Positions 1 to 44,078 of a DNA stretch of 44,078 bases are shown in pieces. The notes beneath the pieces are model-generated. The model was given only the letters and a program-made list of their open reading frames with translations, did not search any database and had not been told where the DNA came from. The stretch is taken from assembly GCF_001730525.1 (NCBI RefSeq), contig NZ_MDFN01000038.1, positions 1 through 44,078 of the forward strand, written 5' to 3'. The position numbers and the translations under genes are program-made. The DNA is from Arcticibacter eurypsychrophilus (GTDB taxonomy: Bacteria; Bacteroidota; Bacteroidia; Sphingobacteriales; Sphingobacteriaceae). Position 1 is the first letter of the stretch; each line of letters begins with the position of its first letter.

Positions 1-155
1 AACCTTTTTTCTTTTACCGGACAACAGTATATTCTAATATATCCTTAAACAACAGGTCTGTTTCATCTGGTATTGTTAACAATTGAATACGTTCATAACA
101 TTTACCGGACCATTTCCCCTTGAAAAATGTCATTAAACTTGTTAATAACTTTTTT

Positions 156-185
156 GTGGGGTAATGTGGTAAGAAGTGGTAAAAG
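156..185 (+). promoter_or_regulatory. MraZ-binding direct repeats (dcw operator)
   Basis: Three GTGG cores start at 156, 166 and 176 (GTGGGGTAAT, GTGGTAAGAA, GTGGTAAAAG), exactly 10 bp apart, 37 bp before the mraZ start. MraZ proteins are known to bind short GTGG/TGGG direct repeats with 10-bp phasing upstream of their own gene, so this is most likely the autoregulatory operator of the whole cluster. A weak promoter candidate lies just before it (TTG at 120-122, TAACTTTT at 146-153), which would place the start point inside the repeats. The repeats are seen directly; the binding is inferred. Confidence 0.7.
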
Positions 186-221
186 TGTGTACTTTTATCC
201 TTAATTATAATATAATGGTCC

Positions 222-689
222 ATGTCTCATTTATTAGGTGAATTTGAATGTAAGCTTGATACAAAAGGGCGGCTGATGATACCAGCCGGTCTTAGGAAAC
301 AAATGCCTGAGGCAGAGAAAGATGGACTGGTAGTGAACAGAGGATTTGAGAAGCATTTAGTTATTTACGGCAGAAAAGAGTGGGATGGAATTATGGAAGA
401 TTTAAGTAAGCTTAATCCATTTGAAGAAAAGAACAGGCAATTTATCCGGTACTTTATGAGAGGAGCTACAGATCTATCCTTAGATGCTGCGGGAAGAATC
501 TTATTACCCAAGTCTCTTTTGGATTATGCAGGGGTAAATGCTGACGTTACTTTGTCTTCACAATTCAATAAAATAGAGTTGTGGGCTAAGGATGCTTATG
601 ATGCTCAGCTGGACAATGTGCCGGAGAATTTTTCAAAGCTTGCCCAGGAAGTAATGGGCAATGCAGAAAGGAAACGTGCCGATGTCTGA
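222..689 (+). CDS. mraZ: Transcriptional regulator MraZ
   Basis: DNA-binding regulator of the division and cell wall cluster, 155 aa. It has two SpoVT/AbrB-like half-domains, each with the family signature: DTKGR near residues 14-18 and DAAGR near residues 89-93. Family members form rings that bind GTGG repeats upstream of mraZ; such repeats are present at 156-185. It is the first gene of the operon, and its last codons overlap the start of rsmH, which suggests translational coupling. The ATG at 222 gives the usual MraZ N-terminus (MSHLLGEFEC), with its two AbrB-like halves intact. Confidence 0.96.
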   Translation: MSHLLGEFECKLDTKGRLMIPAGLRKQMPEAEKDGLVVNRGFEKHLVIYGRKEWDGIMEDLSKLNPFEEKNRQFIRYFMRGATDLSLDAAGRILLPKSLLDYAGVNADVTLSSQFNKIELWAKDAYDAQLDNVPENFSKLAQEVMGNAERKRADV

Positions 690-1584
690 ATATCATAATC
701 CCGTTATGCTGAATGAGTGCATAGAAGGTTTGAATATTGTACCAGCAGGTACTTATATTGATGTTACTTATGGAGGAGGAGGCCATTCCAGGGAAATATT
801 AAAACATCTGGATGCCAGTGGGAGATTGTTAGCATTTGACCAGGACGAAGATGCAAAGAAAAATATTATACAAGATGATCGGTTAACCTTTATAGATCAG
901 AACTTCCGCTTTTTGAAGAATTATTGCCGCTTACATGAGGCAATGCAGGTAGATGGTATTCTGGCTGATCTTGGTGTTTCATCCCACCAGTTTGATCAGC
1001 CAGAGCGGGGTTTTTCTACGCGGTTTGATGCGGATCTGGATATGAGAATGGATCAGTCGGCACCAATAACTGCAAAAGAAGTGATTGATACGTATAGTGA
1101 AGAAGATTTGCATCGTATTTTTGGCATGTATGGAGAGATTCAAAATGCAAAATCGCTTGCGCGCACGCTGGTTACTTCCAGATTAAATAAGAAAATAGAA
1201 ACAATAGCGGAATTCAAAGAAGTTATAAAGCATCGGATTCCCAGGGGGAAAGAGAATAAGTATTTGGCTCAGGCCTTTCAGGCCTTGCGGATTGAGGTTA
1301 ACCAGGAATTAGAAGCTTTGCAAGAATTTTTGATTCAGGCTGCCGAAGTGTTAAAGCCAGGCGGAAGGTTAGTGGTGATGTCTTATCATTCATTGGAAGA
1401 CCGGTTGGTAAAGAATTTTATTGCTAAAGGGAAATTCAGAGGTGAAGTTGAAAAAGACTTTTATGGTAATATGCAAAGGCCTCTGGAATCAGTGAATAGA
1501 AAAGCTTTAGTGGCGTCTGAGGCAGAAATTGCAATCAATAACAGAGCACGTAGTGCTAAACTTAGAATAGCTGTTAAGTTATAG
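682..1584 (+). CDS. rsmH: 16S rRNA (cytosine(1402)-N(4))-methyltransferase
   Basis: S-adenosylmethionine-dependent enzyme that methylates N4 of C1402 in the ribosomal P site (also called MraW). The 300-aa product opens with MSEYHNPVMLNE, and the SAM-binding loop DVTYGGGGHS follows at about residues 32-41. The RIEVNQELEAL segment typical of the family lies near the middle. I chose the ATG at 682 over the in-frame ATG at 661 because AAAGGAAA lies 9-14 bases upstream and because family proteins begin close to the HxPVML motif. The start lies inside the last codons of mraZ, an overlap of 8 bases. Confidence 0.96.
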   Translation: MSEYHNPVMLNECIEGLNIVPAGTYIDVTYGGGGHSREILKHLDASGRLLAFDQDEDAKKNIIQDDRLTFIDQNFRFLKNYCRLHEAMQVDGILADLGVSSHQFDQPERGFSTRFDADLDMRMDQSAPITAKEVIDTYSEEDLHRIFGMYGEIQNAKSLARTLVTSRLNKKIETIAEFKEVIKHRIPRGKENKYLAQAFQALRIEVNQELEALQEFLIQAAEVLKPGGRLVVMSYHSLEDRLVKNFIAKGKFRGEVEKDFYGNMQRPLESVNRKALVASEAEIAINNRARSAKLRIAVKL

Positions 1585-1589
1585 TGGAA

Positions 1590-2081
1590 TTGCGACTTGT
1601 AGATAGAGAATTTTTAAACTAAAAAAGCGATAAGTGGTATGAGTAATCGTTTCAGGGGAGAAAGCAAAGAAGAAGAAGAGGAGGAGATGGATGTTATTCC
1701 TGAGGCTCTACCGAAAGTGGTGATGCCAAGAAACTTCTTTACGCTTATGCTGACAGAGGGGGTGATTTCGAAAGAAGCAGCTTCTGAAATGATGCCATTT
1801 GTGATTTTTATTGCCTTTTTGGGTATGATATATATCGGTAATCGACATTTTACAGAAAAGAATATCAGGTCGATTGATAAGTTAAATAAAGAGGTTAAAG
1901 AATTAAGCTGGGATTACAAGACGTTGAATGCAGATTTAATGTTGAAGAGTACGCAGACTGAAGTAGCAAAGAAAGTGGATACGCTTGGGCTTAAAGAACC
2001 GGTAGAGCCACCCAAAAAGCTAATGGTCCCTTTGATTATTGAAGATAAGTAAACGTTTCGGGATGGTCTTGCGACGAGTAG
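1590..2081. repeat. 13-bp near-repeat in both spacers flanking ftsL
   Basis: TTGCGACTTGTAG at 1590-1602, after rsmH, and TTGCGACGAGTAG at 2069-2081, after ftsL, differ at two positions. The second spacer also has TTCGGGAT twice (about 2057 and 2105). The two spacers, 54 and 109 bp, are the only sizeable gaps in the first half of the operon. No function is known; chance or an old duplication are both possible. Confidence 0.3.
1639..2052 (+). CDS. ftsL: FtsL-like cell division protein
   Basis: Small bitopic membrane protein, 137 aa, in the position where FtsL always lies, between rsmH and ftsI. The N-terminus is strongly acidic (a run of glutamates at about residues 10-16). A single membrane segment spans about 52-68. 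After it comes a heptad-rich helix (about 75-115) and a proline-containing tail, the layout of FtsL, which pairs with FtsB and FtsQ to activate FtsWI. FtsL proteins diverge fast, so the call rests on context and topology rather than on conserved residues. The cytoplasmic part is longer than in E. coli, as is usual in Bacteroidota. Confidence 0.8.
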   Translation: MSNRFRGESKEEEEEEMDVIPEALPKVVMPRNFFTLMLTEGVISKEAASEMMPFVIFIAFLGMIYIGNRHFTEKNIRSIDKLNKEVKELSWDYKTLNADLMLKSTQTEVAKKVDTLGLKEPVEPPKKLMVPLIIEDK

Positions 2082-2161
2082 TAATTTAATACACAGCACA
2101 TCGGTTCGGGATTTTATCCGGATCAAATAGAGAGAAAATAATAAATAAGCAGATTTGGATT

Positions 2162-4261
2162 ATGAATATCAGAACTGACATTTTATTGCGTGTTTATATT
2201 GCCTTTGGACTAATTGTTCTACTGGCATTTGCTGTGCTGTTTAAACTTTTTCATCTTCAGGTTACAGAAGGAGCCAAGTGGAGGGCAATGGCCGACAGCC
2301 TGTCGACCAGATATGTAAATGTTGAAGCAGTGAGGGGCAATATTCTATCATCAGATGGAAGTTTTTTGGCTACCTCGGTACCTGAGTATGAACTTCGATT
2401 TGATTTAAAGGCTGGGGGAATCGAGAAAGATAAAGATTTTTACGAGAGAGTAGATTCATTAGCCGAACGGTTATCTCTTTTTTTTAGAGATAAAACGGAA
2501 AGGCAATATACGAATCTGTTACGGCAGGCCCGCAGGGAAGGGTCCAGGTATTTCTTGCTAAAAAGAAATGTTTCCCATCAGCAATTGAAGCAGATCAAGA
2601 CTTTTCCAATTTTTAATTTAGGAAAATATAAAGGCGGGTTAATTGCAGTTCAGAAAAATAATAGAATTCTGCCCTTTAAAGGATTAGCGGCAAGAACGAT
2701 TGGTTATAAAAATGTGCACGTTCAACCAGTGGGATTGGAAGGTGCGTATGGGGACTACATAAACGGAGAAAGCGGCAGGCGATTGATGCAACGTATTGCA
2801 GGTGGTATATGGATGCCTGTAAATAAAGATATTGAAATTGCGCCTAAAGATGGTGCTGACATTATTTCGACAATCGATATCAATATTCAGGATGTTGCTC
2901 AGAATGCGTTACGAAAACAGCTGATTAAGAGTGATGCGGATCATGGTTGTGTGATTTTAATGGAGGTTTCCACAGGTGAAATAAAGGCTATTGCCAATGC
3001 TACCCGTGTTTCCGAAGGAATATATGAGGAGAAATTAAACTATGCAATTGCTGAGAGCGCTGAACCTGGTTCAACCTTTAAGCTGGCTTCCTATATGGCC
3101 GCTCTTGAGGATAATAAAGTAGATACCAATTCTCTGATTGATTGTCAGGGTGGTACATATAAAGTATACCGGCATACCATTAAGGACTCTCATTTGGGAA
3201 ATGGTATTCTTACGGTAAAACAAGCTTTTGAGCAATCATCAAATGCTGCTGTAGCTAAACTTATTCATCAGAATTACAGAGATAATCCAAGACAGTTCAC
3301 AGATCATCTTTACAAGCTTCATTTGAATAAAAAATTGGGACTTCAGATACCAGGTGAAGGTAGTCCCTTAATTAAAAATCCAGACTCTAAAAGTTGGAGT
3401 GGCTTGACGTTGCCACAGATGGCATACGGTTATGAAATGAAAATGACCCCGCTTCAAATGCTAACGTTTTATAATTCAGTGGCAAATAATGGTAAAATGA
3501 TTGCACCGCTGTTTGTGAAAGAGATTAGAAGATTAGGTAATACGATAGAAAGCTTTACCGCAAATGTGATAGACGAGAAAATTTGTTCGGATGCTACTAT
3601 CGGAAAGCTTCAAGCTATGCTGGAGGGAGTTGTAGAAATTGGGACAGGTAAAGAGGTTATAAAAAACTCGTTGTATAAGGTAGCTGGTAAAACAGGTACT
3701 GCCCAGATCGCCAACGGTGCTCTTGGATATCGTACAAAAAGGTCATACCAAGCTTCTTTTGTTGGCTATTTTCCAGCAGATAAGCCAAAATATTCAATGA
3801 TTGTGGTATTGAATAATCCTAAGGGCGCTTACTATGCTGCTTTAGTAGCAGGGCCGGTTTTTCGGGAAGTGGCTGATAAAGTTTATGCGAATGATAAGGC
3901 AATGTATAGCCATGTGCAGGAAAGACTGGTTGGGAATACAAAATTACCTTCATCAAAAGCTGGACAGAATCAAGCTACTCGTCAGGTTTACAAATCATTG
4001 GGAATTAAAGCGTTTTATGCCTCCAATAGTGAATTTATACATCCTGTGGATACCAGCAATGGTGCTTCTGTAAGGGGAGTTATTGTGAATTCAAAACAGG
4101 TTCCTGATATTTCAGGAATGGGATTAAAAGATGCAATATTTCTATTAAGTGATTTTGGATTGCGTCCTATTGTTAAAGGAAGCGGAAAAGTAGTTAAACA
4201 ATCATTAGAAGCGGGTACCCGGATTATTAAGGGATACCCTATAACCATCGAACTGAAATGA
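2162..4261 (+). CDS. ftsI: Division-specific penicillin-binding protein (PBP3, class B transpeptidase)
   Basis: Septal peptidoglycan transpeptidase, 699 aa. An N-terminal membrane anchor lies at about 8-30. A dimerisation domain follows, and then the transpeptidase domain with all three active-site motifs: S304-T-F-K307 (nucleophile serine), S359-S-N361 and K510-T-G512. The C-terminus, from about residue 640, is a single PASTA domain, common in Bacteroidota FtsI/Spo5D-like proteins but absent from E. coli FtsI. The stop codon overlaps the murE start by 4 bases (ATGA). It would work with FtsW, encoded downstream in the same operon, at the division septum. Confidence 0.96.
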   Translation: MNIRTDILLRVYIAFGLIVLLAFAVLFKLFHLQVTEGAKWRAMADSLSTRYVNVEAVRGNILSSDGSFLATSVPEYELRFDLKAGGIEKDKDFYERVDSLAERLSLFFRDKTERQYTNLLRQARREGSRYFLLKRNVSHQQLKQIKTFPIFNLGKYKGGLIAVQKNNRILPFKGLAARTIGYKNVHVQPVGLEGAYGDYINGESGRRLMQRIAGGIWMPVNKDIEIAPKDGADIISTIDINIQDVAQNALRKQLIKSDADHGCVILMEVSTGEIKAIANATRVSEGIYEEKLNYAIAESAEPGSTFKLASYMAALEDNKVDTNSLIDCQGGTYKVYRHTIKDSHLGNGILTVKQAFEQSSNAAVAKLIHQNYRDNPRQFTDHLYKLHLNKKLGLQIPGEGSPLIKNPDSKSWSGLTLPQMAYGYEMKMTPLQMLTFYNSVANNGKMIAPLFVKEIRRLGNTIESFTANVIDEKICSDATIGKLQAMLEGVVEIGTGKEVIKNSLYKVAGKTGTAQIANGALGYRTKRSYQASFVGYFPADKPKYSMIVVLNNPKGAYYAALVAGPVFREVADKVYANDKAMYSHVQERLVGNTKLPSSKAGQNQATRQVYKSLGIKAFYASNSEFIHPVDTSNGASVRGVIVNSKQVPDISGMGLKDAIFLLSDFGLRPIVKGSGKVVKQSLEAGTRIIKGYPITIELK

Positions 4262-5721
4262 TAAAGACACTTACTGAATTATTAATCGGTATTCCAGTTT
4301 TGGAAATAAAGGGTTCTGATAAGATTACTGTGGACAAAATCTACTTTGATTCACGTCAGGTTGTGCCTGGTTCTTTATTTATTGCAGTAAAGGGTACTTT
4401 ATCTGATGGTCATACATTTATAGCAAAGGCTATTGAGTTGGGTGCTATCGCTGTAGTATGCGAAAGTTTACCTGAAGAACGGATTGAAAATATCTGTTAT
4501 GTTGTTGTGGCAGATTCTGCTGAGGCCTTGGGTACTATTGCTACGCATTACTATGATAATCCTTCTGCTTCTTTGAAGTTAGTAGGGGTAACGGGTACGA
4601 ATGGGAAAACTACTGTGGCTACTTTATTATTTAAGCTTTTTAAAGAGCTGGGTTATAAGGTTGGGCTACTTTCAACAGTTGAAAATTACATTAATAATAC
4701 CATTATTCCGGCTACACATACCACTCCGGACCCAATAGAATTAAATAGTTTACTGGCAGATATGGTAGAAGCCGGTTGCGATTATTGTTTTATGGAGGTT
4801 AGCTCTCATGCTATTTCACAACATCGGATTGCGGGATTAGAGTTTACCGGAGGGGTTTTTACTAATATCACACATGATCATCTGGACTTTCATAAAACTT
4901 TCGATTCCTATCTGAAGGCTAAGCGAGCATTTTTTGACGGCCTACCGAGGTCTGCGTTTGCTTTAACGAATGCAGATGACCGAAATGGAAGTGTTATGCT
5001 TCAGAATACAAAAGCGTACAAGAAGTCATATGCGCTTAAAAGTGTTGCTGATTTCAAGGTTAAAGTGATTGAGAATGAACTTACAGGACTTTTGCTTGAA
5101 ATTAATGGACAGGAAATATGGTTTAAACTGATCGGTAATTTTAATGCGTACAATTTGATTAGTGTATATGCAACAGCTATGCTGCTTGAGCAGGATAGTC
5201 AGCGGGTACTTACCATATTAAGCAGATTAACCAGTGCTGAAGGTCGTTTTGATTGTATCAATACACCAAATGGAATTATCGGCATTGTAGACTATGCACA
5301 TACACCAGATGCTGTTCAAAATGTATTAAGTACCATTCATACGGTAAGAAAGGGAATTGAGAAGGTGATTACCGTTATTGGTTGTGGTGGCGACAGGGAT
5401 AAAACGAAGAGAAAACCAATGGCTCAGATCGCTTGTGACTGGAGTGATAAAGTAATTATTACTTCGGATAACCCAAGATCTGAGGATCCGTTGGAGATTA
5501 TCATGGAAATGGAATCTGGTATAAGTCCGGAGAATAAGCGAAAGGTTTTAGTGATCGCTGATCGGGCAGAAGCAATTCGTACGGCCTGTCATCTTGCGCA
5601 GGCTGGTGATATTGTTCTGGTTGCAGGTAAAGGCCATGAAAAGTATCAGGAAATCAATGGCGTTAAATATCCATTTGACGATAAGAAAATTTTAACAGAA
5701 CAATTAATACAGATAGGCTAA
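4258..5721 (+). CDS. murE: UDP-MurNAc-tripeptide synthetase (meso-diaminopimelate-adding)
   Basis: Cytoplasmic Mur ligase that adds the third stem-peptide residue to UDP-MurNAc-L-Ala-D-Glu, 487 aa. The ATP loop T112-G-T-N-G-K117-T is intact. The substrate-selecting motif reads D404-N-P-R407, the form found in enzymes that add meso-diaminopimelate rather than lysine, so the organism should have DAP-type peptidoglycan. That fits the dapA gene elsewhere in this window. It overlaps ftsI by 4 bases and mraY by 1 base. Confidence 0.97.
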
Positions 5722-6962
5722 TGTTATATTATTTATTTACATGGTTACATAGAGAATACGGTCTCTCAGGTACCGGAGTGTTTCAATACATTTCATTCCG
5801 TACAGCCATGTCAATTATATTTTCCCTTCTGTTTACTACTATTTTTGGAACAAAGTTGATTAGCATGCTGCATAAGCTGCAAGTAGGTGAAACAGTAAGG
5901 AATTTAGGTCTTGAGGGACAAATGCAGAAACAGGGAACCCCTACAATGGGTGGGATTATCATTTTGCTGGGTATTCTAATCCCCACTCTTCTTTTTGCTA
6001 AACTGGAAAACATATATATCATCCTGATGCTGATTACTACAGTATGGATGGGCATAATTGGTTTTATTGATGATTATATTAAGGTTTTTAAGAAGGACAA
6101 GGAAGGTTTAGCGGGAAGATTCAAAATAATGGGTCAGATTGGTCTTGCCCTTATAGTGGGCTGGACGATGTATTTTCATCCTGATATTGTGGTGAGACAA
6201 CAGGTGACGTTACCAACTACAAATGTAAGTCCTTTGGAAGTTCATCAAAAGGGAAATGCATACTACTTCACACAGAACCTGAAGTCAACGATGACGAATA
6301 TTCCTTTTGTGAAGAATAATGAATTTGATTATGCGAAGTTTCTAACTTTTTTAGGTCAGGGATATGAAAAGTACGCCTTAGTTGTTTTTCTGTTTTTCGT
6401 GATTTTTATTGTAACAGCGGTATCAAATGGTGCGAATTTAACGGATGGTATTGATGGTCTTGCAACTGGAACTTCGGCGATTATAGGGGTTACTTTGGCC
6501 ATATTGGCCTATGTGTCAGGTAACACCATCATGGCTGAGTATCTCAATATCATGTATATTCCGAATTCGGGTGAACTGGTGATCTTTGCTGGGGCATTTG
6601 TTGGAGCCTGTGTGGGATTTCTATGGTATAATTCATATCCGGCACAGGTTTTTATGGGAGATACAGGAAGTCTGGCAATAGGAGGAATTATTGCAGTTTT
6701 TGCAATTATGATCAGGAAAGAATTGCTTATCCCTTTGTTATGTGGAGTGTTCTTTTTTGAGACCTTATCCGTGATTTTACAAGTGTCTTATTTTAAATAT
6801 ACAAAGAGAAAATCAGGTGAAGGCCGCCGTATTCTTCTGATGGCTCCTGCACATCATCATTATCAAAAAAAGGGATATCATGAGTCAAAAATTGTAACCC
6901 GTTTTTGGATTGTGGGGATTATTCTTGCGGTATTAACTATAATAACCTTAAAACTAAGATAA
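5721..6962 (+). CDS. mraY: Phospho-MurNAc-pentapeptide transferase
   Basis: Integral membrane enzyme that transfers phospho-MurNAc-pentapeptide from UDP to undecaprenyl phosphate, giving lipid I. It is 413 aa and predicted to have about ten membrane helices. Family motifs are present: DDYIKV with a following [30 protein letters not shown] and the HHHYQKKG loop. It is longer than the E. coli enzyme (360 aa) because of a periplasm-side insert of about 60 residues near 155-215, usual in Bacteroidota. Start and stop each overlap the neighbours by one base (TAATG), a sign of coupled translation. Confidence 0.97.
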
Positions 6963-8308
6963 TGGATTCTAAGCATCATATAGTGATTTTAGGAGCAGGT
7001 GAAAGTGGAGCGGGAGCTGCCGTTCTCGCCTTAAAGCAAGGATTCGAAGTTTTTGTATCCGATTCTGGACCTATATCTCCAAAGTATGTGAAGGAGTTGG
7101 AGGATGCAGGAATTGAATTTGAACAACAGCAGCACTCGGAAGAACGAATTCTTACTGCAGATGAAGTGATAAAAAGTCCTGGTATACCCGAAAAAGCACC
7201 TCTGATAAAAAAAATCAGGGAAAAAGGGATCTCTATTATATCCGAAATCGAGTTTGCTTCTCGCTATTCAAATGCAAAGACAATTTGCATCACCGGATCG
7301 AATGGTAAGACCACTACTACTATGCTTACTTATCACATTTTAAAGGATGCAGGATTACATGTTGGCTTGGCCGGTAATATAGGGCAGAGTTATGCGCGCC
7401 AGGTCGCTCAAAAGGATTTTGACTGGTATGTTTTGGAAATAAGCAGTTTCATGCTGGATGATATGTATGAGTTTAAAGCAGATGTAGCAGTACTTTTAAA
7501 CATCACGCCTGATCATTTGGACCGGTATGATTATAAGATGGAAAATTATGCTGAATCCAAGATTCGAATCATAAGAAATCAGTCAGAAAAGGATGTTTTC
7601 ATTTATTGTGCAGATGATCCTGAGACCATTAATATTTTAAAGCGTCATCCTGCAGTAGCGATGACTTATCCATTTTCCATACAAAAAGAGGTTGAAATAG
7701 GAGCTTATGTAAAAGATGAGCAGATAATAATTAAACTTGACACAGAAAAAGAATTTAAGATGACAATTACAGATCTAGCGTTACAGGGGAAACACAATAT
7801 CTACAATTCTATGGCTTCTGGTATTGTAGCCAAGGTACTTGAATTACGAAATGAAAACGTAAGAGCAAGTATGGGCGACTTCAAAAATATTGAACATCGA
7901 TTAGAAGATGCTGGTAAAATATCGGGCGTAAATTTTATTAATGATTCTAAGGCCACTAATGTAAATTCAACCTGGTATGCTTTAGAAAGCATGACTACAG
8001 ATGTGATTTTGATTCTGGGAGGTGTAGATAAAGGAAATGACTATAGTATGCTGAAAGATCTTGTCAAAGCAAAGGTGAAATCAATCGTTTGTCTGGGAAA
8101 AGATAACAAACGCATTCATGAGGCTTTTGAAGAATACGTAGATGTGATTGTCAATACTTTTTCTGCTCAGGACGCTGTGAAAATGGCCTATCATCTGGCA
8201 AAAAAGGGAAATACAGTGTTGCTGTCGCCAGCTTGTGCAAGTTTTGATCTTTTTAAAAATTATGAAGATCGTGGTGATCAGTTTAAGGCTGCAATAAAGG
8301 AATTATAA
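6962..8308 (+). CDS. murD: UDP-MurNAc-L-alanine:D-glutamate ligase
   Basis: Cytoplasmic Mur ligase adding D-glutamate, 448 aa. The N-terminal nucleotide-binding loop GAGESG (11-16) is followed by the central ATP loop T111-G-S-N-G-K116-T and an NDSKATN segment typical of MurD. I chose the ATG at 6962 because it gives a protein starting right before the first beta strand and overlaps the mraY stop by one base. An in-frame ATG at 6905 would add 19 residues that only re-read the end of mraY. Confidence 0.97.
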   Translation: MDSKHHIVILGAGESGAGAAVLALKQGFEVFVSDSGPISPKYVKELEDAGIEFEQQQHSEERILTADEVIKSPGIPEKAPLIKKIREKGISIISEIEFASRYSNAKTICITGSNGKTTTTMLTYHILKDAGLHVGLAGNIGQSYARQVAQKDFDWYVLEISSFMLDDMYEFKADVAVLLNITPDHLDRYDYKMENYAESKIRIIRNQSEKDVFIYCADDPETINILKRHPAVAMTYPFSIQKEVEIGAYVKDEQIIIKLDTEKEFKMTITDLALQGKHNIYNSMASGIVAKVLELRNENVRASMGDFKNIEHRLEDAGKISGVNFINDSKATNVNSTWYALESMTTDVILILGGVDKGNDYSMLKDLVKAKVKSIVCLGKDNKRIHEAFEEYVDVIVNTFSAQDAVKMAYHLAKKGNTVLLSPACASFDLFKNYEDRGDQFKAAIKEL

Positions 8309-8338
8309 TCGTGTAAAAAAAAGATATATAGTCAGGTT

Positions 8339-9505
8339 ATGGTAGAAGCTATTTTAAGTAAAACAAAAGGCGATCGCTGGATATGGCTTATTGTGATATT
8401 GCTTTCTATTTTGTCATTGTTGGCTGTTTACAGTTCAACTGGAACCCTTGCTTATAAAAAGGGGGTTGGCACTGAGCAATATTTGTTTAAGCATTTAGTG
8501 ATGATTGTAGGTGGGCTTGCGTTAATGTATTTTTCGCATTTACTTGACTATCGCTATTATGCTGGGATTTCTAAAGTGCTGATGATCGTTACTGTCCCGT
8601 TGTTGTTGTACACTCTGATCTTTGGAAATAATGTAAATGAAGCCAGTCGCTGGGTAACAATACCTATTATTAATCAGACGTTCCAGACTTCGGATCTTGC
8701 TAAGCTTGCGCTGATTACCTTCCTGGCCCGGACATTGACCAAAAAGCAGGAACAGATTAAAGATGTAAAAAAATCATTTTTGCCTATTATGGGATCGGTT
8801 TCAGTTGTTTTTATATTGATTGCACTGGCTAATTTATCAACGGCTATGATGCTGTTTGGTGTAAGTATTTTGTTGCTTATTATTGGCCGGATCAGTATTA
8901 AACAAATAGCTATTGTATGCATGGCAGGATTTGTGTTATTAATGGGTGTAGTGTTTTTTGGGCCTAGAAGTGCTACCTACAAATCGCGTATAGATGTGTA
9001 TATGCATCCCGAAAAGGCTGATCCTGACAAATCATTTCAGGCTAATCAGGCTAAAATAGCGATTGCAACAGGAGGAATCTTTGGTAAGGGTCCGGGAAAT
9101 AGTACACAGCGTAATTTTCTGCCGCATCCTTACTCTGACTTTATATATGCTTTAATCATTGAAGAGTATGGAATGGTTGGGGGCTTTTTGGTTGTATTTA
9201 TTTATCTGGTGCTCTTATATCGGTGCATATTAATAGTCACGGCTAGTCCTAAGGCCTTTGGTGCCCTATTGGCAGCAGGACTAAGTTTCAGCTTAACCAT
9301 TCAGGCATTTGCAAATATGGCAGTAGCAGTTGGGTTAGGTCCGGTAACAGGAGTTCCCCTTCCACTAGTAAGTATGGGAGGAACCTCTATTCTGTTTACA
9401 AGTGTCGCATTTGGAATAATATTAAGTGTGAGTCGTGATATTGAAGAAAAGAAATTAGAAAAGGACGCAAAAGTGATCATAGGTGAGATACCTGCGATGG
9501 GATAA
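8339..9505 (+). CDS. ftsW: SEDS-family septal peptidoglycan polymerase FtsW
   Basis: Multi-pass membrane glycosyltransferase of the SEDS family that polymerises lipid II at the septum together with FtsI. It is 388 aa with about ten predicted helices. Family segments seen: a basic first cytoplasmic stretch, the FGKGPGNSTQRNFLPHPYSD loop, the following IIEEYG, and a C-terminal GGTSILFTSVAFG. The 30-bp spacer before it is one of the few real gaps in this part of the operon. The gene order murD-ftsW-murG is that of other dcw clusters, which favours FtsW over the elongation paralogue RodA. Confidence 0.95.
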   Translation: MVEAILSKTKGDRWIWLIVILLSILSLLAVYSSTGTLAYKKGVGTEQYLFKHLVMIVGGLALMYFSHLLDYRYYAGISKVLMIVTVPLLLYTLIFGNNVNEASRWVTIPIINQTFQTSDLAKLALITFLARTLTKKQEQIKDVKKSFLPIMGSVSVVFILIALANLSTAMMLFGVSILLLIIGRISIKQIAIVCMAGFVLLMGVVFFGPRSATYKSRIDVYMHPEKADPDKSFQANQAKIAIATGGIFGKGPGNSTQRNFLPHPYSDFIYALIIEEYGMVGGFLVVFIYLVLLYRCILIVTASPKAFGALLAAGLSFSLTIQAFANMAVAVGLGPVTGVPLPLVSMGGTSILFTSVAFGIILSVSRDIEEKKLEKDAKVIIGEIPAMG

Positions 9506-10617
9506 TGGTAGTTAAGAAAATGGCAAAACGAATAATAATCAGTGGTGGAGGAACAGGGGGACATATATTTCCTGCAATAGCTATTGCTAATGCATTGAAA
9601 CGTATTGATCCTTCTACTGAGATTCTTTTTGTCGGTGCTCTTGGAAGAATGGAAATGGAAAGGATTCCAGCAGCAGGTTATACTATTGTAGGATTGGATA
9701 TTCGAGGATTTCAACGAAAGTCTCTTTTGAAAAACCTGGCATTACCATTCCAGGTGATCAGTAGTTTGATGAAGGCCCGTTCAGTTATCAGGGACTTTAA
9801 ACCAGACGCAGCTGTGGGCGTTGGAGGATATGCTTCAGGTCCGCTGCTTTATATGGCAGGAATGATGAAAGTGCCTTATTTGATTCAGGAACAAAATTCA
9901 TACGCTGGAATAACAAATAAGTGGTTGGGTAAAAATGCAAAGAAAATATGTGTGGCTTTCTCTGGTATGAGTCAGTTTTTTCCGGCAGATAAAATTATGA
10001 TCACGGGAAATCCTATTCGGAAAGAGGCGGTAGATATAGCAGGAAAAAGGGAAGAGGGTTTACGAAGTTTTGGATTGTCATTGGATAAGAAAACCATCTT
10101 GGTAACTGGTGGAAGCTTGGGTGCCCGGACTTTAAATGAGTGTATGCTGAAAGGGATCGATCAGTTTATTCAAGAAGATGTTCAACTGATATGGCAGACA
10201 GGAAAATATTACTATACGTCAATATTGGCTTCAGTAGGAGATAAGCTCCCTGTAAATGTGTGCATTGTGGAATTTTTGGATCGTATGGATCTTGCATATG
10301 CAGCAGCAGATGTAATTATATCCAGAGCCGGTGCAGGTACAATTGTCGAATTATATGTGGTTAAGAAACCAGTAATTCTGGTTCCTTCTCCTAATGTAGC
10401 AGAAGATCATCAGACTAAAAACGCATTGGCATTGACTATTAAAAATGCGGCAATTATGATTACAGATAGTAAAGCGTCAGAAGAGTTGATCAATGCAGCC
10501 ATTTCTTTGGTGAAAAATGAGCAGATATGTATGGAGATGAGCAAGAAGATAGGCGGGATGGCATTGCCAGACGCAGATGAGCAGATTGCAAAAGAGGTAT
10601 TGTTAATAGCAGGTTAA
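9505..10617 (+). CDS. murG: UDP-GlcNAc:undecaprenyl-PP-MurNAc-pentapeptide GlcNAc transferase
   Basis: Membrane-associated GT28 glycosyltransferase that converts lipid I to lipid II, 370 aa. The N-terminal glycine-rich loop GGGTGGH lies at 14-20, the acceptor-side QEQNSYAG follows near 130, and the UDP-GlcNAc-binding SRAGAGTIVEL lies near 272-282. The ATG at 9505 overlaps the ftsW stop by one base, the same TAATG junction seen elsewhere in the operon. A second in-frame ATG at 9520 lies just before MAKRIIISGGG and could be the real start. Confidence 0.96.
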   Translation: MVVKKMAKRIIISGGGTGGHIFPAIAIANALKRIDPSTEILFVGALGRMEMERIPAAGYTIVGLDIRGFQRKSLLKNLALPFQVISSLMKARSVIRDFKPDAAVGVGGYASGPLLYMAGMMKVPYLIQEQNSYAGITNKWLGKNAKKICVAFSGMSQFFPADKIMITGNPIRKEAVDIAGKREEGLRSFGLSLDKKTILVTGGSLGARTLNECMLKGIDQFIQEDVQLIWQTGKYYYTSILASVGDKLPVNVCIVEFLDRMDLAYAAADVIISRAGAGTIVELYVVKKPVILVPSPNVAEDHQTKNALALTIKNAAIMITDSKASEELINAAISLVKNEQICMEMSKKIGGMALPDADEQIAKEVLLIAG

Positions 10618-10618
10618 T

Positions 10619-11971
10619 ATGGAATTAAGTAAGATTAAAAACGTTTATCTGGTAGGGATCGGAGGCATTGGAATGAGTGGACTTGCAAGGTATTTTCTTA
10701 AAAGAGGATGCCATGTATCTGGTTATGACCGTGTGTCTACTGCTCTTACCAGTAATCTTACTCATGAGGGGGCTCAAATCTCCTACATAGACACGCTGGA
10801 TCAACTTAATACTATTGGAGCCGATAAAGAATCTACTTTGATTATTTATACGCCTGCAATTCCTCAAAATTCTATTATTTTAAACTACTTCAGGAATAAT
10901 CAATATCTTTTGAAGAAGCGCTCTGAAGTTCTTGGCATTATAAGTAAAGGCATGTTTACTATTGCTGTTGCTGGAACTCATGGGAAAACGACAACATCTA
11001 CCTTAGTTGCTCATATATTACGTCATACAGGAAATGACTGTACCGCTTTTTTAGGCGGTATATCTTCCAATTTTAATACCAATGCATTGTTCGGAAAGAA
11101 CAATATTATGGTCGTAGAAGCGGATGAATACGATCGATCTTTCCTGACTTTACATCCTGATATTGCAGTAGTTACTTCAATGGATGCAGACCATCTGGAT
11201 ATATATGGTACAGCTGAACACTTAGAAGAATCATTCCGGCTTTTTGCTTCACAGCTCAAGGAGGGCGGCCGCTTAATACATAAGATAAATCTTCCTTTAA
11301 AAGGAGGAATCAGTTATTCTGCATCTGAGGAGGCAGACGTATGCGCAAAGAATATCAAGATTGAAAATGAACAGTTTTACTTTGATTTTATTGGCTTAGG
11401 CATTGAAATTAATGATATAGAGATGCCTTTACCTGGTGTTCATAATATTGAAAATGCGGTAGCGGCTATTCAGGTTGCATTATATCTGCAAATTCCAGCT
11501 AAAAAAATTAAGTTAGCTATAGCTGATTTTAAAGGTGTAAAACGTCGCTTTGAGTATATTGTAAAAAACAATAAGCATATTTATATTGATGATTACGCAC
11601 ATCATCCGGAAGAATTGAAGGCTTGTATTGCTGCTGCAAAACGGTTGTATCCTGAAAAAAAGTTAACCGTATTGTTTCAACCTCATTTATATAGCCGCAC
11701 ACTTGATTTTGCAGTTGGCTTTGCTGAGTCTTTAAGTTTAGCTGATCATTTGATTCTGCTGGATATTTACCCTGCAAGGGAGCTTCCAATAGAGGGGGTT
11801 ACTTCTGCAATTATTTTAAACCTGGTAAAGAGTGAGACTAAAGTTTTAAGTACAAAAGAGAATGCACTCCTCTTAATCTCTGAAAATCCACCAGAACTCC
11901 TTTTAACTGTTGGAGCTGGCGATATTGATTTAATGGTTGAACCTATAAAGAAAATAATGTCTCATGTTTAA
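10619..11971 (+). CDS. murC: UDP-MurNAc:L-alanine ligase
   Basis: First Mur ligase of stem-peptide synthesis, adding L-alanine to UDP-MurNAc in the cytoplasm, 450 aa. The N-terminal GIGGIGMSG (13-21) binds UDP, and the ATP loop reads G119-T-H-G-K123-T. The IDDYAHHP segment is the usual MurC signature in the C-terminal half. It starts one base after the murG stop and overlaps ftsQ by 8 bases. Confidence 0.97.
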   Translation: MELSKIKNVYLVGIGGIGMSGLARYFLKRGCHVSGYDRVSTALTSNLTHEGAQISYIDTLDQLNTIGADKESTLIIYTPAIPQNSIILNYFRNNQYLLKKRSEVLGIISKGMFTIAVAGTHGKTTTSTLVAHILRHTGNDCTAFLGGISSNFNTNALFGKNNIMVVEADEYDRSFLTLHPDIAVVTSMDADHLDIYGTAEHLEESFRLFASQLKEGGRLIHKINLPLKGGISYSASEEADVCAKNIKIENEQFYFDFIGLGIEINDIEMPLPGVHNIENAVAAIQVALYLQIPAKKIKLAIADFKGVKRRFEYIVKNNKHIYIDDYAHHPEELKACIAAAKRLYPEKKLTVLFQPHLYSRTLDFAVGFAESLSLADHLILLDIYPARELPIEGVTSAIILNLVKSETKVLSTKENALLLISENPPELLLTVGAGDIDLMVEPIKKIMSHV

Positions 11972-12809
11972 GCGAATTGCATGGAAGCGGATTTTGTATT
12001 TATTTACCTGGCTGATTTGTCTGGGCGGATTGATAACGCTTATCAGTTTCATCAATGTAAAGAAAGGTCAGCTTAGATGTAAGGATATTAAAGTGATTAT
12101 TCCTGGAACTGCCGGCTTTATCGATCGTAAAGAAGTGAACCGTATTATTCAAGAGCATTCAGGTTTATTATTGGGTAAGTTATTTCAAGAAATTAGTACA
12201 CATAAAATAGAAGCCCTGTTAAAGAAGAATCCTTATATCAAGGATGCGGAGGTATTTGCCGATATGGATGGTACTGTTCACATTAAAGTGATCCAAAGCG
12301 AACCCATCCTACGCGTAATAAATTATACCAATCAAAATTTTTATATCGACAGGTTGGGAAATAAACTTCCACCGTCTATGGATTATACTCCTCATGTGTT
12401 GGTTGCAAATGGATATATCATGGAGAGTTATACAAAGAAAATGGATTCTTTAAAAACAAGTACTGCTCGTGATTTGTACAAAATAGCGCTTTACATAGAG
12501 AAGGATACATTATGGAAGGATCAGATTGAACAGTTATACGTAAATCAACAAAACGAAATAGAGCTTGTGCCCAGGGTTGGTGATCAGAAGATTATATTAG
12601 GGAATGCAGATTCTCTGGAAATACGATTTAATAATTTGAAAGCTTTTTACAAAAAAGCGATGCCTGCAGTTGGATGGAATGCCTATAAGACTATTAACAT
12701 CAAGTATACCAATCAGATTATTTGTGAAAAAAATCTTGCAGATAGTTCATGGATAATTTCAGCTGCAATCAAAAAAGAAAACATTAAAGACACAACAATA
12801 AGAAAATAA
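11964..12809 (+). CDS. ftsQ: Cell division protein FtsQ
   Basis: Bitopic division protein, 281 aa, that joins FtsL/FtsB in the periplasm. It has a short basic cytoplasmic end, one membrane segment at about 10-28, and a POTRA-like beta/alpha domain at about 34-105 ending in the conserved NPYIKDAEVF stretch. The C-terminal FtsQ domain follows. The position between murC and ftsA is diagnostic for the family, whose sequences otherwise diverge strongly. It overlaps murC by 8 bases and lies 15 bases before ftsA. Confidence 0.9.
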   Translation: MFKRIAWKRILYLFTWLICLGGLITLISFINVKKGQLRCKDIKVIIPGTAGFIDRKEVNRIIQEHSGLLLGKLFQEISTHKIEALLKKNPYIKDAEVFADMDGTVHIKVIQSEPILRVINYTNQNFYIDRLGNKLPPSMDYTPHVLVANGYIMESYTKKMDSLKTSTARDLYKIALYIEKDTLWKDQIEQLYVNQQNEIELVPRVGDQKIILGNADSLEIRFNNLKAFYKKAMPAVGWNAYKTINIKYTNQIICEKNLADSSWIISAAIKKENIKDTTIRK

Positions 12810-12824
12810 TTTAACACCTTAGTT

Positions 12825-14174
12825 ATGGATAAAGGTAGTACTACATCATCAAAAAATTCACCTATAGTTGTAGGATTGGATATTGGAACAACTAAAATTT
12901 GTGTAATAGTTGGTCGAAGAAATGGACACAAAAAGATAGAAATACTAGGTTTGGGAAAGGCTGAATCTGCTGGTGTAAGCCGCGGAGTGGTAGCCAATAT
13001 ACAGAAAACGGTACATGGTATTTTACAAGCAGTAGAAATTGCAGCTGCTCAGTCAAATGTGGAAATTAAGATTGTAAACGTAGGTATAGCTGGTCAGCAT
13101 ATCAAAAGTTTACAGCACAGAGGGATCTTTACCAGAAAAGATCTGCAAAATGAAATTCAGCGGAAAGATATTGATAAGCTGATTGAAGACATGTACAAGT
13201 TGGTAATGCCACCAGGTGAGGAAATTATTCATGTGCTTCCTCAAGAGTTTACTATCGACAACGAGCCCGGAATTAAAGATCCGATTGGCATGGCTGGCGT
13301 TCGTTTGGAAGCTAACTTCCATATTATTTCCGGACATGTTAGTGCCGTCAGGAATATTTTGAAATGTGTCAGGAACGCAAATCTTGAAACTCAGGAACTG
13401 ATTCTTGAGCCACTTGCATCATCAGACGCTGTATTGAGTGACGAAGAAAAAGAAGCAGGGGTTGTTTTGGTAGATATAGGTGGTGGTACTACTGATATCG
13501 CGATTTTTCATGAAGGTATCATCCGGCATACCGCTGTAATTCCTTTCGGAGGGAATAGTGTGACAGAGGATATCCGTGAAGGATGTGCGGTGATGAGACC
13601 TCAGGCAGAGCTTCTTAAAACAAAATTTGGATCCGCTCTTGCAGACGAAAATAAGGATAATGAAATTATATCCGTTCCGGGTTTAAGAGACCGGGAACCA
13701 AAAGAAATTTCTGTTAAAAACCTTGCTTATGTAATACAAGCAAGAATGGAAGAGATCATCGAACATGTTTATTATGAAATTAAGGCATCGGGGTATGAGA
13801 AAAGACTAATTGCAGGAATTGTGATTACTGGTGGTGGTGCTCAATTAAAACATTTGTCTCAACTGGTTGAATATGTTACTGGGTTGGATTGCCGTGTTGG
13901 ATACCCAAATGAACATTTGGCTAAAAATGAAATCTTGCCCAAAAATATATACGACGATTTAAAAAGTCCACTGTATGCTACTGGTATAGGACTTCTGATA
14001 AAGGGTATTCAAAAAGCGGAAGAAGTAGAGGAAATGATGAAACAGCCAGGTGTTTTTGTTCAATCTCCTCAAACTACTAAGGTTAAAAAGTCTATTGGGC
14101 TGTTTGATAGATTAGTACAGACCGGTGCCCGGTTTATCAGAGATGATATAAAAGACGAGGATTATCTTAAGTAA
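12825..14174 (+). CDS. ftsA: Cell division protein FtsA
   Basis: Actin-fold ATPase that tethers FtsZ to the inner membrane, 449 aa. The phosphate-1 loop VGLDIGTTK lies at 16-24 and the phosphate-2 loop with D217 reads VDIGGGTTDIAIF. The adenosine loop ITGGGAQLKHL lies near the C-terminal third. The end of the protein (KKSIGLFDRLVQTGARFI) looks like the amphipathic membrane-targeting helix of FtsA, followed by an acidic tail. Confidence 0.96.
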   Translation: MDKGSTTSSKNSPIVVGLDIGTTKICVIVGRRNGHKKIEILGLGKAESAGVSRGVVANIQKTVHGILQAVEIAAAQSNVEIKIVNVGIAGQHIKSLQHRGIFTRKDLQNEIQRKDIDKLIEDMYKLVMPPGEEIIHVLPQEFTIDNEPGIKDPIGMAGVRLEANFHIISGHVSAVRNILKCVRNANLETQELILEPLASSDAVLSDEEKEAGVVLVDIGGGTTDIAIFHEGIIRHTAVIPFGGNSVTEDIREGCAVMRPQAELLKTKFGSALADENKDNEIISVPGLRDREPKEISVKNLAYVIQARMEEIIEHVYYEIKASGYEKRLIAGIVITGGGAQLKHLSQLVEYVTGLDCRVGYPNEHLAKNEILPKNIYDDLKSPLYATGIGLLIKGIQKAEEVEEMMKQPGVFVQSPQTTKVKKSIGLFDRLVQTGARFIRDDIKDEDYLK

Positions 14175-14197
14175 TTATTAACATGACATTATTTTTC

Positions 14198-14229
14198 CAC
14201 AATTTTAACATATGTTGGTAACTATTGTG
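14198..14229. promoter_or_regulatory. Nested dyad in the ftsA-ftsZ spacer
   Basis: The spacer of 126 bp is one of the largest gaps in the operon. It contains the perfect palindrome AACATATGTT (14207-14216) flanked by CACAAT (14198-14203) and ATTGTG (14224-14229). This may be an operator or part of an internal promoter giving extra ftsZ expression. No clean TAnnTTTG box is visible nearby, so the assignment is weak. Confidence 0.25.
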
Positions 14230-14300
14230 TAAAATTATTTAATATTACAAAGATGAATAAATGTTAGAATTCCTAATCTACTCTATTGATTTATAGCGAT

Positions 14301-15929
14301 ATGCAGTTTGAAATGTTAAAAGAAAAATCATCAATTATAAAAGTAATTGGTGTTGGTGGTGGCGGCGGTAATGCAGTGAACCATATGTATAGGCAAGGAA
14401 TTACAGGTGTTGACTTCATCATTTGTAATACTGATGCTCAAGCCTTAGAGCTAAGTCCAATCCCAAACAAGGTTCAGCTAGGCGCGAGTCTCACTGAAGG
14501 AATGGGAGCAGGATCAATTCCTGAAGTAGGGAAGAACTCTGCGATAGAGAATATCGAAGATATCAAGCGTATGCTTGGAAGCACTACCAAAATGTTGTTT
14601 ATAACAGCAGGAATGGGTGGTGGCACAGGTACAGGTGCCAGTCCGATTATTGCTAAAGCAGCGAAGGAACTAGATATCCTTACCGTTGGTATCATAACTA
14701 CACCTTTTTCTTTTGAAGGCAAACGTAGAAAGATGCAGGCAGAAGAAGGCTTGGAAGAATTTAAAAAATATGTAGATTCTTACCTAGTCATTTCCAATGA
14801 TCGTCTGCGTGAAATCTTTGGTAATTTAACCTTAAGTGCTGCATTTGCTCAAGCAGATAATATCTTAACGACAGCAGCAAAAGGTATTGCAGAAATCATA
14901 ACAATTCCAGGGTATATAAATGTTGACTTTAAAGATGTTCGAACGGTTATGAACAATAGTGGAGTGGCTATCATGGGTAGTTACTCAGCTGAAGGTGAAA
15001 GCCGGGCTTTAAAGGCTGTTGAAGGAGCATTAGCTTCTCCTTTATTGAAAGACAATGAAATTGAGGGAGCGCGATATATCCTATTAAATATAAGCTCCGG
15101 ATCCAGGGAAGTATCCATGGATGAAGTAACTATAATTACCGATTACATTCAGGAAGAAGCTGGTTTAGCTGCCGATCTGATTTGGGGTAATTGTATGGAC
15201 GAGAACTTGGGCGAGAAATTGTCTGTTACTATTATAGCAACAGGTTTTCAAACCAAAGAAGAGCGCGAAGTAGAAAAGAGCCAGCAAAAAAAAGTATCTC
15301 TCCTTACTCCTGATAATGCACCAATGGTAAGGCCCATTAATGTTTTTCTGGATGATGCCGAAGAAACAAAGGATGATGAAACTCCATTAATTCGTTTTGC
15401 TCCTGAAGTGCAGGTTGATTTGTTTGGTGCACAAACCCATAAAACAAATAAAGAAGATAATAAAACTTTAGAAAAGCCAAAACTAATCAGGCATAGCTTA
15501 CAGGAAGAAGAGAAAACTGTAGAGGAACAGCCTTTTGACTTTGGGTATAAAGTTTCAGAAAGCAATGAATATCAATTTAATGAATCAACCGCTGAGGTAG
15601 TACCGGCAGTTCATGATATTCAGCCCGAACAACCTGTCGAATCTGTTGCGCACAATCCGGATGAACACAAAACGGATGAGTCGATAGAGGAGCAGTTACG
15701 CAAATCCCGCGAGCGTATCTTGCGATTGAAAGATTTAAGTATGAAGCTTCGATCTGCCAACGGTCTGCAGGAGCTTGAAGTTGAGCCGGCTTACAAAAGA
15801 AAGCAATTGGCACTTCAGCAAGTACCTCATTCTTCTGAATCACAGATTTCCCGTTTTACATTGTCCAATGAAGATGGTGTTACTGAAATAAGGCCTAACA
15901 ATTCCTTTTTACACGATAATGTAGATTAA
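14301..15929 (+). CDS. ftsZ: Cell division GTPase FtsZ
   Basis: Tubulin-like GTPase that forms the Z ring, 542 aa. The GTP signature G106-G-G-T-G-T-G112 and an N-terminal GVGGGGGNAVNHM are intact. After the roughly 320-residue GTPase core comes an unusually long charged linker (about 200 residues, rich in Glu, Lys and Gln). The C-terminal peptide reads TEIRPNNSFLHDNVD, where partner proteins such as FtsA would bind. I chose the ATG at 14301; an in-frame TTG at 14286 is less likely. The stop codon forms part of the long terminator hairpin, which closes the dcw operon. Confidence 0.96.
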   Translation: MQFEMLKEKSSIIKVIGVGGGGGNAVNHMYRQGITGVDFIICNTDAQALELSPIPNKVQLGASLTEGMGAGSIPEVGKNSAIENIEDIKRMLGSTTKMLFITAGMGGGTGTGASPIIAKAAKELDILTVGIITTPFSFEGKRRKMQAEEGLEEFKKYVDSYLVISNDRLREIFGNLTLSAAFAQADNILTTAAKGIAEIITIPGYINVDFKDVRTVMNNSGVAIMGSYSAEGESRALKAVEGALASPLLKDNEIEGARYILLNISSGSREVSMDEVTIITDYIQEEAGLAADLIWGNCMDENLGEKLSVTIIATGFQTKEEREVEKSQQKKVSLLTPDNAPMVRPINVFLDDAEETKDDETPLIRFAPEVQVDLFGAQTHKTNKEDNKTLEKPKLIRHSLQEEEKTVEEQPFDFGYKVSESNEYQFNESTAEVVPAVHDIQPEQPVESVAHNPDEHKTDESIEEQLRKSRERILRLKDLSMKLRSANGLQELEVEPAYKRKQLALQQVPHSSESQISRFTLSNEDGVTEIRPNNSFLHDNVD

Positions 15930-15996
15930 TTAAATCATACAAAAGCAAAAGCCCTTACCGAAAATAAGGGCTTTTGCTTTTGTATGATTTAATTAA
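15926..15996 (+). terminator. 32-bp perfect hairpin ending the dcw operon
   Basis: The left arm is 15926-15957 and the right arm 15965-15996. All 32 bases pair, with a 7-base loop (CCGAAAA). The centre is GC-rich (AAGCCCTTA / TAAGGGCTT) and the flanks are A/T-rich, so it can act as an intrinsic terminator. The left arm begins within the last codon of ftsZ. The perfect length is greater than needed for termination. Confidence 0.85.
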
Positions 15997-16016
15997 TTCA
16001 AGGCTTTTAAATTTGT

Positions 16017-16024
16017 TAACTTTG
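16017..16024 (+). promoter_or_regulatory. -7 box TAACTTTG
   Basis: This is a perfect match to the Bacteroidota TAnnTTTG element, directly after the dcw terminator. A start point about 6-7 bases downstream would leave a leader of about 29 bases before the TTG at 16060. No clear TTG at -33 is visible. Confidence 0.45.
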
Positions 16025-16059
16025 TATCTTTATAATTGAAATTATTAAATTTTAAAAAG

Positions 16060-17301
16060 TTGGATTTATTCGAAAAGATTTCCCAGAACATGGGACCATT
16101 AGGCCAGCATCAAAAAATGGCGCATGGATATTTTGCATTTCCAAAATTAGAGGGTGAAATCGGTCCTCATATGCTTTTCAGAGGGAAAGAGCACTTGGTT
16201 TGGAGTTTAAATAACTACCTGGGCCTGGCAAATCATCCTGAAGTAAGAGAAGCAGATGCGCAAGGAGCAAAGGAATTCGGATTAGCAGCCCCTATGGGTG
16301 CCCGGATGATGTCCGGTAATTCAAATAACCATGAGGCCCTGGAACAGGACCTTGCTAAGTTTACTGGAAAACAAGATGCCTTTCTATTGAATTACGGATA
16401 TCAGGGGATGTTGTCTATTATTGATACACTAGTCGATAGGTTTGACGTAATTGTGTATGATGCAGAGTGTCATGCTTGTATTATAGATGGCTTAAGGTTA
16501 CATATGGGTAAACGATTTGTCTACCAACATAATGATATAGAAAGCTGTAAAAAACAATTAGAGCGCGCAACAAAGTTATCGGAACAAACTGGGGGTGGTA
16601 TTTTAGTCATCACTGAAGGTGTTTTTGGTATGTCTGGTGCTCAGGGGAAAATTGCTGAGATCGTTGCATTAAAAGAACAATTCAAATTCCGTTTGTTAAT
16701 TGATGATGCGCACGGCTTTGGTACCATGGGTAAAACTGGTGCTGGTACACATGAAGAGCAAAATTGTATCGATGGCGTAGATGTTTACTTTGCAACCTTT
16801 GCTAAATCGATGGCTGGAATAGGTGCTTTCGTTGCTTCAAACGAAACCATAATCAACTATCTGCGCTATAATATGCGTTCTCAAACCTATGCTAAAGCGC
16901 TTCCAATGCCGATGGTGATTGGTTTACGTAAGAGGCTTGAATTGTTACAGTCAAAACCAGAACTTCGTGAAAAACTATGGTCAATAGCTACTGCTCTTCA
17001 AAAGGGCTTAAGGGAAAGAGGTTTTAATTTAGGTATTACCAATACCATGGTAACACCGGTTTTCCTAAAAGGCGAACTGAATGAAGCAACTGCTATCACC
17101 ATGGATTTAAGAGAAAATTATGGAATCTTTTGTTCCATCGTATTGTATCCTGTAATTCCTAAAGGATTGATTGAGCTTCGTATTATCCCTACTGCTGCAC
17201 ATACTTTGGAAGATGTTCAAGTAACTCTGGATGCTTTTTCTGAAGTTGCTGTTAAGCTTCAAAGTGGTTATTATAAAGAACAGAATGTCGTAAAGGCTTA
17301 A
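16060..17301 (+). CDS. PLP-dependent alpha-oxoamine synthase family acyltransferase
   Basis: Fold-type I pyridoxal-phosphate enzyme of the family that holds serine palmitoyltransferase, 8-amino-7-oxononanoate synthase and 2-amino-3-ketobutyrate-CoA ligase; these join an amino acid to an acyl-CoA or acyl-ACP with loss of CO2. With this start it has 413 aa. The PLP lysine is K249 in TFAKSMAG. The D215-D-A-H218-G loop and the substrate loop around LNYGYQG are present. The exact substrate cannot be read from sequence; sphingolipid or sulfonolipid base synthesis is possible in Bacteroidota. No ATG lies near the 5' end. I prefer the TTG at 16060 because of the promoter position; a TTG at 16036 adds 8 residues. 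It is monocistronic as far as can be seen. Confidence 0.8.
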   Translation: MDLFEKISQNMGPLGQHQKMAHGYFAFPKLEGEIGPHMLFRGKEHLVWSLNNYLGLANHPEVREADAQGAKEFGLAAPMGARMMSGNSNNHEALEQDLAKFTGKQDAFLLNYGYQGMLSIIDTLVDRFDVIVYDAECHACIIDGLRLHMGKRFVYQHNDIESCKKQLERATKLSEQTGGGILVITEGVFGMSGAQGKIAEIVALKEQFKFRLLIDDAHGFGTMGKTGAGTHEEQNCIDGVDVYFATFAKSMAGIGAFVASNETIINYLRYNMRSQTYAKALPMPMVIGLRKRLELLQSKPELREKLWSIATALQKGLRERGFNLGITNTMVTPVFLKGELNEATAITMDLRENYGIFCSIVLYPVIPKGLIELRIIPTAAHTLEDVQVTLDAFSEVAVKLQSGYYKEQNVVKA

Positions 17302-17427
17302 TTGTTTAATTGAGAAGCATCTAGCTTATTTACAGTTTTTGCCCTAATTAATGATATTTATTTTTTATTTTAAAAAAAGCTATTACTTTAGCTAGTATTT
17401 AGAAAAAGGAACTAAAACTAACTTATT

Positions 17428-17625
17428 ATGGCAAATTATGAAAGATTTAAAGAGCTAAAAGACCTATTAACAGGTTTAGACGGCGATGCAGACAAATTTT
17501 ACAACAAAGGTAATAGTGCTGCAGGAACGAGGTTAAGAAAAGGATTACAGGATATGAAAAATCTTGCTCAATCTATTCGTCTGGAAGTCCAGGACTCCAA
17601 GAATTCAGTTCCAGCTAAGAAATAA
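17428..17625 (+). CDS. Histone H1-like protein (Hc1 family)
   Basis: Very small basic protein, 65 aa, of the type annotated as Hc1-like histone in many Bacteroidota. The sequence is mostly helical, with FKELKDLL at the start and a central RLRKGLQDMKNLAQSIR stretch, and ends in a lysine-rich tail (PAKK). Chlamydial Hc1 condenses DNA; the role of the short Bacteroidota form is not well known, so a nucleoid function is inferred. AAAAAGGAAC lies 17-26 bases before the ATG. It is a single gene with its own terminator. Confidence 0.8.
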   Translation: MANYERFKELKDLLTGLDGDADKFYNKGNSAAGTRLRKGLQDMKNLAQSIRLEVQDSKNSVPAKK

Positions 17626-17634
17626 TATATTAAA

Positions 17635-17670
17635 AAAAAAGAGAGCTTCATTTATGAGGCTCTCTTTTTT
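17635..17670. terminator. Bidirectional terminator between the histone-like gene and dapA
   Basis: An A-run, then GAGAGCTTCAT paired with ATGAGGCTCTC (one G-U pair), then a T-run of six. The A and T runs also pair. It lies between two convergent genes and can serve both strands. Confidence 0.85.
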
Positions 17671-17688
17671 CTAATGAGAATTTTTTAA

Positions 17689-18567
17689 TTAAACAAGATT
17701 CTCTAGCTCTTTCTTTATAGCTAGGCTGGTTGTCTGCCCAACTGGATATAAAGGTAATCTGAGATGATCAGCACAGATGCCTAAATGTTGTAATGCCGAT
17801 TTAACTCCGCCTGGATTTCCTTCTACAAACAGTAAACTGATAAACTTCGTTAGTCTTAGATTCAAAGGAGCAGCCTGTTTGAAATCTCCCTTCAGACATA
17901 ACCGCACCATATCGGAAAATAGGCCTGGAATAGCATTTCCTGCTACCGATATTATTCCATTCCCACCCATAGCCATCAAAGGAAGTGTCAAAGCATCATC
18001 TCCTGAAATACATAAAAATTCTTCTGGTTTGCTGCGTAAGATGGCATAAAACTGTTCAATATTACCTGAAGCCTCTTTGACCCCAATAATGTTTTTACAA
18101 TCGTTAGCTAGCCTTAAAGTAGTCTCAGCAGCTACATTACTTCCTGTGCGACTAGGTACATTGTAAATTAGAAGGGGCAAAGGTGTTTCCTGAGCCAGGA
18201 TTTTATAATGCTGATATATGCCTTCCTGGGTAGGTTTATTATAATAAGGACTTACCGAGAGGATGGCATCGTAACCGGTAGGATTAAACTGCTTCAATCC
18301 TTCAACTACTTCCCTTGTATTATTTCCACCAATCCCAGCAATTAATGGAACCCGTCCATTCACTGTTTCCGTGGTAAATTTCCATACCGATTTCTTTTCT
18401 TCTTTTGTTAAAGTGGCGGATTCTCCAGTTGTTCCCAGGGATACGAGATATTCCACTCCCCCTTCTATCTGAAAATTAATCAGTTTTTTTAAGCCCTGAA
18501 AATCTATTGATCCTTCCTGATCGAACGGGGTAACCATAGCGACCCCAGTTCCATGAAATTTGTTCAT
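17689..18567 (-). CDS. dapA: 4-hydroxy-tetrahydrodipicolinate synthase
   Basis: Class I aldolase of the diaminopimelate/lysine pathway that condenses pyruvate with aspartate semialdehyde in the cytoplasm, 292 aa. The Schiff-base lysine is K164 (IGVKEASG). The proton-relay tyrosine is Y135 (IYNVPSRTG), and the SLGTTGES loop (43-50) holds the catalytic threonines. Its product feeds the DAP used by the MurE in this window. It lies 74 bp downstream of ligA on the same strand, with no obvious own promoter. Confidence 0.96.
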   Translation of the reverse strand: MNKFHGTGVAMVTPFDQEGSIDFQGLKKLINFQIEGGVEYLVSLGTTGESATLTKEEKKSVWKFTTETVNGRVPLIAGIGGNNTREVVEGLKQFNPTGYDAILSVSPYYNKPTQEGIYQHYKILAQETPLPLLIYNVPSRTGSNVAAETTLRLANDCKNIIGVKEASGNIEQFYAILRSKPEEFLCISGDDALTLPLMAMGGNGIISVAGNAIPGLFSDMVRLCLKGDFKQAAPLNLRLTKFISLLFVEGNPGGVKSALQHLGICADHLRLPLYPVGQTTSLAIKKELENLV

Positions 18568-18641
18568 TCGTATTGCCTATGGTTGCTTAAACCGAGTTTA
18601 TATTAGTCTGCTAAGTTAATAGGTATTTATGTAAATAAAGA

Positions 18642-20666
<2,025 letters not shown>

Positions 20667-20680
20667 TTAGCATTTTTGTA

Positions 20681-21373
20681 TTATTTATATTCTTTATAAG
20701 GTTCCAGTTGTACCTCAATTTGATTGAAAATGGTTAAAAAACTAGATCGAAGGTCTTCTAAATAAGAAATAAGGATCAGTGTGAGCTGCAATTTCTGCTC
20801 CTCAGTAAAAGGATCGGGCCATATCCTTAAGCAAATCTTGCCTATAGCATACATGATATCTTTTGGATTCCGGTAGCTTTCAAGGTATTTAGACTTTATA
20901 AACTCATCTAAAAAACGAAAAAAAACAGTTGAATCTGGAATGTCATTCAATAATAGAAAATTTGCTATCACTTTCTTGTCTGCGATTTTTAGACAGTGAT
21001 AGAATTGTGCAGAATTCATGTTGGTTTCAGTTAACAGCAGGTTGTCCAGCATAAGCTCCAAAGCGATGTGAGCTACAAATGAGGGACGTACCTCTGATAA
21101 TTCTAAATAAGGTGCGATTTTAAGCCTCAATATATGGGTATGGTGACAAAAGAATTCGGAAGAATGAAAGTAACGGTCAACCTGTAAATGTCGTTTCCAG
21201 CCTTCCATAATATGGACCTGAAGACTGTCCTGCACAAATAAATATTCCTTTTTCTCCGGTCTCGGATTCCAGCTTTTGTTCGCATTTTTAAGCAGGTCGG
21301 GCAATACCATTCCCATGATCCTGTATGGATTATCTTCAAATCTGTCAAAGTAAAAATGAGATAGGAAGTTCAT
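20681..21373 (-). CDS. Putative acyl carrier protein phosphodiesterase (DUF479/AcpH-like)
   Basis: A protein of 230 aa beginning MNFLSHFYF, like the MNFLAHLHL start of E. coli AcpH, which removes the 4'-phosphopantetheine arm from acyl carrier protein. Other features fitting the family are the glycine and Asp of the MGMVLPDLL segment, HLQVDRYFHSS near 70-80, and a helical VAHIALELMLDNLL near 105-120. The His and Asp residues could form an HD-type metal site. Similarity is judged by eye and the rest diverges, so the activity is uncertain. It ends 23 bp before ligA and may be cotranscribed with it. Confidence 0.55.
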   Translation of the reverse strand: MNFLSHFYFDRFEDNPYRIMGMVLPDLLKNANKSWNPRPEKKEYLFVQDSLQVHIMEGWKRHLQVDRYFHSSEFFCHHTHILRLKIAPYLELSEVRPSFVAHIALELMLDNLLLTETNMNSAQFYHCLKIADKKVIANFLLLNDIPDSTVFFRFLDEFIKSKYLESYRNPKDIMYAIGKICLRIWPDPFTEEQKLQLTLILISYLEDLRSSFLTIFNQIEVQLEPYKEYK

Positions 21374-21456
21374 GGAATTTGCTTGCTTGAGTTTGTTACA
21401 ATATAATAAGATTTATTGATTCTTGGAAGCTAAAGGTTATTAACTCTCAGATTTTC

Positions 21457-21464
21457 TATCTTTG
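21457..21464 (+). promoter_or_regulatory. -7 box TATCTTTG of tyrS
   Basis: This is a perfect TAnnTTTG match, 18 bases before the ATG at 21483. Its position rules out the in-frame TTG at 21462 as the start, since that codon lies inside the box. The -33 element is not clear. Confidence 0.5.
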
Positions 21465-21482
21465 CGCCTTCAATTAAAGGAA

Positions 21483-22766
21483 ATGAATTTTATAGAAGAA
21501 CTCAGGTGGAGAGGCATGTTACATGATATCATGCCAGGAACAGAAGAAGAATTAAATAAAGGTATGGTGTCGGGTTATATAGGCTTTGATCCAACTGCCG
21601 ATTCTCTGCATGTGGGCCATCTGACACAAATCATGACCCTTATTCATTTTCAAAAGGCTGGTCATAAGCCATTTGCACTCGTAGGTGGGGCAACCGGGAT
21701 GGTGGGCGACCCCTCCGGTAAATCTGCCGAAAGAAACTTGTTAGCCGAAGATACCCTTCAAAAGAATGTGCAGGCACTGGAAAGTCAGCTTAGGAAATTT
21801 CTTGATTTCGACTGCGGAACAAACAGTGCAGAAATGGTGAATAACTATGATTGGTTTAAAAACTTCAACTTTTTAGACTTTATCCGGGATGTAGGAAAGC
21901 ATATTACAGTGAACTACATGATGGCCAAAGATTCTGTAAAAAAGCGTCTTGAAGGTGAAACTGGCCTTTCTTTTACTGAGTTTAGCTACCAGTTGATCCA
22001 GGGATATGATTTCTACTGGTTATGGCAAAATAAAAATTGCAAGGTTCAAATGGGAGGGTCTGATCAGTGGGGTAATATCGTAACAGGAACTGAACTTGTT
22101 CGCCGTATTGGAAAAGGAACCGCATTTGCGATCACGACACAATTGATTAAAAAAGCAGACGGTAATAAATTTGGGAAAACAGAAGGAGGTGCAATCTGGT
22201 TAGATGCAGCAAAAACCTCACCTTTCAAATTTTACCAGTTCTGGTTAAATACCACTGACGATGATGCCAAAAACTGGATCCGGATATTTTCATTGAAATC
22301 ACAGGAAGAAATCGAGACGATTGAACAGGAACATAACGAGGCTCCCCATCTGCGCCTGATTCAAAAGGCATTAGCGAATGAAATAACAATCAGGACCCAT
22401 TCAGAAGCAGCTCTTGAAAAAGCGTTGAATACCTCAAATTTCCTTTTTGGAAATGGCCCAATTGAGTTTCTTACCCAATTAACAAACGAGGAAATCTTTG
22501 AAATCTTTGAAGGTATTCAACAATATACCTTTGCGAAGGAACAACTTTCAGCTGGACTGAATCTAGTTGAGCTGCTTGCCGAAAATACACAGGTATTTCC
22601 ATCCAAAGGAGAGGCTAAAAAAATGCTTCAAGGTGGAGGCGTTTCCATTAATAAATTGAAAATAAACGATGTTAACGGTTTGGTTAACATTTCTGATTTG
22701 ATTAATGAAACGTTTATTATAGTACAAAAAGGAAAGAAAAACTACTTTTTACTTGTAGCAGAATAG
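21483..22766 (+). CDS. tyrS: Tyrosyl-tRNA synthetase
   Basis: Class I aminoacyl-tRNA synthetase charging tRNA-Tyr, 427 aa. The HIGH-type motif is H43-V-G-H46 and the KMSKS-type motif is K229-F-G-K232-T. YxxQ-type tyrosine-pocket residues are seen in SYQLIQGYDF, and an S4 RNA-binding domain forms the last 70 residues (KKMLQGGGVSINK). The ATG at 21483 has AAAGGAA just upstream and fits the promoter position. Confidence 0.97.
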   Translation: MNFIEELRWRGMLHDIMPGTEEELNKGMVSGYIGFDPTADSLHVGHLTQIMTLIHFQKAGHKPFALVGGATGMVGDPSGKSAERNLLAEDTLQKNVQALESQLRKFLDFDCGTNSAEMVNNYDWFKNFNFLDFIRDVGKHITVNYMMAKDSVKKRLEGETGLSFTEFSYQLIQGYDFYWLWQNKNCKVQMGGSDQWGNIVTGTELVRRIGKGTAFAITTQLIKKADGNKFGKTEGGAIWLDAAKTSPFKFYQFWLNTTDDDAKNWIRIFSLKSQEEIETIEQEHNEAPHLRLIQKALANEITIRTHSEAALEKALNTSNFLFGNGPIEFLTQLTNEEIFEIFEGIQQYTFAKEQLSAGLNLVELLAENTQVFPSKGEAKKMLQGGGVSINKLKINDVNGLVNISDLINETFIIVQKGKKNYFLLVAE

Positions 22767-22772
22767 GCTTGC

Positions 22773-22819
22773 TGAAAAGTTTGAGGACTTGTAAAAAAGC
22801 ATCTCAAACTTTTCATTTT
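22773..22819 (+). terminator. Terminator-like hairpin after tyrS
   Basis: Perfect 13-bp arms TGAAAAGTTTGAG (22773-22785) and CTCAAACTTTTCA (22803-22815), a 17-base loop and a short T-run. The loop is long, so it may be a weak terminator. The rest of the 216-bp spacer to 22982 shows nothing else. Confidence 0.6.
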
Positions 22820-22982
22820 AAGATAAATTAAATCAAAGTACAGTTGCCGTAGTTTAATTAAAAAAATTCCACGTAATCCACAGAAATAGTTAAGGTTGTA
22901 CATTGGTAATTGTATCATTTGATTTCGTTAATAGACAATGGCTCATTACTGAAAATGATTTTGAGAAGCTGTTATTCAAATC

Positions 22983-23999
22983 CTATTGCACCAACAAATT
23001 ACAACCCCTAATATCACTGTTATCAAACCGGCCAATTACCTCAAAAGAACCATCTTCCTGTCTTTTACCCAAATCCTGTGTAGCAATAAATGAACACGAA
23101 TGCAGGTTCGCCAGGTCAATAATATTAATGCCACCCGTAACGCCCGCATTAAGCAAAGACAGCGGATCGTTGATATCCCGTATCGCAATGCGCATCCAGG
23201 GTGGACATCTGAAAACTCCATTACCATCTGAATAGGCCTGAGAAAGTAATTCGGTCATGCCATACTCCGAATGAATACACGGAACCCCAAAACCTTCAGC
23301 TAATTGCTTGTGTAGCTCTTCCCGAATCATTTCTTTACGCTTGCCCTTCATTCCACCCGTTTCCATCACAATCAAATCAGGAAACGAAATTTTGTAAGCC
23401 TCTACAAAATCCAGTAAAGCATAGGTTACACCAATTAAAATTACTCTTTTACTGCTCTGTCTTAACTGTTTTAAGGTGGCAAACAAATCCGCATGATTAT
23501 ATAAAAAGTAACCACTGGACGTGTTGTTGCTAAGCCCGATCAGATCCTCCACCATATAAATAAGCGAGGAACCCGTTCTTTCCAAATAAGAAGGCAGCAA
23601 GGCCAGAATAATGGTGTCCTCTGCAGCACCGTAAAAAAGTTCAAAAGCTTTCCTAAAGCTCTCCTGATAGATAGAAACTTCTTTTACCGGATGTTTACTT
23701 TGAACCATTCCAGTAGTACCCGAGCTCTTAAATACCTCTTCAGGCTCCTCATTTCCACATAATATCGTGTGGTTTTTAAAAAACTCAACCGGCATATAGG
23801 GGATTTCTTCGAAATGACGTATAGATTCCCCACTTTTTTTTATTCCCTTTACAAAAGCAGCATATGTCGGATTATTGGTGATTTGATACTGGAATATCGT
23901 TAATGCAAGCTGCTTAAATTCCTCTGAAGAATGATTTAAGAATATACGTTCCGAAAAAGATTTTTCCACACTACAAAGGTAACAAGATTTAAAATGCAT
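22983..23999 (-). CDS. LuxE-like acyl-protein synthetase / acyl transferase
   Basis: Member of the LuxE branch of the adenylate-forming superfamily, 338 aa. LuxE activates a fatty acid as acyl-AMP and passes it to a cysteine; the substrate here is unknown. The ATP loop S92-S-G-T-T-G97 and the later HSEYGMTELLSQAY segment are seen. Homologues in Bacteroidota often lie near surface polysaccharide or lipid genes, but no such partner is seen here. A perfect minus-strand TACCTTTG box lies at 23974-23981, inside the 5' end of the frame. If it is used, translation would start at the GTG at 23969 instead of the ATG at 23999. Confidence 0.7.
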   Translation of the reverse strand: MHFKSCYLCSVEKSFSERIFLNHSSEEFKQLALTIFQYQITNNPTYAAFVKGIKKSGESIRHFEEIPYMPVEFFKNHTILCGNEEPEEVFKSSGTTGMVQSKHPVKEVSIYQESFRKAFELFYGAAEDTIILALLPSYLERTGSSLIYMVEDLIGLSNNTSSGYFLYNHADLFATLKQLRQSSKRVILIGVTYALLDFVEAYKISFPDLIVMETGGMKGKRKEMIREELHKQLAEGFGVPCIHSEYGMTELLSQAYSDGNGVFRCPPWMRIAIRDINDPLSLLNAGVTGGINIIDLANLHSCSFIATQDLGKRQEDGSFEVIGRFDNSDIRGCNLLVQ

Positions 24000-24046
24000 T
24001 TATTTATATTTACCCCAACACTTGGTTAGGCTTAGTATAATAAACA

Positions 24047-26503
24047 ATGGACGAAAAAGATAAAATATCATTACCGGAGATCACCATAGAGCAATTAGAA
24101 GAAGGAGTTCAGCACGTAAACAATCCGATAGTAGGTTTAAAGCCCATTGAGAAAAGGTATCTGCAGCAGGTTAAAGAATATAAACAGGTCGATAATGACT
24201 TTTTCTTCTCCGATGGAGAGTCTACCGTCGAGGTAAAGGTCGTTAGCGATGAGATTATTCGGATCCGCATGGCACCTCAAAGTACATTTCTTGAAGATTT
24301 CTCCTATGCTGTACCTAAAATCACCTATACGGCTTCCCTGTTTTCTTTAAAAGAAACCGAACTTGATTATATAGTAGAAACCAATACGGTTTCCTGCATA
24401 ATCAGTAAAAAAGAATTCCTGATCTCATTTGCTGATAATCAACAAAACATGATCAACGAAGATTTCTCTGCTATGCATTGGGAGGAAAACGTAGATTATG
24501 GTGGCTATTACGTTTATTGTACCAAAAAGAGCCATAAAGATGAAGCTTATTTTGGATTAGGTGATAAACCCACCAAATTTAATATGCGTGGTCGACGGTT
24601 CCAAAACTGGAATACAGATACTTACTCTTTTGCCCGCGATCAGGATCCTTTATATCGTTCTATCCCCTTTTACATAGGCCTGAAAGAATCTACAGCTTAC
24701 GGAATTTTCTTTGACAATACCTATAAAACATACTTTGACTTTGGCCACGAGGAAGAAAGCAAAACAAGCTTTTGGGCTGAAGGTGGAGAACTGCAGTATT
24801 ATTACATTCACGGGCCTCATATGATGGATGTGGTAAAAAGATACCACACACTCACCGGAACTCATCCTATGCCTCCTCTATGGGCGCTGGGGTACCATCA
24901 ATGCCGTTGGAGTTACTATCCCGAAAGTAAAGTGATGAAACTGGCACAGACTTTCCGTGAAAAGAAAATCCCCTGTGATGCGCTGTACCTTGACATTGAT
25001 TACATGGATGGATACCGATGCTTTACCTGGAACAAAAAGTATTTCCCCGATCCGAAGAGAATGGTGAAGGAACTTGCGGATAATGGTTTCAGAACGGTGG
25101 TTATTATCGATCCAGGTATTAAGGTGGATGAAAATTATTGGGTATACAAAGAAGGTAAAGACAATAAGTACTTCTGTCGTAGAAGCGATGATTACTTTAT
25201 GGAAGGCCATGTGTGGCCTGGCCGATGTCAGTTTCCTGATTTTACCAACCCCGAAGTCAGGAAATGGTGGGGTGGATTGTTCAAAGGCCTTGTTGAAACC
25301 GGTGTTGCAGGTATTTGGAATGACATGAATGAACCCGCTGTTTTCGGCTCAGGCACTTTTCCTGACGATGTCAGGCATCAATATGATGGTCTGCGTGGCT
25401 CACATCGCAAAGCCCATAACGTTTATGGGATGCAAATGGTGAGGGCCACTTATGATGGATTAAAAAAATTATATAAAAATAAACGCCCGCTTACCATTAC
25501 CAGGGCTGGTTATGCTGGCGTCCAACGGTATTCCTCGGTATGGACCGGAGATAATCTGGCTTCCTGGGACCATCTGAAGCTGGCTTTACTTCAATGCACC
25601 CGCTTATCCTTATCAGGAGTTTCTTTCTGTGGAACCGATATCGGAGGTTTTACAGGTGAGCCCGATGGCGAATTATTTACCCGGTGGATCCAGCTGGGCG
25701 TTTTTACTCCCTTCATGCGGGCGCATTCTGCAGGAGATACCCGAGAGAGAGAACCCTGGAGCTTTGGGGAGACCTATGAAGCACTGAACCGTAAGTTTAT
25801 TGAGTTACGATACAAACTACTTCCCTACATTTACTCTGCTTTCTGGGAAAATCATAAATTTGGATTCCCTATCTTAAGGCCTATTGTCATGATTGAGCAA
25901 GATAAAGAAGGAAATAGGTTCAGAGAGGAAGAATTTACCTTTGGCGATAAAATTCTTATTTCTCCTATCTTGAATCCTGGACAAACCTCAAAAGTCGTTT
26001 ATCTTCCTCCCGGTACCTGGTATGATTACTGGACGCATGAAAAACGCGAAGGCGGAGAAGAGCATGTTATACAAGCAGAACTGGACAGTATGCCTATCTG
26101 CGTAAAAGCAGGTTCCGTTATTCCGGAGTGGCCTGTAATGCAGTATGTCAATGAAATTGACCTTGATGAAATAAAATTCCAGGTCTACTTTTCATCCTAT
26201 GAGGTGAACTCATTTTATTATGAAGACCATGGAGATACATTTGCCTACGAACAGGACATTTACACGGAAAAGAAATTTGTCGTCAAGGGTGATGCCAGCA
26301 GCTGTAGTATCCGTCAATTCTCCGAAGGCCTATATACACCAAGGTATGAAACATACGATATAAAATTTATAGGTTTGCCTTTTCTGCCTACGCGGGTGAT
26401 TATCGACGGAAGAGAACAAAAAGTAGAATTGGAATTCGATGCTTTAAAACGGGTACGTATTAAAGCAAATAAAAACTTTAAAGAAATACAGGTGTTAATT
26501 TAA
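24047..26503 (+). CDS. GH31 family alpha-glucosidase
   Basis: Glycoside hydrolase family 31 enzyme, 818 aa. The N-terminal beta-sandwich (about 60-260) is followed by the (beta/alpha)8 barrel with nucleophile D426 (GIWNDMNEP) and acid/base D502 (VWTGDNLASW), then C-terminal beta domains. No signal peptide is seen, so it likely acts in the cytoplasm on maltose-type oligosaccharides from glycogen or imported glucans. The stop is 17 bp from glgB on the same strand, which suggests a two-gene glucan operon. The start is 47 bp from the divergent LuxE-like gene. Confidence 0.93.
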   Translation: MDEKDKISLPEITIEQLEEGVQHVNNPIVGLKPIEKRYLQQVKEYKQVDNDFFFSDGESTVEVKVVSDEIIRIRMAPQSTFLEDFSYAVPKITYTASLFSLKETELDYIVETNTVSCIISKKEFLISFADNQQNMINEDFSAMHWEENVDYGGYYVYCTKKSHKDEAYFGLGDKPTKFNMRGRRFQNWNTDTYSFARDQDPLYRSIPFYIGLKESTAYGIFFDNTYKTYFDFGHEEESKTSFWAEGGELQYYYIHGPHMMDVVKRYHTLTGTHPMPPLWALGYHQCRWSYYPESKVMKLAQTFREKKIPCDALYLDIDYMDGYRCFTWNKKYFPDPKRMVKELADNGFRTVVIIDPGIKVDENYWVYKEGKDNKYFCRRSDDYFMEGHVWPGRCQFPDFTNPEVRKWWGGLFKGLVETGVAGIWNDMNEPAVFGSGTFPDDVRHQYDGLRGSHRKAHNVYGMQMVRATYDGLKKLYKNKRPLTITRAGYAGVQRYSSVWTGDNLASWDHLKLALLQCTRLSLSGVSFCGTDIGGFTGEPDGELFTRWIQLGVFTPFMRAHSAGDTREREPWSFGETYEALNRKFIELRYKLLPYIYSAFWENHKFGFPILRPIVMIEQDKEGNRFREEEFTFGDKILISPILNPGQTSKVVYLPPGTWYDYWTHEKREGGEEHVIQAELDSMPICVKAGSVIPEWPVMQYVNEIDLDEIKFQVYFSSYEVNSFYYEDHGDTFAYEQDIYTEKKFVVKGDASSCSIRQFSEGLYTPRYETYDIKFIGLPFLPTRVIIDGREQKVELEFDALKRVRIKANKNFKEIQVLI

Positions 26504-26520
26504 TCTACTCAGAACATATA

Positions 26521-28485
26521 ATGAAAAGCCGGAAGAAAAGTTTAGCTACTACAACTGCACCCACCATTGCTTATTCTCGTTTTACTGATTTTGACATTCA
26601 TTTATTCAAAGCGGGGAAGCATTACAAGCTCTATGATAAACTAGGATCACATGTTGTCAAAAATGAGGAGGGAGTTTCGGGAACTTACTTTGCAGTCTGG
26701 GCACCAAATGCACTTGGCGTATCTGTTATCGGAAACTTTAACGGTTGGAATCATACTGCAAGTCCGCTCTTTAGCAGATGGGACAGTTCAGGTATCTGGG
26801 AAGGCTTTTTTCCTGGCATATCTACTGGCGAAGTTTATAAATATTTAATAAAATCCAATACGGGAGAGTCGTTGGAAAAAGCAGATCCCTATGCCTTAAG
26901 ATGGGAGGAGCCGCCTCATACAGCCAGTATCGTTTGGGATACCTGGTATCAATGGACTGATGAGAACTGGATGGAGAACCGGTTTCAAAATAATGGGCTT
27001 AATAAACCATGGTCTGTATATGAAGTACATTTAGGCTCGTGGAAAAGGAGTCCTGATGATCCGGAAAAGTTTCTTGGTTATCGCTCCATGGCCGATGAAC
27101 TCGTCCCTTATATCAAAGAAATGGGATTTACTCACGTTGAGTTTATGCCACTGATGGAACATCCTTATTATCCATCATGGGGATATCAGATCACCGGTTT
27201 CTTTGCCGCTTCCTCCCGATATGGCACCCCGCAGGACCTCATGTATCTCATCGAACAACTGCATAATCATGGTATCGGTGTGGTGATGGATTGGGTGCCA
27301 TCGCACTTTCCAGGCGATATGCATGGATTATATAAGTTTGATGGCACGAATTTATTTGAACACGCAAATGAAAAAGAAGGATTCCATCCTGATTGGAAAT
27401 CATATATCTTTAATTACGGACGGAACGAAGTACGTTCTTTCTTAATCAGTAATGCTATTTTTTGGCTGGATCGCTATCATGTAGACGCTTTACGTGTAGA
27501 TGCGGTTGCATCAATGCTGTATAGGGATTACTCCAGAAAAGAAGGTGAATGGATTCCTAATGAATTTGGAGGCCGCGAAAATCTTGAAGCGATCAGCTTT
27601 TTAAAGGAATTGAATATAGCGGTATACGGACAGTTTCCCGACGTTCAGACCATCGCAGAGGAGTCTACCGCATTTCCAGGAGTAAGTAAGCCTGTATTTA
27701 CTGGCGGACTAGGCTTTGGTATGAAATGGATGATGGGCTGGATGAACGATACCTTGAGCTACTTTCAGCAGGATCCGGTACATAGAAGGTATTACCACGG
27801 TCAAATTACATTTAGTACCGTTTATGCCTTTACCGAGAATTTTATGTTACCACTTTCTCACGATGAAGTGGTGCATGGAAAGAAGTCTTTAATATACAAA
27901 ATGCCCGGAGATGAATGGCAGAAGTTTGCCAATCTCAGATTGATGTACAGTTATATGTTTACTCATCCCGGAACAAAGTTGCTGTTTATGGGAGCTGAAT
28001 TTGGTCAAACCTCTGAATGGAACTATGAGCAGTCTCTTGATTGGCACTTACTTGACTTTAAGCCCCATCAAGGCATTAAACAAGTGATCAAAGATTTGAA
28101 TTATCTCTATACAACAGAGGGTGCCCTTTATGAAAAAAACTTTGAGTGGGAAGGATTTAGATGGATAGAATCCGGAGATGCAGAACAATCCGTTCTGGCT
28201 TACTGCAGAAAAGGAAATATTAAGGACGAAAAACTCATTATCGTATTAAACATGACCCCAATTCCCCGCTTGAACTACCGTGTCGGTATTCCGCTTCATG
28301 GTGATTGGGAAATTATATTCAATTCAGATGAAGTCAAATATTATGGAAGTGGTTTTGAATTAAATTACGCCATATCTACTCAACAAATACCTTGGCAAGG
28401 AAAGGAACACTCTGTCCTGTTAAACCTGCCTCCGCTGTCAGCATTAATCCTCAAACGCTTCAACCGCCAGTCTAAGTTCTGGTAG
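26521..28485 (+). CDS. glgB: 1,4-alpha-glucan branching enzyme
   Basis: Forms alpha-1,6 branches in glycogen, 654 aa. A CBM48 domain at about 50-140 (YFAVWAPNALGVSVIGNFN) precedes the GH13 barrel. Catalytic residues are all present: D327 (ALRVDAVAS), E380 (IAEEST) and D448 (LSHDEVVHGK). It probably shares a transcript with the GH31 gene. No glgA, glgC or glgP is found in this window, so other glycogen genes must lie elsewhere. Confidence 0.95.
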   Translation: MKSRKKSLATTTAPTIAYSRFTDFDIHLFKAGKHYKLYDKLGSHVVKNEEGVSGTYFAVWAPNALGVSVIGNFNGWNHTASPLFSRWDSSGIWEGFFPGISTGEVYKYLIKSNTGESLEKADPYALRWEEPPHTASIVWDTWYQWTDENWMENRFQNNGLNKPWSVYEVHLGSWKRSPDDPEKFLGYRSMADELVPYIKEMGFTHVEFMPLMEHPYYPSWGYQITGFFAASSRYGTPQDLMYLIEQLHNHGIGVVMDWVPSHFPGDMHGLYKFDGTNLFEHANEKEGFHPDWKSYIFNYGRNEVRSFLISNAIFWLDRYHVDALRVDAVASMLYRDYSRKEGEWIPNEFGGRENLEAISFLKELNIAVYGQFPDVQTIAEESTAFPGVSKPVFTGGLGFGMKWMMGWMNDTLSYFQQDPVHRRYYHGQITFSTVYAFTENFMLPLSHDEVVHGKKSLIYKMPGDEWQKFANLRLMYSYMFTHPGTKLLFMGAEFGQTSEWNYEQSLDWHLLDFKPHQGIKQVIKDLNYLYTTEGALYEKNFEWEGFRWIESGDAEQSVLAYCRKGNIKDEKLIIVLNMTPIPRLNYRVGIPLHGDWEIIFNSDEVKYYGSGFELNYAISTQQIPWQGKEHSVLLNLPPLSALILKRFNRQSKFW

Positions 28486-28499
28486 AATGAGTGGAAACA

Positions 28500-28532
28500 A
28501 AAAAAGCCTTGCAGATTCTGCAAGGCTTTTTT
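28500..28532. terminator. Bidirectional terminator between glgB and gap
   Basis: A perfect 15-bp stem (AAAAAAGCCTTGCAG with CTGCAAGGCTTTTTT) and a 3-base loop (ATT) at 28515-28517. It lies between convergent genes and has a T-run on both strands. Confidence 0.9.
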
Positions 28533-28546
28533 ATAGATATCTGGAA

Positions 28547-30395
<1,849 letters not shown>

Positions 30396-30397
30396 CT

Positions 30398-31381
30398 TTA
30401 TATAGATAGAATTGCTGACATCTCCAGAAGATCATCTTCCAGTTTGTATGAATGATTATTTATAGATTCAACAATATCGGTAAGCTGAATTAGGTTTCCG
30501 CGTAAACCAACCATCTTTCTTGATTCACCTGCAACAAGCGCCTTTACTGAAGCGTAACCCAAACGACAAGCTAATACACGGTCAAAACTACTTGGAGTTC
30601 CTCCTCTTTGCAAATGTCCTAAAATAGTTACCTTAATATCGTAGAAGTTAAACCTTTCCTTAACGCGTTTGGCCACATTATAAGCTCCTCCATTTTTCTC
30701 CCCTTCTGCAATGATCACGATACTGGAGCTCTTATTGCTTAAAGCACCTTCTTCGAGCTTTAAAATAAGATCATCAATAGCCGTTTCTTTTTCCGGCAAT
30801 AAAATAGCTTCCGCACCGCCTGCCACACCAGCATGTAAGGCAATACAACCTGAATCACGACCCATTACTTCAATAAAGAAAAGGCGGTCATGTGAAGCCG
30901 CTGTATCACGAATTTTATCAATCGCTTCCAGTACAGTATTTGTAGCTGTATCGTATCCCAATGTGAAATCTGATCCATACAGATCATTATCAATCGTTCC
31001 CGGAATCCCGATAATAGGAATATCATATTCGCGGGATAAAAGTTCCGCACCTGTAAATGTTCCATCGCCACCTATAGCGACCAAAGCGTCGATTCCTTCT
31101 TCTTTTAAATTTTTATACGCTGTTGCTCTACCTTCAGGAGTCCTGAACTCTGCACATCTCGCTGTCTTTAATACAGTTCCACCCAGTTGTATAATGTTAC
31201 GTACTGAGCGGGCATCCATGTTGATAAATTTCTTATCAATCATTCCCTGATAACCCTGATAAATGCCAACCACCTCTTTGCCAAGAAAGATGCCTGTTCG
31301 AACAACAGCCCGAATACAAGCATTCATGCCGGGCGCATCACCACCTGAAGTAAAAACACCTATTTTTTTTATCTCGGACAT
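30398..31381 (-). CDS. pfkA: ATP-dependent 6-phosphofructokinase
   Basis: Phosphorylates fructose 6-phosphate in glycolysis, 327 aa, close to E. coli PfkA (320 aa). Motifs: SGGDAPGMN (12-20), GGDG (104-107) and PGTIDND (127-133, with D131 the likely base). The glycine in GGDG marks the ATP-using rather than the pyrophosphate-using type. It is the first gene of the pfkA-BadF-gap operon. Its promoter region is shared with the divergent Nudix-type regulator and holds a dyad that may be an operator. Confidence 0.96.
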   Translation of the reverse strand: MSEIKKIGVFTSGGDAPGMNACIRAVVRTGIFLGKEVVGIYQGYQGMIDKKFINMDARSVRNIIQLGGTVLKTARCAEFRTPEGRATAYKNLKEEGIDALVAIGGDGTFTGAELLSREYDIPIIGIPGTIDNDLYGSDFTLGYDTATNTVLEAIDKIRDTAASHDRLFFIEVMGRDSGCIALHAGVAGGAEAILLPEKETAIDDLILKLEEGALSNKSSSIVIIAEGEKNGGAYNVAKRVKERFNFYDIKVTILGHLQRGGTPSSFDRVLACRLGYASVKALVAGESRKMVGLRGNLIQLTDIVESINNHSYKLEDDLLEMSAILSI

Positions 31382-31414
31382 ATTATTTTTTGTTTTATTT
31401 TGCTAATATACTGT

Positions 31415-31427
31415 GTGTAGGTTACAC
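31415..31427. promoter_or_regulatory. Dyad GTGTA-GGT-TACAC between pfkA and the Nudix-type regulator
   Basis: A perfect 5-bp inverted repeat with a 3-base spacer. On the minus strand it ends three bases before TATATTAG, a near match to the -7 box of pfkA, so a bound protein would block that promoter. NrtR/AraR-type regulators bind palindromes near divergent target genes. The site is seen directly; the regulator link is inferred. Confidence 0.4.
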
Positions 31428-31496
31428 TAAGAGAATTTTTGATTTTTTTTTCCGTATTTGTGATGAAAATCATTATAAGATTTAACTATTAACACA

Positions 31497-32186
31497 ATGC
31501 TCTCTAAATTTGATTCTATATTTTCAATTGACTGCGTCATCTTTGGTTTTGATGAAGGTGCACTCAAAGTTTTATTGATTGAACGTAATGACCCGCCTTT
31601 TGAAGATTGGTGGGCTTTACCCGGCTACTTTGTCGAGAAAAACGAAGGTATTCAAGAAGCAGCAGAACGGATCCTGTTTAACTTTACTGGTTTAACAGAT
31701 ATCTTTCTGGAACAGTTCTATACCTTCGGAGATGTAAACCGCCATCCTCAAGGCCGCGTGATAACAGTTGCCTATTATGCAATGATCCGCATTAATAGCA
31801 AAGGTAGTTTACATCCCAACACTCCATTTGTAAAAAAAGCATTCTGGTGTCCGGTCAATGAAATTCCAGCATTAGCCTTTGATCATTCACTGATTTTTGA
31901 AAAAAGCCTCCATCGGATCCGAAGAAAGATTAGCTACGAGCCTATTGCCTTTGAACTCCTTCCTGAAAAATTTACGCTCACTCAGCTTCAAAACGTGTAT
32001 GAAGCCATCCTGAATAAAAAGCTGGATAAAAGAAATTTCAGAAAGAAAATGCTAAGCAATGGTATCCTTAAGGAGCTGGATGAAAAACAGCATGGAGTTG
32101 CTTTTAGAGCGGCTACCTTTTATAAGTTTGATCGCCGTACCTATAATAAACTTTTTAAAAAAGAACTTACTTTTTCTAAAGAATAA
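31497..32186 (+). CDS. NrtR/AraR-type transcriptional regulator (Nudix fold plus winged helix)
   Basis: A protein of 229 aa with a Nudix-like domain (about 8-140) and a C-terminal winged-helix part (about 150-229) ending in basic residues. The Nudix box aligns exactly at its end (R58 to L66), but its three catalytic Glu positions are I59, N62 and F63, so hydrolysis is unlikely. This is the pattern of the NrtR family, in which the Nudix domain senses a ligand. Bacteroides AraR, a sugar-responsive repressor, belongs to it. It is divergent from pfkA across a 115-bp region, so control of glycolysis or sugar use is likely. The ligand is unknown. Confidence 0.8.
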   Translation: MLSKFDSIFSIDCVIFGFDEGALKVLLIERNDPPFEDWWALPGYFVEKNEGIQEAAERILFNFTGLTDIFLEQFYTFGDVNRHPQGRVITVAYYAMIRINSKGSLHPNTPFVKKAFWCPVNEIPALAFDHSLIFEKSLHRIRRKISYEPIAFELLPEKFTLTQLQNVYEAILNKKLDKRNFRKKMLSNGILKELDEKQHGVAFRAATFYKFDRRTYNKLFKKELTFSKE

Positions 32187-32215
32187 AAGGGAGGGTTATT
32201 CACCCCCCTTTTATT
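32182..32215. terminator. Bidirectional terminator after the Nudix-type regulator
   Basis: AATAAAAGGGAGGG pairs with CCCCCCTTTTATT (13 bp, one bulged A) around a 7-base loop. It overlaps the stop of the + gene and abuts the stop of the convergent BadF gene. Confidence 0.8.
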
Positions 32216-33070
32216 TTATGCTACTTTGTGATCAATATGGAATTTAACCAAATTATCTATAGGTGAACGAATAATGGTGCCCATCTTCATGCCAAACTCT
32301 TCAGCCACTTCTTCCAGCACATTTCTGAAATTATAAGCCACTGAACCAATGCAATTCAGTTCAAGTGTTTTGTAATCAGGGTAATGGCTGACAATGTTTT
32401 TAAAGAAATCTGTAAACGATGTTTTTACCAGGTTATGTGTGTAAGCGATATTATCGGTATTATCATACACAAATTTACTAAAGCTCGCACAAAAGCGATT
32501 AGCCAAAGGTTTGCTATACACATTTTCCTGAATATCATCGGGAGTCAGATGGAATGTCTCCCAAAATGAGTCTCTTACTGCTTGAGGCATATAACCCCTT
32601 AAATAGTCGGTTAATAGCTTTTTACCTATGTAACAACCGCTACCTTCATCCCCTAAAATATAAGCGGCTGAATCGATCTGAAAAGCAATCTCGTTTCCAT
32701 CATAAATACCGGTATTAGTTCCTGTTCCAAGGATGGCGGCAAAACCAGTGCTTTTTCCAAGTAGAGCACGGGCAGCGGCTAATAAATCGTGACCCACAAA
32801 AATTTCACTATGTACAAATACAGTTGACATGGCACTCTTCAGCTGATCTGCTTTTTCTTTGTTATGAACCCCGGCTCCATAAAAGTAAACCTCTGTTATT
32901 TTATCAAATTCTAGGTCTTCAGGAAGATTTTTCTTTAAAGAGTCCTCAACATACGCACTAGTTACGAAATAGGGGTTATAACCCTCCGTATTGAAGTAGA
33001 TTTTCTTGTTATCATCATTAAGAAGACACCAATTTGTTTTCGTTGATCCACCGTCAGCTATAATTATCAT
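32216..33070 (-). CDS. BadF/BadG-type sugar kinase (N-acetylglucosamine kinase-like)
   Basis: Intact ASKHA kinase, 284 aa, related to mammalian-type N-acetylglucosamine kinases. Phosphate-1 loop D6-G-G-S-T-K-T12, phosphate-2 loop AILGTGTNTG, HDL near residue 94 and adenosine region LGDEGSGCYIG are complete. It is the full-motif paralogue of the gene at 29547-30395. It would phosphorylate an amino sugar or glucose in the cytoplasm; the true substrate cannot be told from sequence. It stands alone, with 135 bp of AT-rich sequence upstream and no clear promoter. Confidence 0.8.
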   Translation of the reverse strand: MIIIADGGSTKTNWCLLNDDNKKIYFNTEGYNPYFVTSAYVEDSLKKNLPEDLEFDKITEVYFYGAGVHNKEKADQLKSAMSTVFVHSEIFVGHDLLAAARALLGKSTGFAAILGTGTNTGIYDGNEIAFQIDSAAYILGDEGSGCYIGKKLLTDYLRGYMPQAVRDSFWETFHLTPDDIQENVYSKPLANRFCASFSKFVYDNTDNIAYTHNLVKTSFTDFFKNIVSHYPDYKTLELNCIGSVAYNFRNVLEEVAEEFGMKMGTIIRSPIDNLVKFHIDHKVA

Positions 33071-33205
33071 GTTTCAGTTAATTTTGGTTTAATAATATGG
33101 GGTAAATGTAAATAATCTTTGAGATTGTATAAAGACAAATCAACGAAATTGATTGATGTCATTATTTTGAACTTATTAAGGATAATTAATCTGAGGTTGA
33201 ATTAT

Positions 33206-34078
33206 TTAGCCGAAAAGATCTGTACTCAAATAACGGTCACCACGATCGCAAGCAATAAAAACAATTAAGCCCTTTTCAATTGTTTCCGCAACCTTTAACG
33301 CTGCAAATGCGGCTCCTCCCGAACTCATCCCTGCAAGGATTCCTTCCACTCTAGCCAGTTTACGGGTCATGTCTGTGGCCTCTGCCTGTGAAATATCAAT
33401 AATGTGATCTACTCTTGAGGCATCAAATATTTTGGGCAGATAAGCTGCAGGCCATCTTCGTATTCCGGGAATGGAGGAGTTTTCTGTAGGCTGACATCCA
33501 ATAATCTGAATTTCTGGGTTTTGTTCTTTTAAAAACATAGAATTGCCCATGATAGTTCCCGTCGTGCCCATCGAACTTACAAAATGAGTGATGCTCCCGG
33601 CTGTGTCCTTCCATATCTCAGGACCTGTGGTTTTATAATGCGCCAGGTAATTATCCGGATTAGCGAACTGATTCATTAGAAAGTAACCAGGTTCTGCTCC
33701 TTTTTCCTCTGCATAATCCCTGCATAATTCCATACTGTCCATTAATTTCACTTTTGCACCGAATGCCTTCATCGTAACGGTACGTTCCCGGCTGGAATTA
33801 GAAGGCATAATGAGTTCAATCTCCAGACCAAATAAACGGGCCATCATGGCTAATGCGATACCTGTATTGCCACTGGTAGCCTCAATAAGGCGCGTTCCCG
33901 GTTTGATATCACCACGATCCAGTGCACTTTTAATCATATTCAGCGCTGCCCGATCCTTTACACTTCCACCCGGATTGTTACCCTCGAGCTTCGCAAATAT
34001 TTTTACATTTTTATTGGTATTGAGCCTTGTCAGCTCAGCCATCGGGGTATTCCCTACTAAATCAATTATTCCAGCCAT
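33206..34078 (-). CDS. cysM: Cysteine synthase (O-acetylserine sulfhydrylase, CysM type)
   Basis: PLP enzyme making cysteine from O-acetylserine and sulfide, 290 aa. The PLP lysine is K41 (GGSVKDRAA), the substrate loop TSGNTG lies at 68-73, and the phosphate loop SMGTTGTIMG follows. The short length and GNNPGGS before the lysine fit CysM better than CysK. It lies 5 bp after cysE and is the last gene of the kaiC-kaiB-kinase-cysE-cysM operon. Confidence 0.93.
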   Translation of the reverse strand: MAGIIDLVGNTPMAELTRLNTNKNVKIFAKLEGNNPGGSVKDRAALNMIKSALDRGDIKPGTRLIEATSGNTGIALAMMARLFGLEIELIMPSNSSRERTVTMKAFGAKVKLMDSMELCRDYAEEKGAEPGYFLMNQFANPDNYLAHYKTTGPEIWKDTAGSITHFVSSMGTTGTIMGNSMFLKEQNPEIQIIGCQPTENSSIPGIRRWPAAYLPKIFDASRVDHIIDISQAEATDMTRKLARVEGILAGMSSGGAAFAALKVAETIEKGLIVFIACDRGDRYLSTDLFG

Positions 34079-34083
34079 TAAAA

Positions 34084-34890
34084 TTAAAGCTTACGTTCAA
34101 CAACTTTGAACTGTGTTTCATGATATACCACTGATCCCGGTGGCACACTTTTCGTTAACCAAACGTTTCCGCCTATGATACTGTTTTTACCAATTATCGT
34201 ATCGCCACCCAAAATGGTAGCTCCGGAGTAAATAACAACATGATCTTTTACCGTAGGATGTCTTTTTTTAGATGCCATTGTTTTTTCGACACTCAAAGCG
34301 CCCAATGTCACTCCCTGGTAGAGTTTAACGTGGCATCCGATCTCGGAAGTTTCACCGATTACGATCCCTGTTCCATGGTCAATGTACAAATACTCGCCAA
34401 TAGTCGCCCCCGGATGAATGTCGATCCCTGTTTTAGAATGCGCAAACTCTGTCAATATACGGGGCAACAAAGGAACATCTAACTTTAATAAGGCATGGGC
34501 AATCCTGAAAAATGAAATAGCATAAAACCCCGGATAAGCCCTGATGATTTCAAATTCAGTTTTAGCAGCCGGATCGCCACTCAGTATGGAGCTAATATCG
34601 GTGTTTAAGATCCGGTATAATTCCGGAACTTGATTAAAAAACTCCCTTGCCGTCTGCTCATTATTACAATCTTCACAGGCCCGTGTAGAGTCCATTATTT
34701 CTTTCAGCTTGATTTCCAGAGCTTTTACCTCAACCTCAATGTCGTGTATGGAGTAAAAAAAACTTTTAGACTGTTCCGGATACAAAATCCTGATCAAACC
34801 TAATGCCCAACCTGCTATCTCTTTATTCGAAGGAACAGCCTCCGTCTTTTGATGTTTTGTAAAAATATATTCGTAAAATTCTTTATTCAT
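34084..34890 (-). CDS. cysE: Serine O-acetyltransferase (EpsC/CysE type)
   Basis: Makes O-acetylserine from serine and acetyl-CoA, the step before CysM, 268 aa. A helical N-terminal domain is followed by a left-handed beta helix of hexapeptide repeats from about residue 156. The likely catalytic pair is D157 (TGIDIHPGA) and H172 (YIDHGTG). The start codon lies inside the last codons of the histidine kinase gene (8-base overlap), so the two must share a transcript. Confidence 0.93.
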   Translation of the reverse strand: MNKEFYEYIFTKHQKTEAVPSNKEIAGWALGLIRILYPEQSKSFFYSIHDIEVEVKALEIKLKEIMDSTRACEDCNNEQTAREFFNQVPELYRILNTDISSILSGDPAAKTEFEIIRAYPGFYAISFFRIAHALLKLDVPLLPRILTEFAHSKTGIDIHPGATIGEYLYIDHGTGIVIGETSEIGCHVKLYQGVTLGALSVEKTMASKKRHPTVKDHVVIYSGATILGGDTIIGKNSIIGGNVWLTKSVPPGSVVYHETQFKVVERKL

Positions 34891-36544
34891 GGATAGGTAA
34901 AATAAAATAGAACGTAGAGCCTTTATTTAGTTTGCTCATAACCCCGATCTTTCCATTATGGGCTTTAATGATTTCTGATGATATATATAAGCCAATACCT
35001 AAGCCGCTTGTAGAATAGGTATTATCCTCCACCCGGTAGAAACGTTCGAATATACGTTCTTTCTGATGATCTGACAATCCAATTCCAAAGTCTTTAATCG
35101 AAACCTTTACCTCTGTTTCGGTCACTTCAGTTTCAATATCAATTTCTTTGTTTACAGGAGAATATTTTACTGCGTTACTGATTAAATTCATCATTACCTG
35201 TTCGAGCCTTTCCATATTGCCTGTAACTATGCCATTTTTTTTTCCATGTACTGAAATAATATAATTGGGATACATGAATTGAGCACTTTCGATGCATAGT
35301 TGAATCAAGTCCGAAACGTTCAGCAACGACGTGTTAAACTCCAGTTTTCCCATCTGAATTTTACTTACATCCAGCAGGTCGTTAACCAGATTGGCCAACT
35401 TTCCGATCGCTTCATTCGCTTTGCCTGCAAATTGTTTAATAATTGGAGGCAATTCATTTTGTTTATAAGCACTGATCAGCTGCATATAACCCTTCAAACT
35501 CGTGAGAGGGGTTTTTAACTCATGACTAGCTATTCCAATAAACTCATCCTTTTTAGCCAGAGCTTGTTTTTGTTCCTCAATATTGGTCATGGTGCCAAAC
35601 CAGGCTATGATACGGGAATTTTCATCAAAAAAGGGGATAGCTTTGGTCAGATGCCATAAATATTCACCTGAATCTATTTTCCTTATTCGGCACATTGTTT
35701 CCAGAGGCATGCTGGTAGCTAAAGCAGCTTGCCATGACTCCATGCTCGCCTTAATATCATGGAGATGGACTACCTTCATCCATCCGTCATTCTTAGAGTC
35801 ATCCACACTTAGACCGGTATAGTCAAGCCACTGCTGATTGAAGTAGTCGAATTTTCCATCCCGATCAGCTGTCCATACCATGACCGGAATGTTATCCGCT
35901 AAAAACTTAAAATTACGCTGACTGATTAAAAGATCCCGGGTCTTTTCTTTCACTGTATCCTTCAGTTCTTTATTCAGTTTCGCGGTAATGTACTGAGCCT
36001 TTTCCAGCTCGATGTTTTTAGCTTTTAATTGATTTTCGGTCTCTATTATTAAAGAGAGGTCTGTTAAAATGATGCTAATCACTTCGCCTTTATCAAATTC
36101 CAGTTTTGTTAAGGATAAAAGAAAAGGAATCCGCTCAAAGTTTTTTCCCATAAGGTACAGATCGTCTTTGATATTTTCCCTCCATCCCTTATTCAATAAT
36201 CTTCTGAAAGCCGCTTTGAACTCGTCAGGAACGAAGTTTTCAAAAGGAACCCCGATAACATGCTCTAGGGGAAAATTCAATAGGGAAGCAAAACGGGAAT
36301 TGCTGTATAAAATTACCCCGTTGCTATCCAGCGTTAAAGCTCCCTGGGTCATATTTTCAACAATCACCCTGTAGTTGCGATCAGCATTTTTTAATGTGTA
36401 TAGCTGATGCCCATTTTTGTTCGGAACAACAAGAGCATCGATTTCTCCATTAAAAATGGCGTCAATTGTATTTTGCGTTTCATTGAGCTTTGCTCTTAAC
36501 TCATAAATTATAGCGATGAGTTCCGGCAGCGTTTTCGTTTCCAT
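34883..36544 (-). CDS. PAS-PAS sensor histidine kinase
   Basis: Soluble sensor kinase, 553 aa, with no membrane segment. A short N-terminal coiled coil (about 5-30) is followed by two PAS domains (about 50-170 and 215-335). The HisKA domain has the phosphorylated H341 in SHELKTP, and the HATPase domain has NLISNAVKYSP, DFGIGLS and GLGIGLYIS. It does not carry the KaiB-like sensor domain of cyanobacterial SasA, and no response regulator is encoded in this window. It starts 3 bp after kaiB and overlaps cysE, so it is likely an output or input kinase of the KaiBC module; this is inference from context. Confidence 0.93.
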   Translation of the reverse strand: METKTLPELIAIIYELRAKLNETQNTIDAIFNGEIDALVVPNKNGHQLYTLKNADRNYRVIVENMTQGALTLDSNGVILYSNSRFASLLNFPLEHVIGVPFENFVPDEFKAAFRRLLNKGWRENIKDDLYLMGKNFERIPFLLSLTKLEFDKGEVISIILTDLSLIIETENQLKAKNIELEKAQYITAKLNKELKDTVKEKTRDLLISQRNFKFLADNIPVMVWTADRDGKFDYFNQQWLDYTGLSVDDSKNDGWMKVVHLHDIKASMESWQAALATSMPLETMCRIRKIDSGEYLWHLTKAIPFFDENSRIIAWFGTMTNIEEQKQALAKKDEFIGIASHELKTPLTSLKGYMQLISAYKQNELPPIIKQFAGKANEAIGKLANLVNDLLDVSKIQMGKLEFNTSLLNVSDLIQLCIESAQFMYPNYIISVHGKKNGIVTGNMERLEQVMMNLISNAVKYSPVNKEIDIETEVTETEVKVSIKDFGIGLSDHQKERIFERFYRVEDNTYSTSGLGIGLYISSEIIKAHNGKIGVMSKLNKGSTFYFILPIHE

Positions 36545-36547
36545 AAA

Positions 36548-36859
36548 CTAAATATCTTCATTGATTCCAAGGCCTTTAAGTACTTTTTTTAAGTCGGACA
36601 TGTCACCAACCAATCTGCTCCCAGGTAGCGGGTTTTTCTTGATCAGAAGCGGTAAAGCAATAAGCTGCTCTTCTTTTGCAATAAGGGGCTGCTGGTAAAC
36701 GTCGATAATCTCCAGATTGTATCTGTCTTTAAGATATAATTCACAGACGGACTTGATGTTGGAGATCGCCCTTGCAGAGTTTGCCGAAGCACCTGCAACA
36801 AATAACCGCAATACAAAGTTATTAGGAGATTCAATTTTTTTTACAACTTCTTTCAACAC
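36548..36859 (-). CDS. kaiB: Circadian-clock-type protein KaiB
   Basis: A protein of 103 aa that aligns through most of its length with cyanobacterial KaiB. It has the LRLFVAGASANSARA start, LEIIDVYQQP in the middle, ALPLLIKKNPLPGSR (the proline-rich fold-switch region) and LVGDMSDLKKVLKGL. KaiB binds the ATPase ring of KaiC. The frame starts with GTG at 36859, with AGGAAA 8-9 bases upstream on the minus strand; no ATG is available. It follows kaiC after 116 bp and precedes the histidine kinase by 3 bp. Confidence 0.93.
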   Translation of the reverse strand: MLKEVVKKIESPNNFVLRLFVAGASANSARAISNIKSVCELYLKDRYNLEIIDVYQQPLIAKEEQLIALPLLIKKNPLPGSRLVGDMSDLKKVLKGLGINEDI

Positions 36860-36897
36860 AATATTTCCTGATCAATTTGTATGTATACAGCTTTTAC

Positions 36898-36919
36898 TTC
36901 TTTTTATAATTAAAAAGAA
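36898..36919. repeat. Hairpin in the kaiC-kaiB spacer
   Basis: A perfect 9-bp inverted repeat TTCTTTTTA / TAAAAAGAA with a 4-base loop, inside the 116-bp kaiC-kaiB gap. It has a single G-C pair and is weak. It might lower read-through or guide mRNA processing between kaiC and kaiB, or may be chance in AT-rich DNA. Confidence 0.25.
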
Positions 36920-36975
36920 ATCTAATTTCCAAAAAAATAAGGAAAGCTTCGTTTTTTGTCACATTAAATTCTTTT

Positions 36976-38721
36976 TTATGTTTCAATATTGGGCTCATTA
37001 TCTTCGTTATTTTTTTTAGGCGATGAACCCCTGATATGCGTAATTTCTTTTCTGTTTTTTTCCTGGATATCCCGTGTTAACAGTTCTTCTGTATAGGTAC
37101 GGTTTAATTCTTCTTCTGCAGATTCAAACTTGGCTTTTAAAGTCAAAATTGTGGCATCTAAAATCTGTTTCTTTCTAGAAATTTCACGGTCCTTACGTGT
37201 TTTCTGATAACCCTTCAACACATCCCCTGTAAGTTCCTTTAAGATTTGTGCTTCCCTAGCGGAGCCAGTCAAGACACCATCAGAACCAAGGTACACCTCA
37301 ACTAAATCTAGTCCGTCATCGGTAATGATAAACTCCCTGATTTGGTTCGAGTGTTTCATTCCTCTTGATTTCATCACACAAACCCCTCTATTGCGTTCGC
37401 CGTTAAATTCGATGTCTCGTACCAATAACCAGGCATCTACGAGTGATGATATCACTTCATAGGTTTGTTCTGTCACACTATTATTGATTGTCAAAGCCGT
37501 AAATAGTACAGTAATTTGTTCTTTTTGCAAAAAATCAATCAGCCTGATCAACATGGCTTTTACGTCATTTACAGAACCCACTGTAACCAGATTAGTGATT
37601 GGGTCAATAATTACGGCCTTAGGTTTGATTTCCGAAATCTTTTTATGCATGTCAACTAAATGCATCTCCAGACCGAACATCGTAGGGCGGGAGGTGATGA
37701 TTTCCAACAAATCTGCGTCAATGTGTTTCTGAAGATCCAAACCAATGGATGTCATATTACGAATGAGCTGGTTAGCTGATTCTTCAAAGGAAAAATAAAT
37801 ACATTTTTCACCTTTGTCACATATACTAGAAGCGAAAGTGGCTGCAATATTCGTTTTTCCTGTTCCCGCTGTTCCCGAAATCAAAATACTACTACCACGA
37901 AAAAAACCTTGTCCACCCAGCATGCTATCCAGACCTGTAATTCCTGTAGAAATTCTTTCCGATGAAGCCACGTTATCCATATTGAGGGAGGTGATCGGTA
38001 AAACCGAGATTCCGTCACTATCGATTAAAAAAGGATATTCATTTGTACCATGTGTGGATCCCCGGTATTTTACTATTCGCAATAGACGAGTGGAAATTTT
38101 ATTTATAATCCGGTGATCAAGGAATATTACGCAATCGGAGACATATTCTTCCAACCCTCTACGAGTCAGTAATTTGTCGCCTTTCTCTCCGGTTATAATT
38201 GCTGTAACTCCCTTCTCTTTTAACCATTGGAATAACCGGCGAAGTTCTGCCCTTATAGTGGTTTCATTCGTCAAATCAGAAAACAAGTTTTCAACCGTAT
38301 CCAGCACTACCCGTTTTGCCCCAATTTGATCAATAGCATACCCAAGTCGGATGAATACACCCTCCAGATCATATTGTCCGGTTTCCTCTATCGCATTTGG
38401 GTCGATATACACATAGTCCAGACTTACCTTTTTACTTTCAACCAAAGCGGCCAGATCGAAGCCTAAAGAAGCCACATTCATAATCAACTCCTCCGCTTTC
38501 TCTTCAAAAGCCATAAAAACGCCGGGTTCATCATACTTGGTTGCGCCATTTACGATGAATTCAAGCGACATCAAAGTCTTTCCTGATCCTGTTCCGCCGC
38601 AAATTAAGGTTGGGCGACCTTTAGGCAATCCACCTCCGGTAATATCATCAAGCCCTAAAATTCCGGTTGGTGTTTTAGGGAGCAGACCTAAATTTAACTT
38701 GTTTTTTTCGTTGAAATCCAT
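36976..38721 (-). CDS. kaiC: Circadian-clock-type ATPase KaiC (two RecA domains)
   Basis: Double RecA-like ATPase, 581 aa against 519 in Synechococcus. The first domain (CI) has Walker A G42-G-T-G-S-G-K48-T and the catalytic pair E73-E74. The second (CII) has Walker A G283-T-A-G-T-G-K289-T and E313-E314. The residues matching the S431/T432 autophosphorylation sites are S425-S426 (YEVISSLVDAW), so this is a Ser-Ser form. A charged coiled-coil tail of about 90 residues follows CII and is not part of the Synechococcus layout. KaiC binds KaiB; no kaiA is present here. It is the first gene of the operon. A candidate promoter lies at 38759-38792. Confidence 0.95.
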   Translation of the reverse strand: MDFNEKNKLNLGLLPKTPTGILGLDDITGGGLPKGRPTLICGGTGSGKTLMSLEFIVNGATKYDEPGVFMAFEEKAEELIMNVASLGFDLAALVESKKVSLDYVYIDPNAIEETGQYDLEGVFIRLGYAIDQIGAKRVVLDTVENLFSDLTNETTIRAELRRLFQWLKEKGVTAIITGEKGDKLLTRRGLEEYVSDCVIFLDHRIINKISTRLLRIVKYRGSTHGTNEYPFLIDSDGISVLPITSLNMDNVASSERISTGITGLDSMLGGQGFFRGSSILISGTAGTGKTNIAATFASSICDKGEKCIYFSFEESANQLIRNMTSIGLDLQKHIDADLLEIITSRPTMFGLEMHLVDMHKKISEIKPKAVIIDPITNLVTVGSVNDVKAMLIRLIDFLQKEQITVLFTALTINNSVTEQTYEVISSLVDAWLLVRDIEFNGERNRGVCVMKSRGMKHSNQIREFIITDDGLDLVEVYLGSDGVLTGSAREAQILKELTGDVLKGYQKTRKDREISRKKQILDATILTLKAKFESAEEELNRTYTEELLTRDIQEKNRKEITHIRGSSPKKNNEDNEPNIET

Positions 38722-38758
38722 TGATTGTCATGCTTATGTGCTTTCTTTTATATGATAT

Positions 38759-38792
38759 CAAAGAAAGGATTTATAATCAGTTTACGCGCAAA
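38759..38792 (-). promoter_or_regulatory. Candidate promoter of the kaiC operon
   Basis: On the minus strand, TTTG (38792-38789) is followed after 22 bases by TTTCTTTG (38766-38759), one mismatch from TAnnTTTG. The spacing is slightly long. The start point would lie about 30 bases before the kaiC ATG. Confidence 0.35.
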
Positions 38793-38880
38793 TGTGCCTT
38801 GTTTTCTTGCTGAGCAATTGAAGGGTTTTTTTTTACAATGAAAGTTAATCAATTTTTATTATTTTTTCGATATAGATTGA

Positions 38881-38949
38881 TTTTAAATTATTAAATCCTC
38901 AGAATTTCTGCTTTTAAAGGCTTTATCCTGAGGATTTAATAATTTAAAA
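38881..38949. repeat. 22-bp perfect inverted repeat upstream of kaiC
   Basis: Arms at 38881-38902 and 38928-38949 are exact reverse complements (core AAATCCTCAG / CTGAGGATTT), separated by 25 bases. It lies about 160 bp before kaiC and 90 bp after the Dabb stop. It has no T-run directly after the minus-strand arm that would make it a normal terminator for the Dabb gene. It may be a distant terminator, an operator or a small mobile repeat. Confidence 0.6.
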
Positions 38950-39038
38950 ATGACGATTTTGATGTTTGAAAGTAATCTTTACAGTAAAGCTAAATTGTGT
39001 TTTTTTAAAAAAAAAAGCTTTTTTTTATCAATGAGGAA

Positions 39039-39335
39039 TTATTCGGCGTCGTATATCACTATTTTTTCGAAATACATTCTAAACGAATCAAGAAAAGCTA
39101 AATGCAGCGGATGGGTCTGATATACATTATGGCCGGCCAGGTCATCAAAAATAACCGTTAGTGAAAAGGTGTAACTTGAATCTACAACTGCCCTTTCAAT
39201 TGGAGCCGGAGTTCCAATGAAAACTGAATTTGCGGTTTCAACTCTTTTTAATGCTTCAAGACTTTGTTTGAAAGCAACCTTTTGATCAATAGTCATGTCG
39301 GCTTTAAGCCAGAAAAGTACGTGGTGGGTCAGCAT
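39039..39335 (-). CDS. Dabb (stress-responsive A/B barrel) domain protein
   Basis: Small dimeric alpha/beta barrel protein, 98 aa. The pattern MLTHHVLFWLK at the start, the central SYTFSLTVIFDD and the HPLHLAF helix fit the Dabb family, which holds plant stress proteins and some bacterial enzymes of unclear role. A start at 39416 is possible but unlikely: the minus-strand box TATATTTG (39364-39371) lies inside that extension. The function is unknown. Confidence 0.8.
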   Translation of the reverse strand: MLTHHVLFWLKADMTIDQKVAFKQSLEALKRVETANSVFIGTPAPIERAVVDSSYTFSLTVIFDDLAGHNVYQTHPLHLAFLDSFRMYFEKIVIYDAE

Positions 39336-39363
39336 GGGGTTATTTTTGTATGTGATTGAATAG

Positions 39364-39371
39364 CAAATATA
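39364..39371 (-). promoter_or_regulatory. -7 box TATATTTG of the Dabb gene
   Basis: A perfect TAnnTTTG match on the minus strand, 28 bases before the ATG at 39335. A TTG lies 23 bases upstream of it. It fixes the start choice of the Dabb gene. Confidence 0.5.
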
Positions 39372-39739
39372 ACGCGTTGCACCATGCTTGCAGTCAATCT
39401 CTATAAAAAATAACAAAGTAATGATGATACCTGATAGTTAAATGGTCTAGTAAGAATGCAATAAGCCTCTGGAATAAGTCCGGTATTGGGTAGCTAAAGT
39501 CGGACTTACAAGTGATTCTTATTGCTTTTTTAATGCTGAGAATCAGATTCATTTCAGTAGCTATCCTGTATGATTATAGTTTGGGATTTTGGTCAAATTA
39601 GTACATAAGAATCTCTCTTGTAAATCCATACCTTATTTTGGAAATTTTTGCTGTATTAAAGAAGATTTAGGAAGATTTGGTGTTACTTTCACTTCTTAAA
39701 TTTCTATATAGTTTCTTTATGAAAATAAATTTTAATCAT
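39372..39739. other. Spacer between the Dabb and DUF6266-like genes
   Basis: AT-rich and without a convincing coding frame. It contains the nested hairpin with a T-run at 39458-39531. The last 80 bases must hold the promoter of the DUF6266-like gene, but no perfect TAnnTTTG is seen; TATAGTTT near 39706 is only a partial match. Confidence 0.5.
39458..39531 (+). other. Nested double hairpin with T-run (orphan terminator or small RNA end)
   Basis: Outer arms GCAATAAG (39458-39465) and CTTATTGC (39518-39525) and inner arms TAAGTCCG (39475-39482) and CGGACTTA (39501-39508) are both perfect. They are separated by two internal loops of nine bases each. Six T follow directly (39526-39531), as in an intrinsic terminator of a + transcript, yet no + gene ends here. 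Confidence 0.4.
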
Positions 39740-40711
39740 ATGGCAACTATAGATAAAAGAGGAATGCTACACGGAACCGCAGGGTCGGTGATTTACCTTG
39801 AGTGCCGAGGAAAGAACATCATCCAGGGCAAAGCAAGAACATTTAAGCAAACCGAAAAAACAATCAGGAGTGCTACCGAGTTTGGTCTTTCGAGTTCAGC
39901 AGCGGCAGTAATTCGGACTGCATTTGAACCGGCTTATTTTTTTAAGGATGGAACGGCAGCTTATAGGAGTACGCAATTGGTGTACCGTTCGATACTCAAT
40001 AATGTAAGCGGAGAGAAAGGGAAAAGGGATTTGCATGATGGCGACCTTTCTGCGCTTAATGGTTTGGACTTTAATGCGAACAGTAAACTGCATGAAGTGC
40101 TGCAGATGAGCCACTCGGTTGGTAGAAACGCAGCAGGTTTGGTGAGCGTTACGTTAGGTTCATTGAACACTAAAACAGAGATCAAAAGGCCCAAAGGAGC
40201 AAACGGGGCCTATATGAAGCACCGGATCCGGTTAATGCTTGTGGCTTTTAACTTCAGGGAAGAATATTATGAAAATTTGGGCTTTCAGGATCTTGATCTG
40301 GAAGGATATCAAAACTTCAAAGGACAGGTGATCAACTTTACTGAGTCCGTTCCGGATGGCTGTTTGGCAATGGTAAGCATGTCGCTAATGCTCTACTCCA
40401 CTATTTGTCAAACAGATGAAAGCATTTTGCTGAATAGTGCAGCGTTCAGCCCTTGCGCTATTATTGGTGCTTTTCAATCCGAAAAGCCTTCACAATACCC
40501 GTTGAAAGAGGTTAATATGCAACCATCCGATTATCCTGGCAGGGAAGGAAAGATCACAGTGATGTTTTATAAAGGAAATTTCCTCTTGCTCGGCCTTGAC
40601 TTTCGGTTAGGAACACCAATTGCTGCGAGCGTTAAAGCGGTAAAATCATTGGCAGTAATTCCTGATAATTTGCCAGGAAAGCGAGTTTGGTTTAAGAAAA
40701 CTAAGGAATAG
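39740..40711 (+). CDS. DUF6266-like protein of unknown function
   Basis: A protein of 323 aa. The MATIDKRGMLHGTAGSV start resembles the MATxxKGIxGGFSGKVG start of DUF6266 proteins common in Pedobacter and relatives, but the glycine pattern is looser and the protein longer. No signal peptide or membrane segment is seen; the composition is soluble with many beta strands. I chose the ATG at 39740; an ATG at 39719 would add seven residues. The function is unknown; such genes often occur as strain-specific accessory genes. Confidence 0.6.
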   Translation: MATIDKRGMLHGTAGSVIYLECRGKNIIQGKARTFKQTEKTIRSATEFGLSSSAAAVIRTAFEPAYFFKDGTAAYRSTQLVYRSILNNVSGEKGKRDLHDGDLSALNGLDFNANSKLHEVLQMSHSVGRNAAGLVSVTLGSLNTKTEIKRPKGANGAYMKHRIRLMLVAFNFREEYYENLGFQDLDLEGYQNFKGQVINFTESVPDGCLAMVSMSLMLYSTICQTDESILLNSAAFSPCAIIGAFQSEKPSQYPLKEVNMQPSDYPGREGKITVMFYKGNFLLLGLDFRLGTPIAASVKAVKSLAVIPDNLPGKRVWFKKTKE

Positions 40712-40752
40712 CGGTTTCAATGAGTCCACTATTCTAATGGTATTTCTTTTTT

Positions 40753-40857
40753 TTAATACAGTAAGGAGCGGTCCAGTTTTACGAAGCTTCCATGATTTTT
40801 TTTTGGATATTTTTTCTCTGCTAATTCTACTTTCCCTGGGTTTTTGACATTGGCCAT
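40753..40857 (-). pseudogene. Possible gene remnant (34 codons)
   Basis: The frame begins MANVKNPGKVELAEKKYPKK and ends in FVKLDRSLLY before a stop. The composition looks protein-like, and a one-base shift upstream (near 40872) joins it to a further plausible stretch reading TIDETLERTK. I do not recognise the family. It may be chance. Confidence 0.2.
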
Positions 40858-41132
40858 GTGAAGGATGTCGGCTTTGTTCTTTCAAGGGTTTCATCTATGG
40901 TTGATAATTGTAAATATGCAGCTGTATGTGGCATTTTGTAGATTAGAAGAAACTTAAAAATGTGATTAATCGTATTACATTTAGCCTTTTTTATCTAATA
41001 AATATTGCGGTATATAGGGAGCTTTATATTATAATTATGCGGCTCTAACATATCTCATTATTAGGCAGTAAGCCATAAACGAATGTTGACTTTAAGTAGG
41101 TTAAAACACTGTTCAATATTTATCATTTACTC

Positions 41133-41184
41133 ATTATCAAAAACTAAAATTATCGTTTGATTAATGAAATGAGTTTTTGATAAT
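41133..41184. repeat. 13-bp perfect inverted repeat
   Basis: ATTATCAAAAACT (41133-41145) and AGTTTTTGATAAT (41172-41184) are exact reverse complements with a 26-base spacer. It could be a regulatory dyad or the ends of a decayed small element. It has no T-run. Confidence 0.4.
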
Positions 41185-41500
41185 TGATACAATCACACTT
41201 CTGTTCCCAATATTACTGACTCTTTTTGAATCTGTATTAGACTATGAAAGTCTTCAGCTGATCACAAAAGGAGGGAATTTTGATAAAATCAATGTGGCGT
41301 CGACTGGTACGTAGTTTAATCATGCTGCGAACCAAGAGTATCGACTCCTAAAGCTCAGGCGCCATATATACCTATTTTACGGCTGTCTTTTCCCCCTTTT
41401 GGCACAAAGTTCAGTAAAAACAATACAAATTTCCTGAATTCGTCTTAGCTGTCATCAATTCGTTAATTCGACCTTTATATCATAATTTAAAATCAAAGAA

Positions 41501-42316
41501 ATGAGAAAGACAATTTTAATAACAGGAGCAAGCAGTGGGTTAGGAAAAGAAACAGCAAAACTATTTCAGCGGGAAGGTTGGAACGTTATTGCCACCATGC
41601 GTAAACCTGAAAGTGAAACTGAATTAAATCTCTTAGAAAATGTTCTGGTAACCAGACTGGACGTTTTGGATTTAGATTCTATTGAAACCGCGGTAAATAA
41701 GGGGATCGAAACATTTGGAAGGATTGATGTCCTACTTAATAATGCGGGTTATGGTGCCTATGGCCCTTTAGAATCTTTTTCAAGAGAGAAAATCATCCGT
41801 CAGTTTAATACAAATGTGATTGGCCTTTTAGATGTTACCAAAGCATTGCTACCACATTTCCGTGGAAATAGCAGCGGCACAATCATTAACATTTCTTCTA
41901 TTGGAGGCAAAATGGCGTTTCCGTTAGGAGCTCTGTACCACGGAACTAAATTTGCTGTGGAAGGTATTTCTGAATCCTTGAAATACGAAGTTTCAGAATT
42001 TGGAGGTAAAGTAAAGATTATTGAGCCAGGTGCTATCACTACTGACTTTACGGGTCGTTCCCTTGATTTTAGCAACAATGAAACTTACACAGAATACCAA
42101 CCCTTTATTGGAAAAATCATGTCAGCTATGCAGTCCTTATTTCAAAATGCTTCACCGGCAAGTGTTATTGCTAATGTCATTTACCAAGCAGCCACAGATG
42201 ATACTACGCAATTGAGATATATAGCAGGCGAAGATGCGGAATTTATGATCGCAAATCACAAGCAGAATGATGATGAATCTTTTGAGGCAGGAATAAAAGC
42301 CCAATTCGGAATTTAG
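41501..42316 (+). CDS. Short-chain dehydrogenase/reductase (SDR)
   Basis: Classical SDR oxidoreductase, 271 aa. Cofactor loop T8-G-A-S-S-G-L-G15, N80-N-A-G83, catalytic S132/S133, Y146 and K150 (YHGTK). Arg34 after the second beta strand (ATMRKP) suggests NADP(H). The substrate is unknown. A gene of this type next to an AraC regulator on the same strand is a common Bacteroidota arrangement, so the regulator probably controls it. Confidence 0.9.
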   Translation: MRKTILITGASSGLGKETAKLFQREGWNVIATMRKPESETELNLLENVLVTRLDVLDLDSIETAVNKGIETFGRIDVLLNNAGYGAYGPLESFSREKIIRQFNTNVIGLLDVTKALLPHFRGNSSGTIINISSIGGKMAFPLGALYHGTKFAVEGISESLKYEVSEFGGKVKIIEPGAITTDFTGRSLDFSNNETYTEYQPFIGKIMSAMQSLFQNASPASVIANVIYQAATDDTTQLRYIAGEDAEFMIANHKQNDDESFEAGIKAQFGI

Positions 42317-42398
42317 TCCCTTTAACCTGATTATTGGAACCATTGCATTGGTAATGGCTTCAATAATCATCATATTTACGAAAACCCCTATGACATGA
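42297..42398 (+). pseudogene. Possible 3' remnant of a membrane protein gene
   Basis: The frame that opens at 42297 has no start. It reads FNLIIGTIALVMASIIII, then FTKTPMT, and stops with a TGA that overlaps the AraC ATG as ATGA, the classic coupled junction. A single hydrophobic helix with a basic end looks like the last membrane helix of a transporter. The same bases form a 17-bp hairpin (42328-42344 with 42353-42369), so hairpin-driven chance is also possible. Confidence 0.3.
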
Positions 42399-43309
42399 TG
42401 AGTAAAATTATTCATTTACAAACGATCTCGGAGATATTTTTACTATTCGGACTGGGTAACGATATCCACCATCCTCTAGTTGGTGTGGTAGACTTTAGCA
42501 AAGTGAATCAGCAAATAGACTGTGAAATAAAAATGTCTGCAGATTACTACTCAATCATGTTTAAAAACTACCCTGATAATAAAATCAAGTATGGTCGCAA
42601 GACCATTGATTTTCAGGATGGTAGTTTAATCTGCATGGCACCCAATCAGGTCATCGAAATTGACAATAATGAGCAAGCGTCAGAAAACATAATGGGTTGG
42701 GGATTATTCTTTCATCCTGATCTAATCCGGCCAACTTCCTTAAATGACAAAATGAAGGACTACAGCTTTTTTTCTTATGAAACTTCGGAAGCACTTCATT
42801 TGTCCGAAAAGGAAAAGCATGTTTTATATGACTGCGTATCCAAAATTAACACTGATCTTGAAGAAAATATAGACGTACATAGCCAAGACATTATCGTCTC
42901 CACGATTGAATTGCTGCTCAATTATTGCAGCCGTTTTTACGGACGGCAATTTATAACAAGGAGGAGTTCCAATAATTCAGTGCTCGTTCAGTTTGAGAAA
43001 ATTCTCACCGAGTATTACAACCAGGACAATAAGCAAGAAAAGGGCTTGCCTACTGTAAAATACCTATCCGAACAGGTGCATTTATCACCTGGATATTTAA
43101 GCGATTTACTCAAAAAAGAAACCGGTAAAAATACTCAGGACCATATTCATTTTTATTTAATTGAGGAAGCTAAAAGCAAGCTGATAAGTACAAATAAATC
43201 TGTTAGTGAGATCGCATATGAATTAGGCTTTGATTATCCTCAATACTTTAATAAACTGTTCAAGCAAAAAACGGGGAAAACTCCTATTAAATTCAGGAAT
43301 ATGAATTGA
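42395..43309 (+). CDS. AraC family transcriptional regulator
   Basis: A protein of 304 aa with a cupin-like N-terminal sensing part (about 20-150) and a C-terminal AraC-type double helix-turn-helix (about 205-304). The latter shows LSEQVHLSPGYLSDLLKKETG, then VSEIAYELGFDYPQYFNKLFK and the end motif KQKTGKTPIKFRN. It probably regulates the SDR gene just upstream. The ATG at 42395 is followed directly by a second ATG at 42398; either may be used. Confidence 0.92.
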   Translation: MMSKIIHLQTISEIFLLFGLGNDIHHPLVGVVDFSKVNQQIDCEIKMSADYYSIMFKNYPDNKIKYGRKTIDFQDGSLICMAPNQVIEIDNNEQASENIMGWGLFFHPDLIRPTSLNDKMKDYSFFSYETSEALHLSEKEKHVLYDCVSKINTDLEENIDVHSQDIIVSTIELLLNYCSRFYGRQFITRRSSNNSVLVQFEKILTEYYNQDNKQEKGLPTVKYLSEQVHLSPGYLSDLLKKETGKNTQDHIHFYLIEEAKSKLISTNKSVSEIAYELGFDYPQYFNKLFKQKTGKTPIKFRNMN

Positions 43310-43389
43310 CGCCAGCAATGAAAAAAGAATAATGAAAATCAAAAGGACGTTATGCAGATTACGATATCTTCAAACTTATTAGATATAAA

Positions 43390-43458
43390 ATAAGTGGTTC
43401 GGCATACACAATTGAATTATTAACTAAAACTTCGCAGGAGACTTTTATAGGTATTTAG
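43390..43458 (+). pseudogene. Possible gene fragment before the insertion sequence
   Basis: The frame, open from 43336 without a start codon, reads SGSAYTIELLTKTSQETFIG before a TAG at 43456-43458. The spacing of residues resembles the start of SRPBCC/START-type proteins (YTxxFxVxxTPEEVFxAI), judged by eye from memory. If real, the IS entered this gene. Evidence is thin. Confidence 0.2.
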
Positions 43459-43536
43459 TGCATAGAAAAGCAGCAGTTTTTTTGAATAATACACTAAAAA
43501 TGAGTATATTAAAGTCGCAAAACAAAACAAAAAAAC

Positions 43537-44078
43537 ATGCTGCACTCCAAAGATACCAATAGAATTTCTGAAATAAAATACAATTTGATTGTAAGGAAAA
43601 TATAACATTACGTTTTCTAAACTGGTTATCGTTCTTTGAATTTAAATCTATATACAAATCACTGGATCCACTTAAGAAAAAAGGGTTTAAGATTTCCGAT
43701 TTACTCGGTATGCTTTTAATAGTACCCTTTACCGGAAAAACGAATATGCATTCTCTTTTACAAAGCAGTAGTACACCACTCACAGCCCGTAAGGATAGCT
43801 TTTATAGGATGAAAAAGATGCATGAAATCAACTGGGAGAAGCTGCTGTTTGGATTCGCAGGGCGATTTGTAAAAATCTGTTTAGCCAAAGGAACTGGTGC
43901 TGCTCCAGGGCACCGGATGCTGATCATTGATGACAGCCTGTTGCCCAAGTCGGGCACCATAATGGAAAACATCAGCCGTTTATGGGACCATGTATCCATG
44001 CGTTATGTGCTGGGGTACCGGATGTTGGTACTGGGATATTTTGACGGCAAAAGCTTCCTTCCTGTAAGTTTCTCCCTT
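43537..44078 (+). mobile_element. IS4-type transposase gene, 5' part (window ends inside)
   Basis: The frame from 43572 to the end of the window encodes a DDE transposase N-terminus and first active-site Asp: KKKGFKISDLLGMLL, then HRMLIIDDSLLPKSG, WDHVSMRYVLGYRML and GYFDGKSFLPVSFSL. This is the layout of Bacteroidota IS4-type transposases. No ATG, GTG or TTG lies in this frame before the ATG at 43710. A plausible start, ATG at 43537 (MLHSKDTNRISE), is in another frame and stops at 43605, so the element may carry a one-base indel or use frameshifting. The left end probably lies near 43450-43460; the right end is outside. Confidence 0.75.

Follow-up and report, generated by a model that had tools for sequence, protein, structure and literature searches.

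The closest described relatives of the locus reported here are the kai genes of Rhodobacter sphaeroides, for which PMC10076222 and PMC5520375 describe a KaiC2-type protein with two phosphosite serines and a C-terminal extension of about 50 residues that forms a coiled coil between two hexamers, accompanied by a KaiB and by a histidine kinase of the same operon. To the kai operon of Legionella pneumophila (KaiB Lpp1115), PMC10808063 and PMC11372060 assign a role in stress, outside circadian timing, and the second of these states that outside cyanobacteria it is often unclear what outputs the Kai homologues have. Here we analyzed a window of 44,078 nucleotides (the whole stretch of DNA under study) from Arcticibacter eurypsychrophilus, which resembles the R. 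sphaeroides set in its KaiC, in having a KaiB and an operon kinase, and in that no KaiA was found in its genome, but differs from it in having cysE and cysM after the kinase gene (Table 1). Our main reading, to which we give a probability of roughly 0.7, is that a KaiC2-KaiB-kinase cassette was fused to an autonomous cysE-cysM pair in an Arcticibacter ancestor and that the genes are likely cotranscribed from the kai promoter.

Table 1. Features of the kai-cysEM locus and its upstream flank, in window coordinates.
Feature	Positions	Strand	Remarks
cysM, cysteine synthase B	33206..34078	-	290 aa
cysE, serine O-acetyltransferase	34084..34890	-	268 aa
Kinase/cysE overlap of 8 bases (stop codon over start region)	34883..34890	-	same in L032 and L033
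Histidine kinase, PAS-PAS-HisKA-HATPase_c	34883..36544	-	553 aa
kaiB, second-position, more divergent KaiB	36548..36859	-	103 aa, GTG start
kaiC/kaiB gap, 116 bp	36860..36975	.	first (canonical) kaiB occupies the same place in other loci
kaiC, KaiC2-type double-ATPase with C-terminal extension	36976..38721	-	581 aa
Inverted repeat, 25-nt, between Dabb and kaiC	38881..38949	.	also in A. svalbardensis
Dabb (A/B barrel) gene	39039..39416	-	precedes kaiC in each of the three joined loci; spacing loose

The ORF coordinates place kaiC, kaiB, a PAS-PAS histidine kinase, cysE and cysM in this 5' to 3' order on the minus strand, with spacings of 116, 3, -8 and 5 bp, reproducing exactly the order and gaps given in an earlier note on this DNA and bearing out its description of a tight same-strand run. 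The first codons of cysE contain the stop codon TAA of the kinase (ATGAATAA), and this 8-bp overlap is identical in all three loci that carry the join. An assembly artefact as the source of the kinase-cysE junction was rejected, because the records of two other species have the same join. Upstream of kaiC, the 25-nt inverted repeat is a possible candidate for a terminator or an operator, with no second copy detected elsewhere in the genome at E ≤ 0.001.

Judged by its sequence, the Kai part belongs to a known kind: KaiC is of the KaiC2 type, with R. sphaeroides KaiC (8dba) as its nearest solved relative (598 bits, against 368 bits for the best KaiC of another type). Profile searches matched PF06745 in two stretches (370 bits) and PRK09302 well above its cut-off (712 against 408 bits), while the circadian profile TIGR02655 circ_KaiC scored below its own (357 against 546 bits). 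The protein has two RecA-like ATPase domains with P-loops at residues 42-49 and 283-290 and with the pairs E73-E74 and E313-E314, which we take to be the catalytic glutamates. The roles of these ATPase motifs are drawn in part from PMC5520375. S425-S426 align to the pair that reads SS in 8dba and EE in 8fwi, and these serines, the EE pairs and the key P-loop residues are invariant across three Arcticibacter. The C-terminal extension is also present, the alignment to KaiC of the 8dba type reaching residue 540, and a helix at 509-563 is seen solely in a low-confidence AlphaFold model (3 sequences, mean pLDDT 50). A KaiABC circadian clock runs a self-sustained rhythm and includes KaiA, whose profile PF07688 was absent from the genome at E ≤ 0.001, with the control Synechococcus elongatus alone positive. 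The mode of action is probably that of the R. sphaeroides KaiBC-kinase set.

Kinases of the SasA type carry an N-terminal KaiB-like sensor domain. The kinase of the window was rejected as such an output kinase, since it has PAS regions at about 57-164 and 212-319, followed by HisKA and HATPase_c, and domain profile searches matched neither a KaiB-like nor a receiver domain; its match to NCBIfam PRK09303 is limited to residues 264-552. On the cysteine side, CysM exceeds three curated cut-offs (for example, 470 against 413 and 400 against 394 bits), and CysE lies above the cut-off of the EpsC serine O-acetyltransferase profile (158.5 against 150 bits) and below that of TIGR01172 cysE (160 against 211 bits).

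The only KaiB found in the genome matches PF07689 (81 bits, cut-off 27) and falls short of the two NCBIfam KaiB cut-offs (70 and 69 bits against 110 and 145). Its score of 68.7 bits against Lpp1115 is nearly the same as that against R. sphaeroides KaiB (68.5 bits), which together with the KaiC homologue recalls the L. pneumophila operon, but its best PDB match is 4kso, a KaiB of cyanobacterial type (72.3 bits). A KaiBC hourglass timer calls for a KaiB able to switch its fold and bind KaiC; the AlphaFold model of the window's KaiB is weak (4 sequences, mean pLDDT 56). In the family, KaiC, the second KaiB and the kinase follow in this same order within a kaiC-kaiB-kaiB-kinase cassette, both kinds of KaiB being present in 16 of the 18 family kai loci whose gene order was compared. 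The window differs from this cassette in lacking the first KaiB, the one most like that of R. sphaeroides, so that only the divergent second copy is left, and in its cysteine genes, as 15 of the 16 two-KaiB loci have no CysE or CysM nearby, the exception being that of A. pallidicorallinus (L096). In locus L033 this species has a kaiB where the window has its gap between kaiC and kaiB. Kinds of KaiB could be assigned in 77 of 79 loci with KaiC (2 unclassified), and the first, canonical kind was kept in 75 of these 77, missing only in the window and in L100, where kind means the nearer member of the A. pallidicorallinus pair and, for distant families, nothing more. The loss in the window and in A. 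svalbardensis apparently came after the join, and with the canonical KaiB gone the Kai machine is altered in the lineage of the window.

The distribution of the join was surveyed in samples of 251 genomes of the family and 395 of the phylum. Among the former, kaiB was found in 53, with kaiC adjoining in every case; 39 of the 53 have a CysE match at E ≤ 1e-40 (absent at that threshold in the other 14), and in 3 of these 39, all of one genus, kaiB has cysE as its neighbour. The kai loci compared numbered 86, 56 of them from the 53 family genomes (window included) and 30 from outside it, where 28 of 34 genomes with kaiB were used (six left out), with 7 of the 86 lacking a recognisable KaiC; CysE or CysM lay near kai in 3. 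Seen from the other side, in the 58 cysE loci yielded by a peptide-pattern search, which covers close relatives only, cysM directly follows cysE in all 58, as it does in the window, and kai lies upstream in 2, the pair being kai-free in the remaining 56. A same-strand ORF of at least 100 aa ends near cysE in 26 of the 58, and it overlaps cysE in L032 and L033 only.

The joined cases are hence three genomes of one genus. Linkage absent even from close relatives would have spoken against the operon proposed in the earlier note, and the join was found in 3 of the 6 Arcticibacter genomes, the order from kaiB to cysM being the same in two further species (in one with a split kinase frame). In the other three, cysE is preceded by genes like cydA and cydB (with a Pfam check on one of the three), and no kaiB was found in them. 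Because the join is rare and confined to one genus, it most likely goes back to a single event, and in light of these surveys it is probably one lineage-specific rearrangement and not a general sulfur clock. The proposed operon linkage of kai and cysEM thus stands as a tight same-strand run in which cysE has no upstream DNA of its own, while the wider connection between KaiBC and sulfur was not borne out. Nor did a link between kai genes and genes of cysteine synthesis appear in the titles and abstract openings of the literature searched.

The phylogenetic results lend weak support to vertical descent. In the KaiC tree, built by a quick method and with many open forks, the three joined genomes form one clade (support 99), which groups with G006 (82) and then with G011 and G034 (85), and it is these same genomes that, in the set searched for CysE, have the closest CysE outside the genus. 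The kai cassette was probably inherited vertically, and horizontal gain is not favoured, although the nearest KaiC by identity outside the genus are those of G179 and G002.

We infer that in the ancestor of one Arcticibacter clade the kai cassette was joined end to end to the cysE-cysM pair, the junction abutting the cysE start codon so that cysE would have lost its own upstream region. The joined loci have zero intergenic DNA before cysE, an arrangement in favour of read-through from kai, and cysEM are probably transcribed together with the kai genes from the kai promoter, to judge by gene arrangement. The position of the kinase stop codon inside the cysE start also makes translational coupling plausible. 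Consensus scans for promoters and terminators gave counts at chance level, and no site was placed. A conserved promoter-like motif, picked by eye, precedes cysE in the three unlinked congeners and in none of the three joined loci, where nothing exceeded 7.9 bits against a window background of up to 13.1 bits; 41 of 51 other unlinked loci have no match to it at p ≤ 0.05. As for the signal itself, KaiC autophosphorylation probably tracks energy charge, as in the R. sphaeroides set, and would act through the histidine kinase on a response regulator encoded outside the operon.

It could be argued that cysEM is an indifferent neighbour, with a promoter within the kinase gene and the sharing of a transcript with kai immaterial. 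The pair does adjoin many different upstream genes, some of them on the opposite strand, but we regard this account as unlikely given that in three species there is zero intergenic DNA and the kinase stop falls within the start region of cysE; the absence of a strict TANNTTTG box from the minus strand of the kinase gene also speaks against it, albeit weakly, as chance alone would give about one. We consider it highly improbable that the kai module is instead being lost in the joined clade, leaving cysEM as the part in use. Such decay would agree with the loss of the canonical kaiB, with the 1-nt slip that splits the A. svalbardensis kinase frame, and with the lower identity to that species of the kai proteins (78 to 92%) than of CysE, CysM and the downstream products (at least 94%). 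However, the frames of the window are open and the conserved KaiC residues described above are kept, and dN/dS against A. svalbardensis is 0.08 for kaiC, 0.13 for kaiB, and 0.16 and 0.08 for the two parts of the slipped kinase; the kai genes are under purifying selection.

That selection would also suit a functional coupling, in which kai was recruited to tie cysteine synthesis to energy charge, redox or time of day, a tie that would then have preserved the join. At E ≤ 1e-20 a single CysE/serine O-acetyltransferase was detected in the genome, the cysE product, and the join and overlap were retained despite a synonymous estimate against A. pallidicorallinus saturated for 8 of 11 gene pieces. 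We nonetheless find this coupling decidedly doubtful: the join is confined, among the loci surveyed, to one genus, the genome encodes elsewhere a second member of the cysteine synthase family above cut-off, and genes further downstream of cysEM are conserved across the joined loci as well, so that the adjacency may be plain synteny whose retention requires no selection. Two of the three joined genomes have moreover lost the canonical KaiB, which weakens any reading built on an intact KaiBC timer. Very little credence is due to the boldest form of the idea, that in this clade the promoter of an energy-charge timer of the KaiC2 type has come to drive the sole serine acetyltransferase detected, and that the timer, having lost the canonical KaiB, was rebuilt on a PAS kinase and the divergent KaiB, so that Kai would control cysteine supply in a way undescribed in the literature searched; no result here supports the timing of cysteine synthesis by the Kai state.

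Fusion with probable cotranscription, our preferred reading, means that in one part of the genus a metabolic pair is likely carried on the Kai message while in congeners the pair stands apart, which offers a natural comparison, and the expression of cysEM could then reveal what the promoter of the kai cassette responds to. A KaiC that stays under purifying selection where the canonical KaiB has been lost provides, likewise, a natural experiment in whether KaiC2 can do with the divergent KaiB alone.

Judged by distance and overlap, the five genes collected in the table form a tight operon and are probably cotranscribed. Their order, strand and spacing in the earlier note (gaps of 116, 3, -8 and 5 bp, from kaiC through kaiB, the kinase and cysE to cysM) were recovered from the ORF coordinates, and the family scans concurred with its gene names, with reservations on two scores: KaiB reached 70 and 69 bits, below the NCBIfam KaiB cut-offs of 110 and 145 and well above the Pfam cut-off, and CysE lay above the EpsC cut-off and below that of TIGR01172. 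The kinase carries HisKA and HATPase_c along with two PAS regions; the family scan found neither a KaiB-like nor a receiver domain in it. The genome holds one kaiB and, at E <= 1e-20, one CysE; no kaiA was found in it. Beyond cysM it has one further cysteine synthase family member above cut-off and a weaker relative in a 465 aa open frame.

Genes of the kai-cysEM run in the window
Gene	Position	Strand	Source
kaiC	36976-38721	minus	ORF listing and family scans
kaiB	36548-36859	minus	ORF listing and family scans
histidine kinase	34883-36544	minus	ORF listing and family scans
cysE	34084-34890	minus	ORF listing and family scans
cysM	33206-34078	minus	ORF listing and family scans

The Kai part of the run is known in kind. 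KaiC matches that of R. sphaeroides (8dba) at 598 bits against 368 for the top KaiC of any other type, and three Arcticibacter share without change its key P-loop residues and its two EE pairs. S425-S426 align to two residues that read SS in 8dba and EE in 8fwi. Passages of PMC5520375 ascribe only KaiB2/KaiC2-like proteins to one Bacteroidetes group and place a kinase of R. sphaeroides in one operon with kaiBC; passages of PMC10076222 describe a C-terminal coiled coil and a timer that runs on the ratio of ATP to ADP. A 25-nt inverted repeat lies upstream of kaiC (38881-38949) and also in A. svalbardensis; none was found in A. pallidicorallinus, whose matching stretch is shorter, nor was a second site found in the window's genome at E <= 0.001. 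A 344-aa ORF at 39677-40711 (plus strand) has no Pfam or NCBIfam match and is unmarked in the corresponding stretches of both species (L100, L096).

The join with cysE is confined to the genus in our samples. Among 251 family genomes, 53 have kaiB, all with KaiC alongside; 39 of these have a CysE relative at E <= 1e-40, and kaiB and cysE are neighbours in three, every one an Arcticibacter: the window, A. svalbardensis (L032, also L100) and A. pallidicorallinus (L033, also L096). Of 86 kai loci, only these three showed CysE or CysM nearby; 56 of the loci belong to the family, the window among them, and 30 come from 28 of the 34 genomes in the phylum sample that have kaiB and lie outside the family. 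cysM directly follows cysE in all 58 cysE loci compared, with kai upstream in two (L032, L033). The linkage occurs in three of six genus genomes. In the three unlinked congeners, one an assembly 87% complete, neither a kaiB match nor, at E <= 1e-60, a KaiC match was found; cydA- and cydB-like genes lie upstream of their cysE (Pfam check on L098), and the joined genomes carry a CydA relative at another place. Around the congeners' cysEM (L097, L098, L099) we also noted a kinase-like gene upstream, with the cydA-cydB-like genes, and an opposite-strand beta-eliminating lyase family gene downstream, threonine aldolase-like by our reading. Elsewhere, a single-domain response regulator follows the kai kinase at three loci, two of them (L117, L121) from the class but outside the family and one (L170) within it, and in another family genome a universal stress protein gene lies 15 bp after it (L108:6692-7657). 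The titles and abstract openings of the literature searched gave no account of a kai-cysEM linkage.

In the KaiC tree the joined proteins form one clade (support 99) beside G006 (82), and then with G011 and G034 in a fork of 85; outside the genus, these three genomes also have the closest CysE of the kaiB-bearing family genomes searched for it. Vertical descent with one rearrangement is thus the likelier history, although not firmly, since by KaiC identity alone two genomes of other genera (G179, G002) are closer. At the junction, each of the three joined loci has the kinase stop inside the cysE start, an overlap of 8 bp. Among the 58 loci, 26 have an ORF of 100 aa or longer on the same strand that ends near cysE; in L032 and L033 alone it overlaps cysE. 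Upstream of cysE, all three unlinked congeners have a promoter-like site of 39 bp, which lies 25 to 39 bp from the start and scores 10.2 (L034), 29.0 (L036) and 37.8 bits (G055), with shuffle p of 0.010, 0.005 and 0.005, under a model of five seed sites chosen by eye, scored leave-one-out against single-base shuffles, with G055 outside the seeds. The site is strong also in L048, L089 and L038; among the remaining 51 unlinked loci, 10 gave a weak match at p <= 0.05 and 41 none at that level. The joined loci scored -5.0, -5.5 and -6.6 bits there (p 0.70 to 0.97), and within their operons the best score was at most 7.9 bits, against a window background best of 13.1. Read most simply, the join took away the putative promoter of cysE.

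Of the two kaiB genes in A. pallidicorallinus, the first, canonical one (L033:5719-6021) is absent from the window (site 36860-36975) and from A. svalbardensis. Its product matches R. sphaeroides KaiB better (107 bits; 54 to Legionella Lpp1115) than the window's KaiB does (68.5 bits; 68.7 to Lpp1115, and at best 72.3 to 4kso, a cyanobacterial-type KaiB). Both KaiB kinds occur in 63 of the 77 kai loci that were classified; 12 carry the first only (10 single, 2 double) and two, the window and L100, the second only. Despite this loss, dN/dS against A. svalbardensis indicates purifying selection on kaiC (0.083), kaiB (0.125) and the kinase (0.163 in its N-terminal and 0.077 in its C-terminal part), with 0.023 for cysE and 0.080 for cysM; in the comparison with A. 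pallidicorallinus, 8 of 11 pieces gave a saturated synonymous estimate. In A. svalbardensis a frame slip of 1 nt (1661 nt vs 1662), either genuine or a draft error, divides the kinase gene (L032:6348-8008), with selection purifying on both parts. In another family genome (G149, locus L180), KaiC has a stop within the match, and a first KaiB is present but followed by neither a second KaiB nor a kinase; that cassette is possibly broken.

The kai-cysEM join probably arose once. Such a single origin, together with the loss of a KaiB and the unremarkable synteny on either side, counts against any strong claim that the Kai state would time cysteine synthesis. What is unusual is the placement of the genome's sole detected CysE behind a Kai cassette.
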